This document shows, piece by piece, positions 1 through 64,000 of a DNA stretch of 64,000 nucleotides. The stretch's first letter is position 1. Every line of letters begins with the position of its first letter. The DNA is from Verrucomicrobiia bacterium (GTDB lineage Bacteria; Verrucomicrobiota; Verrucomicrobiia; Verrucomicrobiales; Akkermansiaceae): the NCBI GenBank assembly GCA_030431475.1, contig JAUIJD010000009.1, positions 1-64,000 of the forward strand, read 5' to 3'. The notes under the pieces were generated by a model. It did no database searches, was not told the origin of the DNA, and saw only the letters and a list, made by a program, of their open reading frames with translations. A program made the translations under genes and the position numbers.

Positions 1-74
1 AGGATCTTGTCCTCGGCGTCGATCACGTACCACTTGCGTTCGACGTCGGACGGCTTGGCGGAGAAAGTCTTCAT
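1..74 (-). CDS. rplM: 50S ribosomal protein L13 (5' part only)
   Basis: The first 24 codons of a minus-strand gene read MKTFSAKPSDVERKWYVIDA and continue off the window edge. This matches the very conserved N-terminus of ribosomal protein L13 (the ERKWYVIDA block), an early-assembling protein of the large ribosomal subunit. The ATG start lies at 72-74. L13 is normally followed by rpsI, which would lie outside the window. The identification rests on the N-terminal motif alone but that motif is distinctive. Confidence 0.85.
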   Translation of the reverse strand, partial: MKTFSAKPSDVERKWYVIDAEDKI

Positions 75-572
75 GGTGTTCGTGGGATGTCCCGATTCAC
101 GGGGCTCGGGAGAGGGGCTCTCGATTGTCCCCCCGCGCGAAAGGGCGGGCACGCTAGGTAGCCGATTTCCGGGTGTCAATCGGAAATCCGACACGGTTCA
201 GGGCGACCTCGTTGTGACTCAAGCCATCTGATCCCGCGCTCGAAGTGGATGGGGGAACCACGAATGAACGCGGATGGACACGAATGGGGAGGTCCCATGG
301 CTCCGGCTGGGCACTCCGGGCCGTGAGATCCTGCGGGTGAGGACCTTTCTCGGAGAGATTTCTTCCGATATTTGCGTCCATTCGTGTCCATTCGCGGTGG
401 ATCACCCAAGGTGAGCCAGGCCCGGCGATACCATTGGGAAGGATCGCCTGATGGAGGCTCTGAACCGGCGGATCCGCAGGGTCTCCGCATTTTTGCCATT
501 GAATCGTCCTCGGAGATTCGCGAGCCTGCCGCCCGGAAGGGTTCCACATGGCGGCCCGTCCGTAGAGAATTC
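75..572. other. Gene-free stretch between rplM and infA
   Basis: No credible gene is seen here. It holds the leader of the minus-strand rplM gene, including a perfect 8-bp hairpin (GATTTCCG at 164-171 pairing with CGGAAATC at 181-188), a copy of a dispersed inverted-repeat element at about 251-407, and the upstream region of infA. Open frames through this stretch are antisense to each other and resemble nothing known. Confidence 0.6.
251..407. repeat. Dispersed inverted-repeat (MITE-like) element, copy 1
   Basis: Two arms of roughly 35 bp face each other. The left arm contains CCACGAATGAACGCGGATGG (from about 258) and the right arm, read in reverse, contains CCACCGCGAATGGACACGAA (ending near 402). 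The arms flank about 85 bp of unrelated sequence. The same arm motif recurs at 43381-43591 in a longer and better preserved copy, so this is a repeat family. No open reading frame for a transposase is present. Confidence 0.6.
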
Positions 573-887
573 ATGAGTAATCGAGGAAGAAGGCGAGGAG
601 GACGTCCCGGAGGACGCCGCAGACGGCGTCGTGACGATCAGGACCGTCGCCGGAAGACGTCCGGCGGGGACGGCGAAGAAAAGGCCGTTGAAGTTGAAGG
701 TGTGATCACATCGGTGCTGGCCGGGACTCAGTTCCGTGTCGAACTCCAGAGCGGTCACGAAGTGTTGGCCCACATTTCGGGCAAGATGCGGAAGCGCTTC
801 ATCCGTCTGGTCGTCGGCGACCGGGTGAAGATGGAGATGTCGCCCTACGACGTGACGAAGGCGCGCATCACCTATCGGCTGGGCTGA
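573..887 (+). CDS. infA: Translation initiation factor IF-1 with Arg-rich N-terminal extension
   Basis: IF-1 binds the ribosomal A site during initiation. The C-terminal part (about residues 38-104) is a typical S1/OB-fold IF-1: [20 protein letters not shown], then [19 protein letters not shown] and [19 protein letters not shown]. Most IF-1 proteins have about 72 residues. This one has 104 because it starts with some 30 residues of almost pure Arg, Gly and Asp. An ATG at 573 is the first plausible start, and no ATG lies nearer the conserved domain. The tail probably binds RNA non-specifically (inference). Confidence 0.88.
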
Positions 888-907
888 GGTTCCACGGGGG
901 GCGGGGT

Positions 908-1711
908 TCAGGCCCCGGCCTCGGTGAAAGCCTCGAGGGCCTCGGCGGCTCCTTTGCTCCCACGGCGTTCGATTTCGATCTCGCCGAACACGCCGGTCTG
1001 CCGGAGCAGGAACTGGTTCATCTTCATCAGTTCGAGAACGGCGAGGAAGGTGACGATGACCTCCGCCTTGGTGGAGGCGTCCTCGAAGAGACTCTCGAAC
1101 CGGCATCCCTGGCCCGAGTCGAACCGTTCGAGGAGCATTTCGATCTTGTCGGCGACGGTGTAGCGATCGTCGACGATGTCACCGAGTTCGTGCGATTCCT
1201 CGAAGCGTTTCAGCACGTTCTGGAACGCGCGGATCAGATCGAAAATCGAGACCTCCGCCAGCGGCGGGGGTTCCGGATCGACCTCCGGCTTGTCCGGCTG
1301 AAGTGCGAAGCGGTCGGCCTGCTCGACCTCGCGCTGGCTCAGGATGCTGGCGGCGTCCTTGAATTTCTTGTACTCGATGAGCTGGCGGATGAGCTCCCAC
1401 CGCGGATCATCCTCCTCGGCCTCGTCATCCGGCGGTTGCTCCTGCCGCGGGAGGAGCGTGCGGCTCTTGAGGTACATCAGATTGGCCGCCATCACGATGA
1501 ACTCGGCCGCCAGGTCGATGTTGAGCATGCGGAAAGTCTCGATGTACTTGAGATACTGCCCGGTGATGCGGGCGATCGAGATGTCCTGAATGTCGACCTC
1601 GTCCTTTTTGATGAGGTAGAGCAGCAGGTCGAGCGGTCCCTCGAAGATGTCGAGACGGACCTTGTAATCGTTTCCTTCCACGCCGAGAGAGCTAGGGGAA
1701 CGGCGCGTCAT
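908..1711 (-). CDS. scpA: Segregation and condensation protein A
   Basis: ScpA is the kleisin subunit that bridges SMC heads together with ScpB in chromosome condensation. The protein (267 residues) carries the diagnostic N-terminal block FEGPLDLLLYLIKKDEVDI and IARITGQYL (about residues 23-50), a charged linker rich in Glu and Asp, and the C-terminal winged-helix block that ends with VTFLAVLELMKMNQFLLRQ. Its length fits the family. The ATG at 1709-1711 is used. The gene converges on infA, and its start lies 68 bp from the divergent AsmA-like gene. scpB and smc are not in this window. Confidence 0.92.
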   Translation of the reverse strand: MTRRSPSSLGVEGNDYKVRLDIFEGPLDLLLYLIKKDEVDIQDISIARITGQYLKYIETFRMLNIDLAAEFIVMAANLMYLKSRTLLPRQEQPPDDEAEEDDPRWELIRQLIEYKKFKDAASILSQREVEQADRFALQPDKPEVDPEPPPLAEVSIFDLIRAFQNVLKRFEESHELGDIVDDRYTVADKIEMLLERFDSGQGCRFESLFEDASTKAEVIVTFLAVLELMKMNQFLLRQTGVFGEIEIERRGSKGAAEALEAFTEAGA

Positions 1712-1779
1712 GCGCTAGGGGAAATTTGGCCTCGCCTGCGGCAGATCCGGCCGTTCTAATCCGCCCGCATTCGTTACCC

Positions 1780-3402
1780 ATGGAAGCCGACAACCCTCAG
1801 GATTTCAATCAACGCCTGAACCAGTGGATCGCCAGTCAGGGCTTCTGGTTCCAGTTGCGCCACTCGATGTCGAGCGGTGGCGGCTGGTCGACGACGCTGT
1901 TCCACCTCCTCCGGATGCTGTTCCGCGTCGCCGTGCTGCTTCTGATCGTGTCGATCGGGGTGGGCTACTATCTGGTGAAGCGGATCGACTCCGGTAGCTT
2001 CCGAAACCAGATCCGCTCGGGTTTCGAGTCCGCGCTGAATGCGACCGACGCCAAGATTTCCGGATTCCGGCGAATCCAGGGAGAGGCGATGATCCGGCGG
2101 GTCGGGGCCACGGGCTCCGAGGACGCGTTCTTCCAGTCGCTGGAGGCCGGCAACCTGCAGTTCGACATGGGGTTTCTCGACGGCGTGACCCGGAACTGGG
2201 ACGCCGGGGTGATCCGGATGAACTGGCTCGATGCCGAGCTGCGCGCCGGGGCAAACTCGGCCGATGCGGCGAAGGCGGCGGCGGAGAGTCTCTTGTCGAG
2301 AAGGGCGGGATTCACGGTTCAGGGCATCGAGGTCAACGAGACGAGGCTCACCTGGGGGTACTTCGAGCGGGCCTACGGGGGAATCACGGACAGCGAGCTG
2401 ACGGCCACCCGGGTGGGCGAGGGTTGGCGCTTTCGTTTCCGCGGAGGGTATTTCACCCAGAACTGGATCCGACGCTTCGAGATCGATCAGCTGGTCATCT
2501 TCTGCGGACCCGAAGGTCTGGTCGTCGAGGAGGGTCTTCTGAAGTCCGGTGATGGCACGGTCCGCTTCGAGAACGTGAAGGTCGGGGGCAGTGGCGAGCT
2601 TCCCGAGATCTCCGGCACGCTGGTCTTCGAGCGGATCCCGTTGGCGTCGGTGCTGCCGCCCAATGTGGAGCAGATGGTGGAGGGCAGCTTCTCGGGTGAG
2701 CTCGAGCTGGGCGGCTCGACCAACTCCGCCGAGGGTGTGACCTTCACCGGGTCGGGCAATCTCGACGGTCCGGAGATGATCTCCGTGCGAAGTGAGCTGA
2801 AACTCTTCGAGGCGCTGGATGTGGTCGATGTCTTCAACAGCTACAAGCGGGTCGATTTCGATCAGGGAAGCTTCCAGCTTTCGACCCGCTCGGGCGAACT
2901 CGTGATCTCGCAGCTCGATCTCGTCGCCCGCGATCTCATGGAGGTGCAGGGACGGGTGACCGTGCGGCGTCCGGAGACGGAGGAACTGGAACGCCTGTTC
3001 GGAGCGGACGCGACCGGTGCGCAGACTCTCGGCGGCGGACTCGGAGCCGGGCAGGAGCAGGAGCTGCGGATGAGCCTGAAGCAGGCGGGGGAGGCGATGA
3101 AATCGGAAGAGTCGGACGAGGAGGTCAATCCGGAGGATTCCCGCTTCTTCAGCGACATTGCCGACGAACGGCGCCTGCGTCGCGATGCCATGGACCGGGC
3201 TCGCAACCTGTTCGTCTTCGACGGCGGTGTCCGGATCATGATTCCCGGCGATGCCTTCGAGCGCTCGCGGGAACTGCGGGAGCGCTTCCCGGTCGATCAG
3301 GCCAGCGGGCGCGTCGGGATCGACGTGCCGCTGCAGGGCACCCTGGGCAACCTGACGCTCGACCTGGCGGAGGAGATTCTGAGTCGCGGGGCCTCGGACT
3401 AG
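1780..3402 (+). CDS. AsmA-like inner-membrane protein, function unknown
   Basis: The 540-residue protein has one membrane helix at about residues 46-66 (LFRVAVLLLIVSIGVGYYLV) preceded by a short cytoplasmic tail. The rest is a large beta-rich extracytoplasmic part with alternating hydrophobic residues, which resembles the AsmA/DUF748-type proteins that span the envelope. A Glu/Asp-rich low-complexity segment lies near residues 425-450. An upstream in-frame TTG (1726) is possible, but the ATG at 1780 gives a normal cytoplasmic tail. It is divergent from scpA. A role in lipid transport or envelope assembly is inference only. Confidence 0.7.
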   Translation: MEADNPQDFNQRLNQWIASQGFWFQLRHSMSSGGGWSTTLFHLLRMLFRVAVLLLIVSIGVGYYLVKRIDSGSFRNQIRSGFESALNATDAKISGFRRIQGEAMIRRVGATGSEDAFFQSLEAGNLQFDMGFLDGVTRNWDAGVIRMNWLDAELRAGANSADAAKAAAESLLSRRAGFTVQGIEVNETRLTWGYFERAYGGITDSELTATRVGEGWRFRFRGGYFTQNWIRRFEIDQLVIFCGPEGLVVEEGLLKSGDGTVRFENVKVGGSGELPEISGTLVFERIPLASVLPPNVEQMVEGSFSGELELGGSTNSAEGVTFTGSGNLDGPEMISVRSELKLFEALDVVDVFNSYKRVDFDQGSFQLSTRSGELVISQLDLVARDLMEVQGRVTVRRPETEELERLFGADATGAQTLGGGLGAGQEQELRMSLKQAGEAMKSEESDEEVNPEDSRFFSDIADERRLRRDAMDRARNLFVFDGGVRIMIPGDAFERSRELRERFPVDQASGRVGIDVPLQGTLGNLTLDLAEEILSRGASD

Positions 3403-3451
3403 GGTCAGGCTCCTCTCCCTCCGGTGCGGGCGAAGGATCCCCGGGCTTCTC

Positions 3452-3841
3452 ATGCTTTTGCAGTCGGCGGGGCACGTGTTCCGGGTCATGCTCGACCCCG
3501 CCATGGATATCGACACCCAGGTTGAGCTGGAGATCCGGATCGGTGAGGAGATCGAGACACTCGAGAAGGAGATGGTCGACGGTGAAGAGGGAACGGCACC
3601 GCCCGAGTCGCTCGACGGGACGATCGGGCGCCTTTCGCGACAGGACTCCCTGATGCAGCAGGAGCTGGCGAAGGACGCCCAGCGGCGTCGCGGTCTGCGC
3701 CTCCGGTTGCTCAAGGAAGCCCGGGAACGGATGGATGGCGGAACCTACGGGATCTGCCTCGGGTGCGGCGAAGAGATCGAGGATGCCCGCCTGATCGAGA
3801 CCCCCGAAGCTCCGCTGTGCTCGCGGTGTGCCCCGGCCTGA
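3452..3841 (+). CDS. DksA/TraR-family zinc-finger protein
   Basis: This family binds the secondary channel of RNA polymerase. The 129-residue protein has a coiled-coil-prone first half (residues 20-95, many Glu, Arg, Leu) and a C-terminal C4 zinc finger with Cys102, Cys105, Cys123 and Cys126 (YGICLGCGEEIEDARLIE then LCSRC). The layout is that of short DksA-like or TraR-like proteins rather than full-length DksA. The start is uncertain: ATG at 3452 or the in-frame ATGs at 3488 and 3503. It lies 50 bp after the AsmA-like gene on the same strand. Confidence 0.82.
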   Translation: MLLQSAGHVFRVMLDPAMDIDTQVELEIRIGEEIETLEKEMVDGEEGTAPPESLDGTIGRLSRQDSLMQQELAKDAQRRRGLRLRLLKEARERMDGGTYGICLGCGEEIEDARLIETPEAPLCSRCAPA

Positions 3842-3901
3842 GTTTTTCGCCCGACTCCCATCCTTGCGGTTCTGCGGCAATGCATCATCGTCACCGCTGT
3901 C

Positions 3902-4528
3902 ATGAAAGCACTCTTGTTTCTCGGTCTTCTCGCCTCGATCAGTCTCGCAGACGAAGCCTGGACGCCGCTCTTCGACGGCAAGTCGCTCGATGGCTGGACG
4001 ACCCTCGACGGCAAGCCGATCACCCGGGGGTGGACGGTCGATGACGGCACGATCCACCGGTCCGGCCTTGGCGGTGACATCGTCACCACCGGCGAATACG
4101 GCGACTTCGTCCTCGAGTTCGAATGGAAGATCTCGAAGCGGGGAAACAGCGGGGTGAAGTACCGGGTGCAGCGCAACATCGGCCTCGAATACCAGGTGCT
4201 CGACGACGCCGAGCACCCCGACGGCAAGAAGCCGTCCCATCGGGCGGCGTCATTCTATGATCTGCTCGCGGCGCCCGACAGCAAACCGGTGAAGCCGGTC
4301 GGCGAGTGGAACCACGGCAGGATCGTCGCGAAGGGGCCGAAGCTGGAACATTGGTTGAACGGGAAGCTGGTCGCCGAGCTCGATCAGTCCTCTCCGGAGT
4401 GGCGGAAGCGTTTCGAGGCGAGCAAGTATCGTGGGAAGAAGGATTTCGGGCGGAATGCCTCTCCCATCCTCCTCCAGGATCACGGGGATCCCGTGTGGTT
4501 CCGCAACCTTCGCATCAGAAAGCTCTGA
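3902..4528 (+). CDS. Secreted DUF1080 (3-keto-disaccharide hydrolase) protein
   Basis: The 208-residue protein starts with a signal peptide (MKALLFLGLLASISLADEAW). It then has the DUF1080 fold: WTPLFDGKSLDGWT near the N-terminus, GDFVLEFEWKISKRGNSGVKY in the middle, and WNHGRIVAKGPKLEHWLNGK followed by GDPVWFRNLRIRKL at the end. DUF1080 proteins are laminin-G/concanavalin-like, are abundant in Verrucomicrobiota and Planctomycetota, and some hydrolyse 3-keto-glycosides. The gene stands alone and converges on the fucosyltransferase gene, so its substrate cannot be deduced from context. Confidence 0.88.
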   Translation: MKALLFLGLLASISLADEAWTPLFDGKSLDGWTTLDGKPITRGWTVDDGTIHRSGLGGDIVTTGEYGDFVLEFEWKISKRGNSGVKYRVQRNIGLEYQVLDDAEHPDGKKPSHRAASFYDLLAAPDSKPVKPVGEWNHGRIVAKGPKLEHWLNGKLVAELDQSSPEWRKRFEASKYRGKKDFGRNASPILLQDHGDPVWFRNLRIRKL

Positions 4529-4552
4529 CGGGTGCTTTCCCGGCGTCGCGCT

Positions 4553-5407
4553 TCAAGGACCGGGGTCGAGTCCGTTGGCGACCGGCGTCCATCCGGAGGC
4601 GGGCTGCAGGGGCCATCCGGGGTTCTCCGGTGTCCAGACCCGCCCGCCGGGTTGCTGAAGCCACGCCGCCCACCAACTGAAGGAGCTGTTGGCGACGATG
4701 GCGTGCCGACAGCGGGTCATGAGGCGGAAGTCGACCAGCTCGTCGTCGGAGGACGGGTGGAATCGAGCGGTCCCGCCCCCGAAGTCGAGATGCCGGCGTG
4801 CCCAGTCGATGTCGTCGCCGAAGATCTCGAAACGGGGGGTCGACAGTGCTTCCGTCGCCTTGGAAATACTGCGCTGGTAGTAGGCGACGTCGAGACACGG
4901 TGAGTATCGGATCCGGCGGACGTGGAGGAAGACCGTGTCGCCGGTGGCGAGTGACTTCTCGAGGTCCGGACGGTTGCCGCCCGGTGGCTCGAGTTCGCGG
5001 CGGATCCGGTCCGAGGCGTCCCGGAAGCAGGCTTCGTCCTGCCAGTAGCCGTTCAGGTGGACGATCTTCCGGTGCGATCGAAATCCGGAGAGCTGGGCGG
5101 CTCCGCGGCCGGGTTGCTCCTTCAGGTAGTCGCGCCAGACCGGGGGAAGGAGCTTCGACATCGAGCGCTTGAGCCGATGGGCCGGCGCCTTCGGGTCGCC
5201 GAGACGCAGGTCCGGGGGAGCCGCTTCGGCGTTGATCGGGAAGCGATCCAGGCGGAAGCTGCGGCCGTAGCCGTCGCGGACGAAGCCCGATGCGTCATCG
5301 AGGAACAGCTCCCGACCTTCCCGGAGCGCGAGGGCCCGGGCCGCGGCATAGCCGAAGAGCTGGTTGCCCAGGCCTCCCTTGATGATCGCGACGAGGGAAC
5401 GGCTCAT
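4553..5407 (-). CDS. Alpha-1,2-fucosyltransferase-like glycosyltransferase (GT11)
   Basis: This gene should transfer fucose (or a related sugar) from a GDP-sugar onto a surface glycan. The 284-residue protein has the GT11 signatures: GGLGNQLFGYAAARALAL at residues 11-28 and the HVRR donor-binding motif at 162-165, followed by a conserved YYQRSI helix and ANSSFSWWAAWL near the end. Length fits bacterial GT11 enzymes. Its ATG overlaps the end of the upstream gene by 4 bp, so it is the last gene of a five-gene operon. The exact acceptor is unknown. Confidence 0.88.
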   Translation of the reverse strand: MSRSLVAIIKGGLGNQLFGYAAARALALREGRELFLDDASGFVRDGYGRSFRLDRFPINAEAAPPDLRLGDPKAPAHRLKRSMSKLLPPVWRDYLKEQPGRGAAQLSGFRSHRKIVHLNGYWQDEACFRDASDRIRRELEPPGGNRPDLEKSLATGDTVFLHVRRIRYSPCLDVAYYQRSISKATEALSTPRFEIFGDDIDWARRHLDFGGGTARFHPSSDDELVDFRLMTRCRHAIVANSSFSWWAAWLQQPGGRVWTPENPGWPLQPASGWTPVANGLDPGP

Positions 5408-6570
5408 GGATCCTGTCGGTATCGTTCGAGGGAACGCTTCAAGAATGCGACGTCCCCGGGGTGCCGCTCGGAGTAGTCCGCGAGGCCCCGCCGGACTTCC
5501 GCGACGCGTTCCTCGACCTGCCCGGGTTTCAATTCCACGCCGTAGGCGCCGGCCTCCCCGTGGACGCGGTCCAGCATCCGGTCGCCGACTGCCGAGGTGG
5601 CGTGAAAGAGGTCGATCCAGTGCTCGAAGTGTGCGCCGGGCTGATCGGCCGGCGGCAGGGGTTCGGCGTTGAGCGGGTGGCCATCGAGAAAATCCCAGAC
5701 ATCGACACCACGACCGGCGTGACGGGCCAGCTCGTGGCGGTCCCTCGAGTAGTAGGGATCGGGGTCACCCATCTCGGGCGACGCCAGCTGGAAGAGGGTG
5801 TGATTGGGGGTGAGGATCAGGATGAGTCGGGTGCCGGAGGCACGGCAGCGATCGACGATGGCGTCGAGCATGGCGGTCTTCCGGGGGTCGAGGCGATCGT
5901 GTCGCGTGCGGCCCTGCACCATGCGGCTGGTGGTGGCGAGGTAGAGTCCGGCGATGAGCTGGCGCTGATGGGCGGGGAACGGCGCATCGCGCCGGAACCC
6001 CCGGGGCGTATGGTCGGATGGCTGGTCACGGGCGGCCCGACCGAGGGTGGCCCCCGAGGCGGCGATGGTGGAAATGCCCAGATGATAGCGCAGCTCTCGT
6101 TCAATCGGATCCGCCTCCCGGTCCAGCGGCGAGAGCGCGAAGTCGGTGAGGTTCCGCTTCGGGGGCGGGGTGGTCAGGTCGCCCGCGTCGATGGCGAACA
6201 CGACCACCAGCGGGCGCTCGCGGTCCATGAAATACTCGAATGCGGCGAGGTTCTCGGTCAGCCCGGCGGCGTTCAGGCCGAGGTTCGCGCAGCGCATTCC
6301 TTCGAACAGGGGATGCTCGGGGTCGAAGGCGATGTCGGCGCGGGAGGAGCCGAAGATCGCGGCGTCCCAGGTGCCGGACCGGACCAGGCCGGCCTTGGCG
6401 GTCCGGTTCCAGGTGTTTTCGATGGCGCGGTAGGGCTCGAGCGACTCGGCGGACCAGAGGGCGGGGGTGACGCGCCAGGGGTTGACGGTCGTATTGAGCA
6501 GGTAGCCGCCCAGCAGCGTCCCGCCGATCAGGATCAGCAGGAAGCGTTGGTAGCGGTGGAGGGCGTTCAC
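5404..6570 (-). CDS. Membrane-anchored SGNH/AlgJ-like protein of an acylation cassette
   Basis: The 388-residue protein has one N-terminal membrane helix (residues 8-26, RFLLILIGGTLLGGYLL) and an extracytoplasmic domain with AAIFGSSRADIAF (about residue 68), an SGNH block I-like motif. Proteins of this type (DltD, AlgJ/AlgX-like) accept acyl groups from an MBOAT partner and pass them to a polysaccharide. The gene sits 4 bp downstream of an MBOAT gene, which supports that pairing. The start codon is GTG. Acyl transfer is inferred from context; the family assignment is moderate because only block I is clear. Confidence 0.72.
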   Translation of the reverse strand: MNALHRYQRFLLILIGGTLLGGYLLNTTVNPWRVTPALWSAESLEPYRAIENTWNRTAKAGLVRSGTWDAAIFGSSRADIAFDPEHPLFEGMRCANLGLNAAGLTENLAAFEYFMDRERPLVVVFAIDAGDLTTPPPKRNLTDFALSPLDREADPIERELRYHLGISTIAASGATLGRAARDQPSDHTPRGFRRDAPFPAHQRQLIAGLYLATTSRMVQGRTRHDRLDPRKTAMLDAIVDRCRASGTRLILILTPNHTLFQLASPEMGDPDPYYSRDRHELARHAGRGVDVWDFLDGHPLNAEPLPPADQPGAHFEHWIDLFHATSAVGDRMLDRVHGEAGAYGVELKPGQVEERVAEVRRGLADYSERHPGDVAFLKRSLERYRQDP

Positions 6571-6574
6571 GGGC

Positions 6575-8113
6575 TCAGAACTGGAAATAGATGAACTCGC
6601 TGACCTTGTCGAAGTTCATGCCGATGGCGACCAGCAGGAGCACGGTCGCGATCGCGAAGAGGGGACTCGGCCGCCACTGCCACCAGTGCCGACGGCCGCG
6701 GGGCAGGGCATCGGTCGTGGGACGGTAGCGACGGAAGATCTGCTGGGTGTTCGGCACCAGCCAGCAGGCGAGCAGCGGGATGAGGACCAGCAGCGGATCC
6801 CGGCTGGCCACCACCCGGGCCGCCTTGTCGGGGAGGCCCGTGAGACCGTGGAACCCGAACATCGACTCGAGGATGGCGCGGCTGGCGGTGAGGGCGTCGG
6901 TGGTGGTGCCGGTGGGATCGAGCTCGAAGTTTCCGGCGCGGAACGGCACCCAGGCGACCGCGACGGCGACGAAGGTGAGAGCGACGGCCAGCGGGCGGGG
7001 AAGTCCCGGCAGCCCGGTTCTCCGCTGGAGATGGTGCCAGCCGTGGTTCAGGCACAGGTAGAGGCCGTGGAGGCCGCCCCAGAGGACGTAGGTCCAGCCA
7101 GCGCCGTGCCAGAGGCCGCCGAGCAGCATGGTGACCATCAGGTTGCCGTAGCGGCGGGTCGGACCGAGGCGGTTGCCGCCGAGGGGGATGTAGAGGTAGT
7201 CGCGGAGGAATCGCGAGAGCGTCATGTGCCACCGACGCCAGAAGTCGATGATGGAGGTTGCCTTGTAGGGAGAGTGGAAGTTCAGCGGAAGCCGGATGCC
7301 GAACAGGCGGGCGGCGCCGATCGCCATGTCGGAGTAGCCGGAGAAGTCGAAGTAGATCTGCATCGAGTATGAGGTCGTGGCGGTCCACGCCTCCACCATG
7401 GTCAGGGGGCGGCCGCCGGATGCGGCGAGCTCGAAGAGGGGATTCGCGATCTGGGCGCAGGGATCGGCGACCACGACCTTCTTGAAGAGCCCGATGGCGA
7501 AGATCCCGAAGCCGACCGGGAAGTGCCGTTGCCATCCGGAGCCGGCGCCGCGGCGGAACTGCGGCATCATCTCGCGGTGGTGGACGATGGGGCCTGCGAT
7601 GAGCTGGGGGAAAAAGGAGACGAAGAGCAGGTAGTCGGTGAAGTGATACTCCGAGGCCTCTCCGCGGGCGGCATCGATGAGGTAGGCGATCTGCTGGAAG
7701 GTGAAGAACGAGATGCCGAGCGGCAGCACCAGCTGGGGCATGGGAATGCCGGTGGCGCCGAGCAGGGCCGCGGTTTTCGCAAACAGGCCGCTGTACTTGA
7801 AGAAGGCGAGGGCGCCGAGGTTGGCGGCGACTCCGGTGGTGAGAAGTGCGGTGCGGCCGCGTCCCGGCCGGCCGGCGAGCTTCGACAGTCCCCGGCCCAG
7901 CGCGTAGTTGACCCCGCAGGACCCGAGGATGAGCGCGAGCCACTTCGGCGACCACGAATCTCCGGGGACCGGGATCCACCAGGCGTAGTAGACCAGGCTG
8001 GCCACCACGAGCCAGAGGACGGTGGCGCGGTAGGAGGTGCGGCGCAGCAGGAGAAAGCCGGCGAGGGTGGCCGGCAGGAAGAGAAGCAGGAAGGTGTAGG
8101 AGTTGAAGAGCAT
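6575..8113 (-). CDS. MBOAT-family O-acyltransferase (AlgI-like)
   Basis: This 512-residue polytopic membrane protein should move acyl (probably acetyl) groups across the membrane for attachment to a polysaccharide. It begins MLFNSYTFLLLFLPATLAGF, the usual AlgI-type start, and has the conserved GISFFTFQQIAYLID segment, DFSGYSDMAIGAARLFGI, and the catalytic-His block LLGGLWHGAGWTYVLWGGLH. About ten hydrophobic segments are visible. Neighbouring genes 4-5 bp away on both sides encode SGNH-type proteins, the usual partners of this family. Confidence 0.92.
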   Translation of the reverse strand: MLFNSYTFLLLFLPATLAGFLLLRRTSYRATVLWLVVASLVYYAWWIPVPGDSWSPKWLALILGSCGVNYALGRGLSKLAGRPGRGRTALLTTGVAANLGALAFFKYSGLFAKTAALLGATGIPMPQLVLPLGISFFTFQQIAYLIDAARGEASEYHFTDYLLFVSFFPQLIAGPIVHHREMMPQFRRGAGSGWQRHFPVGFGIFAIGLFKKVVVADPCAQIANPLFELAASGGRPLTMVEAWTATTSYSMQIYFDFSGYSDMAIGAARLFGIRLPLNFHSPYKATSIIDFWRRWHMTLSRFLRDYLYIPLGGNRLGPTRRYGNLMVTMLLGGLWHGAGWTYVLWGGLHGLYLCLNHGWHHLQRRTGLPGLPRPLAVALTFVAVAVAWVPFRAGNFELDPTGTTTDALTASRAILESMFGFHGLTGLPDKAARVVASRDPLLVLIPLLACWLVPNTQQIFRRYRPTTDALPRGRRHWWQWRPSPLFAIATVLLLVAIGMNFDKVSEFIYFQF

Positions 8114-8118
8114 GGCGC

Positions 8119-8994
8119 TCAGCCGGGGCGGAGCTCCGGGGCGATGAAGCCGGCATCGGCAAGCTCACGCAATGCCAGGGGCATGAGGCGTTGGGACAGG
8201 TGGGTGCCGTCGTGGAACCACGCCTTCGCCGGCCGCTCTTCCTCGGGATGGTAGGTTCCGGCGAGGGCGACGAAGGGAATGCCCGCCTCCGAGCAGTGGT
8301 GGCGGAGCCGCTCGATGTAGGCGTAGGTGACGTCCCGGCGGAGTTCCCACGGGCCGACGAAGGGGAAGGTGTGGTCGAGTCGCTCGTCGTTGGGGATGAT
8401 CTGGGGCGGACCCCAGACCAGGGGGCGGAACCCCTCGGAGGCGATCCAGCGCGGTAGCTGGATGTACTTGGAGGCGGTGGCCTCCACGACCTCGTCGATC
8501 GGCTTTCCGCCTTTCACCGCCCGGGCCATGTGGATGCGACAGTCGATCTCGCCGAATGAAAGGATGAGCTTCGATCCCGGGGCGACGTCCTTGCGCAGCA
8601 GGATGCCGAGTTTCTCTCGGGCGCGGGTCGAGGAGCCCGGATCGCCGGCCTTCCAGGCGGTGGCGGGGCCGACGTGAAAGACCCGGAAGCAGGGCAGCAG
8701 GTCGAGCCCGCGATTGATCCAGTAGGGCTTGAGCAGTGCGCTGCGCCGGTAGCGGATGAAGCGCAGGCGCTCCGAGCCGGCGAAGAACATCGTGTTGCTG
8801 TCGCCGATGCACGGGATCGTCTCGATCTCCGCCGGGGCGGGGTGGCCGAGGTGTTGCTCGAGCAGCGCCCGGCGCCGGTCGTCGAATGACGCGGTGGAGC
8901 GGCGGGGGCGGCGACGCAGGGTGGCGTCGAGATCGTCGTGCAGGGCGTCGATCTCCGCGTTGAGTTCTGGGGAGAGCGGCGGGAGGTCGATCAT
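8119..8994 (-). CDS. SGNH/GDSL-type hydrolase-like protein
   Basis: The 291-residue protein has a GDSN block (CIGDSNTMFF, about residue 64), an inner block with FGEIDCRIHMA and a C-terminal DGTHLS motif, the Asp-x-x-His pair expected for SGNH esterases or acyltransferases. No signal peptide is visible, so it may be cytoplasmic. The ATG at 8992-8994 overlaps the stop of the FkbM gene (ATGA), which supports translational coupling and argues against the longer upstream frame. It probably acts on the acylated glycan of this operon (inference). Confidence 0.78.
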   Translation of the reverse strand: MIDLPPLSPELNAEIDALHDDLDATLRRRPRRSTASFDDRRRALLEQHLGHPAPAEIETIPCIGDSNTMFFAGSERLRFIRYRRSALLKPYWINRGLDLLPCFRVFHVGPATAWKAGDPGSSTRAREKLGILLRKDVAPGSKLILSFGEIDCRIHMARAVKGGKPIDEVVEATASKYIQLPRWIASEGFRPLVWGPPQIIPNDERLDHTFPFVGPWELRRDVTYAYIERLRHHCSEAGIPFVALAGTYHPEEERPAKAWFHDGTHLSQRLMPLALRELADAGFIAPELRPG

Positions 8995-9914
8995 TGGATC
9001 ACGGTCCATTCGGGGGCGAGCCAGCCGTCCGGCGTTTGCTTGCCGACGAGCACGAGATCGACATGCACGCGCTCGGCGTCGCCATGGAGCTTCGGAATCT
9101 CGTCGAAGCGTTCGACGCGCCGCAGCGTCTTCGCCTTGATCGAGACCAGACGGTAGGTGTCGAAGTGTTCGCGAAGCCACGCCAGATATTCGTCGGGATC
9201 CTCGCCCGCCCAGCGGATGTACTGGGCGTCGAACTCGATGAAGCCGACCGACCTCGCGACCTTGTCGAGTGTTCCGGTGAAGCCCTTGAGTGCCCGGCTC
9301 TCGTAGCCCTCGATGTCCATCTTGAAGAGCAGCGTCGCGTCCCGCGCGGCATCGTCCGGGACGACCGAATCGAGGGGCTTCGCCTCAAGCTTGAACTCGA
9401 TCGCCTCCGGGCGGTTGTTGAGTTCGCGGACGGCGGACGAGCTGCCGGACCAGTCCGGATTGACGAAGAAGGGGACGTCGCCAGCGGGCGTGTCGGAGAC
9501 CAGGCAGTTGGTGATCGTCATGCGCCCGCCGTCGGGGTGGTCGGCGCGGCTCTTCTCGAGGAAGGGGATCAGCCGCGGATTGGCCTCGAAGCCGTAGAGG
9601 CGGGCCTCCGGCGCGTAGTTGTCACCGAACGAGCACTCGCCGTAGTTGAGGCCGACATCGACGATCAGGTTCGGCTGGAGGTGGCGGTTGAAATCGCGCC
9701 AGAAGATCAGGTTGTCGGAGACCTTTCCGCGGAGCGGTTCGTGAACGACCTTCTTGATCGCGCAGGGGTCGTCCGGATCGATGTGGATCCAGTTCGAGCG
9801 GCCGTGCAGGCGAGCCTTGTCCGGCCGCAGGCGGCCGTAGCGGAAAAGGGTGAGCGGCTTGAGGTAGGCCTCCTTGAAAGCCTTTTCGAAACGCTTGTAG
9901 GGACTGACGTTCAT
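8991..9914 (-). CDS. FkbM-family methyltransferase
   Basis: The 307-residue protein shows the FkbM layout: SAM-binding motif LIVDVGLNYGECSF (about residues 85-98), a following acidic position in YGFEANPRLIPFLE, and the C-terminal FKMDIEGYESRALKG block that defines the family. FkbM proteins methylate sugars or other small molecules, and several modify glycans in polysaccharide loci. It is the first gene of the five-gene glycan operon. The sequence upstream to thiG is 119 bp, which is long enough for its own promoter. Confidence 0.85.
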   Translation of the reverse strand: MNVSPYKRFEKAFKEAYLKPLTLFRYGRLRPDKARLHGRSNWIHIDPDDPCAIKKVVHEPLRGKVSDNLIFWRDFNRHLQPNLIVDVGLNYGECSFGDNYAPEARLYGFEANPRLIPFLEKSRADHPDGGRMTITNCLVSDTPAGDVPFFVNPDWSGSSSAVRELNNRPEAIEFKLEAKPLDSVVPDDAARDATLLFKMDIEGYESRALKGFTGTLDKVARSVGFIEFDAQYIRWAGEDPDEYLAWLREHFDTYRLVSIKAKTLRRVERFDEIPKLHGDAERVHVDLVLVGKQTPDGWLAPEWTVIQ

Positions 9915-10033
9915 CCGGTGCCGAAAGGGTGGGCAGGGAAGGGAGGATTTGTCGATGCCCGGGGTGGAGGGAGCGCAGGAGCCCGATCGTGCGATGCCGG
10001 TTCGATGATGCGCGAGGCGGCTCGCGCGGGCCG

Positions 10034-10816
10034 CTACTCGTTCAGGAATCCGGTGAGCGGGCTGGTGGCGGAGGCGTCGGTCCGCATCTCGGGCACCCCG
10101 GTTTCGAATGCCTCGCGACCGGCCTCGACAGCGAGCCGGAAGGCCCGGCCCATGCGGACGGGATCACCGGCGATGGCGATGGCGGTGTTGACCAGCACCG
10201 CGTCGGCACCGAGCTCCATCGCCTCCGCGGCGTGGCTGGGCACCCCGATGCCGGCGTCGACGACCACCGGGACGGTGGCCTGTTCGACGATGATGCGGAT
10301 CTGATCGCGGGTGGCGATGCCCTGGTTGGAGCCGATGGGGGCGCCGAGCGGCATCACCGTGGCGGTGCCGACCTCCTGCAGGCGCTTGGCGAGCACCGGA
10401 TCGGCGTTGATGTAGGGCAGCACGGTGAAGCCCTCCCTCACCAGGATCTCGGCGGCCGCGAGGGTTTCGACCGGGTCGGGGAGAAGGTAGGTCGGGTCCG
10501 GATGGATCTCGAGCTTCACCCACTTCGGCAAGCCGGCGGCGGCGGCGAGCCTGGCCAGTCGCACCGCCTCCTCGGCGTTCATGGCGCCACTGGTGTTCGG
10601 GAGGATGAGGTAGCGCTCCGGGTCGATGAACTCGAGGATGTTGGCGTAGGGGTCCTGATCGCCCGACAGGTCCGCACGGCGCAGCGCCACCGTGACAATC
10701 TCGGTGCCGGTTGCCTCGAGGGCGTCGCGCATGGACTCGTTGGACGAAAACTTCCCGGTGCCGACGAAAAGCCGGGAATGGAAGGTGCGGTCGGCGATGG
10801 TCAGGGGTTCGGGCAC
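10034..10816 (-). CDS. thiG: Thiazole synthase
   Basis: ThiG forms the thiazole phosphate moiety of thiamine from deoxyxylulose phosphate, dehydroglycine and ThiS thiocarboxylate. The 260-residue protein has the family blocks [42 protein letters not shown] (the Lys of this block is the expected Schiff-base residue) and [20 protein letters not shown]. Start is GTG at 10814-10816. No other thi gene is adjacent, and no thiamine-pyrophosphate riboswitch motif is seen upstream. Confidence 0.93.
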
Positions 10817-10841
10817 GGGGCGAGGCTGCGTCTCGGGGGGC

Positions 10842-10870
10842 GAATGACAAATGCTAAATGCCGCATGACG
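10842..10870. repeat. Degenerate 7-bp-period repeat (AATGACAAATG type)
   Basis: Short imperfect direct repeats read GAATGACAAATGCTAAATG and then CCGCATGACGAAA. Similar tracts built on CAAATGA/TCATTTG occur upstream of mnmA (21960-21980) and near 51671 and 58971, always between genes. Confidence 0.4.
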
Positions 10871-10872
10871 AA

Positions 10873-10905
10873 ACGCCCGGCGATTCCGCGAGGAATGCCG
10901 GGCGT
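10873..10905 (-). terminator. Probable rho-independent terminator of mdh
   Basis: A near-perfect stem (ACGCCCGGC with GATTCC, pairing with GGAAT and GCCGGGCGT) closes on a GCGA-type loop. On the minus strand it lies about 40 nt after the mdh stop codon and is followed by a short TTTCGTC tract. The weak U-run lowers confidence. Confidence 0.55.
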
Positions 10906-10942
10906 GGGAGAAAGGCGTGACGAGCCCGGAGGAGCTCCCCGA

Positions 10943-11932
10943 TCAGGCCGGAATGAGATCCTTCACCGCCTCGCGCTCTTCCTTCAGTTCGGCGATGGTG
11001 GCGTCGATCTTGCCCTGGCTGAATTCATCGACCGGCACTCCCTGGACGACCTCCCAACTACCGTCGGCGTTGGTCTTGATCGGCATCGAGGCGATGATGC
11101 CTTCCTCGATGCCGTAGGAGCCGTCGGTGGCGACGGCGACGCTGTGCCAGTCGCCTTCCGGGGTCGGGGTGATCAGGCTGACGACCGTGTCGAGCGCGGC
11201 GTTGGCCGCCGAGGCGGCGGAGGAGGCACCGCGGGCCTTGATGATGGCGGCGCCGCGCTGCTGGACGGTCTTGATGAATTCACCCTCGAGCCACTCGCGG
11301 TCGGTGATGACCTCGGTGACCGGCTTGCCGTCGATCCTGGCATTGGTGAAGTCGGGATACTGGGTCGCCGAGTGGTTGCCCCAGATGCAGAGATTGGTGA
11401 CCTGCGAGGGATGCACGCCGGCCTTCTTGGCGAGCTGGGACTTGGCGCGGTTTTCGTCGAGGCGGGTCATCGCGAAGAACTGGTTCTTCGGCAGCCCCGC
11501 GGCGTTGGCCATGGCGATGAGGCAGTTGGTGTTGCAGGGGTTGCCCACCACCAGCGTCCGGCAGGTCGACTTGGCATTGGCGGCGATCGCCTGGCCCTGG
11601 CCGGTGAAGATGCCGCCGTTGATGCTGAGCAGGTCGTTGCGCTCCATGCCGGCCTTGCGCGGCACCGAGCCGACGAGCAAGGCCCAGTCGGCATCCTTGA
11701 AGCCTTCGTTGAGATCCGAGGTGGCGACGATGTCGTTGAGCAGCGGGAAGGCGCAGTCGTCGAGCTCCATCACGACCCCTTCGAGGGCCGGCAGGGCGGG
11801 TTCGATCTCGATCAGGTTGAGATTCACGGGCTGGTCCGGTCCGAAGACCGACCCGGAGGCGATGCGGAAGAGCAGGGCGTAGCCGATGTTGCCTGCCGCG
11901 CCGGTGATGGAGATGGTGATGGGGTCCTTCAT
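10943..11932 (-). CDS. mdh: Malate dehydrogenase
   Basis: This TCA-cycle enzyme oxidises malate to oxaloacetate with NAD(P). The 329-residue protein has the Rossmann motif [18 protein letters not shown] at the N-terminus, a [15 protein letters not shown] block, the substrate-binding [14 protein letters not shown] segment and the catalytic-His block [13 protein letters not shown]. The sequence type is the plant-cytosolic/Thermus-like malate dehydrogenase. It stands as a single gene with its own probable terminator. Confidence 0.95.
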
Positions 11933-12065
11933 GTGTCGTGTCGGGTGGAATTGACGCCTGCGAAGTAGTCGAGACCCCGAAGTCCGGTCAACCGTATCCG
12001 GTCCCGATCTCAGGCGGCGCGGCGAAGATGGCGGGATGTGCGAAGGTGCCTGGAGCCCCCGCAGG

Positions 12066-13940
12066 TCACCGGCGGATCACGGCGAGCCAGTCGTTCCCAT
12101 CCGGGGCGGTGACGGCCCCCGGGCGGACGGGGACCGCCTCCCCGAGCCGGCCGTCGCGCGGATTGAACCAGGCGATGCGGAAGTCGTTCCCGGGCAGCTG
12201 GATCTCGGTGCTGCCGCCGTCCGGGAGGTAGACGAGATAGCATTCGCCCTCCTTCGCGAGGCAGTAGCGCGAGTTGTCGTGCGCGGGGTTTCCGACCAGG
12301 TCGTCGCGGTTGTGCATGTCCTGGAACGGGATCTTCTGGTCCCGGAAGAATTCGAGGGCGCGTCGGGCGTCGTTCCAGGTGCCCTTCCGGGACCGCCAGT
12401 TCTCCGCGCGGAGGTCGTTCTCCGGAAAGCGGTAGCCGAAGTAGTACTCCACGCCGCCGCCGCCCGCCATCAGGGTGCCCCACAGCACATACCTGCGGGC
12501 ATCGTCCACGCTCGGAGCCTTCTTCCCCGCCGGCGTCCGGCGGATCGCCCGCATCCCCGGATAGGTGTCGTCCGGAGGCGTGCCGAAGGAGGCGTCGCCG
12601 GGCTCGTCGAAGCAGACGACCCAGGCTTTGCCGTTCCGGGCCGACTGCTCCAGCCAGCCGACGACCTGATGGTGGCAGTCGCGGACATCGCTGTTCTGCA
12701 GCGAAAGGCCGTCGAGCACCGAGTCCTTGCCGAGGTGCGGCCGATAGACCGTCTGTTGCTGCTCGGGGTAGGTGTGGAGCACCACCGGATGGCCGTAGGG
12801 ATCGAGCTGCCTGATCCAGCGGGCCATGTCCTGTTGTTGGCGGGTGGACTGGGTGTTCTCCTCGCCGAGGTTCCAGTTCAGGGCGAGGTTGTGCCCGAAG
12901 CGGGAGATGAGCTCGCGGAGGTAGAGCTTGCGCTCGGGGCCGAGGTCTCCGCCGTCGAGAGACTGGTCGGCGCCGGGGCCCTTGCGGTCGTCGTTCTCGG
13001 TTTCCTGGAGTTTGAAATGGATGAAGAGGCCCCGCGCGGTGGCGTGGTCGAGTACGATGCCCCATTGGTCCAGTTTGCTGCAGTCGTAGTGCAGGGGATC
13101 CTCCCGCCGGACGAAGGGCCAGGTGCAGTCGCCGTCGCCGCCGGCATTGTAGGGAATGAACGAGAAGGCGTTCATGCCTTCCGAGGCGAGGTAGTTGAGG
13201 GCGCCGATCAGGCCCTTGCCGCGGCCGTCCTTCCAGCTCGGGTCGCCCTCGCGCCAGTCGCGAAGATGGGGCTCGAAGCGCTTGAGCGGCACCTTGTCGG
13301 GCTTGCCGGCGATCGTGCCGTCGAAGTCCGCGTAGCCGAACAGCGTCTCGGGGGCGTCGGCGCCGGCTTTCAGAAACCACGAGCCGTCGCCGGCGAAGCG
13401 CAGGTGATGGCGACCGACGTAGGTGAGTCGGCCGCGGGCCCGGAAGTCGGGCGCCTGTTTGTCGCTGGCAGCGACTTCGAACGAGCCGGTGATCCCATCG
13501 AAGGGAGCCAGCGGCTCGCCACGGCCTCCGAGCGCGACGCCGCTGCCGTGCTTGAAGTGGACCCGGTAGTGCCACTCTCCGACCTTGTCCGGCGAGAGGT
13601 GGGCGCGCCAGATGGTGCCGGCCTCCGCCGAGGAGTCGGAGGCGTTTCCATCCGCCGCGAAATGCCCGGGAACCAGGTAGCGCGGTTCTCCCGAGGCGTG
13701 GCGGAACTCCACCCGGAAGTCGAGATCGGTGAAGGGGTTGGGGGTGGTGTCGCCTTCGCGGGCGAAAGGGCCCTCGAGGCAGAGCGTGAGCTTGTGCCAC
13801 TGCTTTCGTTCGCCGAGGAGGGTCACGTTGCCGCGACCGTCCGACGCTTCCGGCGAAGGAGGCGACGCCGGATCGTCGACGGCGCTGACAAGACTGCCGA
13901 GAATGAGAGGCAGGGCGGGGAGGAGGGGTTTGATCGACAC
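12066..13940 (-). CDS. Secreted DUF5060/apiosidase-like glycoside hydrolase
   Basis: The protein (624 residues from the GTG at 13938-13940) has a signal peptide ([19 protein letters not shown]). An N-terminal beta-sandwich of the DUF5060 type follows ([20 protein letters not shown]). Next comes a TIM-barrel-like central domain with [11 protein letters not shown] and [16 protein letters not shown], and a small C-terminal beta domain with [14 protein letters not shown]. That order matches DUF5060 plus DUF4038-type apiosidase or collagen-binding proteins of Verrucomicrobiota. A longer frame reaches up towards tRNA-Lys but adds no signal peptide, so the GTG is preferred. Substrate unknown. Confidence 0.8.
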
Positions 13941-14035
13941 AACACGGAGTAAGGCTCGGTGGTGATGGATCTTTCGGAGGCGTCCGGGTGTTCCCGGGTG
14001 CCGGAGATTTCCGGATCCCGTACCCGGAAATGGCG

Positions 14036-14065
14036 AAGGCCGCCTGCCTTGCGGCAAGCGGCCTT
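14036..14065 (-). terminator. Hairpin downstream of tRNA-Lys
   Basis: A stem formed by AAGGCCGC and GCGGCCTT with an inner CTTGCGGCAAG-type hairpin lies directly after the CCA end of tRNA-Lys on the minus strand. There is no good U-run, so it may be a processing or attenuating structure rather than a strong terminator. Confidence 0.45.
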
Positions 14066-14067
14066 CC

Positions 14068-14143
14068 TGGTACCCCGTCTAGGACTCGAACCTAGGACCA
14101 AAAGATTAAGAGTCTTCTGCTCTACCAACTGAGCTAACGAGGC
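14068..14143 (-). tRNA. tRNA-Lys (anticodon CTT)
   Basis: The minus strand folds as a full cloverleaf: acceptor GCCTCGT with ACGGGGT (G1 pairs by wobble), D arm with AGCTCAGTTGGTAGAGC, anticodon stem GAAGA/TCTTT around the loop CTCTTAA (anticodon CTT, lysine), T arm CTAGG-TTCGAGT-CCTAG, and an encoded A73-CCA end. It lies about 130 bp upstream of the DUF5060 gene on the same strand. Confidence 0.96.
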
Positions 14144-14319
14144 ATTTCCGCACGCGGCGGGGCGGGAAGAAACCACGGCGATCGGCCGAATGTCAACCCG
14201 CAAATTGCCCTCGGTCCCGGTCCCCGACCGGGCCGGCGAGGGGGTTTCCGAAGAAGACCCGCCGAATGCCCGGCTTGCCTCTGGACCTTCGCGCGGGGCG
14301 GGGGTACACGCGGCGCGTC

Positions 14320-15867
14320 ATGGCAAAGAAACCGGTGGTGCTGATCATTCGAGACGGCTGGGGCGTGAACCCCGGGGGCGACGCGACGGCGAAGAAGGAC
14401 GGGAATGCGACGCTGCTCGCGGAGACGCCCTTCCACGATGAGATGATCCAGAAGTACCCGAAGGGCTTCGTCAGCGCCTCGGGCATGGATGTCGGGCTCC
14501 CGGACGGCCAGATGGGGAACTCGGAGGTCGGTCACCTCAACCTCGGGGCCGGGCGGATCGTCTATCAGGACCTGACCCGCATCAACAAGGCGATCGAGGA
14601 CGGCAGCCTGACCGAGAACGAAACTTTCAAGGAGGCGATGAAGAGCGCCAAGGGAGCCAAGCGGACGCTGCATTTCGTCGGCTTGGTGTCCGACGGCGGG
14701 GTCCACAGTCATCAGGAGCACCTCTGCGCGATGGTCCGGATGGCGGCCGAGGCCGGGGTGAAGAACATCATGGTGCATGCGATCACCGATGGTCGCGATA
14801 CCTCGCCGACCGCCGGGGCCGGCTACCTTTCGGAAGTCGAGGATCGGATCGCCGAACACGGAGCGCGCATCGCGACGGTGGTCGGCCGCTACTACGCGAT
14901 GGACCGCGACCGGCGCTGGGAGCGTGTCAAGCTGGCCTGGGATGCAATCGTCCACGGCAAGGGGGAGGAGAAGGAGGTGCTCGCCTCCGAGGCGGTGCGC
15001 GAGTGCTACGCCGGCGACAAGACCGACGAGTTCCTGCTTCCGATGGTGTTCGGCGATGCCAACCGCCAGCGGGTGCGCAGTGGGGATGTGGTGCTGTTCT
15101 TCAATTTCCGGGCCGACCGGGCGAGGCAGCTTTCGGAGGTCTTCCTCCACGAGGGCCGGTGGACCGAGTTCAAGGCCGGTCGTCGCCCGAAGGTGCACTA
15201 CGTCACGCTCACGGAGTACGACGCCGACTACGACTGCGACGTGATCTTCCCGCCGGAGGAGCTCAAGCAGGTTCTCGGCGAGGTGGTGGCGGCGAAGGAC
15301 AAGAAGCAGCTCCGCATCGCCGAGACGGAGAAGTATCCGCACGTGACCTACTTCTTCAATGGGGGTGTCGAAAAGAGTTTCCCCGGCGAAGACCGGGTGA
15401 TCATTCCCTCTCCCAAGGATGTCGCGACCTACGACCTCAAACCGGAGATGAGCGCCCCCACCGTGACCGACACGGTGGTGAAGAATCTGAAGGACTACGA
15501 CCTCGTGATCCTCAACTTCGCCAATCCGGACATGGTCGGCCACACCGGCGTGGTCGATGCCGCCATCCGGGCCTGTGAGGAAATCGACGCCGACGTGAAG
15601 GCGGTCGTGGAGGAGACGCTTCGTCTCGGTGGCAAACTGCTCATCACCGCCGACCACGGCAACTGTGAGTTCATGGTCAACGCCGACGGCTCACCCCACA
15701 CCGCGCACACCACCAACCTCGTGCACGCATTCTATGTGGGAGAGGATGCCGGGCAGGTGACCGTGGCCGATGGCATCCTCGCGGACGTCGCGCCGACCCT
15801 GCTCGACATGCTCGGAGTCGAGCAACCGGACGAGATGACCGGGAAGTCGCTGTTGAAGCGGAATTGA
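14320..15867 (+). CDS. gpmI: 2,3-bisphosphoglycerate-independent phosphoglycerate mutase
   Basis: This glycolytic enzyme interconverts 3- and 2-phosphoglycerate with two Mn ions and a phosphoserine intermediate. The protein (515 residues) has LIIRDGWGVN at residues 9-17 (metal Asp12), the phosphoserine block QMGNSEVGHLN (Ser68), HAITDGRDTSP, FFNFRADRARQLS, LNFANPDMVGHTG and LITADHGNCEFM. All are diagnostic. The ATG at 14320 is chosen because it starts right at the conserved N-terminus. The stop abuts the stop of the convergent gene in the palindrome TGATCA. Confidence 0.95.
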   Translation: MAKKPVVLIIRDGWGVNPGGDATAKKDGNATLLAETPFHDEMIQKYPKGFVSASGMDVGLPDGQMGNSEVGHLNLGAGRIVYQDLTRINKAIEDGSLTENETFKEAMKSAKGAKRTLHFVGLVSDGGVHSHQEHLCAMVRMAAEAGVKNIMVHAITDGRDTSPTAGAGYLSEVEDRIAEHGARIATVVGRYYAMDRDRRWERVKLAWDAIVHGKGEEKEVLASEAVRECYAGDKTDEFLLPMVFGDANRQRVRSGDVVLFFNFRADRARQLSEVFLHEGRWTEFKAGRRPKVHYVTLTEYDADYDCDVIFPPEELKQVLGEVVAAKDKKQLRIAETEKYPHVTYFFNGGVEKSFPGEDRVIIPSPKDVATYDLKPEMSAPTVTDTVVKNLKDYDLVILNFANPDMVGHTGVVDAAIRACEEIDADVKAVVEETLRLGGKLLITADHGNCEFMVNADGSPHTAHTTNLVHAFYVGEDAGQVTVADGILADVAPTLLDMLGVEQPDEMTGKSLLKRN

Positions 15868-16521
15868 TCAGCCCCACGGGGCGGTCATGAAGAGCGACAG
15901 CACGACGACCACGGAGAAGGCGATTCCGGCCAGTGCGAGCGTGGTGCGTGCCTGGAGCTTGCGGTAGTCGGTGGCCATCTGCTGCTCCGCTTCCTGCATC
16001 TTCGAGAAGAGGGATTCGAAGCGGTCGGTGATGTCCTCGATGCGGTCGCCGACCCGATTCACCGCGGAGGCGGTCTCGGCCTGGGTCGAGCGAACCCCCG
16101 CGAGGGTCTTGTCGACACTCGTCACCGCCTGACTCAGGCGCTCGTCGGTCTTTTCGGCGCGGGCCATGTGGGCATTGAGCCCGGAGAGCCCCTCGGAAAT
16201 CTCCTTCTGGCCGGCGCTGATGCTTTCGATGCCCCGGATGACCGGCATCGGGTCAATCTCCATCGCCGGAGAGGCCGATCCCGCCTCAAGGCGCTCGTTG
16301 ATCTTCTCCAGCGTCTCGACCAGACGGCGCTGCTCCGCACGCATCTCCTCCATCATCTTGCGGCGCCCGCCGAGCCAGGCCCGGCGGGGGCGGTCGGTGC
16401 GGGGGCGGTCGGCGCGGGTGAACGGATTCCACCAGCGGCGGGTCTCTTTGCTCTTGGCGTCCGGCGTGGTTCCGGCGTCGATATCGAGGGCGGTGCGGTC
16501 GGTCAGTGTGTCAGTGCTCAT
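15868..16521 (-). CDS. Coiled-coil protein with C-terminal membrane anchor
   Basis: The 217-residue protein has an Arg/Trp-rich basic N-terminal third, a long heptad-like central region (about residues 50-180, many Glu, Arg, Gln) and a single C-terminal membrane helix (LALAGIAFSVVVVLSLFM), so it should be tail-anchored with the coil in the cytoplasm. No family is recognised. The ATG at 16519-16521 is used, not the TTG just before it. Its stop touches that of gpmI on the other strand. Confidence 0.72.
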   Translation of the reverse strand: MSTDTLTDRTALDIDAGTTPDAKSKETRRWWNPFTRADRPRTDRPRRAWLGGRRKMMEEMRAEQRRLVETLEKINERLEAGSASPAMEIDPMPVIRGIESISAGQKEISEGLSGLNAHMARAEKTDERLSQAVTSVDKTLAGVRSTQAETASAVNRVGDRIEDITDRFESLFSKMQEAEQQMATDYRKLQARTTLALAGIAFSVVVVLSLFMTAPWG

Positions 16522-16639
16522 CAAGGTCGGTGGTTCGATTGCGCAGGTAAACTATCAACATTTCTTAAGCATTCAAGGGACGGCTCCGGAAAAGTTTCGT
16601 CACCGGTGCGCCGTGGCACGTTCGGCCTCGAATCTGGCG

Positions 16640-17341
16640 TCATTCAGCGGGCACCACGTCCGCCACGATCGGGCGATGGTCCGAGGCGCGGTCGGCGGGC
16701 GCGTTGTCCAGACGCCGGAAGCTCACCTGCCCGACCGGGCCGCGGAGGCCGATCCGGTCGAGTGCAATCCAGGGGCGGCGGGCGGGGAAGGTGCGGCACC
16801 GCGACAGGTGAGGGAAACGCTGCCGCACGGCGCGCATGAATCGCGTCCCGGGACGCCACTCGTTGAGGTCTCCCATCAGCACCTGCAAGGCACCGGCATC
16901 TCGCTCGCCGACTTTCGAAAGCTGCTCCTCGAGAAGGCGGAGCTGTCGCCAGCGCTCGCTGCCGGAGAGTCCGAGATGGGTGCCGCAGACGTCGAGGCGG
17001 CCACCGGGCAGTTCCAGTTGAAGACGGATTGCACCCCGGGGTTCGGCTCCTCCGACATCGAGGTCGATGCGTTGGATCTCAAGGGCCTTGCGCCTTGCCA
17101 TCATCACGTTGCCGTAGGCGCCCCGGGACCTTCGGAGGACGGGGCCGTGCACGACGGTCGGGTAGCCGAGCTGCTCGAGGGCCCGGACGAAGCTCGAGTC
17201 CTGCGAGGGGTCGTCGTAGACCTCCTGGAGGGCGACGACATCGGCATCGGCCCGGCGGATCACCTCCAGCACGCGCCCGGCGTCCTCCCGGCCGTCGCGT
17301 CCGATTCCTCCGTGGATGTTGTAACTCAGCAGCCGCAGCAT
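16640..17341 (-). CDS. Endonuclease/exonuclease/phosphatase (EEP) family hydrolase
   Basis: The 233-residue protein opens with LRLLSYNIHGGIGRDGR and has VVALQEVYDD (metal-binding Glu), VCGTHLGLSGSERW, VLMGDLNEWRPG and SDHRPIVADV, the complete EEP catalytic set (Asn, Glu, His, Asp, Asn, Asp-His). No signal peptide is seen. Its ATG overlaps the stop of the upstream PLD-VTT gene by one base, so the two are translationally coupled. The nearby phospholipase D fold suggests a phospholipid or phosphodiester substrate rather than DNA (inference). Confidence 0.87.
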   Translation of the reverse strand: MLRLLSYNIHGGIGRDGREDAGRVLEVIRRADADVVALQEVYDDPSQDSSFVRALEQLGYPTVVHGPVLRRSRGAYGNVMMARRKALEIQRIDLDVGGAEPRGAIRLQLELPGGRLDVCGTHLGLSGSERWRQLRLLEEQLSKVGERDAGALQVLMGDLNEWRPGTRFMRAVRQRFPHLSRCRTFPARRPWIALDRIGLRGPVGQVSFRRLDNAPADRASDHRPIVADVVPAE

Positions 17342-19488
17342 CACGATGGAGACAATCTGGAGCGGTGCCACCAGGCGGCGCCGAGGATCAGGGCGATGCT
17401 GCCGCCGAAGACGGCCCACGTCGTCGGGGATGGATTCTCCAGGGCGGCAAGGAAGCGACCGGCGGCGAAGGTGACGGCGGCGATGCCGGGGAGAAGTCCG
17501 ATGGCCGAGCCGATCATGAACGGGGAGAACCGGAGCCCGGAGGCGCCGGCGACCAGGTTCATGATGCCGAAGGGAGCCACCGGCAGCAGCCGCAGTGTGG
17601 CGACGGATCCGATGCCGCGTCGCGCCATGGTGTTGGTGAGCGTCTCGAGCTTCTCGCCGACGAGGCGTCGGGCGAGGGGCTTGCCGAAATGATGTCCCAG
17701 CCCGAAGGAAATGGCGGCGGCGATCATGGCTCCGACGAAACCGCATCCGAAGGCGCGCCACGGGCCCAGGGTGACCGCCGCACCGATGATGAAGAGATTG
17801 AGGGGCAGTCCGATCACTCCACCGACCGTGATGACCAGCGTGAGCAGGGGCAGGGCGTAGGGCGTGTCGCGAAGAGGCTCGAGCAGCGAGGTAACGCGTC
17901 GTTGGTCGATCACGCTGGCCCACAACCGGCTGACGGCGAGACCGAGGACGATCAAGCCGGTGGTCCAGCCGGCGATCTTGACCCACCGGTTGAGGCTGGC
18001 GGGGGTGCTGGCTTCCACTTCGTGATGCTCGCGCAGTGCCTCCCGGAAATGGTGGGCCGGACTGATCGGCTCGTCGGGGTCGAGGAGCTGCGAGTCCGCG
18101 AGTTTGCGCTGCAGGGGTAAGTTGCATCCCCCCTGAAGGACGCGCAACCGGTTCCCCCCGCTGCGGCGAAGGCGGATGATGGCCTCGCGCAGTGAACCGG
18201 CTGAGTCGATGGCCGTCTCCACCTCGTTCCGATCGACCTGGAAATGCATGGCCAGGAGATCGTGGCAGAGGCACCGGATGAACGGGCGGGGCTGGTCGTG
18301 GAGGCAGGCCAGCGCGAGTTCCGAGTCCACCTTCATCGAGCGGTTGCTGAGATTCGCCGAACCGGTGAGCAGGAACCGGTCGTCGGCGATCAGGTTCTTG
18401 GCGTGGACGTAAATCTGGCTCTCGTGGCCGTCGTCATCCTCGGCGTGAGGGAAGCAACTCGAGAGGCGGCCATGCTCGTCGGCTTCCTCGAGGATCTCCA
18501 GCAGCCGGTCGCGAAGGACGCCGAGTGTCTTCTCCTCGGCCCAACCCGCGCTTCGGGTGAGCACCAGGACGACCTCCGGTCCGTTCTCCTCGCGCAGGCG
18601 TTCCGCCAGTGCCTCGACGATGGTGTGGGAGGAGAGATACTGGTTCTCGATGTAGAGGTATCGCTCGGCGGCGGCGATCATCTCGAGATAGAGGCGCTCG
18701 ATGTGATGCGACGCCTCGTAGTGCTCGTAGCGGGAAAAGGTCAGGGCGAGGGCGAGCGACTCGTCCTCGAAGTCCACCGCGACGCCCCCCGGCCACGGAG
18801 GCTCGTCCGTCGGTGGCTTATCGTCGGGGAGGCGACTTCCCGTCGCCCGTTCCCAGCGCATGGAGGCGAGGTCCCGCAGGTCATCGACCACCGGCCCGGT
18901 GAGGATGACCTGGAGGTCGTGGTAGGGCTGGTAGTGCCGGTCGCGACGGTTCGAACGGCGGGGGTCCTCGGCCTGATGATCGGGCGAGTCCCAGCGCCAG
19001 AGGCAGAGATCGATGCCGCCGCAGAAGGCGAGGGAGCCGTCGATCACGACCAGCTTCTGGTGGTGGGACGCTCCGGCGTTGATGGCGTTGTCGGTGACGA
19101 GTTCGAGCCGGGGGTGCCCGGGGTTCCGCCAGCGGCTGAACGGCAGCCACTCGCGCTCCGCGAGGTAGATGACCGAGTAGTCCCAGAGGAGAATCCGGAT
19201 GGTGAGGTTCGGCTTCTCCTCGAGCACCGCGATCAGGAAATCCGCCAGGCCGACCGGGTAGCCGTCGTCGTCGCGGCCGCGGACCAACTCGACCTCCTGG
19301 CTGATGTCCCAGGCGAGAATCACGACCTCCCGCTCGGCCCGGAGCACGGCCCGCCGGAATGCGAGGAAGTAGTCGCGGCTGTTCAGCAGGAAGGCCCCTT
19401 TCGTCGCCTCGCTCCGGCGCCAGCAATTCTCTCCGGGACGCAGGGCCGGAGTTCTCGGGGAAGTGCTTTCGGGGTGAGCTTCTGCCAT
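17341..19488 (-). CDS. Phospholipase D-like / VTT (DedA-type) membrane fusion protein
   Basis: The 715-residue protein combines two parts. Residues about 30-480 carry two HKD motifs of the phospholipase D superfamily (H143-K145-D150 in SHHQKLVVID, and H362-K364-D369 in YVHAKNLIAD), so one complete active site can form. Residues about 515-710 are a VTT/SNARE-associated domain with several membrane helices (LPLNLFIIGAAVTLGPWRA and LRLLPVAPFGIMNLVAGAS). PLD-VTT fusions are known in bacteria and probably act on membrane phospholipids. The ATG at 19488 is chosen because upstream sequence is not conserved-looking. Confidence 0.88.
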   Translation of the reverse strand: MAEAHPESTSPRTPALRPGENCWRRSEATKGAFLLNSRDYFLAFRRAVLRAEREVVILAWDISQEVELVRGRDDDGYPVGLADFLIAVLEEKPNLTIRILLWDYSVIYLAEREWLPFSRWRNPGHPRLELVTDNAINAGASHHQKLVVIDGSLAFCGGIDLCLWRWDSPDHQAEDPRRSNRRDRHYQPYHDLQVILTGPVVDDLRDLASMRWERATGSRLPDDKPPTDEPPWPGGVAVDFEDESLALALTFSRYEHYEASHHIERLYLEMIAAAERYLYIENQYLSSHTIVEALAERLREENGPEVVLVLTRSAGWAEEKTLGVLRDRLLEILEEADEHGRLSSCFPHAEDDDGHESQIYVHAKNLIADDRFLLTGSANLSNRSMKVDSELALACLHDQPRPFIRCLCHDLLAMHFQVDRNEVETAIDSAGSLREAIIRLRRSGGNRLRVLQGGCNLPLQRKLADSQLLDPDEPISPAHHFREALREHHEVEASTPASLNRWVKIAGWTTGLIVLGLAVSRLWASVIDQRRVTSLLEPLRDTPYALPLLTLVITVGGVIGLPLNLFIIGAAVTLGPWRAFGCGFVGAMIAAAISFGLGHHFGKPLARRLVGEKLETLTNTMARRGIGSVATLRLLPVAPFGIMNLVAGASGLRFSPFMIGSAIGLLPGIAAVTFAAGRFLAALENPSPTTWAVFGGSIALILGAAWWHRSRLSPS

Positions 19489-19576
19489 CGGGGAGAAAGG
19501 GATGCGACCGCTCGGTCGCCGGAGCATGCTAGCACGCGACTCCGCCCATGCGAGCGGGAGGTTTCCGGCGGGGACA

Positions 19577-19611
19577 CGAAAAAGCGGAGCCCCCCGGGGA
19601 GGACTCCGCTT
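19577..19611 (-). terminator. Rho-independent terminator of the ClpP-like gene
   Basis: AAGCGGAG (19582-19589) pairs with CTCCGCTT (19604-19611). On the minus strand the stem is followed by TTTTTCG. It lies 23 nt after the stop codon of the ClpP-like gene and separates it from the PLD-VTT gene. Confidence 0.8.
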
Positions 19612-19633
19612 GAAGGTGCATGGGCCGAAATCC

Positions 19634-20965
19634 TCAGCGCATCCGGTAGTAGCCGTCCGGATTGTAGAGGAAATAGACGTCCTTCGGGTTGATCCGCGGC
19701 AGGATGGCGTAGGGCATGCCGTCGGGGTCGATCCCGGTTTCGAGCTCGGAGGTCTTGGTGGTCGTGGTCGAGCTGGTCTTCTTCGCGTCCGGGCTGCGGA
19801 GGAACGAGGTCTCCTCGATGCCGTCGACGATGTGCTCCACCCATCCGAGCTTCTGGGCCTCGACACCGAACTCGGTCCAGTCGCCGCTGGTCGAGTGGGC
19901 GTACATCTTCTTGATGAACTCCTCCTTCGAGATGCCCATCTTGTCGGCGATCGGCGTGGCCAGGCGCGTCCACCAGCGCTGGCTCTCCTTGTAGAACTCC
20001 TCCTGCTGGGTGAGGTTCATGCGGCCGAAAGCGGTCGAGCTGATCTGGTGGTGGAGGATCACCGCGTTCGGATAGGCGTAGGACTCCTCGGCGAGGGTTG
20101 TGATGGCGGCGGCCATCGAGGCGGCGAAGGACTTCACCACCACGTGGACGGGCGCATCGCTGGACTCCATGGCCTTGAGGATGCGGTAGCCGGCCATGAC
20201 CGATCCGCCCGGGCATTCATCGATGACGATGAAGATCGGGTGCTTGCGGTTCTGGTTGTTGAAGTAGTGGATGCGGTCGGTGACGTAGTCGGCCGTCGAC
20301 GTCGAGATCAGCCCGTCGAGCTTGATGCGACGGTCGGAGATCACGACCGTGTTGTCCTTCTTCCGAAGCGGGTTCTCGAGATACTGCGGTTTCGCATCGG
20401 CGTAGGCGCGGCGTGCCTCGACGGTTTCGATCTTCGAGATCTGGTTCTTGAGCTTGGTGATCTCGATGCTCGTCTCGGCCTGGACCGCCTTGAGTTCGTG
20501 GGTCAGTGCCTCGGCGCGGGCCTTGGCCACGGCCGCCTGCTGGGCGAGGCGCTCGGCCTCCGCCTGGAGCTTGGCGCTCTTCGCTTCCTCCTCGGCCTTG
20601 CGGAGCATGGCCGCGTGGGCGAGGCGCTCGGCGATGAGTTCCTTTTCGGCCTTCAGCTTGGCGGCTTCCGCCCGGAGCTTGGCGGTCTCCTTCTTCACCT
20701 TCTCATCGAAGAGGGCGTTCTCCAGTGCGAGCCGTTCCTGCTCCTCCTTCATCCGGGCCTCGCGGTCCTTCTTGGGGGACTTCTTCGCCGACTCGGGCTT
20801 GGCTTCAGCCGGCTTGGCCTCTTCGGCCTCGGCCTTCTGTTCCGAGGTCTTCAGCTCGATGGGCGGGGTGCTGGCGGTGGCGGACGGGGCCGGTTGGTCC
20901 TGGGCATTCAAGCCGCCCGCCATGGCGAGGCCGATGAGGGTGGCACGGGTGATGGTCGTTTTCAT
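19634..20965 (-). CDS. Secreted coiled-coil ClpP/SppA-like serine protease
   Basis: The 443-residue protein has a signal peptide (TRATLIGLAMAGGLNAQ). A long Lys/Glu/Ala-rich coiled coil (residues 40-185) precedes a ClpP-fold domain (residues 205-385). That domain contains IDECPGGSVMAGYRILKAM, the nucleophile block KSFAASMAAA (Ser283), VILHHQI (His306) and GDWTEFGVEAQKLGWVEHIV (Asp362), so the Ser-His-Asp triad looks intact. A short tail rich in Thr follows. ClpP is normally cytoplasmic and works with an AAA unfoldase; this one should act outside the inner membrane. The partner is unknown. Confidence 0.78.
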   Translation of the reverse strand: MKTTITRATLIGLAMAGGLNAQDQPAPSATASTPPIELKTSEQKAEAEEAKPAEAKPESAKKSPKKDREARMKEEQERLALENALFDEKVKKETAKLRAEAAKLKAEKELIAERLAHAAMLRKAEEEAKSAKLQAEAERLAQQAAVAKARAEALTHELKAVQAETSIEITKLKNQISKIETVEARRAYADAKPQYLENPLRKKDNTVVISDRRIKLDGLISTSTADYVTDRIHYFNNQNRKHPIFIVIDECPGGSVMAGYRILKAMESSDAPVHVVVKSFAASMAAAITTLAEESYAYPNAVILHHQISSTAFGRMNLTQQEEFYKESQRWWTRLATPIADKMGISKEEFIKKMYAHSTSGDWTEFGVEAQKLGWVEHIVDGIEETSFLRSPDAKKTSSTTTTKTSELETGIDPDGMPYAILPRINPKDVYFLYNPDGYYRMR

Positions 20966-21019
20966 GTGGGACTCGGGTTGTGGGATGCCGCCGTTACGGG
21001 GGCGCCTCCCTTACTTCTG

Positions 21020-21895
21020 TCACGGCGCGGAAGCGTCGGAGTCGTCGGGATTTGTGTGTTCTTCTGCCGAAATCTTCCGGAGCTGCGCCTTGTAACCCAG
21101 AAACAGCACGGTGCCTGCCAGAATCAGGAATACGAGCATCGCGCCGCCGAGGAAGATCGCCACCTTGCCGCCGGCCGCCCGGAACGACTCGTCACTCACG
21201 GTTTCGGGCACCGGAGCCCCCGGCACCCGTGCCAGGACCAAGCGGCCGTCTTCGATGCCGGCATGGGTCAGCTTCGCCATCGGCGGCCCGATGGCGGGGT
21301 CCTCCTTGGAGCCTTCGAGGATGCGAAGCGTCGAGAAATGGCCCATGAAGCCTTCGGGGATCTCGGCGTTCTCGACGACCAGGTCCTCGACCCGGAGCGC
21401 GAGCTCGCGCGTGCCGAGCTGCGGCGTCGCTTCGACCGTCCCGATGAGGTAGCGCGGATCCGCGGTGATCGGGCCGTCTTCGTCGTCTCCTGCCAGGCGG
21501 GGGCGTCCGTTGAGCTGGTAGCAGATGTCGATGAAGAGGGAGCCGTCGCGGATCTCCCGGACGTGGAAGGTGCCGCGGAGTTGCTCGAGCGGCTCGAACA
21601 TCGCCACCGCCAGGTTGAGATCGTCGGCCGATAGCGCGATCCGCGCGTCGGTGCTCTCGTCGCTGAGCTCGCTGCGGAACATCTCGAGGCGTGCGGAAAG
21701 GTCGCGCGCCTCGGATTCCCGCGCCTCGAGCGATTCGGTGGGAACCGGCTCGGGCGCTTCGAGGGTGAACTTCTCGATCTCCGCCGCCTGCCGGAAGGGC
21801 ACCCAGATCGAGAACCCGATCAGAAACGCGAGCATCAGGACGGCCGCGATGAGGATGAGGCAGCCGGAAAGGGGTGAACGGGCGGAATCGGACAC
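21020..21895 (-). CDS. Two-pass membrane protein of unknown function
   Basis: From a GTG at 21893-21895 the protein has 291 residues with a membrane helix near each end (CLILIAAVLMLAFLIGFSIW at about residues 10-30; VAIFLGGAMLVFLILAGTVL at about 245-265). A soluble part of some 210 residues lies between them on one side of the membrane. No family is recognised. The gene lies 54 bp before the ClpP-like gene in the direction of transcription, so they may be co-transcribed. The GTG is preferred because the frame upstream runs through repeats. Confidence 0.68.
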   Translation of the reverse strand: MSDSARSPLSGCLILIAAVLMLAFLIGFSIWVPFRQAAEIEKFTLEAPEPVPTESLEARESEARDLSARLEMFRSELSDESTDARIALSADDLNLAVAMFEPLEQLRGTFHVREIRDGSLFIDICYQLNGRPRLAGDDEDGPITADPRYLIGTVEATPQLGTRELALRVEDLVVENAEIPEGFMGHFSTLRILEGSKEDPAIGPPMAKLTHAGIEDGRLVLARVPGAPVPETVSDESFRAAGGKVAIFLGGAMLVFLILAGTVLFLGYKAQLRKISAEEHTNPDDSDASAP

Positions 21896-21919
21896 GCCGG
21901 CGAGCCTCCGGCTCGAAGT

Positions 21920-21980
21920 GCCACGTGCCAAGTGCCAAGTGTCGACCCACCGGCCCGTGCATTTGTCATTTGTCATTTGT
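21920..21980. repeat. Two tracts of 7-bp tandem repeats
   Basis: GCCACGT, GCCAAGT, GCCAAGT lie in tandem from about 21920, and CATTTGT occurs three times in tandem at 21960-21980. Both lie in the divergent promoter region between the two-pass membrane protein and mnmA. Confidence 0.7.
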
Positions 21981-22004
21981 CTTCGGCCATTCTGAAGTCC
22001 GGGC

Positions 22005-23090
22005 ATGGCGAAGGTGCTGGTGGGGCTTTCCGGGGGGGTCGACAGTTCGGCGGCAGCCGCGCTGCTGGTCGAGCAGGGGCACGAGGTGACGGGCGCCTTC
22101 ATGAAGAACTGGATCAACGACGAGGGCCTGCCCGGCGACTGCCCGTGGGAAACCGACCTCGACGACGCGCTGGCCGTGGCCCGCAAGCTGGGGATCGAGT
22201 TCCGGGTGATCGATCTGATCGACCAGTACAAGGCCCGCATCGTGGATTATCTGGTCGAGGGATACCGCAACGGCATCACCCCCAATCCGGACGTTTGGTG
22301 CAACCGCGAGATGAAGTTCGGGGTGTTTCTCGACTACGCGCTGGAGCAGGGGTTCGAGCGGGTCGCGACGGGACACTACGCCCGGAGGCGGGAGCTCTCG
22401 AACGGCCAGGCCGCGATCCTCAAGGGAGCGGATCCGAACAAGGATCAGAGCTACTTTCTGTCGCTCATGACCCAGCATCAGGTGGCCCACGCAATGTTCC
22501 CGGCGGGTGAGATGCTGAAGCCGGAGGTCCGGGAGGTGGCGCGGCGCCATGATCTGCCGACCGCCGGGAAGAAGGACAGCCAGGGCATCTGCTTCATCGG
22601 CGAGATCAAGATGCGGGATTTCATCCGGCACTACATTCCGGACTCTCCGGGTGAGATCGTCGATACCGCCGGGCAGGTGCTCGGCCGTCACGACGGGCTG
22701 CACCTCTACACCCTCGGCCAGCGCAAGGGGCACGGCGTCGCCTCGCCGCGGGAGGGGATGGCCTACGTGGTCGTGGGCAAGGACCCCGAACGCAACCGCC
22801 TTGTGCTCGGATGGGACGAATCGGGCACCCCGGGGCTCTACGCGGCGCGGGCGGTGGTCGGCTCGCTTTCGACCATCAACGAACCCTTCGACCGGCCGAT
22901 GAAGGTGGAGGCGCAGCCGCGCTACCGCTCCAAGGCCGAGCCGTGCCGGGTCATCCCGCGGGAGGACGGCAGGGTGACGGTGGCGTTCGAGAAGGCCCAG
23001 CGGGCGCTGGCTGCGGGGCAGATCTGTGCCTTCTACGATGGCGGACGCCTGCTCGGCGGCGGCGTCTTCGAAAGCTTCGAGGAGGACTGA
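22005..23090 (+). CDS. mnmA: tRNA-specific 2-thiouridylase
   Basis: MnmA puts sulfur on uridine 34 of tRNA-Lys, -Glu and -Gln. The 361-residue protein has the PP-loop GLSGGVDSSAAAALL (residues 7-21), NPDVWCNREMKFG with catalytic Cys99, ATGHYARR, and KKDSQGICFIGE with the second catalytic Cys196. Length and motif order fit the family. The final two codons precede the next gene by 2 bp, suggesting co-transcription. It is divergent from the membrane-protein gene with repeats in between. Confidence 0.95.
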   Translation: MAKVLVGLSGGVDSSAAAALLVEQGHEVTGAFMKNWINDEGLPGDCPWETDLDDALAVARKLGIEFRVIDLIDQYKARIVDYLVEGYRNGITPNPDVWCNREMKFGVFLDYALEQGFERVATGHYARRRELSNGQAAILKGADPNKDQSYFLSLMTQHQVAHAMFPAGEMLKPEVREVARRHDLPTAGKKDSQGICFIGEIKMRDFIRHYIPDSPGEIVDTAGQVLGRHDGLHLYTLGQRKGHGVASPREGMAYVVVGKDPERNRLVLGWDESGTPGLYAARAVVGSLSTINEPFDRPMKVEAQPRYRSKAEPCRVIPREDGRVTVAFEKAQRALAAGQICAFYDGGRLLGGGVFESFEED

Positions 23091-23092
23091 CC

Positions 23093-23608
23093 GTGGCGCT
23101 TTTTTCCCACTACAAGCGTGAGGATCCGATGGACCAGGGGCCGCCGGAATGGCCGCTGGACCTCGGTCGATTCCGCATCGGACCGCACCCCCTGGGCGGC
23201 GAGCCCGACCGGAGCGAGTTGTGGGGCCGCCTGATGAGGGGCGACGCGGTCTGCCGGCCCGAGGGCGCGGGGGTGGAGGTCGGTTTGCGCGACGACCGGA
23301 TCGAGTCCGTCTTCGTCGATCTCGCAAGCTTCCACGGCGGTTTTCTGCGCCATGGGGAGCCGCTGCCGATCGACGCTCGATCGACCGAGGGCGAGGTGCG
23401 GGAGCTGTTCGGCGAGCCTTACTGGACCGATCGCTCGGATGACGAGGTGATCCTCTTCTACGAGTACGAGGCCGGCACGGTGGAGCTGCAGTTCGAGTTC
23501 CCCGGGGCCGGAGCGCTGGGTTTCGTGACCCTTGCCCGCAACGGCGTCCTGTCGGACGCGGCGCAACGCCGTGCCTACGGCTGCGACCGACCGTGGCCGC
23601 CTGCCTAG
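23093..23608 (+). CDS. Small acidic protein of unknown function
   Basis: A frame of 171 codons starts at a GTG 2 bp after mnmA (an in-frame ATG follows at 23129). The protein is acidic, with WPLDLGRFRIGPHPLGGEP, a central FVDLASFHGGFLRHGEPLPI and a Tyr/Glu-rich YWTDRSDDEVILFYEYEAGT segment. It looks like a compact soluble fold, vaguely similar to small SMI1-like or lipoprotein-type domains, but I do not recognise the family. Coupling to mnmA suggests co-expression only. Its stop meets that of metF. Confidence 0.68.
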   Translation: MALFSHYKREDPMDQGPPEWPLDLGRFRIGPHPLGGEPDRSELWGRLMRGDAVCRPEGAGVEVGLRDDRIESVFVDLASFHGGFLRHGEPLPIDARSTEGEVRELFGEPYWTDRSDDEVILFYEYEAGTVELQFEFPGAGALGFVTLARNGVLSDAAQRRAYGCDRPWPPA

Positions 23609-23609
23609 C

Positions 23610-24521
23610 CTAGGCTTTGGCGACGGGCCCCATGCCGAGGCTGGCATAGATCTCCCTCGTCGCCGCGCTCTTGTTGAGCGTGTAGAAGTGGATCCCGTCC
23701 ACGCCCTCGTCGAGCAGCCCGGATGCCTGCTCGGCGGCGTAGTGGATGCCGACCTTCTCGACCGCGGCCGGGTCGTCACCGGCCCGTGCGAGCGCCTTCA
23801 ACAGCCGGGCCGGGAAGCGGGCGCCAGCGGCGAGGTCGGCCATGCGCGACATGCCCTTGGTGCTGGTGACCGGCATCAGGCCCGCGAGGATGGGGACCTC
23901 GATGCCGGCGATCGCGCAGCGGTCGCGGAAGTCGAGGAAGTCGTGGTTGTCGAAGAAGAGCTGGGTGCAGATGTAGTCGGCCCCGGCGTCGATCTTCGCC
24001 TTGAGGTGGTCGATTTCCGCGAGGCGGTTGGGAGTTGCCGGATGGCCTTCGGGAAAGCCGGCCACGCCGATGCCGAAGCCGCGGGGGTCCGGGTGGCGTC
24101 CGCTCTCGTTGAAGCGACGGATGAAGGTCACGAGATCCGACGCATACCGGAAGTCGGAGTCGGACCAGTCGTAGTCGGGCTGGTCGCGGGGCGGATCGCC
24201 GCGAAGTGCCAGGATGTTGGCGACGCCAGCCTTGGCGTAGCGTTCGAGGATGGCGTCGATCTCGGCCTCGCTGTGACCGACGCAGGTCAGGTGGGGAATG
24301 GGGGGGATGTCGGTGGTTTCCTTGATCCTCACCACGAGGTCGTGGGTCGCATCGCGGGTGGTGCCGCCGGCGCCGTAGGTGACCGAGACGAACGAGGGAC
24401 CGTAGGCTTCGAGGTCGACGATGGTTTGATAGAGGCTGTCCCAGGCACTTTCCGAGCGCGGGGGAAAGAACTCAAAGGAAAGAGAGGGTCGGCGTTGGTT
24501 GAGAATATCCGTGATGTGCAT
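23610..24521 (-). CDS. metF: 5,10-methylenetetrahydrofolate reductase
   Basis: MetF reduces methylene-THF to methyl-THF for methionine synthesis. The 303-residue protein has LSFEFFPPRSESAWDSLY with the catalytic Glu, SVTYGAGGTTRDAT, PHLTCVGHSEAEID, NILALRGDPP and GADYICTQLFFD (FAD and folate contacts). Its N-terminus begins at the ATG at 24519-24521. The 126-bp region upstream, shared with the divergent EF-hand gene, shows no SAM-riboswitch core that I can recognise. Confidence 0.95.
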   Translation of the reverse strand: MHITDILNQRRPSLSFEFFPPRSESAWDSLYQTIVDLEAYGPSFVSVTYGAGGTTRDATHDLVVRIKETTDIPPIPHLTCVGHSEAEIDAILERYAKAGVANILALRGDPPRDQPDYDWSDSDFRYASDLVTFIRRFNESGRHPDPRGFGIGVAGFPEGHPATPNRLAEIDHLKAKIDAGADYICTQLFFDNHDFLDFRDRCAIAGIEVPILAGLMPVTSTKGMSRMADLAAGARFPARLLKALARAGDDPAAVEKVGIHYAAEQASGLLDEGVDGIHFYTLNKSAATREIYASLGMGPVAKA

Positions 24522-24647
24522 GAAGCGGGTGGCCCGAGGTTTGACGCCCGATCCGATTTCGGCGAACAAAAAGTCGTGCCCGGTCCGCAACCATCGGTCG
24601 GATCGAGGGTTCCCTCCCATGGCCGGGGCTCCCGGATTTTCAACCCT

Positions 24648-25487
24648 ATGAAGGCGTTTCCATTGCTCGTATGCTCTCTGCTGGCCTCCACGTCCGTTCA
24701 AGGGCAGGAGCCGGATCGCGGCCGTCCCGACGGACGGCCTCCGCGGGGGCCGAATCCCGCCCAGTTCTTCAAGGATGCGGACACGGATGGGGACGGCGCG
24801 GTGTCGGCGGCCGAGTTCGCGGCGCTGGAGCGTGTGGGCAAGTTGCCGGAAGAAAAGCGGAAGCGGCTCTTTGAGCGGCTCGACAAGAATGGCGACGGCT
24901 TCATCCGGCGGGACGAGATGTCGCGGGGTCCGCGCGACCGCGGCGGAAGACCTCCGCTGGGCATGGAGCAGCTCGATACCAACAAGGACGGCGCGGTGGA
25001 TTTCAACGAATTCGTGGCGGGACCGTTCGCCCAGCGGATCCCCGAGGAGAAGCGTCGTGATTTTTTCAACCGGCTCGATCGCAACAAGGACGGTCGGCTT
25101 TCACCGGCGGACCGTCCGGACCGGCCCGAGAATGGCAAGGGGGACCGTCGGCGGCCCGGGCCCGCCGAGATGTTCCGCCATCTGGACGGCAACGGTGACG
25201 GGGTGCTCGACTTCGCCGAGTTCCGCAAGGCGCCGTGGGTCGAGCGGCTGGGTGAGGACGCCCAGGAGGATCATTTCGAGAAGCTCGACAAGAATGGCGA
25301 TCTCAAGCTGAGCCCCGAGGAGCTGGTGCCACCGGAGCAGGACCGCCGTGGTCGTGGTCGGGGTGATGGGGGAGAGCGCCGTGGGCCGAACGGCGGCGAT
25401 GCCCGTCCGGGAGGCGAGGGCGAAGGGGGGCGGCCGCGTCCGGGGCCCCGCGATCCGGAGCCGCCGATGATGGAAGAGGGTGCCTGA
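24648..25487 (+). CDS. Secreted protein with six EF-hand loops
   Basis: The 279-residue protein has a signal peptide (MKAFPLLVCSLLASTSVQGQ). Six calcium-binding loops of the DxDxDG type follow: DADTDGDGAVSAAEF, DKNGDGFIRRDEM, DTNKDGAVDFNEF, DRNKDGRLSP, DGNGDGVLDFAEF and DKNGDLKLSPEEL. The linkers are Arg/Pro/Gly-rich, and the last 50 residues are disordered. Such proteins are common in Verrucomicrobiota and Planctomycetota and probably sense or bind extracellular calcium. The fourth loop lacks the final Glu, and the sixth lacks the central Gly, so these may bind weakly. Confidence 0.87.
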   Translation: MKAFPLLVCSLLASTSVQGQEPDRGRPDGRPPRGPNPAQFFKDADTDGDGAVSAAEFAALERVGKLPEEKRKRLFERLDKNGDGFIRRDEMSRGPRDRGGRPPLGMEQLDTNKDGAVDFNEFVAGPFAQRIPEEKRRDFFNRLDRNKDGRLSPADRPDRPENGKGDRRRPGPAEMFRHLDGNGDGVLDFAEFRKAPWVERLGEDAQEDHFEKLDKNGDLKLSPEELVPPEQDRRGRGRGDGGERRGPNGGDARPGGEGEGGRPRPGPRDPEPPMMEEGA

Positions 25488-25612
25488 GGCGGGGTCGCCT
25501 CGGGCGGTGACTTGCCGGAGGGAGCGTCCGGAAGCCCCACGCGTCGGCATTCCGCGGTGACCGGGCGCCGGGCGACGCCTGAAGCGCGACGAATCCGCGC
25601 GGGCGGTGCCGA

Positions 25613-27589
<1,977 letters not shown>

Positions 27590-27595
27590 GAGATG

Positions 27596-28285
27596 TTAGG
27601 AGCCGAAGTTGAAGATCTTGATCGCGACCGGGATGGAGACGAAGCCGATCCAGATGATCGCGGCATAGCCGATGCTGGCGATGTCGAGCAGGCCGGCGGT
27701 CTTGCGGGACCGGAAGCCGAGCGTCTGGAACATGGACTGGACGCCGTGCGAGAGGTGCGAGCAGAGGAGCGTCATCGCAACGATGTAGAAGAGGACCACG
27801 AGCCAGCTCTGGAAGCCGGCGATCACCATTGCATGGGGGCTTTCCTTCGCGATCTCCGCGAGGTCGGAGTCGATGCGCACCGTGAAATGCAGCAGGTGGT
27901 AGATGACGAAGGCGAGGATGGTCAGGCCGGTCCACACCATCACCAGCGACGACTTCTTGGCCTGGATGGTGTTTTTGTATTCGTACTGCTGGCGGGCCGC
28001 CCGGTTCTGGCGGGTGAGGGAAATCGTGGCGGCCACATGGATCACGATCGCGGCGAGCATCACCACCCGGAAGATCCAGATGCCGGCGCCGTGCAGCATG
28101 TGGTGCAGGAAGTGGGCGTATTCATCGAACGCTTCGGCACCCGCGTAGATGAGCAGGTTGCCCCCGAGGTGGCCGGCGAGGAAGAGGGTGAGAAGCACGC
28201 CGGTCACGGCGACGAGGTACTTGCGACCGATCGTGGATTTCCAGAGACGATCGACGATCGGGCAGCAGGAAGTGATGGAATTCAT
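27596..28285 (-). CDS. sdhC: Succinate dehydrogenase cytochrome b558 subunit
   Basis: This is the single membrane anchor (229 residues) of a B-type succinate dehydrogenase, which binds two hemes and the quinone. Five membrane helices are visible, with haem-ligand-type His residues in FLAGHLGGNLLIY, EYAHFLHHMLHG, IVIHVAATI, IYHLLHFTVRI and CSHLSHGVQSMFQTLG. The ATG at 28283-28285 gives a short, cytoplasmic N-terminus. sdhA follows after 6 bp, so the two form an operon. Confidence 0.92.
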   Translation of the reverse strand: MNSITSCCPIVDRLWKSTIGRKYLVAVTGVLLTLFLAGHLGGNLLIYAGAEAFDEYAHFLHHMLHGAGIWIFRVVMLAAIVIHVAATISLTRQNRAARQQYEYKNTIQAKKSSLVMVWTGLTILAFVIYHLLHFTVRIDSDLAEIAKESPHAMVIAGFQSWLVVLFYIVAMTLLCSHLSHGVQSMFQTLGFRSRKTAGLLDIASIGYAAIIWIGFVSIPVAIKIFNFGS

Positions 28286-28413
28286 TGGGCGAGTGGGAGA
28301 GGCGTCGTGCACCGTCTGCGCGGATACCTAGGAAGCGCTCGCGGGCGGCGCAAGGGGAGAGTCGGATCGTGCGGGGAAATGCATGGAAATGCGCGGGTCA
28401 TGCGGACTCGTTG

Positions 28414-28758
28414 TCAGAACGGCTTGGCGAGTCCGAGGAAGGCGGCCACGCCACCGAGAGCGAGGCAGATGCCGAGCAGCGCCCCGGGCGGCATCACCTT
28501 GCGGCGGGCGACCACCGGGGCGACGCCGAGAACCAGCCAGAGCAGGATCTTCACGTGCCACCAGCCGCCGGTGCCGGCGAGCTGCTGGGAAAACAGCAGG
28601 TGGAGGCCGAAAAGCAGGAGGACGAGCAATGAAATGCCATGAAGGATGGAAGCACTTTTGCGGTGGGATTCGGAACCGCCGAGGCAGACGGCTCCGATGG
28701 CGGCGAAGACTCCGAGGGCGGCGAGCACATGCAGCGCCTGGCTGATGAACAGAAACAT
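28414..28758 (-). CDS. Small four-helix membrane protein
   Basis: The 114-residue protein is almost entirely hydrophobic, with four likely membrane helices (ALHVLAALGVFAAIGAVCL, ILHGISLLVLLLFGLHLLF, VKILLWLVLGVAPVVARR, LLGICLALGGVAAFLGL). A His and a Trp-His pair sit within the helices, so it could bind a haem or quinone, but no family is recognised. It lies 128 bp upstream of sdhC on the same strand and may be expressed with it. Confidence 0.72.
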   Translation of the reverse strand: MFLFISQALHVLAALGVFAAIGAVCLGGSESHRKSASILHGISLLVLLLFGLHLLFSQQLAGTGGWWHVKILLWLVLGVAPVVARRKVMPPGALLGICLALGGVAAFLGLAKPF

Positions 28759-28917
28759 GCAGGCAGGTTGAACGCGGCGGCGAGGCGGGCAAGAGAAACC
28801 GGACCGGAGGAGGTGGCAGCGGCCCTTGTCCGGGGAGTGAAATTTTTCCGAAATTGATGTTGCACCCGTCGGGGCTGGTTCCTAGCGTCCGCGCACGCCG
28901 CAAGGCGCACTGCCGTT

Positions 28918-28994
<77 letters not shown>

Positions 28995-29009
28995 CTTTCT
29001 CCCTTAGAT

Positions 29010-29040
29010 GCCGTCTCGAAATGAGGCGGCGTTTTTTTTT
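29010..29040 (+). terminator. Rho-independent terminator of tRNA-Asp
   Basis: GCCGTCTC and GAGGCGGC form an 8-bp stem (one G-T pair) with loop GAAAT, followed by nine consecutive T residues. It begins 16 nt after the CCA end of tRNA-Asp. Confidence 0.88.
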
Positions 29041-29213
29041 GTTTGGAGCTCGCATGGCCTTGGCGCGGACGGGGCGAGAACCCTGGCCGAGGCCGTGCGT
29101 AGCATGGCACGAGGCCTTCCGGGTTCGAATGCGGGAAGCCGAACGCAGAGAGGCGGCGTTCGGTTACGAGCGGAGCGAGGGTTTCTAGCATGGCGTTGCC
29201 GACGGCGACGCAA

Positions 29214-29270
29214 TCCCGTCCGCTCCGCCACTTTTTCTGAGAACGCCGTCTCGAGATGAGGCGGCGTTGT
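29214..29270 (+). repeat. Second copy of tRNA-Asp 3' end plus terminator stem
   Basis: TCCCGTCCGCTCCGCCACTT at 29214 is identical to the T-arm/acceptor/CCA end of tRNA-Asp and its flank at 28978. It is followed again by the terminator-like stem GCCGTCTC-GAGAT-GAGGCGGC, but without the T-run. The 5' half of the tRNA is not repeated. The 220 bp in between contain no gene that I can support; an inner hairpin GCGTTGCC/GGCGACGC lies at about 29193-29211. The arrangement looks like a tRNA attachment-site duplication or a partial tRNA duplication. Confidence 0.8.
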
Positions 29271-29344
29271 TGCCGCCCAGCCCCTGGAACTGCATCCCGC
29301 TAGTCAGCCGGGTGGCCCAACTCAGGTTGGCTCAGCGCGCGGGC

Positions 29345-30238
29345 CTAGGTGTGCTGGTGTCGACGCGCGCCGGTGGGTCGCGGGTGACGGTCGAGATACG
29401 CGTCGAGGGACATCATCGGGGGGCGCTCGCCCGGGGCGGCTTCACCACCGGGCAGACGGGCGAAGAAGGCGTCCAGGATCTGCCCCGACATGCGGCCGAG
29501 GTCGGCCAGCGAGCGGTTGCGGTGAATGCGCTCGTCGAGGTCGGTCTGGCCGATCGCGTCGGCGCCGGCCAGGGTCGCGACATCGATCAGGTGCGCCGTC
29601 TCCACCCCGTAGCCGGTGGGGAAGGCGATGCGCTCAAGCACCTGGCGGCGCGCGGCGTATTCGCCGGAGAGCGGTTGGTGGAGTCGGGCGAGATCGGGGA
29701 AGAAGCGTTTCAGGAGCGGGCGAACGAGGATCTCGGTCACCCGGCCGCCGCCTCGTGGATCGACCCCCTCGCTCGCCAGCAGCGGGCGCTCGTAGAACCC
29801 TTTGACGTAGTGAAGGGTGGGGTCGGCAAGGAGTGGACCGACCGTTCCGAGGACGAAGCGGGGGTGGAAGTTTCCGATGTCGCCATCGACGAAGCAGAGC
29901 AGGTCGCCGCGGCATTGGTGGACGGCTTTCCAGAGATTTTCGCCTTTGCCGCATGCCGGGCCTTCGCCGGGAAGGATGTCGGAGGCGAGGTGGACGGTGG
30001 CCCCGGACTCGACGGCGAGTTCGCGGGTGCGGTCGGTGGAGCCGGAGTCGATGACGACCAGCTCGTCGATCAGCGGGATGCGGAGGACGAGCTCCTCGTG
30101 GAGGCAGGAGACGATGCGGGCGATGGTCCCTTCCTCGTTCAAAGTGGGGATGCAGACACTGACGGTGAGCCTGCCCGCCTGCTTCCGTTCGAGCAGGTTG
30201 AGCGGGTCGGCGAAGTCGGAATGGTGGAAGGTCTTCAA
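29345..30238 (-). CDS. gpgS: Glucosyl-3-phosphoglycerate synthase
   Basis: GpgS (GT81, GT-A fold) transfers glucose from an NDP-glucose to 3-phosphoglycerate, the first step to the compatible solute glucosylglycerate. The 297-residue protein begins LKTFHHSDF, the typical N-terminus of this family. It has SVCIPTLNEEGTIARI, LVVIDSGSTDRTRELA, GKGENLWKAVHQCRGD and the DxD metal motif LCFVDGDIGNFHP. The start is TTG at 30236-30238, overlapping the crcB stop as TTGA. No upstream ATG or GTG fits the conserved start. A GpgP phosphatase gene is not visible nearby. Confidence 0.88.
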   Translation of the reverse strand: MKTFHHSDFADPLNLLERKQAGRLTVSVCIPTLNEEGTIARIVSCLHEELVLRIPLIDELVVIDSGSTDRTRELAVESGATVHLASDILPGEGPACGKGENLWKAVHQCRGDLLCFVDGDIGNFHPRFVLGTVGPLLADPTLHYVKGFYERPLLASEGVDPRGGGRVTEILVRPLLKRFFPDLARLHQPLSGEYAARRQVLERIAFPTGYGVETAHLIDVATLAGADAIGQTDLDERIHRNRSLADLGRMSGQILDAFFARLPGGEAAPGERPPMMSLDAYLDRHPRPTGARRHQHT

Positions 30239-30624
30239 GAGGTCAGGGAGTGGCCGGTGCGGAAGCCGACGAAGACCAGGAGCACTCCGCCGAGGGTTGA
30301 GACGAGGACGTTGACCGCGGCCAAGCCCCGGAAACCGTCCATGAGGAGCTCGCGGGTGTCGTTTCCGAAGGTGGAGAAGGTGGTGAATCCACCCAGAAAG
30401 CCGGTGACGACCAAGGGGAAGACCCAACCGGGCGCCGTGCGTCCGGTGACGGCGCCGAAGGCGGCACCGATGGCGAAGCAGCCGAGCAGGTTGCAGATCC
30501 CGATTCCCCAGGGGAACCGATGCAGGAACGTTTTCTCGGCCAGTGTCTGGACCCAGCCGGACAGCAGCCAGCGGGAAAGAGCACCGAGTCCGCCGCCGAG
30601 GAAGATCAGGAGACCGGAGGTCAT
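30235..30624 (-). CDS. crcB: Fluoride exporter CrcB/Fluc
   Basis: Fluc channels expel fluoride as dual-topology dimers. The 129-residue protein has four membrane helices and the family motifs LGGGLGALSRWLL at the N-terminus, WGIGICNLLGCFAIGAAFGA (the conserved Asn) and TGFLGGFTTFSTFGND (the Phe-box and TTFST). Only one copy is present, as expected for a dual-topology homodimer. gpgS is translationally coupled downstream. No fluoride riboswitch is recognisable in the leader. Confidence 0.93.
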   Translation of the reverse strand: MTSGLLIFLGGGLGALSRWLLSGWVQTLAEKTFLHRFPWGIGICNLLGCFAIGAAFGAVTGRTAPGWVFPLVVTGFLGGFTTFSTFGNDTRELLMDGFRGLAAVNVLVSTLGGVLLVFVGFRTGHSLTS

Positions 30625-30644
30625 GCGGCGCAGCCTACGGCCGC

Positions 30645-30672
30645 GAAGTTCCAAGTGAGAAGTTCCAAGTGA
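30645..30672. repeat. Tandem 14-bp duplication
   Basis: GAAGTTCCAAGTGA occurs twice in direct tandem, 21 bp upstream of the crcB start. Each unit resembles two 7-bp parts (GAAGTTC and CAAGTGA), similar to the 7-bp repeats elsewhere in the window. Confidence 0.75.
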
Positions 30673-30696
30673 CCGCGGGAGACCGCCGGTGGCGGG

Positions 30697-30718
30697 GACT
30701 GCTAAAAATTTAGCAGTC
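30697..30718. promoter_or_regulatory. Perfect 22-bp palindrome, probable operator
   Basis: GACTGCTAAA and TTTAGCAGTC are perfect inverted repeats around a central AA. The site is AT-rich in a GC-rich setting and lies 73 bp upstream of crcB, in the gene-free stretch before the restriction island. The shape suits a homodimeric repressor. Which regulator binds it is unknown, and no candidate is encoded next to it. Confidence 0.5.
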
Positions 30719-30870
30719 ATGACCGGGCGGGAGTGGGGGCGAGGTATGGTGGGCGCGGCATCGTGGGGGAGGGGGGAGAGAGGAAAAGGGCCGGGCTGGT
30801 TCTTTGGAGAAGGTCGGAGGCCGCACCCGACCCAATGTACCTGCTTCCTGACCTTCGGCCCACGCGGCCT

Positions 30871-31059
30871 CAATCTCGTGTTCAAGTGCATGGGCCTCGT
30901 GTTCAGGTTCATGGGCCCCGTGTCTATTTGCTTGGGGCTCGGGTTCAGGGCGATTGACACCGTGTGAAATGGCTCGGACACCGTGTCAAACGTCTCAAAC
31001 ATCGAGTTCCACGTCTCGGACATCCTGTCCTGGCTCTCGAACATCAAGCGCGGGCGGCC
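30871..31059. repeat. Array 1 of imperfect 21-bp tandem repeats
   Basis: About nine consecutive 21-bp units can be laid out without gaps from 30871 (starting points 30871, 30892, 30913, 30934, 30955, 30976, 30997, 31018, 31039). The best-conserved core is CTCGTGTTCA or ACACCGTGT followed by a variable part ending in CTC or CAT. Because 21 is a multiple of 3, open frames on both strands translate as 7-residue repeats (for example MFETFDT, VSEPFHT on the minus strand). There are no unique spacers, so it is not a CRISPR. Confidence 0.75.
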
Positions 31060-31154
31060 GGGATTGAGGTGGCGGCGGCGGGGAACAGCACCCCGCTGGC
31101 CACCCTTCCGGAAACGGAGCTCCGGAGTCCGTGACGTCGGTGGGAGCGTCCTCC

Positions 31155-31322
31155 GACGATTCTCGGGCATCTATCTTCGGGCCGGATGAATCGTTCGGCG
31201 TGCGGAAGGACGCTTCAGGCGCCCGGAAGGACTCCTCCGATGCGTTTCGGGAGTCCTTCCTCCGGGGGATGGACGACTGCCGCGCGTGCGGGAAGTCCAT
31301 CGATGCCTCTCGGGAGTCCTCT
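31155..31322. repeat. Array 2 of imperfect 21-bp tandem repeats
   Basis: Eight consecutive 21-bp units starting at 31155 share a core close to CGGAAGGAC or CGGGAGTC followed by TCNTC and a new GAT start. The consensus differs from array 1 but the period is identical, and weaker units extend upstream to about 31111. The plus strand reads as 7-residue repeats such as SSDAFRE, SIDASRE. The array ends about 140 bp before the hsdR start. The whole span 30625-31461 otherwise lacks a supportable gene. Confidence 0.75.
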
Positions 31323-31461
31323 TTGATCGCGCGAACGGAGCCGGGGCCGTGCCTTCATTCCCGATCCGAGGGGGAGAACTGAACTCACGCCTCATTAGGC
31401 TTTCACTCTGTCGCACCTTGTGGCGAAATTTTTCCGTAGCTAACAGCTCTCTCCCTCTCCG

Positions 31462-34284
31462 ATGCCCAACCAGAACCCCGAGCAACGCGCCCGTGATCTG
31501 ATCGACGAGCAATTGCGCGCCGCCGGGTGGACCGTGCAGAAAAAGACCGCCATCGATTTCAACGCCGGCCAGGGCCAGGCCGTCCGCGAATTCCAGACCG
31601 ACACCGGCCCCGCCGACTACGTCCTCTTCGTCGATGGCAAACCGGTCGGCGTGATCGAGGCCAAGAAGGAGGATCTCGGTCAGAATATCACCGTTACGGA
31701 GGACCAAACGGCCGACTATGCCGCCGCCAAGCTCAAGTGGGTTCAGAACACCGGCAAACCCCTCCCATTCCTCTACGAGGCCACCGGCGTCCTCACCCGC
31801 TTCACCGACCAGCGAGACCCGAAGCCCCGCTCTCGCGAAACCTTCACCTTCCACCGTCCCGAAACCCTCCGCGAACGCCTCGCCGCCGGACTCTCCCTCC
31901 GCCGTCGCCTCGCCGAGAACATGCCCGCGCTCGATCCCACCGGCCTGCGCGACTGCCAGGTTGGGGCCATCACCAACCTCGAGGCCTCGCTCGCCAAGGC
32001 CAAGCCCCGCGCCCTGGTCCAGATGGCCACCGGCTCCGGCAAGACCTTCACCGCCATCACCTCGATCTACCGCCTGCTCAAGCATGCCAAGGTCCGGCGC
32101 GTCCTCTTCCTCGTCGATACCCGCAACCTCGGCGAGCAGGCCGAACAGGAGTTCATCGCCTACACCCCCACCGACGACAACCGCTCCTTCACCTCCATCT
32201 ACGCCACCCAGCGGCTCGCCTCCTCCCACGTCCCCGCCGACGCCCAGGTCTGCATCTCCACCATCCAGCGGATGTATTCCATCCTCCAGGGCCGGGAAAT
32301 GACCGAGGGCGAGGACGAGGAGAACCCCGCCGAGTCCGGCCCGCTCAAGCGCAAGGAGCCGTTCCCCGTCGTTTACAACGAAAAGGTCCCGCCCGAGTTC
32401 TTCGACCTCATCATCATCGATGAGTGCCACCGCTCGATCTACAACCTCTGGCGGCAGGTCCTCGAATACTTCGACGCCTTCCTCGTCGGCCTCACCGCCA
32501 CCCCCGACGGACGCACCTACGGCTTCTTCAAGCAGAACCTCGTCTCCGAATACACCCACGAGGAAGCCGTCGCCGACGGCGTCAACGTCCAGGGCGAAAC
32601 CTACCTCATCGAGACCGAGGTCACGCAGCAGGGCGGCAAGGTCCTCAAGGGCCTGGTCGAGAAACGCGAAAAGCTCACCCGCCGCCAGCGCTGGGAGCAG
32701 CAGGACGAGGACGAGGACTACTCCGCCAAAAAACTCGACGGCGAGATCGTCAACCCCTCCCAGATCCGCACCGTCATCCGCACCTTCAAGGAACGGTTGC
32801 CCGAGATCTTCCCCGACCGCGCCGACGCCGACGGCGAGTTCCAGGTCCCCAAGACCCTCATCTTCGCCAAGACCGACTCCCACGCCGACGACATCATCCA
32901 GATCGTCCGCGAGGAGTTCGACGAGGGAAACCGCTTCTGCAAGAAGGTCACCTTCAAGTCCGACCAGGACCGCACCGACGCCGACGGCCAGGTCATCGAG
33001 CCGGGTGAGGACCCCAAGACCATCCTCGCCGACTTCCGCAACGCCTACTACCCGCGCATCGCCGTCACCGTGGACATGATCGCCACCGGCACCGACGTGA
33101 AGGCCCTCGAATGCCTCCTCTTCATGCGCGACGTGAAGTCCAAGGGCTACTTCGAGCAGATGAAGGGCCGTGGCACCCGCACCCTCGACCACGACTCGCT
33201 GAAAAAGGTCTCCTCCGCCGCCAAGACCGCCAAGACCCGCTACGTCCTGGTCGATGCCATCGGCGTCACCAAGTCGCTCAAGACCGCCAGCCGCCCGCCC
33301 GTCACACGGCCCAGCGTCACCTTCAAGGACCTCGCCATGGAGGTCGTCATGGGGTCCAGCGACGCCGACACCGTCTCCTCCCTCGCCGGACGCCTCGCCC
33401 GCATCGACCGCCAGCTCAAGCCCGAGCAGAAAACCGAGATCGAGGAGAAGACCGGCGGCGTCTCCCTCACCCAGCTCACGAAAGCCCTCTTCGCCGCCGT
33501 CGATGGCGAAAAGATCGAGCAACGCGCCCTGGAACTCGCCGGGCAGGAACCCGGCACCGACCCCGGCGACGCCAAGCGCGAGCAGGCCCAGCAGGAACTC
33601 GTCGCCGCCGCCGTCCAACCGCTCTCCGGCGCGCTCGTCACCCACATCGTCGAGACCTGCAAGAAGAACCTCCAGACCATCGACACCCACACCATCGATG
33701 TCCTCCTCGGGGCCGGTTGGGACACCAGCGCCACCACCGCCCCAAAGAACACCAAGGACTTCGAGACCTACCTGCGCGACCACAAGGATGAGCTGATCGC
33801 CCTCACCATCTTCTACGACCAGCCCCAGCGCCGCCAGGAAGTCACCTTCGCCCAGATCCGCGAGGTCTTCGACCACCTCCAGGCCAACGCCCCACACCTC
33901 GCCCCGCTCAACGTCTGGCAGGCCTACGCCCGCCTCGACGAACTGCCCGGGAACGCCACCCCGCTCAGCGAACTCGCCGCCCTCGTCGCCCTCATCCGCC
34001 GCGCCTGCGGCATCGACGAAAAGCTCGCCCCCTTCACCGAGACCGTCCGCCGCAACTACCGCGACTGGATCATGCGCAAGAACGCGGGCCAGCCGATGAC
34101 CAAGACTCAGCTCGCCTGGCTGGAACTCATCCGCGACCACATCATGACCTCCTTCCACCTCGAGCGCGACGACCTCGACTACGCCCCCTTCGACGCCCAG
34201 GGCGGCCTCGGCAAGATGCACCAACTCTTCGGCGACCAGATGGACGCCCTCATCGATGAACTCAACCGGGAGCTGGTGGCGTGA
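31462..34284 (+). CDS. hsdR: Type I restriction enzyme subunit R (EcoEI type)
   Basis: HsdR is the ATP-driven translocase and nuclease of a type I restriction complex. The 940-residue protein has an N-terminal PD-(D/E)xK nuclease (PADYVLFVDG with Asp52, VIEAKK with Glu66 and Lys68). A superfamily 2 helicase follows: ATGSGKT at 189-195, IIIDECH at 317-323 and GLTATP after it, with motif VI-like QMKGRGTRT later. The C-terminus is EcoEI_R_C-like. Codons strongly prefer C in third position, unlike several neighbours. It overlaps hsdS by 4 bp. Confidence 0.95.
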   Translation: MPNQNPEQRARDLIDEQLRAAGWTVQKKTAIDFNAGQGQAVREFQTDTGPADYVLFVDGKPVGVIEAKKEDLGQNITVTEDQTADYAAAKLKWVQNTGKPLPFLYEATGVLTRFTDQRDPKPRSRETFTFHRPETLRERLAAGLSLRRRLAENMPALDPTGLRDCQVGAITNLEASLAKAKPRALVQMATGSGKTFTAITSIYRLLKHAKVRRVLFLVDTRNLGEQAEQEFIAYTPTDDNRSFTSIYATQRLASSHVPADAQVCISTIQRMYSILQGREMTEGEDEENPAESGPLKRKEPFPVVYNEKVPPEFFDLIIIDECHRSIYNLWRQVLEYFDAFLVGLTATPDGRTYGFFKQNLVSEYTHEEAVADGVNVQGETYLIETEVTQQGGKVLKGLVEKREKLTRRQRWEQQDEDEDYSAKKLDGEIVNPSQIRTVIRTFKERLPEIFPDRADADGEFQVPKTLIFAKTDSHADDIIQIVREEFDEGNRFCKKVTFKSDQDRTDADGQVIEPGEDPKTILADFRNAYYPRIAVTVDMIATGTDVKALECLLFMRDVKSKGYFEQMKGRGTRTLDHDSLKKVSSAAKTAKTRYVLVDAIGVTKSLKTASRPPVTRPSVTFKDLAMEVVMGSSDADTVSSLAGRLARIDRQLKPEQKTEIEEKTGGVSLTQLTKALFAAVDGEKIEQRALELAGQEPGTDPGDAKREQAQQELVAAAVQPLSGALVTHIVETCKKNLQTIDTHTIDVLLGAGWDTSATTAPKNTKDFETYLRDHKDELIALTIFYDQPQRRQEVTFAQIREVFDHLQANAPHLAPLNVWQAYARLDELPGNATPLSELAALVALIRRACGIDEKLAPFTETVRRNYRDWIMRKNAGQPMTKTQLAWLELIRDHIMTSFHLERDDLDYAPFDAQGGLGKMHQLFGDQMDALIDELNRELVA

Positions 34285-35819
34285 GTGAGGAACAACTACC
34301 AACGGGGTGGGCGCGAACAACGCTGGAGCCGCTTGGAAGCCTTTACTGTGGGCAATCACTCACAGCCAGCAAGGTGAACCGTGACGGCAAGGGCGTCCCT
34401 TACGTTACAGGACCAGAGCAATGGGATGGCGAGAAGGTCCACAAGGACAAATGGACCACCGAGCCTGCACGAATGGCTCCGGATGGCTGCATCTTCATCA
34501 CCGTGAAGGGCGCTGGTGTGGGGAAGCTCTTTCCGGGAATCGCATGTGCCATCGGTCGTGACGTCTACGCTTATCATCCTTCTCCCGAACTTCCGCGCAA
34601 GTTCATCGAGTTGTCCCTCCGATTTACGATCGCTGAGGTTGTTGCCGAGGCTAAAGGAGACATTCCGGGACTTTCCAAGGCCCACATTCTTCAACACTCA
34701 ATCCCCCTCCCACCCCTCGCCGAGCAGAAGCGGATCGTGGCGAAGATCGAGGAGTTGTTCAGCGAGTTGGACGCCGGGGAGGAGAGTCTGCGGCGGGCGC
34801 GGCGGCAACTCGGCGTCTATCGCCAGTCCCTCCTCAAACAAGCCTTCGAGGGCAAGCTCACCGCCCCCTGGCGCGCCCAACACCCCGACCTCCTCGAATC
34901 CCCCGACCAACTCCTCGCCCGCATCCAAGCCGAACGCCAAGCGCGATACGAGCAGCAGCTTGAGGAGTGGGAAGCTGCTGGCGGAGGCCGTGGCAAACCG
35001 AAGAAACCCACGGCAGTCAAGGCATCAGCTATTCCAGAAGGTTTTCTGGATTCGACTGCCGAGTGCTGGATGGCAACGCCGCTCGGAAACCTAATCGACG
35101 AACCGGCCTACGGAACATCGAAGAAGTGCGGCTATGAAACTGGCTCCATCGGGGTTCTTCGGATTCCAAACGTCGTGAACGGGGCAATCGATTCCGGTGA
35201 CCTCAAGTTTGCCGATTTTAACCAAGCGGAGCGCGAGGGCTACGCATTGCAGGCTGGCGACCTGCTGCTGATTCGCTCCAATGGAAGCGTCTCGATTGTA
35301 GGCCGGTGTGCGCTGGTTGAAACCAAGCACGAAGACTACCTCTACGCTGGGTATTTGATCCGATTGAGACCACTTCAGCGAGTCATCGCCCCCCGTTTCA
35401 TTCTGAATCAGTTGTCCTCGACAAGACTCCGGTCACAGATCGAGTCCGCCGCAAAGTCGACGAGCGGAGTCAACAACATCAATTCAAAAGAAATCCAGCG
35501 CCTGACACTCACGCTGCCCTCCCTCCCCGAGCAACAGGAGATCGTCCGCCTGCTCGACGAGCAATTCGAGGTGATCGAGCAGAACGAGCGGGAGATCGAC
35601 GCCGCGCTGAAGCGCAGCGAGGCCCTGCGCCAGTCCATCCTGAAAAAGGCCTTCACCGGCCAACTCGTATCCCAGGACCCCACCGACGAACCCGCCTCCA
35701 CCCTCCTCACCCGCATCCAGACCGAACGCAAAGCCGCCGACCAGGTCGTCAAGCCTAAGAAGAAGGCTGCCAGGAGAAGAGCCAAACGCGTCAGAAAGCC
35801 ATCCCACGAAGCCCCATGA
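34281..35819 (+). CDS. hsdS: Type I restriction-modification specificity subunit S
   Basis: HsdS carries the DNA-recognition domains. The 512-residue protein has two target-recognition halves. Each ends in a conserved coiled coil: LPPLAEQKRIVAKIEELFSE (about residue 145) and LPSLPEQQEIVRLLDEQFEV (about residue 412), followed by QSLLKQAFEGKLTAPW and QSILKKAFTGQLVSQD. A Lys/Arg-rich tail ends the protein. GTG start overlaps the hsdR stop. The recognition halves have lower GC than hsdR, as expected for domains exchanged between systems. The target sequence cannot be read from the protein. Confidence 0.93.
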   Translation: MSEEQLPTGWARTTLEPLGSLYCGQSLTASKVNRDGKGVPYVTGPEQWDGEKVHKDKWTTEPARMAPDGCIFITVKGAGVGKLFPGIACAIGRDVYAYHPSPELPRKFIELSLRFTIAEVVAEAKGDIPGLSKAHILQHSIPLPPLAEQKRIVAKIEELFSELDAGEESLRRARRQLGVYRQSLLKQAFEGKLTAPWRAQHPDLLESPDQLLARIQAERQARYEQQLEEWEAAGGGRGKPKKPTAVKASAIPEGFLDSTAECWMATPLGNLIDEPAYGTSKKCGYETGSIGVLRIPNVVNGAIDSGDLKFADFNQAEREGYALQAGDLLLIRSNGSVSIVGRCALVETKHEDYLYAGYLIRLRPLQRVIAPRFILNQLSSTRLRSQIESAAKSTSGVNNINSKEIQRLTLTLPSLPEQQEIVRLLDEQFEVIEQNEREIDAALKRSEALRQSILKKAFTGQLVSQDPTDEPASTLLTRIQTERKAADQVVKPKKKAARRRAKRVRKPSHEAP

Positions 35820-37510
35820 TCTCGTCACTTCAGCCCAAGGGTCACGAACTCGTCTACGATCTGGTCCGCGAGGCAGGCGTGGATGTCTCCGATTGGTCGA
35901 ACTACGATCGTCCGGACCTACCCCAAACCAATCCGAAATACTGCTACAACTGGTCATTTTTCGGATCTGACCGCGTGGTCATCTGCCTCTGGTTTGACGA
36001 GATGCAGGAAGATGATTTGGGAATCTTCCAGCACCTCAATTACAGCGAGATACCCGAGAAACGTGGAGCGAGTTCAGTTCGCCGTCGGCGTGCCATGGAC
36101 ATGAACCGGGCGTTTTTCACAGCCTTTCGAGACGATCTCATCGTGAGGGTCATCATCGTCCACGACCCGGATGACCAGAGCGATGACCGCGAAGTCAAGC
36201 TGCGCGCCCTCGACCCGGTGGAGTGGCACGTCGCCAGTTACGATGAGGATACGGGCTGGTGTCGCATTCAGCGCGGCCCCAAGAAGTCCGATGCCATCCC
36301 ACAAGACGGATCGCATGCATCAAGGGGCCACCGAGTCTCGATGGTCCGCTTTCGCTCCGAATTGGAGAACCTGAAAGCCCACCTTCTCGATTACGATGGC
36401 TTTCCGTTTGAGTCCTTTACCCGTGGAAAGATCTACGACTGGGAAAGCTACAAGGACTACGTCTTTGCCGAAGCAGGGCGAAGGCTCGCCTGGCAAACGT
36501 GGGACAGCGAGGAAGTCGGGACAGGCGCGATCCTCGACCGGGTGATCCATGCCATCGAAATCAACGAGGGCAAGGACCGCCGCAACAATCTGCTCAAGTG
36601 GCAGCAGTATGGTGTTCACCAAGTCCTCACAGACGCCCGCAACGACAAACGCTGCTTCGAGGTCGAGAGCCTGCTCTTCGATTTTTACACGGGCGAACTG
36701 GCTGCTGAGGATGCCTTTGATCCACTGACTGAACATTTGGGCAAGAAGTATCCACTGATCGCCTACCTCTTCTTCATCAAGGACAACAGTCGCTACCTTC
36801 CGATTTCGCCTGCGAAGTTCAGCCAGGCATTCGAGCGCCTCGGCGTCAGCCTGAACACGGCTGGAGAATGCAGCTGGGAGAACTACTCCGCCTACCTCTC
36901 CGTGATTCGGGAGATCCGTGACTTTCTTGAGCTTGAGGGCTTCGACGGTATCCGGCTACTCGACGCCCACTCGTTCTGCTGGCTTCTGATCAACATCGAT
37001 GAGCCAGAGGAAGTTTCAGGCCCGCGGGCGCAGATTGAAGAGTTCGATGCCTCCACCCAGCTCAGTGGATCGAAATCAAAGAAGGACGTTGATTGGGAGG
37101 CCCTTCATCGGGCGCGAGCCGCTCTTGGGCGACTGGGTGAGGAACTTGCCCTCGATGCCGAAAAGTCCCGCCTGACCGACGCCGGTCACCCCGATCTGGC
37201 TGCGAAGATCCATTTGGTCAGCGAGGATCACACCAAGGGATACGACCTCCACTCCTTCGAGACCGACGGCAGCGACCGCTTGATCGAGGTGAAGACGATG
37301 AGCGAAGACCGTCCCGCGGTGCGATTCTACACTTCACAGCGTCAGCTCGAGCTCGCTCATTCCGAAGTGAACCATTTCTACTACCTCGTCCGCGGGGCAA
37401 GAACCGCCAAGCCGAGGATTCAGGCCGTCCGGGCGCACAGCATCCCCGAAGAGGCGATTAGCCCGATTGTCCACGAAGTTGCCTGGACGGATGCGACTCA
37501 AGACTCTTGA
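35816..37510 (+). CDS. DUF3883 protein inserted in the type I R-M operon
   Basis: The 564-residue protein starts with VYDLVREAGVDVSDWSNYDR and PKYCYNWSFFG, an N-terminal module also seen in HNH-type and other defence nucleases. The middle is of unknown fold. The C-terminus (about residues 430-550) is a DUF3883/NERD-like domain: LGRLGEELALDAEKSRLTDA, then GYDLHSFE (Asp477) and RLIEVKT (Glu491, Lys493), the D...ExK pattern of PD-(D/E)xK nucleases. It overlaps hsdS by 4 bp (ATGA). A second nuclease or modification-sensing effector is inferred; its role is unproven. Confidence 0.75.
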   Translation: MISSLQPKGHELVYDLVREAGVDVSDWSNYDRPDLPQTNPKYCYNWSFFGSDRVVICLWFDEMQEDDLGIFQHLNYSEIPEKRGASSVRRRRAMDMNRAFFTAFRDDLIVRVIIVHDPDDQSDDREVKLRALDPVEWHVASYDEDTGWCRIQRGPKKSDAIPQDGSHASRGHRVSMVRFRSELENLKAHLLDYDGFPFESFTRGKIYDWESYKDYVFAEAGRRLAWQTWDSEEVGTGAILDRVIHAIEINEGKDRRNNLLKWQQYGVHQVLTDARNDKRCFEVESLLFDFYTGELAAEDAFDPLTEHLGKKYPLIAYLFFIKDNSRYLPISPAKFSQAFERLGVSLNTAGECSWENYSAYLSVIREIRDFLELEGFDGIRLLDAHSFCWLLINIDEPEEVSGPRAQIEEFDASTQLSGSKSKKDVDWEALHRARAALGRLGEELALDAEKSRLTDAGHPDLAAKIHLVSEDHTKGYDLHSFETDGSDRLIEVKTMSEDRPAVRFYTSQRQLELAHSEVNHFYYLVRGARTAKPRIQAVRAHSIPEEAISPIVHEVAWTDATQDS

Positions 37511-37583
37511 GAAGAACGAGCGGGAGGTTGCCGATCCGCCTCTGAATCGGAAGACTATCTCCGAACTCGCTGAAGCGACATGA
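37491..37583 (+). CDS. Possible 30-residue linking ORF
   Basis: A small frame begins at an ATG inside the end of the DUF3883 gene (+1 frame) and ends with a TGA that overlaps the next gene's ATG as ATGA. The product reads MRLKTLEKNEREVADPPLNR then KTISELAEAT. It fills the only sizeable gap in the operon and would couple translation across it. It could instead be a frameshifted remnant of a longer DUF3883 C-terminus. No family is recognised. Confidence 0.35.
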   Translation: MRLKTLEKNEREVADPPLNRKTISELAEAT

Positions 37584-39550
37584 GCCTCCTCTCGGAAATC
37601 CACTCTGTTTCGGACATCGATTTGCTGCGCGAATCGGTGGATCTGGAATGCAAGCTGGCTTTGGGGCAGGACGGTCAAGGCAAGCTGCCCAAGGATTTCT
37701 GGCCGACCTACTCCGCCATGGCCAACACCGAGGGCGGCCTCATTCTGCTGGGGGTTCAGGAGAAGAAGGGACGATTCCAGGTCAGGAACATTCCCAACCC
37801 CAACGCGATCCGAAAGGAATTGGCCGACCTCCTCGCCAATCGCCAGAAGGTCAGTGTCAATCTGCTCTCCGACGATCGCATCCAGGAACTGGACCTCGAA
37901 GGGAACCTGATTCTGGCCATCGAGATTCCGCGTGCTACCCGGAAGCAGCGCCCGGTATTCATCAACGGCAATCCCTTGGGCGGAACCTTCCGCCGTTTTC
38001 ACGAGGCCGACCAGACGGTGCCCGACGATGAGGTGAAACTCGTGCTGGCCGAGGGACAGGCAGAGTCCCTCGACTATAGGGTGCTGCCGCGTTTCGGCAT
38101 GCAGGATCTCTCACTGCCGACCCTTCAAGCCTATCGTCAAACCCATGCCACGCTGAACCCCGGGCACCCGTGGAGCGAATTGGACAATCTCTCCTTCTTG
38201 CGCGAGATCCGAGCTTGGAACTTCGACCGGGAATCCGGGGAGGAAGGCCTCACCGTAGCGGGCTTGCTGATGTTCGGTAAATTCCAGTCGATCCAGGACG
38301 AGTTTCCCCACTACGCCCTCGACTACCAGGAGAGATCGGAGGCAAAGGCGGAGAAGCGCTGGATCGATCGCCTCTGGCTCGATGGATCCTGGTCCGGCAA
38401 TCTCTACGACTTTTTCCGCCTGGTGTATCCCAAGCTCACCGCCGGGTTGAAGCTTCCCTTCGCCCTCAAGGGTGGATTGCGCGACGAGGACACCCCCATC
38501 CACGAAGCACTGCGGGAGGCCTTGGCCAATACCTTGATTCATGCGGACTACCGGCAGCGGGCGCGGGTGCTCGTGGTCAGGCGGCCCGACATGTTCGGAT
38601 TCCAGAACCCTGGCGACATGCGTATCCCGATCGAGCTGGCGCTCCGGGGCGATGAGCCGGACTCGCGGAACAAGCGCCTCGCGCACCTGTTCGGGTTCGT
38701 CCGCATCGGGGAGAAGGCCGGGACGGGCATCCCCCGGATCATGGCTGGCTGGAAGAGCCAACACTGGAGGCAGCCGTCCTTGACGGAAGAATACGAGCCC
38801 AGCCCCCGGACCATTCTGCGCCTCCAGATGCTGGATCTCTTCCCCTCTGGTGTGCTCGATATTCTCAGGCTTCAGTTCGAGGATCGGTTCGAGTCACTGG
38901 ACGAACCCAGCCGGTTGGCCTTGGCCACGACATTTACGGAACGCCGGCTCACCCATGCCCGCCTGAGCGAATTGACGGAGCTCCATCCAAGCGACGTCAC
39001 CAAAACCCTCCGTAGTTTGGTAAGCCAAGAATTTCTCGATTCCGAAGGATCAGGGCGGGGCACGGTTTACCGCTTCAAGGGCACCCGAAAAGTCACTTCC
39101 GAAGATGTTTTTAGCGAGCCAAGCTCCCCGAATTTCGAGCCCAGCTCCCCGAATTTCGGACCGAACTCCCCGAATTTGCCGGAAGACCCTCCGCAACCGC
39201 TGTCCACCGACCCCGACCGGGACGAGTACGGGCGTCTGATTTCCAGTCACTTCCACATGCCGTTCGTCGACGACTTGGGCCACCTCGATCCTAAATTCCG
39301 GGAGCACCTGGAGGAATTGGCGGAACTGCCCCGCACCCTAGGGAAGATCAACCGGGAGAAGATGATCGAGACCCTCGAAAGGCTCTGTGAAGGCCACTAT
39401 ATCCGCCTCGATTGCCTTGCCTCTCTGGTGAACCGCAAACCGGGAACTCTCCAAGGGCAATACCTGACCCAGCTTTGCCGCGACCAACACCTGCGGATGG
39501 CCTTCCCCGACAAACCCAACGATCCACGGCAAGCCTACACCAAAGCCTGA
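37580..39550 (+). CDS. AlbA_2 (Schlafen-like) / HATPase_c_4 protein of the R-M island
   Basis: The 656-residue protein has an N-terminal AlbA_2/Schlafen AAA_4-like domain (LLRESVDLECKLAL, YSAMANTEGGLILLGV, about residues 14-120). A GHKL-type HATPase_c_4 region follows (EALREALANTLIHADYRQR at about 308, then FGFQNPGD, and IGEKAGTGIPRIM). Winged-helix-like segments form the C-terminal part. A Ser-Pro-Asn-rich linker (SSPNFEP, SSPNFGP, NSPNLPE) marks an internal repeat. Proteins of this kind are often found in type I R-M loci, where their role is unclear. It ends 9 bp before hsdM. Confidence 0.82.
   Translation: MSLLSEIHSVSDIDLLRESVDLECKLALGQDGQGKLPKDFWPTYSAMANTEGGLILLGVQEKKGRFQVRNIPNPNAIRKELADLLANRQKVSVNLLSDDRIQELDLEGNLILAIEIPRATRKQRPVFINGNPLGGTFRRFHEADQTVPDDEVKLVLAEGQAESLDYRVLPRFGMQDLSLPTLQAYRQTHATLNPGHPWSELDNLSFLREIRAWNFDRESGEEGLTVAGLLMFGKFQSIQDEFPHYALDYQERSEAKAEKRWIDRLWLDGSWSGNLYDFFRLVYPKLTAGLKLPFALKGGLRDEDTPIHEALREALANTLIHADYRQRARVLVVRRPDMFGFQNPGDMRIPIELALRGDEPDSRNKRLAHLFGFVRIGEKAGTGIPRIMAGWKSQHWRQPSLTEEYEPSPRTILRLQMLDLFPSGVLDILRLQFEDRFESLDEPSRLALATTFTERRLTHARLSELTELHPSDVTKTLRSLVSQEFLDSEGSGRGTVYRFKGTRKVTSEDVFSEPSSPNFEPSSPNFGPNSPNLPEDPPQPLSTDPDRDEYGRLISSHFHMPFVDDLGHLDPKFREHLEELAELPRTLGKINREKMIETLERLCEGHYIRLDCLASLVNRKPGTLQGQYLTQLCRDQHLRMAFPDKPNDPRQAYTKA
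39116..39178 (+). repeat. Three 21-bp repeats inside the AlbA_2/HATPase gene
   Basis: Three units sharing AGCTCCCCGAATTTC or AACTCCCCGAATTTG begin at 39116, 39137 and 39158 and encode SSPNFEP-type heptads in the linker. The period equals that of the two arrays upstream of hsdR. Confidence 0.85.
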
Positions 39551-39559
39551 GAATCCCGC

Positions 39560-41044
39560 ATGACCACCGAATCCATCGTCTCCAAAGTCTGGAGCTTCTG
39601 CCACACCCTGCGCGACGACGGCGTGGGCTACGGCGACTACCTCGAGCAGCTCACCTACCTCATCTTCCTCAAGATGGCGGACGAGTATGCCAAGCCGCCC
39701 TACAAGCGGGATGTCGGCGTACCCGAGAAATACAACTGGGCCTCCCTGCGTGCCCTCAAGGGAGCCGAACTGGAGGGTCACTACATCGAGACCCTGCGGG
39801 AGCTCGGGACCGAGAAGGGCATGCTCGGCCAGATCTTCACCAAGGCGCAGAACAAGATCCAGGACCCCGCCAAGCTCGCCCGGGTCATCGAGATGGTGAA
39901 CGACACCCAATGGACCACGCTGGAGGCCGACGTGAAGGGTGACATCTACGAGGGCATCCTCGAGCGCAACGCCGAGGACACGAAGTCTGGCGCGGGCCAG
40001 TATTTCACCCCGCGCTCCCTCATCGCCGCCATGGTCGAGTGCGTCGCCCCCGAGCCAGGCAAGACCATCGCCGACCCCGCCTGCGGCACGGGTGGCTTCT
40101 TCCTCGCCGCCTACGACTACCTGGTGAAGCACCACAAGCTCGACAAGGCGCAGAAGGCCTTCCTCAAGACCAAGGCCTTCCACGGCAACGAGATCGTCCC
40201 CGGCACCCGCCGCCTGTGCCTGATGAATCTCTTTCTCCACAATATCGGCGAGATCGACGGCGAGAGCCTCGTGTCCCCGACCGATGCCCTGGTCATGCAG
40301 CCCGCGCAGACGGTCGACTACGTCCTCGCCAACCCGCCCTTCGGCAAGAAGAGCAGCATGACCTTCACCAACGAGGAGGGCGAGCAGGAGAAGGACGAAC
40401 TGACCTACAACCGGCAGGACTTCTGGGCCACCACCTCGAACAAGCAGCTCAACTTCCTCCAGCACATCCGCTCGATGCTCAAGACCACCGGTCAGGCCGC
40501 CGTGGTCCTGCCCGACAACGTGCTCTTCGAGGGCGGAGCCGGCGAAACTGTCCGCCGCAAACTCATGGAGACCTGCGACCTCCACACCATCCTCCGCCTC
40601 CCCACCGGCATCTTCTACGCCCAAGGAGTGAAGGCGAACGTCCTCTTCTTCGACAACCGCGCCGCCGGCAAGGGCGTCGCCACCAAGGAAGTCTGGTATT
40701 ACGACTACCGCACCAACATCCACCACACCCTCAAGCGCAGCCCGATGCGGCTGGAGAACCTGCGGGAGTTCATCGACTGCTACCGTCCCGGCACCCGCCA
40801 CAAGCGCAAGCCCACCTGGGACGCCGACAAGAACCCCGACGGCCGCTGGCGGAAGTTCACCTACGAAGAACTCGCCGCCCGCGACAAAACCAGCCTCGAC
40901 CTCTTCTGGCTCAAGGACGACACCCTCGCCGACCTCGACAATCTCCCCGAACCCGCCGACCTCGCCGACGAGATCATCGACAACATCGAAGCCGGCCTCG
41001 CCAGCTTCCGCACGGTCGCCGCCAGCTTGTCGTCAGGCGAGTGA
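39560..41044 (+). CDS. hsdM: Type I restriction-modification methyltransferase subunit M
   Basis: HsdM makes N6-methyladenine at the sites read by HsdS. The 494-residue protein has the HsdM_N helical domain (SKVWSFCHTLRDDGVGYGDY), then GAGQYFTPRSLIAAMVECV, SAM motif I ADPACGTGGFF (171-181) and catalytic motif IV ANPPFGKK (257-264), and a C-terminal HsdS-interacting region. It is the last gene of the island although M usually precedes or follows S directly. Its C-ending codon preference matches hsdR and contrasts with the two genes just before it. Confidence 0.95.
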   Translation: MTTESIVSKVWSFCHTLRDDGVGYGDYLEQLTYLIFLKMADEYAKPPYKRDVGVPEKYNWASLRALKGAELEGHYIETLRELGTEKGMLGQIFTKAQNKIQDPAKLARVIEMVNDTQWTTLEADVKGDIYEGILERNAEDTKSGAGQYFTPRSLIAAMVECVAPEPGKTIADPACGTGGFFLAAYDYLVKHHKLDKAQKAFLKTKAFHGNEIVPGTRRLCLMNLFLHNIGEIDGESLVSPTDALVMQPAQTVDYVLANPPFGKKSSMTFTNEEGEQEKDELTYNRQDFWATTSNKQLNFLQHIRSMLKTTGQAAVVLPDNVLFEGGAGETVRRKLMETCDLHTILRLPTGIFYAQGVKANVLFFDNRAAGKGVATKEVWYYDYRTNIHHTLKRSPMRLENLREFIDCYRPGTRHKRKPTWDADKNPDGRWRKFTYEELAARDKTSLDLFWLKDDTLADLDNLPEPADLADEIIDNIEAGLASFRTVAASLSSGE

Positions 41045-41075
41045 GGTCGCCGTGAGGGTGGAGGGCGACGCCGAT

Positions 41076-41091
41076 GCCAGGTGAACCTGGC
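41076..41091. terminator. Small hairpin between hsdM and the permease gene
   Basis: GCCAGGT and ACCTGGC are perfect inverted repeats around GA, between convergent stop codons. No T-run follows on either strand, so termination is only a possibility. Confidence 0.3.
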
Positions 41092-41099
41092 GCTCCGTT

Positions 41100-41936
41100 T
41101 CAGCTCCGTCGCGCGGCGAGCACGCCGTAGCGGGGGCTGAAGAGCCAGGCGAGGAGGAAGAGCGAACCGAGCACCATGACAATGGTCGGGCCGGTGCTGA
41201 GGTTGAGCGCCGCGGAGATCAGCACCCCGGAAAGGGAGCCGATGGCACCGAGCAGCCCACCGCCCCAGAAAAGGAGGGAGGTCCGGTCGGTGAAAAGTGA
41301 AACGGTGGCGGCGGGAGCGACGAGCAGGCCGACCGAAAGGACGCAGCCGACGGCCTGCAGCGAGGCGACCAGCGACAGGGCGAGCAGGGCGAAGATGATG
41401 TACTGCATGGAGCGGACCGGGACTCCTTGGGCGGCGGCGACGTTGGGCTCGAAGAGGGTGAGCAGCATTGGGCGCATCAGCAGGTTCACGCTGAGCAGGG
41501 TGAGGGAGCCGATGCCGAACATGGTCCAGAGATCGGCATTTCCGACCGCGAGGATGTCGCCGAAGAGCCAGTGCTCGAGTTCCTGCCGGGTCTCGAGGTG
41601 GGGCAGGATGGCGACGCCGGCGGCGAAGGCCGTGGTATAGATGACGGCCAGCGCCGTGCCCTGGGCGATTCGTTTGCCACGGGACACCGCGACCGAGCCA
41701 AGCCCGACGAGCAGGGCGGCGAAGAGCGCTCCCAGGAACGCACTGAGCTGGGTGAGGGCACCGGCGACGAGGATGCCCAGCGTGATGCCCGGGAGCATGG
41801 TGTGGGAGAGGGCGCTCACCGAGAGGGCGTGCCGACGCAGCACGACGAAGCCGCTGAAGAAGCCGTTGCTGAAGCCGATCAGCACCGCCGCGACGAGCGC
41901 GCGCTGGAAGAAGGGACTATGGAGCAGGTCTTCGAT
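41100..41936 (-). CDS. Metal ABC transporter permease (ZnuB/MntB type), start unclear
   Basis: This membrane permease of a zinc- or manganese-type ABC importer has about eight helices and the family features GFFSGFVVLRRHALSVSALS near the N-terminus, HTMLPGITLGILVAG and LLVAPAATVSLFTDR. Homologous proteins start with a segment like IEDLLHSPFFQRALVAAVLI, but here the codon at that point (41934-41936) is ATC, and no ATG, GTG or TTG is in place. The first in-frame candidate is a GTG at 41885, which would cut into helix 1. A GGATTTC-type repeat lies just upstream, so the true start may have been lost. The coordinates use the homology-based start. Confidence 0.8.
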   Translation of the reverse strand: MEDLLHSPFFQRALVAAVLIGFSNGFFSGFVVLRRHALSVSALSHTMLPGITLGILVAGALTQLSAFLGALFAALLVGLGSVAVSRGKRIAQGTALAVIYTTAFAAGVAILPHLETRQELEHWLFGDILAVGNADLWTMFGIGSLTLLSVNLLMRPMLLTLFEPNVAAAQGVPVRSMQYIIFALLALSLVASLQAVGCVLSVGLLVAPAATVSLFTDRTSLLFWGGGLLGAIGSLSGVLISAALNLSTGPTIVMVLGSLFLLAWLFSPRYGVLAARRS

Positions 41937-41979
41937 GGCGGATCGGGGATTTCGGATTTCGGAACGGTCGGAAAAGCGA

Positions 41980-42741
41980 TCACTCGATGGCGGCCGGGAC
42001 GGCAAAGGTGCGGTCGAGCAGCTCGGGCGTGAGGACTTCGGCGACGGGGCCGAAGGCGACCTGCCGGGTCGAGAGCAGCAGCGCCTCGTCGAAGAGTTCG
42101 GGAGCGCTCCGCAGGTCGTGGTGCGAGGCGATGATGAGCCGGCCCTCGCGGGCGAGCCGGTCGAGCAGCTCGCCGAGTTGCGAGGAGGCGCGTCGGTCGA
42201 GCCCGGTGAAGGGCTCGTCGAGCAGCAGCACATGGGCTTCCTGGGCGATGGCCCGAGCGAGGAAGGCGCGCTGCTGCTGTCCGCCGGAAAGTTCGCGGAT
42301 CTGCCGTTCGCGCAGGTCGACGAGTTCCAGCGCCTCGAGGGCGCGATCGACGGCGTCCTCGTCGCTGCTGGAGAACCGTCCCCACCAGCCGGCTTGGGGA
42401 TAGCGGCCCATCTCGACGAGGCCCCGGACGGTGATGGGAAACGACCAGTCGACTTCCTCGCGCTGGGGGAGGTAGGCGAACTCCCGAGACCACTTTTTGA
42501 CCGCCGTGCCGCGCCAGCGGATGGTCCCGGCGGCCCGCGGGACGAGTCCGGCGATGGCCTTGATGAGGGTGCTCTTGCCGGCGCCGTTGGCACCGATGAG
42601 GGCGACGCGGTTGCCGCAGGAAGTGGCGAAGCGGATCCCGTCGAGGGCGACGTGCCGGCGGTAGGTGACGCGGAGGTTCTCGACCACCAGTTCGTGATGG
42701 TGGTCGTGGTGCTCGCAGCAGTCGTGGTGGACCTCGCTCAC
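41980..42741 (-). CDS. Metal ABC transporter ATP-binding protein (ZnuC type)
   Basis: The 253-residue ATPase has Walker A LIGANGAGKSTLIKAI, the Q-loop LPQREEVDWSFPITV (typical of Zn/Mn importers), signature LSGGQQQRAFLARAIA, Walker B VLLLDEPFTGLD and the switch His in IASHHD. The N-terminus is His-rich (HHDCCEHHDHHH), which could bind zinc. GTG start at 42739-42741 overlaps the upstream gene by 4 bp. The permease follows after 43 bp. No periplasmic binding protein (ZnuA-like) is encoded nearby. Confidence 0.92.
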   Translation of the reverse strand: MSEVHHDCCEHHDHHHELVVENLRVTYRRHVALDGIRFATSCGNRVALIGANGAGKSTLIKAIAGLVPRAAGTIRWRGTAVKKWSREFAYLPQREEVDWSFPITVRGLVEMGRYPQAGWWGRFSSSDEDAVDRALEALELVDLRERQIRELSGGQQQRAFLARAIAQEAHVLLLDEPFTGLDRRASSQLGELLDRLAREGRLIIASHHDLRSAPELFDEALLLSTRQVAFGPVAEVLTPELLDRTFAVPAAIE

Positions 42742-43172
42742 GGATGCAGGTGGAGTTCCCAGACGTCGTCGATCTCGCCGAAGCCGTCGAAGATCCGGGT
42801 CTGGGTCGGTTGGCCGGAGGGCTCGAGGGTGAGCTTGGCGAAACGGGGAGCCGTGGGCTCGCCCGCGCCCCACCGCACCCTGAGGAACACGGTCGGATGA
42901 TCGCCCGGAAGAGGGAGGGAGCCGACGGCGGTCGTGCCGTCGGGTCGCAGCGTGACCGTCTCGTCCCCGGCCTCGAGGATCACCTCGGAAGGGAGGGATG
43001 AGAAGGTGAGGAAAAAGGGGGTGTCCGTGGTTTCCGAGGGCCCGGCGATGGCGGCGGCCACCGGAGGGGCCGGCGGTCGTGCCGGATCGCGGGCCACCGA
43101 GTGGAGTCCGAGACCGGTCGCGACGAGCGCGATCAGGACACAGAGGGTTCGGAGCAGGGGCGATCCACGCAT
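42738..43172 (-). CDS. Membrane-anchored protein upstream of the metal ABC genes
   Basis: The 144-residue protein has an N-terminal signal or anchor (LRTLCVLIALVATGLGLHSV), a Pro/Ala-rich linker, and a small beta-rich domain (FFLTFSSLPSEVILEAGDET, LPLPGDHPTVFLRVRWGAGE) ending in DDVWELHLHP. No family is recognised, and it is too small to be a metal-binding protein of the ZnuA type. The 4-bp overlap with the ATPase gene shows it belongs to the same operon. Confidence 0.72.
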   Translation of the reverse strand: MRGSPLLRTLCVLIALVATGLGLHSVARDPARPPAPPVAAAIAGPSETTDTPFFLTFSSLPSEVILEAGDETVTLRPDGTTAVGSLPLPGDHPTVFLRVRWGAGEPTAPRFAKLTLEPSGQPTQTRIFDGFGEIDDVWELHLHP

Positions 43173-43249
43173 GGAGGGAGAGGAGCGGCTCGGATGCTCC
43201 CTGCGCAGTCAAAGACCGAAGCGATGCAAATGCAAGGGATTTGCATGAG

Positions 43250-43324
43250 TGGCGGACCCGGCAGGAATCGAACCTGCATCTGCGGCTTCGGAGGCCGCCA
43301 TTCTATCCGTTGAAATACGGGTCC
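43250..43324 (-). tRNA. tRNA-Arg (anticodon CCG)
   Basis: On the minus strand the acceptor GGACCCG pairs with CGGGTCC. The anticodon stem GCGGC/GCCGC holds the loop CTCCGAA (anticodon CCG, arginine), and the T arm is GCAGG-TTCGATT-CCTGC. A G73-CCA end is encoded. A 7-bp inverted repeat ATGCAAA/TTTGCAT follows downstream, which may help to end transcription. Confidence 0.95.
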
Positions 43325-43380
43325 CTTGGCGCGGGGGCGGATTGGTAAGCCAAAGGGTGGAGGCTGAAAAGCTGAAAAGC

Positions 43381-43591
43381 GGAATTCCGAGGGCATCTCC
43401 ATTTGGAAAAATGAACCGCGAATGGACGCCAATTCACGCGAATGGATTCCGATCTCCCGAGGGTGCCCTGCGATTTCACGGATTCCCGGACGCAATCCGT
43501 CATTCGCCGAAGGTTTTCCATCGAGGATTCGCGTCCATTTGCGTCCATTCGCGGTTTCCAATCTGAAATGGAGATGCCCTGGCGGAATTCC
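43381..43591. repeat. MITE-like inverted-repeat element, copy 2 (full length)
   Basis: The 211-bp element begins and ends with GGAATTCC. The left arm then reads GAGGGCATCTCCATTTGG and AACCGCGAATGGACGCCAAT. The right arm is its reverse complement over about 65 bp (GCGTCCATTCGCGGTTTCC, then GGAGATGCCC). About 75 bp lie between the arms. No coding capacity is seen. The arm motif AACCGCGAATGGACGC is shared with the element at 251-407. It sits 22 bp from the end of pyrG. Confidence 0.78.
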
Positions 43592-43612
43592 TGAGAAGCC
43601 CGGGGCGGTCCG

Positions 43613-45244
43613 CTATTTCCGGGCTTCCGACTGGCTCGTGGCGCGCTCAAGAGCGCCGGCGATGAAGCCGGAGAAGAGCGGATGGGCCTTGTTCGGCTTG
43701 CTCTGGAACTCGGGATGGAATTGCGCGGCGAGGTAGAACGGGTGCTCCGGGAGCTCGACGATCTCGACCAGGCCTTCCGCCGCCGATACCGAGGAAATGA
43801 CCAATCCAGCCTCCTGCAGGCGATCCTGGAAGTCGGAATTGAACTCGTAGCGGTGACGGTGGCGCTCGTGAATCCGGTCGACCCCGCCGTAGAGATCCGA
43901 GGCCCGGGTGCCGGCGAAGAGGATGCTTTCGCAGGAACCGAGACGCATGGTGGCCCCCATGTCCTTCACGCCCTTCTGTTCTTCCTGCAGGCAGATCACC
44001 GGATACTTGGTATCCTTCTCAAATTCGGTCGAGTTGGCGTCGCGCAGCTTGCAGACGTTCCGGGCGAACTCGATCGTGGCCACCTGCATGCCGAGGCAGA
44101 TGCCGAAGTAGGGAATGCCTTCCTCGCGGGCGTATCGCGCCGCGAGCACCTTGCCTTCGATGCCCCGGTCACCGAAGCCGCCGGGGACGAGGATGCCGTC
44201 GACGTCGCCGATCACCGATTTCGCGCCGTGTTTCTCGATCGCTTCGGCTTCAACCCGGACGATCCCGACCTTCACGTCGTGCTTGGCGCCGGCGTGGATG
44301 AGGGACTCGTAGATCGACTTGTAGGCGTCCTGCAGCTCGATGTACTTGCCCACCACCGCGATGGTCACGCGGTTCTTCGGGTGAATCACCTTGTCGACGA
44401 AGCCCTCCCAGTCCTCGAGGTCGGGCGAGGGGGTGTGGCCGAGCCCGATCTTGTCGACCACGAGGCGGTCGATCTTGTCGCGCCGGAGGTCGAGCGGGCA
44501 CTCGTAGATGGTGTGGGCCACGTCGCGGAAGGCGACGACGTTCTTCTTCTCGACGTTGCAGAACATCGCGATCTTGCGGCGGTTGTCCTCGTCGAGGTCG
44601 GCTTCGGTGCGGCAGATGATGATGTCGGGCTGGATGCCGATCTCCCGCAGCTTGGCGACCGACTGCTGGGTCGGCTTGGTCTTCACCTCACCCGCGGCCT
44701 TGATGAAGGGCAGCAGGGTGACATGGATGAAGCAGACGTTCTCCTTGCCGACCTCGAGCGCGAACTGGCGCAGGGCCTCGAGGAAAAGAAGGCCCTCCAT
44801 GTCGCCGACCGTGCCGCCGATCTCGGTGATCAGGACATCGACGTCGGCATTGTCATTGGTGACCTGATGGAGGCGCGACTTGATCTCGTCGGTGACGTGC
44901 GGAATGAACTGGACGGTCTTGCCGAGATACTCGCCCTTGCGCTCCTTCCGGATGACCGCGTCGAAGACCTGGCCGGAGGTCAGGTTGTTCATCTGCGAGA
45001 GCACCCCCGAGGTGAATCGCTCGTAGTGGCCGAGGTCGAGGTCGGTCTCGGCACCATCGTCGAGCACGTAGACCTCGCCGTGCTGGAAGGGCGACATGGT
45101 GCCGGGGTCGACGTTGAGGTAGGGGTCGAACTTTTGCATCAGCACCTTCAGCCCGCGGTGCTCGAGGAGGGTGCCGATGGAGGCGGCGGCGAGGCCTTTC
45201 CCAAGGGAGGAAACGACGCCGCCGGTGACGAAGATGTATTTCAT
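43613..45244 (-). CDS. pyrG: CTP synthase
   Basis: PyrG amidates UTP to CTP using glutamine and ATP. The 543-residue protein has the synthetase domain [20 protein letters not shown] at the start, [20 protein letters not shown] and [13 protein letters not shown] class I glutaminase domain follows, with FGICLGMQ (nucleophile Cys) and FHPEFQSKP (His and Glu). Full length for the family. The region where a ribosome-binding site should lie is occupied by C-rich heptamer repeats on the coding strand. Confidence 0.97.
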
Positions 45245-45247
45245 GGT

Positions 45248-45317
<70 letters not shown>

Positions 45318-45318
45318 G

Positions 45319-46068
45319 CTACGAGAGGAGTCGTTCGACCTCGCGGGCCTGGTCGGGGGTATCGACGCCGGGGGAGGTGTCGTCGGTGGTCATCACCCGG
45401 ATCGAGGCGCCGTTTTCGAGGGCGCGGAGCTGCTCGAGGGACTCGGCACGCTCGAGGGGGGTCGGGTGCCAGCTTCGCCAGTTCTCAAGGAAGCGGCGGC
45501 GGTAGGCGTAGAGGCCCTTGTGGCGGAGGACCGTCAGGCCTTCGACGGGATTGCGGAAATAGGGGAGGGGGGAACGGGAGAAATAGAGCGCGCGTCCGTC
45601 GAGCGCGGTGACGACCTTGACGACGTTGGGGTCGGCCACGGCCGGATCATCGGGATCGATCGGGTTGGCGGCCGTCGCCATGTCGAGCGTGGGGTCTCCG
45701 GCCATGGCCGCGGCAAGTTCGTCGATCAACGAGGGGTCGATGAGCGGTTCGTCGCCCTGGATGTTGATCACCACCTCGGCGGCGGGCAGTCCCTCGATCG
45801 CCTCGGCGAGCCGGTCGGTCCCGGTGGGATGGTCCGGCGAGGTCATGATCGCCCGGGCGCCGAAGCCTTCGGCGGCTTCAAGAATACGAGGGTCGTCGGT
45901 GGCGATGACGAGGTCGTCGAGTTTCGAACACCCGCGACAACGATCCCAGACGTGCTGGATCAGCGGCTTGCCCGCGATCGGATGAAGGGGCTTTCCGGGG
46001 AAGCGGGAGGACCCCCAACGTGCTGGGAGGATACCGGTGATGTGGATGCCGCTCGACTCGGAACTCAC
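45319..46068 (-). CDS. kdsB: 3-deoxy-manno-octulosonate cytidylyltransferase
   Basis: KdsB activates Kdo as CMP-Kdo for lipopolysaccharide core synthesis. The 249-residue protein has [17 protein letters not shown] (nucleotide-binding N-terminus), [21 protein letters not shown] and [11 protein letters not shown], then [11 protein letters not shown] and [12 protein letters not shown] start at 46066-46068. It precedes pyrG, which makes the CTP that it uses, with repeats in the gap. Its presence supports a lipopolysaccharide-bearing outer membrane. Confidence 0.94.
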
Positions 46069-46137
46069 GGGAATTGCGCTGGGCGGACCCTAAGGGGCAC
46101 GCGATGGAAGGCGCAAGCGCCCGGTGACGAATCCGAC

Positions 46138-46377
46138 CTATTTCGTCCCGGAATCCGTCGAATCGAGGTAGTCGAGGGCCTTCTGGTAGGAACATCCGGA
46201 CAGAAAGTGCTCAAGCCGGGGAGGGAGTGAGCCGCGGTGCCGGTCGTGCCAGGCCACGAGGTCCTCGGAGACCTGACGCAGGAGGTCGAGGTGGGTCTCG
46301 GGATCCCGGTCGCGCAGGTCGTGATCGCCGATGACGTCCAATCGGCGGCGGAGGAGGGCGGCAAGGTCGGGGTGCAT
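46138..46377 (-). CDS. Small protein of unknown function
   Basis: The 79-residue protein (MHPDLAALLRRRLDVIGDHD at the start) is charged and helical-looking, with LRQVSEDLVAWHDRHRG and LEHFLSGCSYQKALDYLD. The last segment resembles the C-terminal piece of small helical proteins found in Verrucomicrobiota. It lies 69 bp upstream of kdsB on the same strand. It is plausible as a gene because coding frame and ATG are clean, but no function is recognised. Confidence 0.6.
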   Translation of the reverse strand: MHPDLAALLRRRLDVIGDHDLRDRDPETHLDLLRQVSEDLVAWHDRHRGSLPPRLEHFLSGCSYQKALDYLDSTDSGTK

Positions 46378-46501
46378 GGGAGGAGGCTGCGTTTCCCCTG
46401 CGGAATGACCAATTCCGAATTACGCCCCCCTGGACCCTCCACCCCTGCCCACGACCAATTCGGGCGTGGACGGGCGCGGGATCGATTCCCTAGCGTGCGC
46501 C

Positions 46502-48085
46502 ATGCTGATCGGGGCGATTGAGACGCACTTCACGGGCTGGGACTGGGCGGTGGTGGCCGCGTACATGCTCGCCACCACCTGGATCGGGCACCTGATGAGC
46601 GGCAAGGCCGCGACGGTGAAGGATTTCTTCCTCGGTGGGCGCTCGATGCCGTGGTGGGCGGTGTCGGGTTCAATGATCGCGACCGAGATCAGCGCCCTGA
46701 CCTTCATCGCGGTGCCGAGCGGCGTGTATGCCGCCAATGGTGACTGGACCTACCTGCAGTGGGGGATCGGCTCCATCATCGCCCGGGTGATCATCGGCTA
46801 CTGGCTGGTTCCCCTCTACTACCGGCGGGAGATCTACAGCCCGTATGATTTCATGGGCGATCGGCTCGGGGAGCCGGTGCGGCGCCTGGTCACGGGTCTG
46901 TTCTCGCTGGGAGCAATCCTCGGCCAGAGCGTGCGGGTGCTGGTGACCGCGGTGATTCTCAATGCGGTGACCGGCTGGAGCATGGCCTGGTGCATCGTCG
47001 CGATCGGGGTCTTCGCCCTGATCTGGACCCTGATGGGAGGCATGCGAACGGTCATCTGGACCGATGTGATCCAGTTCGCCGTGTTCATCGTCGGCGGCCT
47101 GACCGCGCTGGGTTGGCTGGTGGGGCACCTCGGATGGGAACAGATCGTCGAGATCAACCGTCAGTATGCCGCGCCGGACGGAGAGACGGTCGACAAGATG
47201 AGGATCTTCGACTTCACGCTGCCGTGGCAGGATTCGATGCTCAACTACACCTTCTGGGTCGGGGTGATCGCGATGCCTTTCCAGAATCTCGCGGCCTTCG
47301 GCACCGACCAGCTCAATGCGCAGCGGATGTTCTGCTGCGGCACGCCGAAGGAGGCGCGCCGGGCGATGCTGTGGAGCAGCGTGGCGATCGTGACCACGTT
47401 GCTGATGCTCGCCGTCGGTTCGGGCCTTTTCGCCTGGTATCAGTTGAAGGGGGCCACGCCGGACGAGGCCGCCAAGTTCGCGGAGGATCCAAACACCGTG
47501 TTCCCCGTGTGGATCGTCACGGTCCTGCCGCCGGGGCTCACCGGTTTGATCCTGGCGGGAGCTTTCGCCGCGGCGATCTCAAGTCTCGACTCGGTGCTGG
47601 CGGCGTTGTCCCAGACGACGCTGTCGGCGGTGCTCGGGCGCGACAAGGTCGAGTCCATCGAAGGAAGCGCACGGATGGTGCGGCTGTCGCGGATGATGGT
47701 GTGCGTCTGGGCCGTGTTGCTGACGGCCTTCGCCGTGTGGCTGGCGAAGCAGCACCAGGAGGCGGAGAACAAGAACCTGATCGACCTCGCCTTCGGCATG
47801 GTGGCCTACACCTACGGCCCGCTCCTCGGGATCCTCCTGGCGGCGATCCTTCCCGGGCGCCGGAGCTTCGAGGGGATCCTTGTCGGGGTCGGAATCTCCA
47901 TCCTGATGGTGGCGTGGGTCCGACCCGAGTTGCCGAGGGTGCTGGAGGCGCTGAATGTTCAGACCGGGTGGCTGGTCGAGAGTCGTCCGGCACTCGCGTT
48001 TCCGTGGTTCTATCCGATCAATGCCGCGATCACACTCGGCGCGGCGTATCTCCCGATCGGGCGTTGCCGGCGGATCCGCCCGTGA
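46502..48085 (+). CDS. Sodium:solute symporter (SSS family)
   Basis: The 527-residue protein has about 13 membrane helices and the family features VKDFFLGGRSMPWWAVSGSM, EISALTFIAVPSGVYA (first Na-binding helix), LQSV-like GQSVRVLVTAVILNAV, GGMRTVIWTDVIQFAVFIVG and AGAFAAAISSLDSVLAALSQ. These are typical of SSS transporters for sugars, sialic acid or organic solutes. The ATG at 46502 is preferred to an upstream GTG (46466). The substrate is not clear from context. Confidence 0.9.
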   Translation: MLIGAIETHFTGWDWAVVAAYMLATTWIGHLMSGKAATVKDFFLGGRSMPWWAVSGSMIATEISALTFIAVPSGVYAANGDWTYLQWGIGSIIARVIIGYWLVPLYYRREIYSPYDFMGDRLGEPVRRLVTGLFSLGAILGQSVRVLVTAVILNAVTGWSMAWCIVAIGVFALIWTLMGGMRTVIWTDVIQFAVFIVGGLTALGWLVGHLGWEQIVEINRQYAAPDGETVDKMRIFDFTLPWQDSMLNYTFWVGVIAMPFQNLAAFGTDQLNAQRMFCCGTPKEARRAMLWSSVAIVTTLLMLAVGSGLFAWYQLKGATPDEAAKFAEDPNTVFPVWIVTVLPPGLTGLILAGAFAAAISSLDSVLAALSQTTLSAVLGRDKVESIEGSARMVRLSRMMVCVWAVLLTAFAVWLAKQHQEAENKNLIDLAFGMVAYTYGPLLGILLAAILPGRRSFEGILVGVGISILMVAWVRPELPRVLEALNVQTGWLVESRPALAFPWFYPINAAITLGAAYLPIGRCRRIRP

Positions 48086-48189
48086 GGCCGGATCCGGGTC
48101 GCGAGTGACGATCGCCAAACCGTCCGTGGAGACGAGTGCCGGCGAGAGTTGCCGGGACGGAGGGTCGAGCAGCGGTGGGCCACGAGCCG

Positions 48190-48519
48190 CGGTGGCCATG
48201 TGACGAATTTGAAACGGTTGCGGAGGTCGTAAAAAACCGAATAACCCTTAGAAGGTCAAGGGGCTGAAGCCACGCTGGTGTCGAGGCGTCACGCGATTTG
48301 CTTCGGGAGGTTTAACCAATTTTCCGGTCAAGATTTTAAAAATCACAGTCCGTGGAACCCTTGAGGTTTCATTGCGGAACGGTGGAACTGTTAGAGGCCG
48401 TGTGAAAGGCAGTTTCCAAGGGGCGCCGGTCCCTTCCACAATCCCTGAGCGCGCTACCGGCAGGCGGCCGGGGAGTCAGGCGCAATGGAGAAACCCCTAC
48501 ACGATTAGAGCGGCAGAAA
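48190..48519. other. AT-rich region before dnaA, candidate oriC
   Basis: The 434 bp between the symporter stop and dnaA hold no gene. From about 48190 the base composition drops in GC, with CGTAAAAAACCGAATAACCC and AAGATTTTAAAAATCACAG standing out. An AT-rich segment beside dnaA is a typical place for an origin, but I see no clear TTATCCACA boxes, so the call is tentative. The dnaA promoter must also lie here. Confidence 0.35.
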
Positions 48520-49959
48520 ATGGAACGGGCGGAGGCGTTGGCAAGGTCGGGCAGCAATGGCGATCACGAGCAGGCGGAGGGACGATGGGAGGAGGTGTGC
48601 GAACGCCTCAGGGACCTGGTGAGTGACGATGCGTATGACCGGTGGTTCCGGGCATCTCGATTGGCGGCGGTCGATGAGCGCCAGGTCGAGATCGCGGTGC
48701 CCAACGAGATCCACCAGGTGTGGATCGAAACGAATTATTTGAACGAGCTGACCGCGGCCGTCCGGGATGTGTTTCCCGAGGTCGCGGAAGTCCGGGTCGA
48801 TGTGCACGACGGAGTGGAGCCGGCCGAGCCGCGCTCGCCGGAAGCCGGTGCGGATTCCAAGGTCGAGGACGACAACTGGTTCGAGGCGACCGACGGTGCC
48901 ACGCCGGAGGACGAGGAACTCGATCGCCGTCTCAAGAGGGTGGGTCTGAATCCTTCGTTTGCCTTCGGGTCCTTCGTGGTGGGAGCCAACAGCCAGTTCG
49001 CCCATGCCGCCTGTGAAGCCGTCGCGCTGGGCAAGGGGGGAGGCTACAATCCGCTTTTCATCCACGGGGGGCCGGGTCTCGGCAAAACCCACCTGATGCA
49101 GGCCATCGGTCAGGAGTGGATGCGCCGCAATCCGAAGGCGAAGGTGGTCTACCTGACCTGCGAGCGGTTCATCAACGAGTTCATCGATGTGGTCCGCAGC
49201 GGCGGGTTGGAGCGGTTCCGCCGACGCTACCGGACGGCCGATCTGATGCTGATCGACGACATCCAGTTCCTCAGCGGGAAGGAAAGATCCCAGGAAGAGT
49301 TCTTCCACACCTTCAACACTTTGCTCGACGGACGCGGACAGGTGGTCCTGACCAGTGATCGCCCGGCCTCGGAGATCCAGAACCTCGAGCCCCGTCTGGT
49401 GTCGCGCTTCGAGTGCGGGTTGACCGTCGAACTCCAGCCACCCGGATTCGAGACCCGTCTGGCCATTCTCCAACACAAGGTGCGCGAGTGGAAGCTGCGC
49501 CTGGACGAGGGCATCGTGCGGATGCTCGCCGAGCGGATCCGCACCAATGTGCGGCGCCTCGAGGGGGGATTGATGCGGGTGGGGACCTTCGCCTCGCTGG
49601 CCGGCGAACGGGTCACTCCCGAAAAGGTGGAGCATCTGCTGCGCGACTTGTTCCGGGAAGAGAACGGCAAGCAGGTGACCATCGACGCCATTCAGCGACT
49701 CGTTGCCGAGCGCTACGACATGCGTCTCGCCGACATGGCGAGCCGGCGGAGGCCGGCGAGCATCGCGGGGCCCCGCCAGATCGCGATGTATCTCAGCCGC
49801 CGCCTGACCAAGTCATCGCTGATGGAGATCGGCGAAGCCTTCGGCGGCCGCGACCACGGCACCGTGATCCATGCGGTCCGGAAGGTCACGGCACGGATCG
49901 AGACCGACGCCGAGATCCGCAGTCAGGTGGGGCAGATCGAGTCCGAGCTGCGCCGCTGA
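48520..49959 (+). CDS. dnaA: Chromosomal replication initiator protein DnaA
   Basis: DnaA opens the replication origin. The 479-residue protein has an N-terminal oligomerisation domain (VSDDAYDRWFRASRLAAV), an acidic linker, and an AAA+ domain with NPSFAFGSFVVGANSQFAHA, Walker A HGGPGLGKTHLMQAIG, Walker B LMLIDDIQFLSGKERSQEEF and the arginine-finger region. The C-terminal domain IV has the DNA-binding signature GGRDHGTVIHAVRKV. The gene is not next to dnaN or recF. A terminator follows. Confidence 0.97.
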   Translation: MERAEALARSGSNGDHEQAEGRWEEVCERLRDLVSDDAYDRWFRASRLAAVDERQVEIAVPNEIHQVWIETNYLNELTAAVRDVFPEVAEVRVDVHDGVEPAEPRSPEAGADSKVEDDNWFEATDGATPEDEELDRRLKRVGLNPSFAFGSFVVGANSQFAHAACEAVALGKGGGYNPLFIHGGPGLGKTHLMQAIGQEWMRRNPKAKVVYLTCERFINEFIDVVRSGGLERFRRRYRTADLMLIDDIQFLSGKERSQEEFFHTFNTLLDGRGQVVLTSDRPASEIQNLEPRLVSRFECGLTVELQPPGFETRLAILQHKVREWKLRLDEGIVRMLAERIRTNVRRLEGGLMRVGTFASLAGERVTPEKVEHLLRDLFREENGKQVTIDAIQRLVAERYDMRLADMASRRRPASIAGPRQIAMYLSRRLTKSSLMEIGEAFGGRDHGTVIHAVRKVTARIETDAEIRSQVGQIESELRR

Positions 49960-49985
49960 ACCGGTTGGCGCCGGAGAAACGCGAA

Positions 49986-50011
49986 AGGGCGGATCGTTTC
50001 CGATCCGCCCT
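49986..50011 (+). terminator. Terminator of dnaA (possibly bidirectional)
   Basis: AGGGCGGATCG and CGATCCGCCCT form a perfect 11-bp stem around a short TTTC loop, followed by CTCTTGCGTTGG. It lies between convergent dnaA and pgi. The U-run is poor, but the stem is strong. Confidence 0.65.
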
Positions 50012-50089
50012 CTTGCGTTGGAGATTGTCCTGATACCGGCGAGGGTCGTTCCCGCGGCGGGTCTCACCGGGTGAGGCCCAGCCTCCGGA

Positions 50090-51643
50090 TCAGAGCGAGA
50101 AGGTGTCCTCCTTGGGTTCCTTCCCGAGCGCGCCCTGGGCCTCGCCGTTGGCGGTGAGGTGGTTGAGGCAGTGGTAGACGTCCTCGGTGTCGGCATCGAT
50201 CTCGTAGGCGATGTCGGCGGCGGTCTTCGGGTCGGCGGTGATCCGGCTCCGCACCGCGTGGAGGGTTTCGAGAAAGGCCGCCGCCGCTTTCTTGCCGGCC
50301 TCGACGCCCGGTTGGTGGTAGGCGTTGATGTTGACCAGCGAGGCGTAGAAAGAGACGGCGCGCTCGAAGAGGGCGATCAGCACCCCGACCTGGAAGGCAT
50401 CGACCTCGGGGATGGAGATTGTCACCGAGGGGCGGCCGGAATCGTGCAGCGCCTTGCGGGTGCCGCGCAGGAAGCCCTGGAGGTAATCCGCCGAGGTGCT
50501 GCCGGGTTCGACCTCGATGGTGTCGCCGTCGCGACCCTTGCGCACTTCGATGAAGGTGGCGAAGAAGTTCGCGACGCCGTCGCGGAGCTGCTGAACGTAG
50601 GCGTGCTGGTCGGTGGAGCCCTTGTTGCCGTACACCGCGATGCCCTGGTTGACGACGTTCCCGTCGAGGTCCTTCTCCTTGCCGAGGGACTCCATCACGA
50701 GTTGCTGGAGGTATTTCGAGAACAGCACCAGCGAGTCCTTGTAAGGGAGGACGACCATGTCCTTCTCACCGCATCCGTTCCCGGCGGCATGCCAGCAGAG
50801 CGCAAGGCGCATGGCGGCATTGGTGGCGGCGTCGGGCTTGCGGGTCTCGGCATCCATGGCGGCCGCGCCGGCAAGGAAGCGGTCGATGTCGAGCCCCTGG
50901 AGGGCGGCGGGCACGAGGCCGACCGTCGACATCACCGAAGTCCGTCCACCGACCCAGTCCTCCATGGGGAACCGGGTGATGAATCCGTGCTCGTCGGCGA
51001 AGGCGTCCAGCTTCGAGCCCTCGCCGGTGATGGCCACGGCGTGCTTGCCGAAATCCAGTCCGGCGGCGTCGTAGGCGGCCTTGGCCTCGACCATGCCGTT
51101 GCGGGTTTCCGGCGTGCCGCCCGATTTCGAGACGACCAGCACCAGGGTCGAGGCCAGGCCTTCCCGGCCGATCGAGGCCAGCGTGCGGTCGATCCCGGCG
51201 GGGTCGGTGTTGTCGAAGAAGAGGATGGGAAGCCGGGCATGCTCGCCCAAGGCATCGTTCACGAACTGCGGCCCCAGCGCGGAACCGCCGATGCCGATCA
51301 GCAGCACGCGGCGGAAGCCGCCGCCCGACGGCGGGGCGATGCGGCCGGTGTGGACCTGCTCGGCGAAGTCCTTGAGAGCGCGCAGGGGGGCGGTGATCGC
51401 ACGCCGCAGTTCCTCGTTCGGCGCGAGTTCGGGACAGCGCAGCCAGTAGTGGCCGACCATCCGCTGTTCGTCCGGATTGGCGATGGCGCCGGACTCGAGG
51501 GCCTTCATGTCCTCGAAGGCGCGGGTGATCATCGGGTCGAGCGCCGCCAGCTGCTCGGAATCAACCGGAAGCAGGGAGGTGTCGAGCGAGAAACCGAACT
51601 CCGGGTAGCGGAGCAGGGAGGCGGAGTAGTGGTCGAATGACAT
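50090..51643 (-). CDS. pgi: Glucose-6-phosphate isomerase
   Basis: Pgi interconverts glucose 6-phosphate and fructose 6-phosphate. The 517-residue protein has [58 protein letters not shown] (with the catalytic-site Gly-Gly-Arg), [20 protein letters not shown] and [17 protein letters not shown] (family signatures). The layout is that of the longer bacterial Pgi group. apt lies 43 bp upstream on the same strand, so the two may share a transcript. Confidence 0.95.
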
Positions 51644-51686
51644 GGGGTGGAAGGTAGAGTGTTGAGGGTGCGAATGACGAATGAGG

Positions 51687-52214
51687 TCAGTCGTAGGTGA
51701 TGAGCGACTCGATGCGGTGATCGCCGAGCTTCTCCCGGCCGCTCAGACCGGTGAGTTCGATCAGGAACGTGGCGGCGACGAGGTCGGCCTTCAGGCCGTC
51801 GAGCAGCTGGACCGCCGCCGAGGCGGTGCCGCCGGTGGCCAGGAGGTCGTCGACGAGCAGGACCTTTTCACCGGCGTGAATCGCATCTTCGTGGATCTCG
51901 ACCTCGGCTTCGCCGTACTCGAGGGTGTAGGAGAGTCCGCGGGTGTTCCACGGCAGTTTGCCCTTCTTTCGTACCGGCACGAAGCCGGCGCCCAGCCGGT
52001 CGGCGGCCGCCGCGGCGAAGATGAAACCGCGGGCGTCGATGCCGACGATCTTGTCGATCCCGGCGCCGGAGGCGGTGTCACAGATCAGATCGATGGATTG
52101 ACGGAACAGCTTCGGGTCGGCGAGGACGGGGGTGATGTCGCGAAAGACGATGCCCGGTTTCGGAAAATCCGGGATGTCCCGGATGGCGGCTCGGATCAGC
52201 TCGGCGGAGGCCAT
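51687..52214 (-). CDS. apt: Adenine phosphoribosyltransferase
   Basis: Apt salvages adenine to AMP with PRPP. The 175-residue protein has [20 protein letters not shown] at the start, [25 protein letters not shown], and the PRPP-binding motif [20 protein letters not shown]. Length and order fit the family exactly. The ATG at 52212-52214 is used; the longer frame upstream is not conserved. It is divergent from the sigma-factor gene. Confidence 0.96.
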
Positions 52215-52327
52215 GCGCGGGAGGCTGGGGTAATGGCGGGCCGGGGCCAAGTCTTGATCGCTTTCATTGCTGACAGCGGCCCGCCGGCGTGTAGCCTTGC
52301 CGGCGTTCACCCCCTTGCAGCCCGTCA

Positions 52328-52927
52328 ATGCCGGATGACACCCCCAGGCCGGATCCGGACGCCGATCTCGTGCAGCGCGCGCGCGAAGGGGATACCCGTG
52401 CCTTCGACCAGCTGATCCTCAAGTATGGCGACAAGCTCTACGGGCTGATCTACAACATGACCTCCAACAAGGAGGACACCCACGACCTGCTGCAGGACGT
52501 GTTCGCCAGGGCCTACCACTCGCTGCCGAAGTTCAAGGGGCGATCGACCTTCTACACCTGGATCTACCAGATTGCGATCAACATGACCCTCAACTTCCTG
52601 AAAAAGAGGAAGCGGAGGAGTGGCCTGAGCCTGAACGACATGGAGTCGTCCGTGCAGCAGGACCCGGCGCTCGTCGAGAGCGGGTGGGAGTCGGATCCGG
52701 AGCGTCGCACCAACCTGCACGAACTGCAGAAAAGATTGAACGAAGCGATGCAGCACCTGTCTGAATCCCACAGAACGGTGGTGACACTGTTCGACGTTCA
52801 GGGTCTGCCGCACGGCGAAATCGCCGAGATTCTGAAGGTCTCGGTCGGCACCGTCCGCTCGAGACTGCACTACGCTCACCAACAGCTTCAGACCTACCTG
52901 CAGGACTTCTGGGAACAAAGATTCTAA
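52328..52927 (+). CDS. ECF-type RNA polymerase sigma factor
   Basis: The 199-residue protein has sigma region 2 (FDQLILKYGDKLYGLIYNMT, HDLLQDVFARAYHSLPKFKG, FYTWIYQIAINMTLNFLKKR) and region 4 (LSESHRTVVTLFDVQGLPHG, EIAEILKVSVGTVRSRLHYA), the RpoE-like pattern. The short linker is acidic. It heads a three-gene unit with a membrane protein and an HtrA-like PDZ protein, reminiscent of envelope-stress systems. GC content drops sharply just after its stop. Confidence 0.92.
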   Translation: MPDDTPRPDPDADLVQRAREGDTRAFDQLILKYGDKLYGLIYNMTSNKEDTHDLLQDVFARAYHSLPKFKGRSTFYTWIYQIAINMTLNFLKKRKRRSGLSLNDMESSVQQDPALVESGWESDPERRTNLHELQKRLNEAMQHLSESHRTVVTLFDVQGLPHGEIAEILKVSVGTVRSRLHYAHQQLQTYLQDFWEQRF

Positions 52928-52978
52928 AAAGTTCTTGCAAAAGGGTAAATATTTTAGATTCTTTAACCATCCGACGCC

Positions 52979-53374
52979 GTGAAAGCTAACGATCAACAAC
53001 TCGGGGACCTCCTCTCCCTCAAGCGCCATGAACGGCCGCCCGAGGGATACATGGAGGATTTCCTGCGTGAGTTCCACATGCGCCGCCGCGAAGAGGCGAT
53101 GCAGATGGGATCGCGCACCGGGCTGTGGGAGCGTTTCACCGCATGGCTTGCCGAGCCCGGCTTGGCGAAGTGGGCCTACGGTGCCGGAGTGGCCTATGCC
53201 GCCGTGTTGGCGGTGGTGGTTTCCCTGCCGAAGGGGCAGGAGGTCGATCAGCCTTCGCTGCAACCGGTGAGTCATCCGGTGGTCGAGCCTCTCGAATCCG
53301 CCGCGCCGACCCAACTGGACGAATTGGATCTCCGCCCGTCTTCCGAAGGGAAGCTGGGTGAGCAGGAGTTCTGA
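52979..53374 (+). CDS. Putative membrane-bound anti-sigma factor
   Basis: The 131-residue protein has a cytoplasmic N-terminal part with RHERPPEGYMEDFLREFHMR (an anti-sigma-like amphipathic helix region), one membrane helix (WAYGAGVAYAAVLAVVVSL, about 65-83) and a short extracytoplasmic tail rich in Pro and Glu. No classic zinc-binding ZAS motif is present. GTG start. It lies 51 bp after the sigma gene; the gap is unusually AT-rich (AAATATTTTAGATTCTT). The anti-sigma role is inferred from position and topology. Confidence 0.68.
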   Translation: MKANDQQLGDLLSLKRHERPPEGYMEDFLREFHMRRREEAMQMGSRTGLWERFTAWLAEPGLAKWAYGAGVAYAAVLAVVVSLPKGQEVDQPSLQPVSHPVVEPLESAAPTQLDELDLRPSSEGKLGEQEF

Positions 53375-53388
53375 TCCCTCCGGCGCGC

Positions 53389-54222
53389 ATGCCCCCCGAT
53401 GCATTGCGGAGACCGTTGGGTCTCGCCATGGTTCTCATGGTTGGATCGGCGGCTGCCGAGCCGGTGCTGACTTCCCGTTTCGGAGGATCAGGCGATGAGG
53501 CCGCGGCTTTCGTGGTCGCCGGCGGTCGCGAAGTCGTCACGCTGGGGGTCGCCGGAACGGATCTGGACCGGGCCGCCTTGGTGGGGACTTCCGCCGCCGT
53601 ATCGAAGACAGTGGCGGATCCGGTGTCGCGATTGGTCGTGTTCCAATCCCGTGGCCTCGCCTCCAAGGGGCTGAATCTCGCGTCGATGGCTCCCGCCGGC
53701 GGGGTGCTGCGTGGCGCCGGGGAGGGGGGGGAGTTTCGAATCCTGGGCCGGACGGAGGAAGTGGGGGGAAGGTATCTTCCTTTCACCTTGCTCCGGCTGA
53801 GCAGCGAAGGGGCGGGCCCCCAGCCTGGAACGCCGTTGCTCGACGCCGGGGGACGTGTGGTGGCGGTGGCTCACCAGGCGGTGAACGACGAGGCCTTCTA
53901 CGCCCTGCCGGTCGAGGTGGTCCGGCGCGTGGTCGAGGACGCCCGGGACGGCGAAGTCACGAAGGCGTGGGTGGGCCTGATTCTCAAGCCCGGGAGCCGC
54001 AGCACGCGGATCGAGCGGGTGGTGAAGGGCTCACCGGCCGAGACCGCCGGCGTTCGCGCGGGAGACGTCCTCCGTGAAATCGCGGGCAAGCGGGTGGCGG
54101 ACTACGGCGATGCGGTGAATGCGTTCTTCCTTCTCCATCCGAATCGTCCGGTGAAGGTCAAGGTGAGGCGGGGAGCGGCCGAGGTGATGCTCGAACTCAC
54201 CCCCCGTCCCGGCGGTTCATGA
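53389..54222 (+). CDS. Degenerate HtrA-like protein with C-terminal PDZ domain
   Basis: The 277-residue protein has a signal peptide (LAMVLMVGSAAAEP). A trypsin-like region follows in which the usual serine block GNSGGPL is replaced by PQPGTPLLDAGGRVVAVAH, so the catalytic serine is missing. A PDZ domain forms the C-terminal part (WVGLILKPGSRSTRI, GSPAETAGVRAGDVLREIAG). It therefore looks like a non-catalytic sensor or scaffold. It starts 14 bp after the anti-sigma-like gene, which suggests a sigma regulatory cascade. Confidence 0.78.
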   Translation: MPPDALRRPLGLAMVLMVGSAAAEPVLTSRFGGSGDEAAAFVVAGGREVVTLGVAGTDLDRAALVGTSAAVSKTVADPVSRLVVFQSRGLASKGLNLASMAPAGGVLRGAGEGGEFRILGRTEEVGGRYLPFTLLRLSSEGAGPQPGTPLLDAGGRVVAVAHQAVNDEAFYALPVEVVRRVVEDARDGEVTKAWVGLILKPGSRSTRIERVVKGSPAETAGVRAGDVLREIAGKRVADYGDAVNAFFLLHPNRPVKVKVRRGAAEVMLELTPRPGGS

Positions 54223-54247
54223 GGCGAACCGTCCGGCGACGGTTTTC

Positions 54248-54661
54248 TCAGATGTAGTACATCGGCTCGTCGGATCCGGAGATCAGCGAGAGGAGCGAGA
54301 TTTCTCCGAGCTCGCGGCGGGTGGCCTCGGAAATGCCTTTCCAGGCGCGACGCACACCCTCGCCGGATTCGCCCGCGCCCTGGGTGGAATTCTCCAGCAG
54401 GGCGGGTTCGACGGCCTCGACGACATCGAGCAGGTGGATTGTGTCGGGTTCGCGGGCGAGACGATAGCCGCCGGCCTTCCCGCGCCGGCTTTCGATCAAA
54501 CCTCCGCGTCGCAGGTCGTTGAGGATCTGGACAAGAAAATTGGAGGACACGGCTTCCCGTTGCGCGAGCTCTTCAAGGCGTGTAATCGTCTGCTCGTCGT
54601 GGCGCCGGGCCAGTTGAGCCATCGCGCGGCACGCATACTCGAGCTTTTGGGAGATTCGCAT
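54248..54661 (-). CDS. Rrf2-family transcriptional regulator
   Basis: The 137-residue protein has the Rrf2 winged-helix pattern: MRISQKLEYACRAMAQLARR, ITRLEELAQREAVSSNFLVQ, ILNDLRRGGLIESRRGKAGG and YRLAREPDTIHLLDVVEAVE. The three cysteines that bind an iron-sulfur cluster in IscR-type members are absent, so it resembles the CymR-like branch, which controls cysteine metabolism. It is head to head with cysE, and the start codons overlap, so it very probably regulates cysE (inference). Confidence 0.9.
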   Translation of the reverse strand: MRISQKLEYACRAMAQLARRHDEQTITRLEELAQREAVSSNFLVQILNDLRRGGLIESRRGKAGGYRLAREPDTIHLLDVVEAVEPALLENSTQGAGESGEGVRRAWKGISEATRRELGEISLLSLISGSDEPMYYI

Positions 54662-55526
54662 GGATTCAGATCAGCAGAATGGGAAGGACCTCGGGGCGGT
54701 GCGAATCTGCCGCTTTCCGTCGGTGGATGTCGAGGCTGTGTGGAAATCGATCCGGGAACGGGCTTCGACGATTCATGAGGAGGAGCACGGTCTGCGGGTG
54801 TTGATCGACGATGTGATCCTTCAGCGCTCGTCCCTCGGCGAGGCGGCGAGTGTGCGGCTGGCCCGCAAACTCGCGCGCGAAGACATGACCCGCGAGGAGT
54901 TGAATCCCTTGTTGTCGGGGATTCTTGCCGAGGACGCCTCGCTGGTGGCCAGCATGGCGCGGGACATCTGCGCCATCGTCGAACGCGACCCGGCCTGCGA
55001 TTCACCGCTCCAGCCGCTGCTCTTCTTCAAGGGCTTTCTGGCAATCTCGACCTACCGGATCTCGCACCACCTGTGGCAGCGGGGCAGGATCGAGCTCGCG
55101 CTCTATTTCCAGAGTCTCGCCAGTGAGGTCTTCGCGGTGGACATTCATCCGGCGGCCCGCATCGGCTGCGGGATCCTGCTGGACCACGCGACGAGCTTCG
55201 TGGTCGGCGAGACCGCGATCGTCGAGGACGACGTGTCGATTCTCCACGAGGTGACCCTCGGGGGAACGGGCAAGCAGAGCGGTGACCGCCACCCGGTCGT
55301 CCGATCCGGCGTGCTGCTGGGGGCGGGGGCGAAGGTGCTCGGACGCGTCGAGATCGGCGAAGGGGCGAAGGTCGGAGCGGGGAGCGTGGTGCTGACCGAT
55401 GTGCCCTCGCATTCGACGGTCGCCGGCGTGCCGGCCCAGCTGGTCGGGGAGGCCGCGGAGGACGCGCCCGCGCTCGAGATGGACCAGCGTCTCCTCTGCC
55501 GGAAGGCGGCCGGTGGCCCCGGATGA
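54660..55526 (+). CDS. cysE: Serine O-acetyltransferase
   Basis: CysE makes O-acetylserine for cysteine synthesis. The protein has an N-terminal helical domain (AVWKSIRERASTIHEEEHGL) and a left-handed beta-helix C-terminal domain with AVDIHPAARIGCGILLDHAT (the catalytic His and Asp), SFVVGETAIVEDDVSILHEV and VTLGGTGKQSGDRHP. ATG at 54660 gives 288 residues. A GTG at 54699, preceded by GGGAAGGA 10 bp upstream, gives 275 residues, closer to the family, and removes the overlap with Rrf2. Either start is possible. Confidence 0.93.
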   Translation: MDSDQQNGKDLGAVRICRFPSVDVEAVWKSIRERASTIHEEEHGLRVLIDDVILQRSSLGEAASVRLARKLAREDMTREELNPLLSGILAEDASLVASMARDICAIVERDPACDSPLQPLLFFKGFLAISTYRISHHLWQRGRIELALYFQSLASEVFAVDIHPAARIGCGILLDHATSFVVGETAIVEDDVSILHEVTLGGTGKQSGDRHPVVRSGVLLGAGAKVLGRVEIGEGAKVGAGSVVLTDVPSHSTVAGVPAQLVGEAAEDAPALEMDQRLLCRKAAGGPG

Positions 55527-55570
55527 TGACTGGTCATTCCCCCCCGGGCTTGCTGTAATCCAGCCATCCG

Positions 55571-56554
55571 ATGAGACCCCCCTTTGTCATGGCCATGTTG
55601 ATGGCGCACCTGCTGCTGGGCGGGTGCGACAAGATCGGGGGCATGCTTGGCAACGGCGAGATTCCCAAGCTCGCCCCTGGTACGCCTCAACCCGGGGGGG
55701 AGGTGAATCCCTCGCTGGCGGCCGAAGTCAGTCGGGACGCGGACGGGGTGAGCTTCCGACGGGACCTCGCCTATCCCGGGGAGATCAGCGGACGGCTCCG
55801 GATTTCCCGGGCCCATGACCGCGTGCGGGTGGTCGAGCGGTCGGAGATCGGTACCGAGAAGAGCGTCTGGAGTCACACGCTCGAGACCGAAGTGGTCTTC
55901 GGCAAACGGCCGGGCCGGTTTCAGGTGACGCTGGAGAAGGCCGGGCGGAAGTTGCTTCCCGAGCAGGAGGAGGACGCCGCCCTGCCGGCGAGTTCTTCCG
56001 AACTCGAGGGCGAGTCGCTGGAGTTTCTGCTGACGGATGCCGGATGGGGCCTGGCCAAGGGAAGCGGCCGAGAGTTCCGCAAGGCGATCTGGGCGGATGC
56101 CCTGGCCGGTGAGATTCCGTATCTCATGGTCGAGACCGGCGCCCACCCCCGGGCCCAGTGGTTCTCGTCGTCGCGGCGGTGGAAGCCCGGAGACCGGGTG
56201 GTGCTGACCGGCAATTCGATCAAGATGATCTACACCGCCGACGTCACCGGACGCATCGAGCTGGTGTTCGAGGGTGAGGAGGCCGTCGGGGGGCATCCCT
56301 GCGGGGTGTTTGCGCTGAGCGGCGACCTCGATGTCCGGGGAGAGGTGGATTTCCTCGGAAAAACCCGGGACGTGGAAGTGTCCATCGGTGAGGGACGCAT
56401 CTGGGCGTCGCTGCTTTATCCCGTCCTGCTGCGGGAGGAATACGAGACCGTGCAGTCGATCAAGGCGGGCGAAGGCGGCGGCCTTGAGACCCAGCTCCAG
56501 GGGGCGATCAAGGTCGTGAAGTCGCGCTCGTGGGAGCCGGCCCCGGAAGGCTGA
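55571..56554 (+). CDS. Putative lipoprotein of unknown function
   Basis: The 327-residue protein has a lipobox (LLLGGC, Cys19) and should be anchored in a membrane. The mature part is beta-rich: VSFRRDLAYPGEISGRLRIS, VWSHTLETEVVFGKRPGRFQ, then WKPGDRVVLTGNSIKMIYTA and ASLLYPVLLREEYETVQSIK. The late Tyr/Glu-rich region looks like DUF3108-type periplasmic proteins, though not clearly. It follows cysE by 44 bp on the same strand and converges on the DUF5362 gene. Confidence 0.68.
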   Translation: MRPPFVMAMLMAHLLLGGCDKIGGMLGNGEIPKLAPGTPQPGGEVNPSLAAEVSRDADGVSFRRDLAYPGEISGRLRISRAHDRVRVVERSEIGTEKSVWSHTLETEVVFGKRPGRFQVTLEKAGRKLLPEQEEDAALPASSSELEGESLEFLLTDAGWGLAKGSGREFRKAIWADALAGEIPYLMVETGAHPRAQWFSSSRRWKPGDRVVLTGNSIKMIYTADVTGRIELVFEGEEAVGGHPCGVFALSGDLDVRGEVDFLGKTRDVEVSIGEGRIWASLLYPVLLREEYETVQSIKAGEGGGLETQLQGAIKVVKSRSWEPAPEG

Positions 56555-56558
56555 GCGC

Positions 56559-57062
56559 CTAGGGCGATACGCTCATCGTCGACGAGGCGCCGAACGCGGC
56601 GAAGATGGCGATGAAAACGAAGAGCAGGATGTAGAGGACGATGCCGACGCAGACCAGGATGCCGACGAACTTCCAGAAGGAGCGTTGGGCATCCAGGGCC
56701 GCCTCGAGGTCGTTGACCGAGTTGGACCCGAGCAGCGATGCGATGTGGCTGCCGTATTTCCACAGCTTCAGCGAGGGGAAGAAGTAGAAGAAGGCCATCA
56801 CGAGATAGGCGAGGCCCATGACCACCGGAAAACCGGCGAAGGGCATGGAGGAACGGTCCCCCGCGGAGGCAAGGAGCCCGCCGCCGATGAGCATGAAGAT
56901 CCCGCCGAGGAGGATCAATCCGGTGAAGATGAAGCCGAGAATGGCGCAGAACTGGACCCACGGTTTGGTGCCGGAAAGGGCCTGCAGCACGCCCGGCGTG
57001 ACGAGGCCTCCGCCCGCTTGGGCGACGGGGTCGGTGCCGCGGGTCGAGTAGGGATTCTCCAT
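56559..57062 (-). CDS. DUF5362-like membrane protein (NPYST type)
   Basis: The 167-residue protein begins ENPYSTRGTDPVAQAGGGLV, the NPYS-type start common in Verrucomicrobiota membrane proteins. It has four hydrophobic helices (FCAILGFIFTGLILLGGIFM, VMGLAYLVMAFFYFFPSLKL, IASLLGSNSV region, VGILVCVGIVLYILLFVFIA). DUF5362 proteins have no known function. The ATG at 57060-57062 is chosen from that conserved start. Confidence 0.78.
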   Translation of the reverse strand: MENPYSTRGTDPVAQAGGGLVTPGVLQALSGTKPWVQFCAILGFIFTGLILLGGIFMLIGGGLLASAGDRSSMPFAGFPVVMGLAYLVMAFFYFFPSLKLWKYGSHIASLLGSNSVNDLEAALDAQRSFWKFVGILVCVGIVLYILLFVFIAIFAAFGASSTMSVSP

Positions 57063-57165
57063 GGCGGCGAAGGTGCCGCGATGAATCGGGCGGAGCAAGG
57101 TCGGTTTTGCGGGAGGAGCGCGACCCACCGTTGACCTCGGCGGGCGGCGCGCCTATCTCCCCGGC

Positions 57166-58281
57166 ATGGATCTGACCACCACGGCGTACGGTACCTGGAG
57201 CGGCGGGCGTTTCATGCACTTCGGTGAAACGCTCAGCGAGGAACGTTATCTCGAGTGCATCCGGCTGGCCTACGAGGCCGGATTCCGGACGTTCATCACC
57301 GCGGATGTCTACGGCAACGGCAAGGCCGATGAGATGATCGGGCAGGCGCTGGAAGGCGTGGACCGCGACTCCTACTGCCTCGTCGGCACGCTGGGGCACG
57401 ACTTTTACGACGGTCAGCGTCAGGGCAATCGCGGCTACCCGCGGTTCACCGACCCGGAGCTTCGCGGCCCCGAGGGCTACAAGGCCTACCTGCGGATGGC
57501 CTGCGAGAAGTCGCTCGAGCGCTGCCGGACCAATCGTTTCGACCTGGTGATGCTGCACAACCCCGACGAACTCGGCTACACCAGCGAGGCGGTCTGGGAG
57601 GGGATGCGGGGTCTCAAGGAAGAGGGGCTGGCGGATCGCCTGGGCATCGCTCCGGGCCCGGCGAACGGTTTCACCCTCGACCTGATCCATTGCCTGGAGC
57701 GTTTCGGCGAGGTGATTGACTGGTCGATGCTGATTCTCAACCCCCTCGAACCCTGGCCCGTCGGGCTGGCCCTCCCGGCGTGCGAGAAGCACGACGTGAA
57801 GGTACTGACCCGCGTCGTGGACTTCGGCGGGCTCTTCTTCGGCGACATGGCGGCCGGTCACGAGTTCAAGCCCGGCGACCACCGTGCCTACCGGCCGGAG
57901 GGCTGGGTCGAGCATGGACTCGAGAAGATCGGGAAGATGCGTCCCATCGCCGAGCGCCACGGACTCTCCATGGTGCAGTTCGCGGCGATCTGGAACTTGA
58001 GCCAGTCGCCGGTCGAGAGCGTGGTGCCGACCTTCATCCAGGAGACCAGTGAGCAGGCGCGGCCGATCGAGGAGCGGATCAAGGAGTTCGCGGTGATGCC
58101 TGAAGTAAGGCTTTCGGCCGAGGAAATCGAAGAGGTCAAGGCGATCGGCGACAACACCGGCTGCATGATGCTGAAGGGGGCCAGCAAGCGTCACGAAACC
58201 AGCGAGCGGCCCGACGAATGGCCGATGCGCGGAGAGTTGCTCGAGCTTGCCGGCCGCTACGGGCTCGGGGAGGAGTGGTAA
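57166..58281 (+). CDS. Aldo/keto reductase family protein
   Basis: The 371-residue protein has the TIM-barrel blocks of aldo/keto reductases: AYGTWSGGRFM at the start, AYEAGFRTFITADVYGNGKA (Asp and Tyr of the active-site tetrad), a catalytic-helix region RTNRFDLVMLHNPDE, and QFAAIWNLSQSPVESVVPTF with GDNTGCMM at the cofactor end. The active-site Lys is less evident than usual, and His is replaced by HNP, so substrate and activity are uncertain. It stands alone, divergent from the DUF5362 gene. Confidence 0.85.
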   Translation: MDLTTTAYGTWSGGRFMHFGETLSEERYLECIRLAYEAGFRTFITADVYGNGKADEMIGQALEGVDRDSYCLVGTLGHDFYDGQRQGNRGYPRFTDPELRGPEGYKAYLRMACEKSLERCRTNRFDLVMLHNPDELGYTSEAVWEGMRGLKEEGLADRLGIAPGPANGFTLDLIHCLERFGEVIDWSMLILNPLEPWPVGLALPACEKHDVKVLTRVVDFGGLFFGDMAAGHEFKPGDHRAYRPEGWVEHGLEKIGKMRPIAERHGLSMVQFAAIWNLSQSPVESVVPTFIQETSEQARPIEERIKEFAVMPEVRLSAEEIEEVKAIGDNTGCMMLKGASKRHETSERPDEWPMRGELLELAGRYGLGEEW

Positions 58282-58331
58282 ATCCCGGGGACGCCGAGGT
58301 TCCGCAAGCCGGGCGGGAGGCTCCGCCGCAC

Positions 58332-58943
58332 CTACGCCAGGTGGCGCACACAGTGCTGGGACCAGGTTTCCAGCCGGTCGAAAAGCGGTCCGTTGAGTTC
58401 CTCCAGCTCCGTGAAGCAGAGGTCGGCGAGGGCGTCCTCGTTCGAGCGGACGGCATCGTCCCCGATCTCGATCAGGTGGACCACCCCGAGATGGACCTGC
58501 CCGACCGGATTTGAATCGTCGTTGAGCAGGGCGATGATGCGATTCGTGTGGGGGACGTCGAAGACCAGTTCCTCGCTCAGTTCGCGCTCGACCGCCGCCT
58601 GATAGGCGTCGGGGCCGGTCTTTCCCCCGCCCGTATCCACCGGGTTGATGTGGCCGCCGACACCGACCGAGCGCTTCGCGTGGAGGCGCGCCTCACCGCC
58701 GGCCTTGCCGCGGGTGTAGTTGAGGATGCGACTGCCGCAGCGGATGATGCAGTAGGGGATGAGCTGCTTGTGTGAGGGGTCGTCCTCGGCTTCGGCACGA
58801 TCCATGAAGAAGTGGTTCGCCGGGTCGAGCAGGCGGGCGATCACCGCGTCGATGCCCTCGTTTCGGATCCCCTCGAACGGGCCGGTCTCCTCGAAAAGCG
58901 AGCGTGTCACGACCAGAACCTCTTCACCGGCATACTTCGACAT
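58332..58943 (-). CDS. Nudix hydrolase-like protein
   Basis: The 203-residue protein shows a Nudix box in GGHINPVDTGGGKTGPDAY followed by QAAVERELSEEL, which carries the REx(S)EE core. Upstream sequence YCIIRCGSRILNYTRGKAGG and HAKRSVGVGGH matches the beta strand before the box. This subtype (predicted phosphoesterase, NUDIX family) is common in Bacteria and has unknown substrate. The ATG at 58941-58943 precedes SKYAGEEVLVV, a natural beginning. It converges on the aldo/keto reductase gene. Confidence 0.85.
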   Translation of the reverse strand: MSKYAGEEVLVVTRSLFEETGPFEGIRNEGIDAVIARLLDPANHFFMDRAEAEDDPSHKQLIPYCIIRCGSRILNYTRGKAGGEARLHAKRSVGVGGHINPVDTGGGKTGPDAYQAAVERELSEELVFDVPHTNRIIALLNDDSNPVGQVHLGVVHLIEIGDDAVRSNEDALADLCFTELEELNGPLFDRLETWSQHCVRHLA

Positions 58944-59034
58944 GCCGCGGAACCTGCGGTTCCGGATGAGGAATGACAAATGAAGAATGCCGAAACCGGT
59001 CGCGGCCTGCCGCGGAGCGGCCGGCCCGTGCCGG

Positions 59035-59649
59035 TCAGTGGTCGAGCTTCAGCTTCTTGAGCTTCGGCTCGATCACCATCCGGCAGTAGCCGTTCTTCGA
59101 CTTGTTGGCGAAGTAGTATTCCTGGTGGTAGTTCTCGGCCGGGTAGAAGGTAGAGGCCTTGGTGATCTCGGTCACGATGGGATCCTCGAAGTCCGGCTGG
59201 TGGGCCTCCTTCGAGGCCTTCGCGACCTTCTGCTGCTCCTCGGAGTGAAAGTAGATGGCGGATCGATACTGGGTGCCGACATCGGCGCCCTGGCGGTTGA
59301 GGGTCGTCGGATCGTGGAGCTGCCAGAACCAGGCGAGCACCTTCTCGTAGCTGATCTTCTCCGGGTCGAACACCACCTGCACGACTTCGGCGTGGCCGGT
59401 GGTGCCGGCACAGACGGCCTCGTAGCTCGGGTTGGCAACGGTGCCTCCCATGTAGCCCGAGGTGGCCGAATACACGCCCTCGAGCTGGTCATAGACGGCT
59501 TCGACGCACCAGAAGCAGCCGGCGCCGAGCGTGGCGACTTCGGCTCCTTCGGGGACTTTCGGAGTTTCGGCGGGCTTTTTGTCTTCTTCGGACATGGCGG
59601 TGCAGGAAGTCAGGGCGATGAGGCCGAGAATGGAAAGAACGAGCTTCAT
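59035..59649 (-). CDS. msrA: Peptide methionine sulfoxide reductase MsrA (lipoprotein form)
   Basis: MsrA reduces methionine-S-sulfoxide in damaged proteins. The 204-residue protein has a lipobox-type N-terminus (LVLSILGLIALTSC), then the catalytic ATLGAGCFWCVEAVYDQLEG, SGYMGGTVANPSYEAVCAGT, TGHAEVVQVVFDPEKI, DPTTLNRQGADVGTQYRSAI and AENYHQEYYF. All are canonical. The lipid anchor implies action outside the inner membrane, for example on oxidised envelope proteins. The ATG at 59647-59649 is used. Confidence 0.94.
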   Translation of the reverse strand: MKLVLSILGLIALTSCTAMSEEDKKPAETPKVPEGAEVATLGAGCFWCVEAVYDQLEGVYSATSGYMGGTVANPSYEAVCAGTTGHAEVVQVVFDPEKISYEKVLAWFWQLHDPTTLNRQGADVGTQYRSAIYFHSEEQQKVAKASKEAHQPDFEDPIVTEITKASTFYPAENYHQEYYFANKSKNGYCRMVIEPKLKKLKLDH

Positions 59650-59759
59650 GACGGTGAGAGGGCGGAACCCCCGATGATCTTCCCAAAGAGTAGCGCGCAT
59701 TTCAGAGGCGTAAAGGGGTTGGAAATTGGGTTTCCCGTCACGCAGGGATCCGTTAGCAA

Positions 59760-60689
59760 GTGGGTGTGGAGACCGCCGCCGTCGAAATCGAGTACCTACG
59801 CAAGCGCTACGGCCGCTTCGAGGCTCTGAAGGGCGTGGAACTCAGCGTTCCGCAGGGGGCGGTGTTCGGCCTGCTGGGGCCCAACGGAGCGGGCAAGAGC
59901 ACTTTGGTGAAGTCCTTGCTGACGATTGTCCGCCCGACCCAGTGCCGGGGCCGCATGCTCGGTGAGCGGATCGGTCATCGGCGGACGCTCGGGCGGGTCG
60001 GCTATCTTCCCGAGCATGCCCGGTTCCCCGAGTATCTCACGGGGCGTCAGATCGTGGCCTACACCGCAGGATTGGCGCGCGTGCCGGGGCGCGAGGCACG
60101 CCAGCGCACCGACGAGCTGCTGGAGATCGTGGGCATGCGGGAGTGGGCCGACCGGAAGAACGGCACCTATTCGAAGGGGATGCGTCAACGGGTCGGGCTC
60201 GCCCAAGCGCTGGTCAACGACCCGGCCATCGTGTTCCTCGACGAGCCGACCGACGGGGTCGATCCCGGGGGACGGGTCGAGATTCGCCGGATCATCGAGA
60301 ACATGCGGGAGCAGGGGCGCACGGTGTTCGTCAACAGCCACCTGCTGGGCGAGGTCGAGCAGGTCGTCGACGAAGTCGCGATCATGGCCCGCGGCGAGAT
60401 CGTCGAACGCGGCACGCTCGAGGCATTGACCCGTCAGGACAACCGCTACGAAATCCGGACGCTCGGACCGGTGCCGTCTGCCGTGCGCGCCGAGCTGGAG
60501 CAGGAAGGAATCGAGGTGGCGGGCGACCGCATCGCGGTCACGGCGGAGGATGCCAAGGGAGTGCAGGCATTGATTGATCGCCTGCGGGAAGGCGGGGTGG
60601 TCATTCGGGAGATGAAGGAGTTGAGATTCTCGCTGGAAGAGGTGTTCCTCAAGGCGGTGGAGGCTCAGGGAGAGGAGAGGGCCCGATGA
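59760..60689 (+). CDS. ABC transporter ATP-binding protein
   Basis: The 309-residue ATPase has IEYLRKRYGRFEALKGVELS, Walker A GLLGPNGAGKSTLVKSLL, Q-loop GYLPEHARFPEYLTG, signature YSKGMRQRVGLAQALVNDP, Walker B AIVFLDEPTDGVDP and the switch VNSHLLGEVEQVVDE, then a C-terminal accessory domain as in NosF/CcmA-like exporters. GTG starts at 59760 or 59766 are both possible. It overlaps the permease gene by 4 bp. The transported substrate is unknown. Confidence 0.9.
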   Translation: MGVETAAVEIEYLRKRYGRFEALKGVELSVPQGAVFGLLGPNGAGKSTLVKSLLTIVRPTQCRGRMLGERIGHRRTLGRVGYLPEHARFPEYLTGRQIVAYTAGLARVPGREARQRTDELLEIVGMREWADRKNGTYSKGMRQRVGLAQALVNDPAIVFLDEPTDGVDPGGRVEIRRIIENMREQGRTVFVNSHLLGEVEQVVDEVAIMARGEIVERGTLEALTRQDNRYEIRTLGPVPSAVRAELEQEGIEVAGDRIAVTAEDAKGVQALIDRLREGGVVIREMKELRFSLEEVFLKAVEAQGEERAR

Positions 60690-61675
60690 AGCAGTTCATC
60701 GCCGTGTTCGTCGACGCCCTGCGGTTGCTGAGGGCGCGGGCCTTGTTCTGGATCACCCTCGGGATTTCCGCGGTGGCGGCGATCCTCTACCTCTCGATCG
60801 GTTTCGATGAGGAGGGGGTGACCCTGCTCTTCGGCGTTTCGCGCTTTGACAGCGACTACCTCCGGTTGGGTTCGCCCCTCGCCGAGATGTTCTACCTCGG
60901 GATCTTCAGCATGGTGATCGTCAACCTCTGGCTTTCGTGGGTGGCGGTGATCCTGGCGCTGATCACCTGTGCTCCGGTGTTTCCCGAGTTCATGGCGGAG
61001 GGCAGCGCCGGCGTGGTTCTGAGCAAACCGATCTCTCGCCTCCGGCTGTTCTTCTACAAGTATCTCGCGGGGCTGTTGTTCGCCTTTCTCCAGACCGCGG
61101 TGTTCTGCCTGATCGTCTTTCTTGCGATCCGTCTCCGGGTGGGGACCTGGAATCCCTCGGTCTTCTGGGCGGTGCCGCTGATCGTCCTCATGTTCTCCTA
61201 CCTGTGGGCGGTGATGGTCGCGGTGGGCGTCCGGACGCGCTCGGTGATGGCCTCGGTCCTGGCGTCGCTGCTGGTCTGGTTCGGGGCGTGGATCGCGAAA
61301 ACCGTCGAGGAGTATGCCTGGACCGCCGGGGAACTCGGTGAAGTGCCGGCCGCCGCGGGAAGCATGCGGCTTTCGGAGAGCGAGCAGGAAAGCTGGCGCG
61401 ATCGGTATGGCATGCTGTCGATGGCCTACACCATCCTGCCGAAAACCTCGGACACCGTGAATCTGTTGCAGCGCCTGATCACGGTCGAGGGTGAGCAGGA
61501 GTTCGCACTGAGCGAGCTGCTCAACCTGATGGCGACCGGTGAACCGGAGCGGGACGACGAGGTCGAGGCGGCGCTCGAACGCCACAGCATGGGATTCATC
61601 ATCGGCTCCTCGCTCGCCTTCGAGGCCGTGATTCTCGCCTTCGCCGCGTGGTCCTTCTGCCGCCGCGACTACTGA
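60686..61675 (+). CDS. ABC-2 type transporter permease
   Basis: The 329-residue protein has about six membrane helices (ALFWITLGISAVAAILYLSI, IFSMVIVNLWLSWVAVILAL, YKYLAGLLFAFLQTAVFCLI, FWAVPLIVLMFSYLWAVMVA, SVMASVLASLLVWFGAWIAK and FIIGSSLAFEAVILAFAAWS). The PISRLRLFFYKYLAGL segment is typical of ABC-2 permeases in NosY-like systems, with a large loop before the last helix. The ATGA overlap couples it to the ATPase gene. Together they form an exporter of unknown substrate. Confidence 0.87.
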   Translation: MKQFIAVFVDALRLLRARALFWITLGISAVAAILYLSIGFDEEGVTLLFGVSRFDSDYLRLGSPLAEMFYLGIFSMVIVNLWLSWVAVILALITCAPVFPEFMAEGSAGVVLSKPISRLRLFFYKYLAGLLFAFLQTAVFCLIVFLAIRLRVGTWNPSVFWAVPLIVLMFSYLWAVMVAVGVRTRSVMASVLASLLVWFGAWIAKTVEEYAWTAGELGEVPAAAGSMRLSESEQESWRDRYGMLSMAYTILPKTSDTVNLLQRLITVEGEQEFALSELLNLMATGEPERDDEVEAALERHSMGFIIGSSLAFEAVILAFAAWSFCRRDY

Positions 61676-61703
61676 GAGCGGTCCGGGGTGAGGTCCCCGC
61701 GGC

Positions 61704-63695
61704 CTAAGGTGCGAAGACCAGCGCGGTGCGGGACGGCGTGTAGATGCTGAGCTCTCCCTCGTCGTTCACCGGATAGACGATGGAGGCGTCGGTCCGGTCG
61801 TGACCGCCGAATTCCGGCGAGTCGCTGGAAAGGACGAGGCGGTAGTCGCCGGTTCCCGGGACCTTGAAGCGGTAGTCGGCGATCGAGCGGTCGACCGACC
61901 AGTTGAAGACCAGCAGGACGCCGCCGCGTTCGACACAGAGGACCTTGTTGACCGGGTCGATGTTGAGGCAGTTCGCCGGCGCGTTCCCGGGAAGCCCATA
62001 CCGATCGCCCAGCTGCAGCATCGCGCGGTCGAACGCCAGCAGCCATCCGTACTTGAGCGCCGGGTTGTCCGCCAGGGACCACTGACGGCGACAGTAGTGG
62101 TAGGACCAGTCGTTGCCTTCGCGGGGGAAGTCCAGCCACTCGGGGTGGCCGAACTCGTTGCCCATGAAATTCAGCCAGCCTTCTCCGGCGAGGGCGAAGG
62201 TGACGAGGCGGATCATCTTGTGGAGCGCGATGCCCCGTTCGATCACGGGATGGTCGTCGCCGATTCCCATGTGCCAGTACATCTCCTGATCCATCAGCCA
62301 GAAGGCGACCGTCTTGTCTCCGACCAGCGCCTGGTCGTGACTCTCGGCGTAGGCGATGTTGGCCTCGCCATGGCGCCGGTTGGTCAGGGTATGCCACATC
62401 TCGTCGAGGTTCCAGTCCTCGTCACGGCTGTGCTTGAGCAGCTTGATCCAGTAGTCGGGCACGCCCATCGCGAGGCGGTGGGTGAAGCCGATGCCGCCGT
62501 CGGCGACCGGCCGGCACAGGCCCGGCATGCCGGACATGTCCTCCGCCACCAGGAGAGCCCCGGGTTTCAACTCGCGCGCCAGCGTGGTCGCCAGCTGGAG
62601 GTAGAGGATGGCGTCGTGATCGATGTCGTGGGCGAAATACTTGTCGTAGTGGTCGAAGGCGGTGGTGCCGCGGTGCCAGTAGAGCATCGAGGTCACGCCG
62701 TCGAAACGGAAGCCGTCGAAGCGGAATTCCTCAAGCCACCAGCGGATGTTCGACAGCAGGAAGCAGCGCACTTCGTCGCGGCCGTAGTCGAAGCACTTCG
62801 AGTCCCATTGGGGGTGCTCGCCCCGGGCGTCGGCGTGGAAGTAGAGGTTGCCGGAGCCGTCGAGGTCGTTGAGGCCCTCGGCGAGGTTCTTCACCGAGTG
62901 CGAATGGACGATGTCGAGGAGGACCGCGAGTCCGAGGCCGTGGGCGGTATCGACCAGATACTTGAGGTCCTCGGGCGTGCCGAAGCGCGAGGACGGGGCG
63001 AAGAAGTTCGAGACGTGGTAGCCGAAGGAGCCGTAGTAGGGGTGCTCCTGGACGGCCATCAGCTGGACCACGTTGTAACCTCCCTCGGCGATGCGTGGCA
63101 GCACGGTGTTGGCGAACTCGCGGTAGCTGTGGACGCGGGGCTCTTCGCCGGACATGCCGACATGGGCTTCGTAGATGCGGGGAACCTCCACTGACGAAGG
63201 GTCGAAGTCGTTCCGCCACTGGTAGGGCTCGGGGGAGCTCCAGACTTCCGCGGAGAAGTCGTGGGTGTCGGGGTCTTGGACGACCCGGGTGGCGCAGGCG
63301 GGAATCCGGTCGCGCACCGAGCCGTCGGCGCCGGTGACGTGGAGCTTGTAGCGCTGACCGTGACGGATCAGGGCGCCGTCGATGCGCGCACCCCAGACGC
63401 CGTTCTCGGTGGCGGTGAGGGGGTGGCTTTCCGGGTTCCAGTCGTTGAAGTCGCCGACCAGGCTCACGGACGAGGCTCCGGGCAGCCACTCGCGGATGCT
63501 CCAGTCGCCCTCGGCGGTGGGGTGGAGTCCGACCAGAAAGTGGCCACGGGCGAAGGCGGCGAGCCTCCTCTTGGCGTCGCCGATGCGATGCCGCGTGTCC
63601 TCGAAGCGCTGGATCCGTTCGCGGATGCGGTCGGTCTGGGACTCGAGCCAGGGATCGTCGCGGACGAGTTGGGGGAGGTCGGAGGCTTCGCTCAT
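61704..63695 (-). CDS. glgB: 1,4-alpha-glucan branching enzyme, eukaryotic-type (GH13_8)
   Basis: This enzyme adds alpha-1,6 branches to glycogen. The 663-residue protein has a CBM48 domain (WSIREWLPGASSVSLVGDFN) and a GH13 barrel with IYEAHVGMSGEEPRVHSYRE, MAVQEHPYYGSFGYHVSNFF, APSSRFGTPEDLKYLVD and DIVHSHSVKNLAEGLNDLDG. The nucleophile is in FRFDGVTSML, the acid/base in LLVAEDMSGMPG and the transition-state His-Asp in YAESHDQALVGDK. These blocks match the eukaryotic/GH13_8 branch rather than the classic GlgB. No other glycogen gene is next to it. Confidence 0.92.
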   Translation of the reverse strand: MSEASDLPQLVRDDPWLESQTDRIRERIQRFEDTRHRIGDAKRRLAAFARGHFLVGLHPTAEGDWSIREWLPGASSVSLVGDFNDWNPESHPLTATENGVWGARIDGALIRHGQRYKLHVTGADGSVRDRIPACATRVVQDPDTHDFSAEVWSSPEPYQWRNDFDPSSVEVPRIYEAHVGMSGEEPRVHSYREFANTVLPRIAEGGYNVVQLMAVQEHPYYGSFGYHVSNFFAPSSRFGTPEDLKYLVDTAHGLGLAVLLDIVHSHSVKNLAEGLNDLDGSGNLYFHADARGEHPQWDSKCFDYGRDEVRCFLLSNIRWWLEEFRFDGFRFDGVTSMLYWHRGTTAFDHYDKYFAHDIDHDAILYLQLATTLARELKPGALLVAEDMSGMPGLCRPVADGGIGFTHRLAMGVPDYWIKLLKHSRDEDWNLDEMWHTLTNRRHGEANIAYAESHDQALVGDKTVAFWLMDQEMYWHMGIGDDHPVIERGIALHKMIRLVTFALAGEGWLNFMGNEFGHPEWLDFPREGNDWSYHYCRRQWSLADNPALKYGWLLAFDRAMLQLGDRYGLPGNAPANCLNIDPVNKVLCVERGGVLLVFNWSVDRSIADYRFKVPGTGDYRLVLSSDSPEFGGHDRTDASIVYPVNDEGELSIYTPSRTALVFAP

Positions 63696-63749
63696 CGGGG
63701 AGGAGCATGAAGCAGGAACCGCTCCCGTGCGAGCGAAAGGGATGTCGCC

Positions 63750-64000
63750 CTACTCTTCCGGTGGGGGAGTCTCCTCGGTGAACAGCCGGGTCAGGTAGTC
63801 CGCCGACAGGACTTCCGGGGTGATGATGGGTTCTTCTCCGGGGACGTAGAGGACGTTCACGGGGATGGCGCTGCGGCCCAGTTCCTCGAGCTTGGCATCG
63901 ATCTCCGGGTCGGCCTTGGTCTTGTCGCCCTTGAGGGCGACGATGCCCCGCGATTCCATCAGCTGCGCCACTTCGTCCGGGTAGGCCCGCTTCTTGTTCA
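63750..64000 (-). CDS. DsbD-like thiol:disulfide interchange protein (C-terminal part)
   Basis: The last 83 codons of a gene that runs off the window. They read NKKRAYPDEVAQLMESRGIV, KGDKTKADPEIDAKLEELGR and SAIPVNVLYVPGEEPII. This is the thioredoxin-fold C-terminus of DsbD-type or ScsB-like proteins, beginning just after the position of the CxxC motif (the usual CLTCQVNKK pattern). DsbD passes electrons across the inner membrane to the periplasm. The transmembrane part is outside the window. Confidence 0.78.
   Translation of the reverse strand, partial: NKKRAYPDEVAQLMESRGIVALKGDKTKADPEIDAKLEELGRSAIPVNVLYVPGEEPIITPEVLSADYLTRLFTEETPPPEE

Follow-up and report, generated by a model that had tools for sequence, protein, structure and literature searches.

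Two arrays of 21-bp repeats at the border of a type I restriction-modification island in an Akkermansiaceae genome: candidate protein-binding sites or insertion-border minisatellites

The window analysed here is a stretch of 64 kb from an Akkermansiaceae genome of about 4.7 Mb; by succinate dehydrogenase flavoprotein, its named relatives are Verrucomicrobiaceae bacterium E54 (92%) and MAGs of the Akkermansiaceae. Two arrays of 21-bp units lie in it, in a gap of about 0.8 kb between the divergent genes crcB and hsdR. Table 1 gives the coordinates of these features, along with the arrays found at other hsd operons. A first-pass annotation, made from the sequence alone, had placed a type I restriction-modification (R-M) island downstream of the arrays, and domain scans confirm it through hsdR, hsdS and hsdM. 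Loci are designated below by L numbers, and most genomes by G numbers.

Table 1. Features of the window around the two arrays, and arrays adjoining other hsd operons
Feature	Position	Strand	Description
crcB	30235..30624	-	left flank, divergent from hsdR
Array 1	30871..31059	.	nine gapless 21-bp units, consensus TCGTGTtCAaggtCTcGGACA
Inter-array stretch	31060..31154 (95 bp)	.	clear 21-bp period absent
Array 2	31155..31322	.	eight 21-bp units, consensus gGGAcTCCTtCggCGcGcgGa; symmetry p = 0.0005
Array 2-hsdR interval	31323..31461	+	139 bp to hsdR start codon
hsdR, type I restriction subunit	31462..34284	+	HSDR_N, ResIII, EcoEI_R_C
hsdS, specificity subunit	34281..35819	+	domain scans
NO VEIN C-terminal domain protein	35816..37510	+	PADLOC: PD-T4-1-like
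SLFN_AlbA_2 / HATPase_c_4 protein	37580..39550	+	DNA-binding HTH matches below cut-off
In-frame 21-bp repeats x3, AlbA_2 gene	39115..39177	+	heptad EPSSPNF, coding
hsdM, methyltransferase subunit	39560..41044	+	domain scans
ABC transporter ORF	41100..42593	-	right island flank, by homology of place and by eye
L291 array	before hsdR		15 units; neighbours HsdR, PDDEXK_4, HsdS (domain scan)
L282 array	before hsdM		about 12 units of 22 bp; neighbours HsdM, HsdS (domain scan)
L294 array	before hsdM		8 units, 21/22 bp; neighbours HsdM-DUF559, HsdS (domain scan)
L292 array	behind hsdR		13 units; neighbours HsdR, AlbA_2 (domain scan)

An ORF call of 311 aa spans array 1 and continues into crcB; it was taken as an upstream extension. 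For two small mechanical ORFs close to hsdR, of 83 and 71 aa, Pfam gives no match at E ≤ 1 and ≤ 0.1. The interval between array 2 and hsdR contains a single terminator-like hairpin, at 31409-31425, and a consensus scan of it found no sigma-70-like promoter. On the other side of the gap, a GAAGTTCCAAGTGA doublet adjoins crcB at 30645-30672; it has dozens of dispersed matches in the genome E54. The coding repeats of the AlbA_2 gene are a separate matter from arrays 1 and 2. 21-bp repeats within AlbA_2/HATPase genes of type I R-M islands were also seen at L292:6864-6948 and L298:6653-6736. Elsewhere the window holds 7-bp tandem arrays, at 45250-45316 and 21916-21981 (GGAGCGG x 9.6; AAGTGCC; CATTTGT).

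Structure of the two arrays

The core of array 1 recurs at positions 30871, 30892 and so on to 31039, in nine registers of 21 bp, and approximates the dyad GRACA-YCG-TGTYC. Its identity at lag 21 is 0.60, the top value of the whole window, over lags 4-99, when windows of 147 and 189 bp are used; with windows of 105 bp it ranks third, behind lags 7 and 14 of the heptamer array at 45248. In array 2 the identity is 0.53 at lag 63, 0.50 at lag 84 and 0.48 at lag 21, and lag 24 also exceeds 3 sd (0.38). Measured against mononucleotide shuffles, the column information stands 15.1 sd above expectation in array 1 and 9.1 sd in array 2, and the whole gap, from 30659 to 31461, is 9.7 sd above a first-order Markov null (40 draws). 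The nine and eight units of the first-pass annotation are thus borne out by the shuffled controls, far above which the period stands; the 'weaker units' that it placed between them are hardly present, lag-21 identity in 31060-31154 being 0.32 over 74 pairs, with lag 21 outside the ten best lags. Arrays 1 and 2 are a real and mildly surprising structure.

The two consensus sequences differ while the period is the same, as had been noticed at first sight: compared as PWMs, on both strands and at all shifts, they are unrelated (p = 0.67), and a common ancestral consensus was rejected. An origin of either array from a 7-bp repeat was also rejected, lags 7 and 14 being within 2 sd of the null.

The lag scan puts array 1 at the top of the 64 kb with the two longer windows, but TRF at its usual scores returns a sole 21-bp row at the arrays, 30875-30923 with 2.3 copies; this standard finder nearly misses both arrays. 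Relaxed TRF settings drown the signal in coding noise at multiples of 3, and scans restricted to gaps were therefore added.

Nothing similar to the arrays stands above chance elsewhere in their own genome. The pattern GRACAYCGTGTYC, allowing at most one mismatch, has 68 + 63 matches in the genome, whereas the reversed pattern gives 11 + 15; three matches are exact, none of them inside an array. A regulon reading of this excess is uninformative, since codon usage may account for it.

The insertion site and the survey of arrays

Periods were compared with a contrast score that removes codon periodicity, and a place was retained when its score was at least 0.15. By sequence comparison, the site between crcB and the ABC transporter (30625-41100 of the window) is a variable insertion site, because it is empty in one relative and holds other content in two more. 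In G014 the ABC transporter comes directly after crcB, the homology to crcB stopping 36 bp before that to the transporter, and island and array are both absent. In E54 (Verrucomicrobiaceae bacterium) the site is occupied by a different stretch of 10.8 kb, whose left part holds an aminotransferase class-V (cysteine-desulfurase-like) ORF, and the gap of G002 contains an ORF for a xylose-isomerase-like TIM barrel that scores just under the family cut-off. The stretches around the site in these three genomes have no 21-bp place at contrast ≥ 0.15.

A search for arrays of the same period in the genome and its relatives, as the first-pass annotation proposed, yields 21/22-bp arrays at some loci, but the DNA of arrays 1 and 2 itself is only weakly matched: in 18 genomes of the genus the best match besides itself has E = 0.0024 (L182, a coding repeat), and there is no match in phage or plasmid records. 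A tblastn search of plasmids with a heptad query gave 10 records, with E from 2e-6 to 0.5. A pattern search of 145 genomes of the family identified one further array, in G461 (L196), adjoining a truncated HsdM (HsdM_N, E = 1e-11); its reversed control was not empty, with 8 matches in G465. A second pattern search found one genome besides the window's own (G235), against 4 control matches. A tie between the array and this lineage of hsdR was rejected: in the 1.5-kb flanks of the 14 other HsdR matches (E ≤ 1e-150, 288 genomes), no 21-bp place exceeds 0.50.

The survey covered 94 Akkermansiaceae stretches, 1.88 Mb in total: the window, 400 kb more of its own genome, 1.2 Mb of sister genus genomes, 200 kb of named relatives, and 20 kb of G461 that were picked for their array. 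Among periods 11 to 41, period 21 has the most places, nine, followed by period 39 with six, 14 with five, and 16 and 24 with four each; periods 17-20, 22, 23, 25 and 26 have none. The nine are array 1, array 2, L196, L044, two in L050, L225, window 39084 and L209; among them, L225 is a 7/14-bp array and window 39084 is the coding repeat of AlbA_2. Period 42, the harmonic of 21, has 14 places, and periods 45 and 48, whose scores lean on fewer lags, have 9 and 20.

When called gaps of at least 150 bp are scanned, a significant period appears in 6 of 183 gaps of the hsd set and in 12 of 289 of the other set. It is 21 or 22 bp in six of these 18 gaps (L292, L291, L282, window, L044, L050) and takes other values in the remaining 12. 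The consensus differs from one array locus to the next, except for G461 and L241, both of which were found by the array 1 pattern, and for the two arrays of L050, which are inverted copies of each other. Both arrays of L050 (1486-1802) lie behind an MlrC / M81-peptidase gene in the MAG UBA2429. Related-looking alternating repeats of 36/72 bp were noticed in two Akkermansiaceae MAGs, at L043:17000-17200 and L045:12690-12885, where no ORF is called.

Arrays at the edges of hsd operons

Forty stretches of 20 kb around hsdM were chosen, prior to scanning, for spread and contig extent; three of them come from G461. A non-coding array of 20-22 bp occurs in four (L291, L282, L294 and L292), and 36 have none, including the three others of the window's own genome. 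All four arrays sit in a gap adjoining the hsd operon; one follows the operon and the other three precede it. In the window, L291, L282 and L294, where the array precedes the operon, the gap is divergent and the first hsd start is about 140-365 bp away; the spacings in L294 are 21, 21, 22, 21, 22, 21 and 21.

Counted by gap, arrays occur in 4 of 64 flanking gaps versus 3 of 407 others (L044, L050, L158), with a Fisher p of 0.008, in a test that was framed after the first arrays, including that of the window, were known, and that excludes the window gap and, as selected, the L196 array. The gap z-scan alone, which missed L294, gives 3/64 versus 2/407 (p = 0.02), and TRF with a score of at least 100 alone, the sole detector of L294, gives 4/64 versus 1/407 (p = 0.0014). 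The counts rest on 183 + 289 gaps, of which 63 flanking, and on two scans whose ORF filters differ slightly; the hsdR-side gap of L292 was added by hand, the operon rule having stopped at a gap of 170 bp. Not counted as arrays were L303 (TRF 60, CT-rich), L309 and L276 (34/68 bp), nor the coding-looking repeats of L182, L298 and L292:6843-6948.

The result shifts with the treatment of L158 and of G461. The 42-bp array of L158 lies between hsdS and an IS200-like transposase: moving it to the flanking class gives 5/65 versus 2/406 (p = 0.0007), and dropping it gives p = 0.004. L292 and L294 both belong to G461, in which an array had been found beforehand; with the three stretches of this genome removed, the count is 2/59 versus 3/395 (p = 0.13), or p = 0.08 with L158 dropped and 0.02 with L158 as an hsd flank. 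Thirty more hsdM loci (L242-L271) show no 21-bp place above contrast 0.15 in 1.5-kb flanks, many of which stop short of the operon border, and some of these places overlap the set of 40. The evidence for a link between arrays and the borders of type I R-M operons is suggestive, and a good part of it comes from a single genome, G461. The first-pass annotation had offered, among its readings, a structural spacer before the island; this comes closest, in that arrays are repeatedly placed at hsd operon edges.

Other repeats were seen at such operons. The L158 repeats (16612-16743) are directly behind the hsd gene, and the transposase that follows is of the Y1_Tnp family; at L276:10464-10800, a 34/68-bp repeat fills part of the gap behind an hsdM operon and is followed by an ORF that starts like the transposase of L158. 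Behind hsdR of G029, at L170:1375-1490, there are loose TTGT-N5-ACAA palindromes with a spacing of 20-28 bp, below threshold.

The array is no obligate part of an R-M cassette: the L292 operon recurs in G483, with hsdR 92% and hsdM 89% identical, and homology ends at the end of hsdR, the array being absent there. Among the neighbours scanned at L044 and L050 no R-M gene is present.

Readings of the arrays

Since spacings of 21, of 22, and of 21 mixed with 22 bp all occur, they point to the DNA helix rather than to codons. This bears on the first proposal made for the locus, a decaying gene for heptads of a coiled coil. Coding heptads of 21 bp do exist nearby, in the AlbA_2 gene of the island, and in the viral contig L240, and on the minus strand array 1 is crossed by one open frame, which runs on into crcB. 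The claim that frames stay open on both strands holds for some of them: array 1 has one stop-free frame of three per strand, and array 2 two of three on the plus strand and one on the minus strand. However, when Pfam was run on four array frames, three had no match at E ≤ 1 and one had two matches with E of 0.05-0.06, below cut-offs, and the array 1 frame has no match at E ≤ 0.01, besides itself, in 387 genomes of the phylum. Like-placed arrays break the codon frame, with period 22 in L282 and 21/22 in L294, and stops fall in all six frames of L291 and L050; L282 is stop-free in every frame, and open frames also exist in L292, L196 and L044. We hold a decayed coiled-coil gene to be unlikely in a strong sense of the word.

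The reading that we put forward, tentatively and with less than even confidence, is that arrays 1 and 2 belong, in worn form, to a loosely defined class of locus-specific, non-coding arrays of 21-22 bp, whose likeliest nature would be that of dyad-symmetric protein-binding sites controlling or insulating the operon. A unit every 21-22 bp, or every two turns of B-DNA, would present the same helix face repeatedly, and putative operator- or iteron-like sites on that face would bind a protein; at the edges of those Akkermansiaceae type I R-M operons where members of the class are placed, the array would then control the hsd operon or insulate it from its neighbours. The position of array 2 in a divergent gap, ending 139 bp before hsdR, suits control of the operon. 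The data show the period, the position beside hsd operons at a minority of loci, consensus sequences that are mostly specific to their locus, and dyad symmetry across the set; that a protein binds, which protein this would be, and its action on hsd expression are inferred. The AlbA_2 protein is a candidate for the binding partner only by its position and by HTH matches below cut-off. A binding protein common to the array-bearing islands was not found: AlbA_2 is present in the window and L292, while the ORFs scanned in L291, L282 and L294 do not include it.

Dyad symmetry is present over the set, with a Fisher-combined p of 4e-6 for nine arrays (the set without L294). Singly it is significant in three of the nine (array 2, p = 0.0005; L044, 0.0002; L291, 0.002), borderline in array 1 (0.06), and not significant in L196, L292, L282 and the two L050 arrays. 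It is not peculiar to this class of arrays, because the control array L225, of 7/14 bp, gives p = 0.0085. Core columns are better conserved than the rest in L044, L292 and L282 (p = 0.0005 each) and in L196 (0.023), by a test of column heterogeneity that ignores the shared descent of units; the test is not significant in array 1 (p = 0.16), array 2 (p = 0.12), L291, L294 and L050. Symmetry and uneven columns fit, without proving, arrays of sites for dimeric DNA-binding proteins.

Palindromic units may also act as RNA: a transcribed array of hairpins could be an insulator or a terminator at that level. Folding z-scores are low for the plus strand of array 1 (-3.7), L291 (-6.4), G461 (-4.2), L044 (-3.9) and L292 (-2.4), but tandem palindromes fold anyway, and the scores of the minus strand of array 1 (-1.6), array 2 (-1.9 / -1.8), L050 (-0.8), L294 (+0.4) and L282 (+1.5) do not follow. 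No Rfam family reaches its gathering score, the best being radC RNA with 21.2 bits versus 40. We consider this RNA reading quite improbable.

The strongest competitor of binding-site arrays is a neutral one. A short stretch may have been tandemly duplicated, and then have decayed, at the young and unconstrained insertion borders of mobile R-M operons; the arrays would be minisatellites or border debris, and their period would reflect the mechanism of duplication, not binding. Several observations agree with it. The arrays are private: those of the window have only the weak matches given above in the genus, and the unit pair of L282 is found in one of the 18 genomes, only at its own array. Every degree of decay is represented, mean pairwise identity of units ranging from 0.91 in L282 to 0.45 in array 2. 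The array of G461 adjoins the truncated hsdM and that of L292 adjoins what appears, by eye, to be gene debris; the operon of the L292 type in G483 lacks an array; the L158 array next to a transposase and the L276 repeat fit border debris; and 12 of the 18 significant gaps have periods other than 21/22. However, duplication and decay alone leave the narrow period and the set-wide dyad symmetry unexplained, as well as the conserved core columns of L044, L292 and L282. Our confidence in binding sites came down, and that in minisatellites went up, because of the share of G461 in the statistics, the L225 control and the finds at L158 and L276. Binding-site arrays and insertion-border minisatellites are now about equally likely.

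Known systems and significance

In geometry, the nearest known systems are origins of replication: the iterons of theta plasmids and the origins of lambda O type consist of tandem units of about 20-22 bp that are helix-phased, often dyad-symmetric and locus-specific. The units described here are also in tandem and of that length. A rival reading takes the arrays as origin-like iterons, left by phages or satellites that carried the R-M operon, or decoying them. In the viral contig L241, four 21-bp units TAGACACCGTGTCTAGCCCCC, the fourth differing in its last two bases, lie within a gene with a match to PHROG 391, 'replication initiation O-like' (E = 9e-7); the contig shares GACACCGTGTC with array 1, from which the pattern that found it was derived. 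These units, palindromic and at L241:3893-3976 (minus), are probably in-gene origin iterons. However, the other viral match, at L240:1928-1977, is a 21-bp repeat coding for the coiled-coil heptad KKEHDEL in a methylase-like ORF; no initiator gene is present beside the arrays of the window, whose neighbours are crcB and hsdR and whose units are far more degenerate; arrays 1 and 2 have no counterpart in the phage and plasmid records; and the core-pair patterns of L282, L291, L292 and G461 give no match in viral contigs under exact matching. The chances of this reading are slim. Equally slim are those of a bolder version: some Akkermansiaceae type I R-M operons would carry a cis-element of a kind that the present searches did not encounter, namely a private, helically phased, phage-origin-like array of palindromes, on which a phage initiator or a host protein would dock as a decoy or as a switch that turns on the R-M operon at infection. 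A decoy role for the arrays is conceivable but unsupported.

Non-coding repeats in gaps also include the REP elements and other repeats associated with IS200-like transposases, and heptameric short tandem repeats. Repeats of these kinds are present in the same genomes, with the L158 array as an example next to hsdS and an IS200-like transposase, but their periods are 42, 34/68 and 7, whereas arrays 1 and 2 have no sub-period of 7 or 14 bp; and no transposase ORF is seen beside arrays 1 and 2. CRISPR arrays, likewise repeats split by variable stretches, have near-identical repeats, unique spacers of about 26 bp or more, and cas genes. Here, the repeats are degenerate, with about 8-12 variable bases per unit, unique spacers of the CRISPR kind are absent, as the first-pass annotation had stated, and no cas domain is found among the island proteins scanned. 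As for coding heptad repeats, arrays 1 and 2 share their open frames with them, but have neither a relative nor a domain above cut-off.

The nearest precedent among R-M systems is RptR (Zhang et al. 2025, PMC12255303), where a type I R-M operon is repressed through direct repeats that lie in front of it and have a palindromic core. The repeats there number three, are 9 bp long and are built around TAGCTA; two overlap the -10 box, and rptR is the first gene of its operon. The arrays described here are likewise direct repeats before a type I R-M operon; their symmetry is clear in array 2 and borderline in array 1, but is also found in the control array. They differ from the RptR sites in having 8-15 units of 21-22 bp, against 9-bp repeats, in lying about 140-365 bp upstream, and once behind the operon, in cores that are not TAGCTA-like, in a sequence that varies between most loci, and, as far as the ORFs scanned show, in the lack of a regulator gene. 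No description of such arrays was met among the abstract openings searched.

How type I R-M operons stay harmless in a new host and switch on at infection is a largely open question, to which RptR is a recent answer in Gammaproteobacteria (PMC12255303). Locus-specific arrays that recur next to hsd operons of a different phylum would offer a concrete way into this question. If, on the other hand, the arrays are minisatellites, they label the borders at which mobile defence operons were inserted, and may reveal how such operons move.
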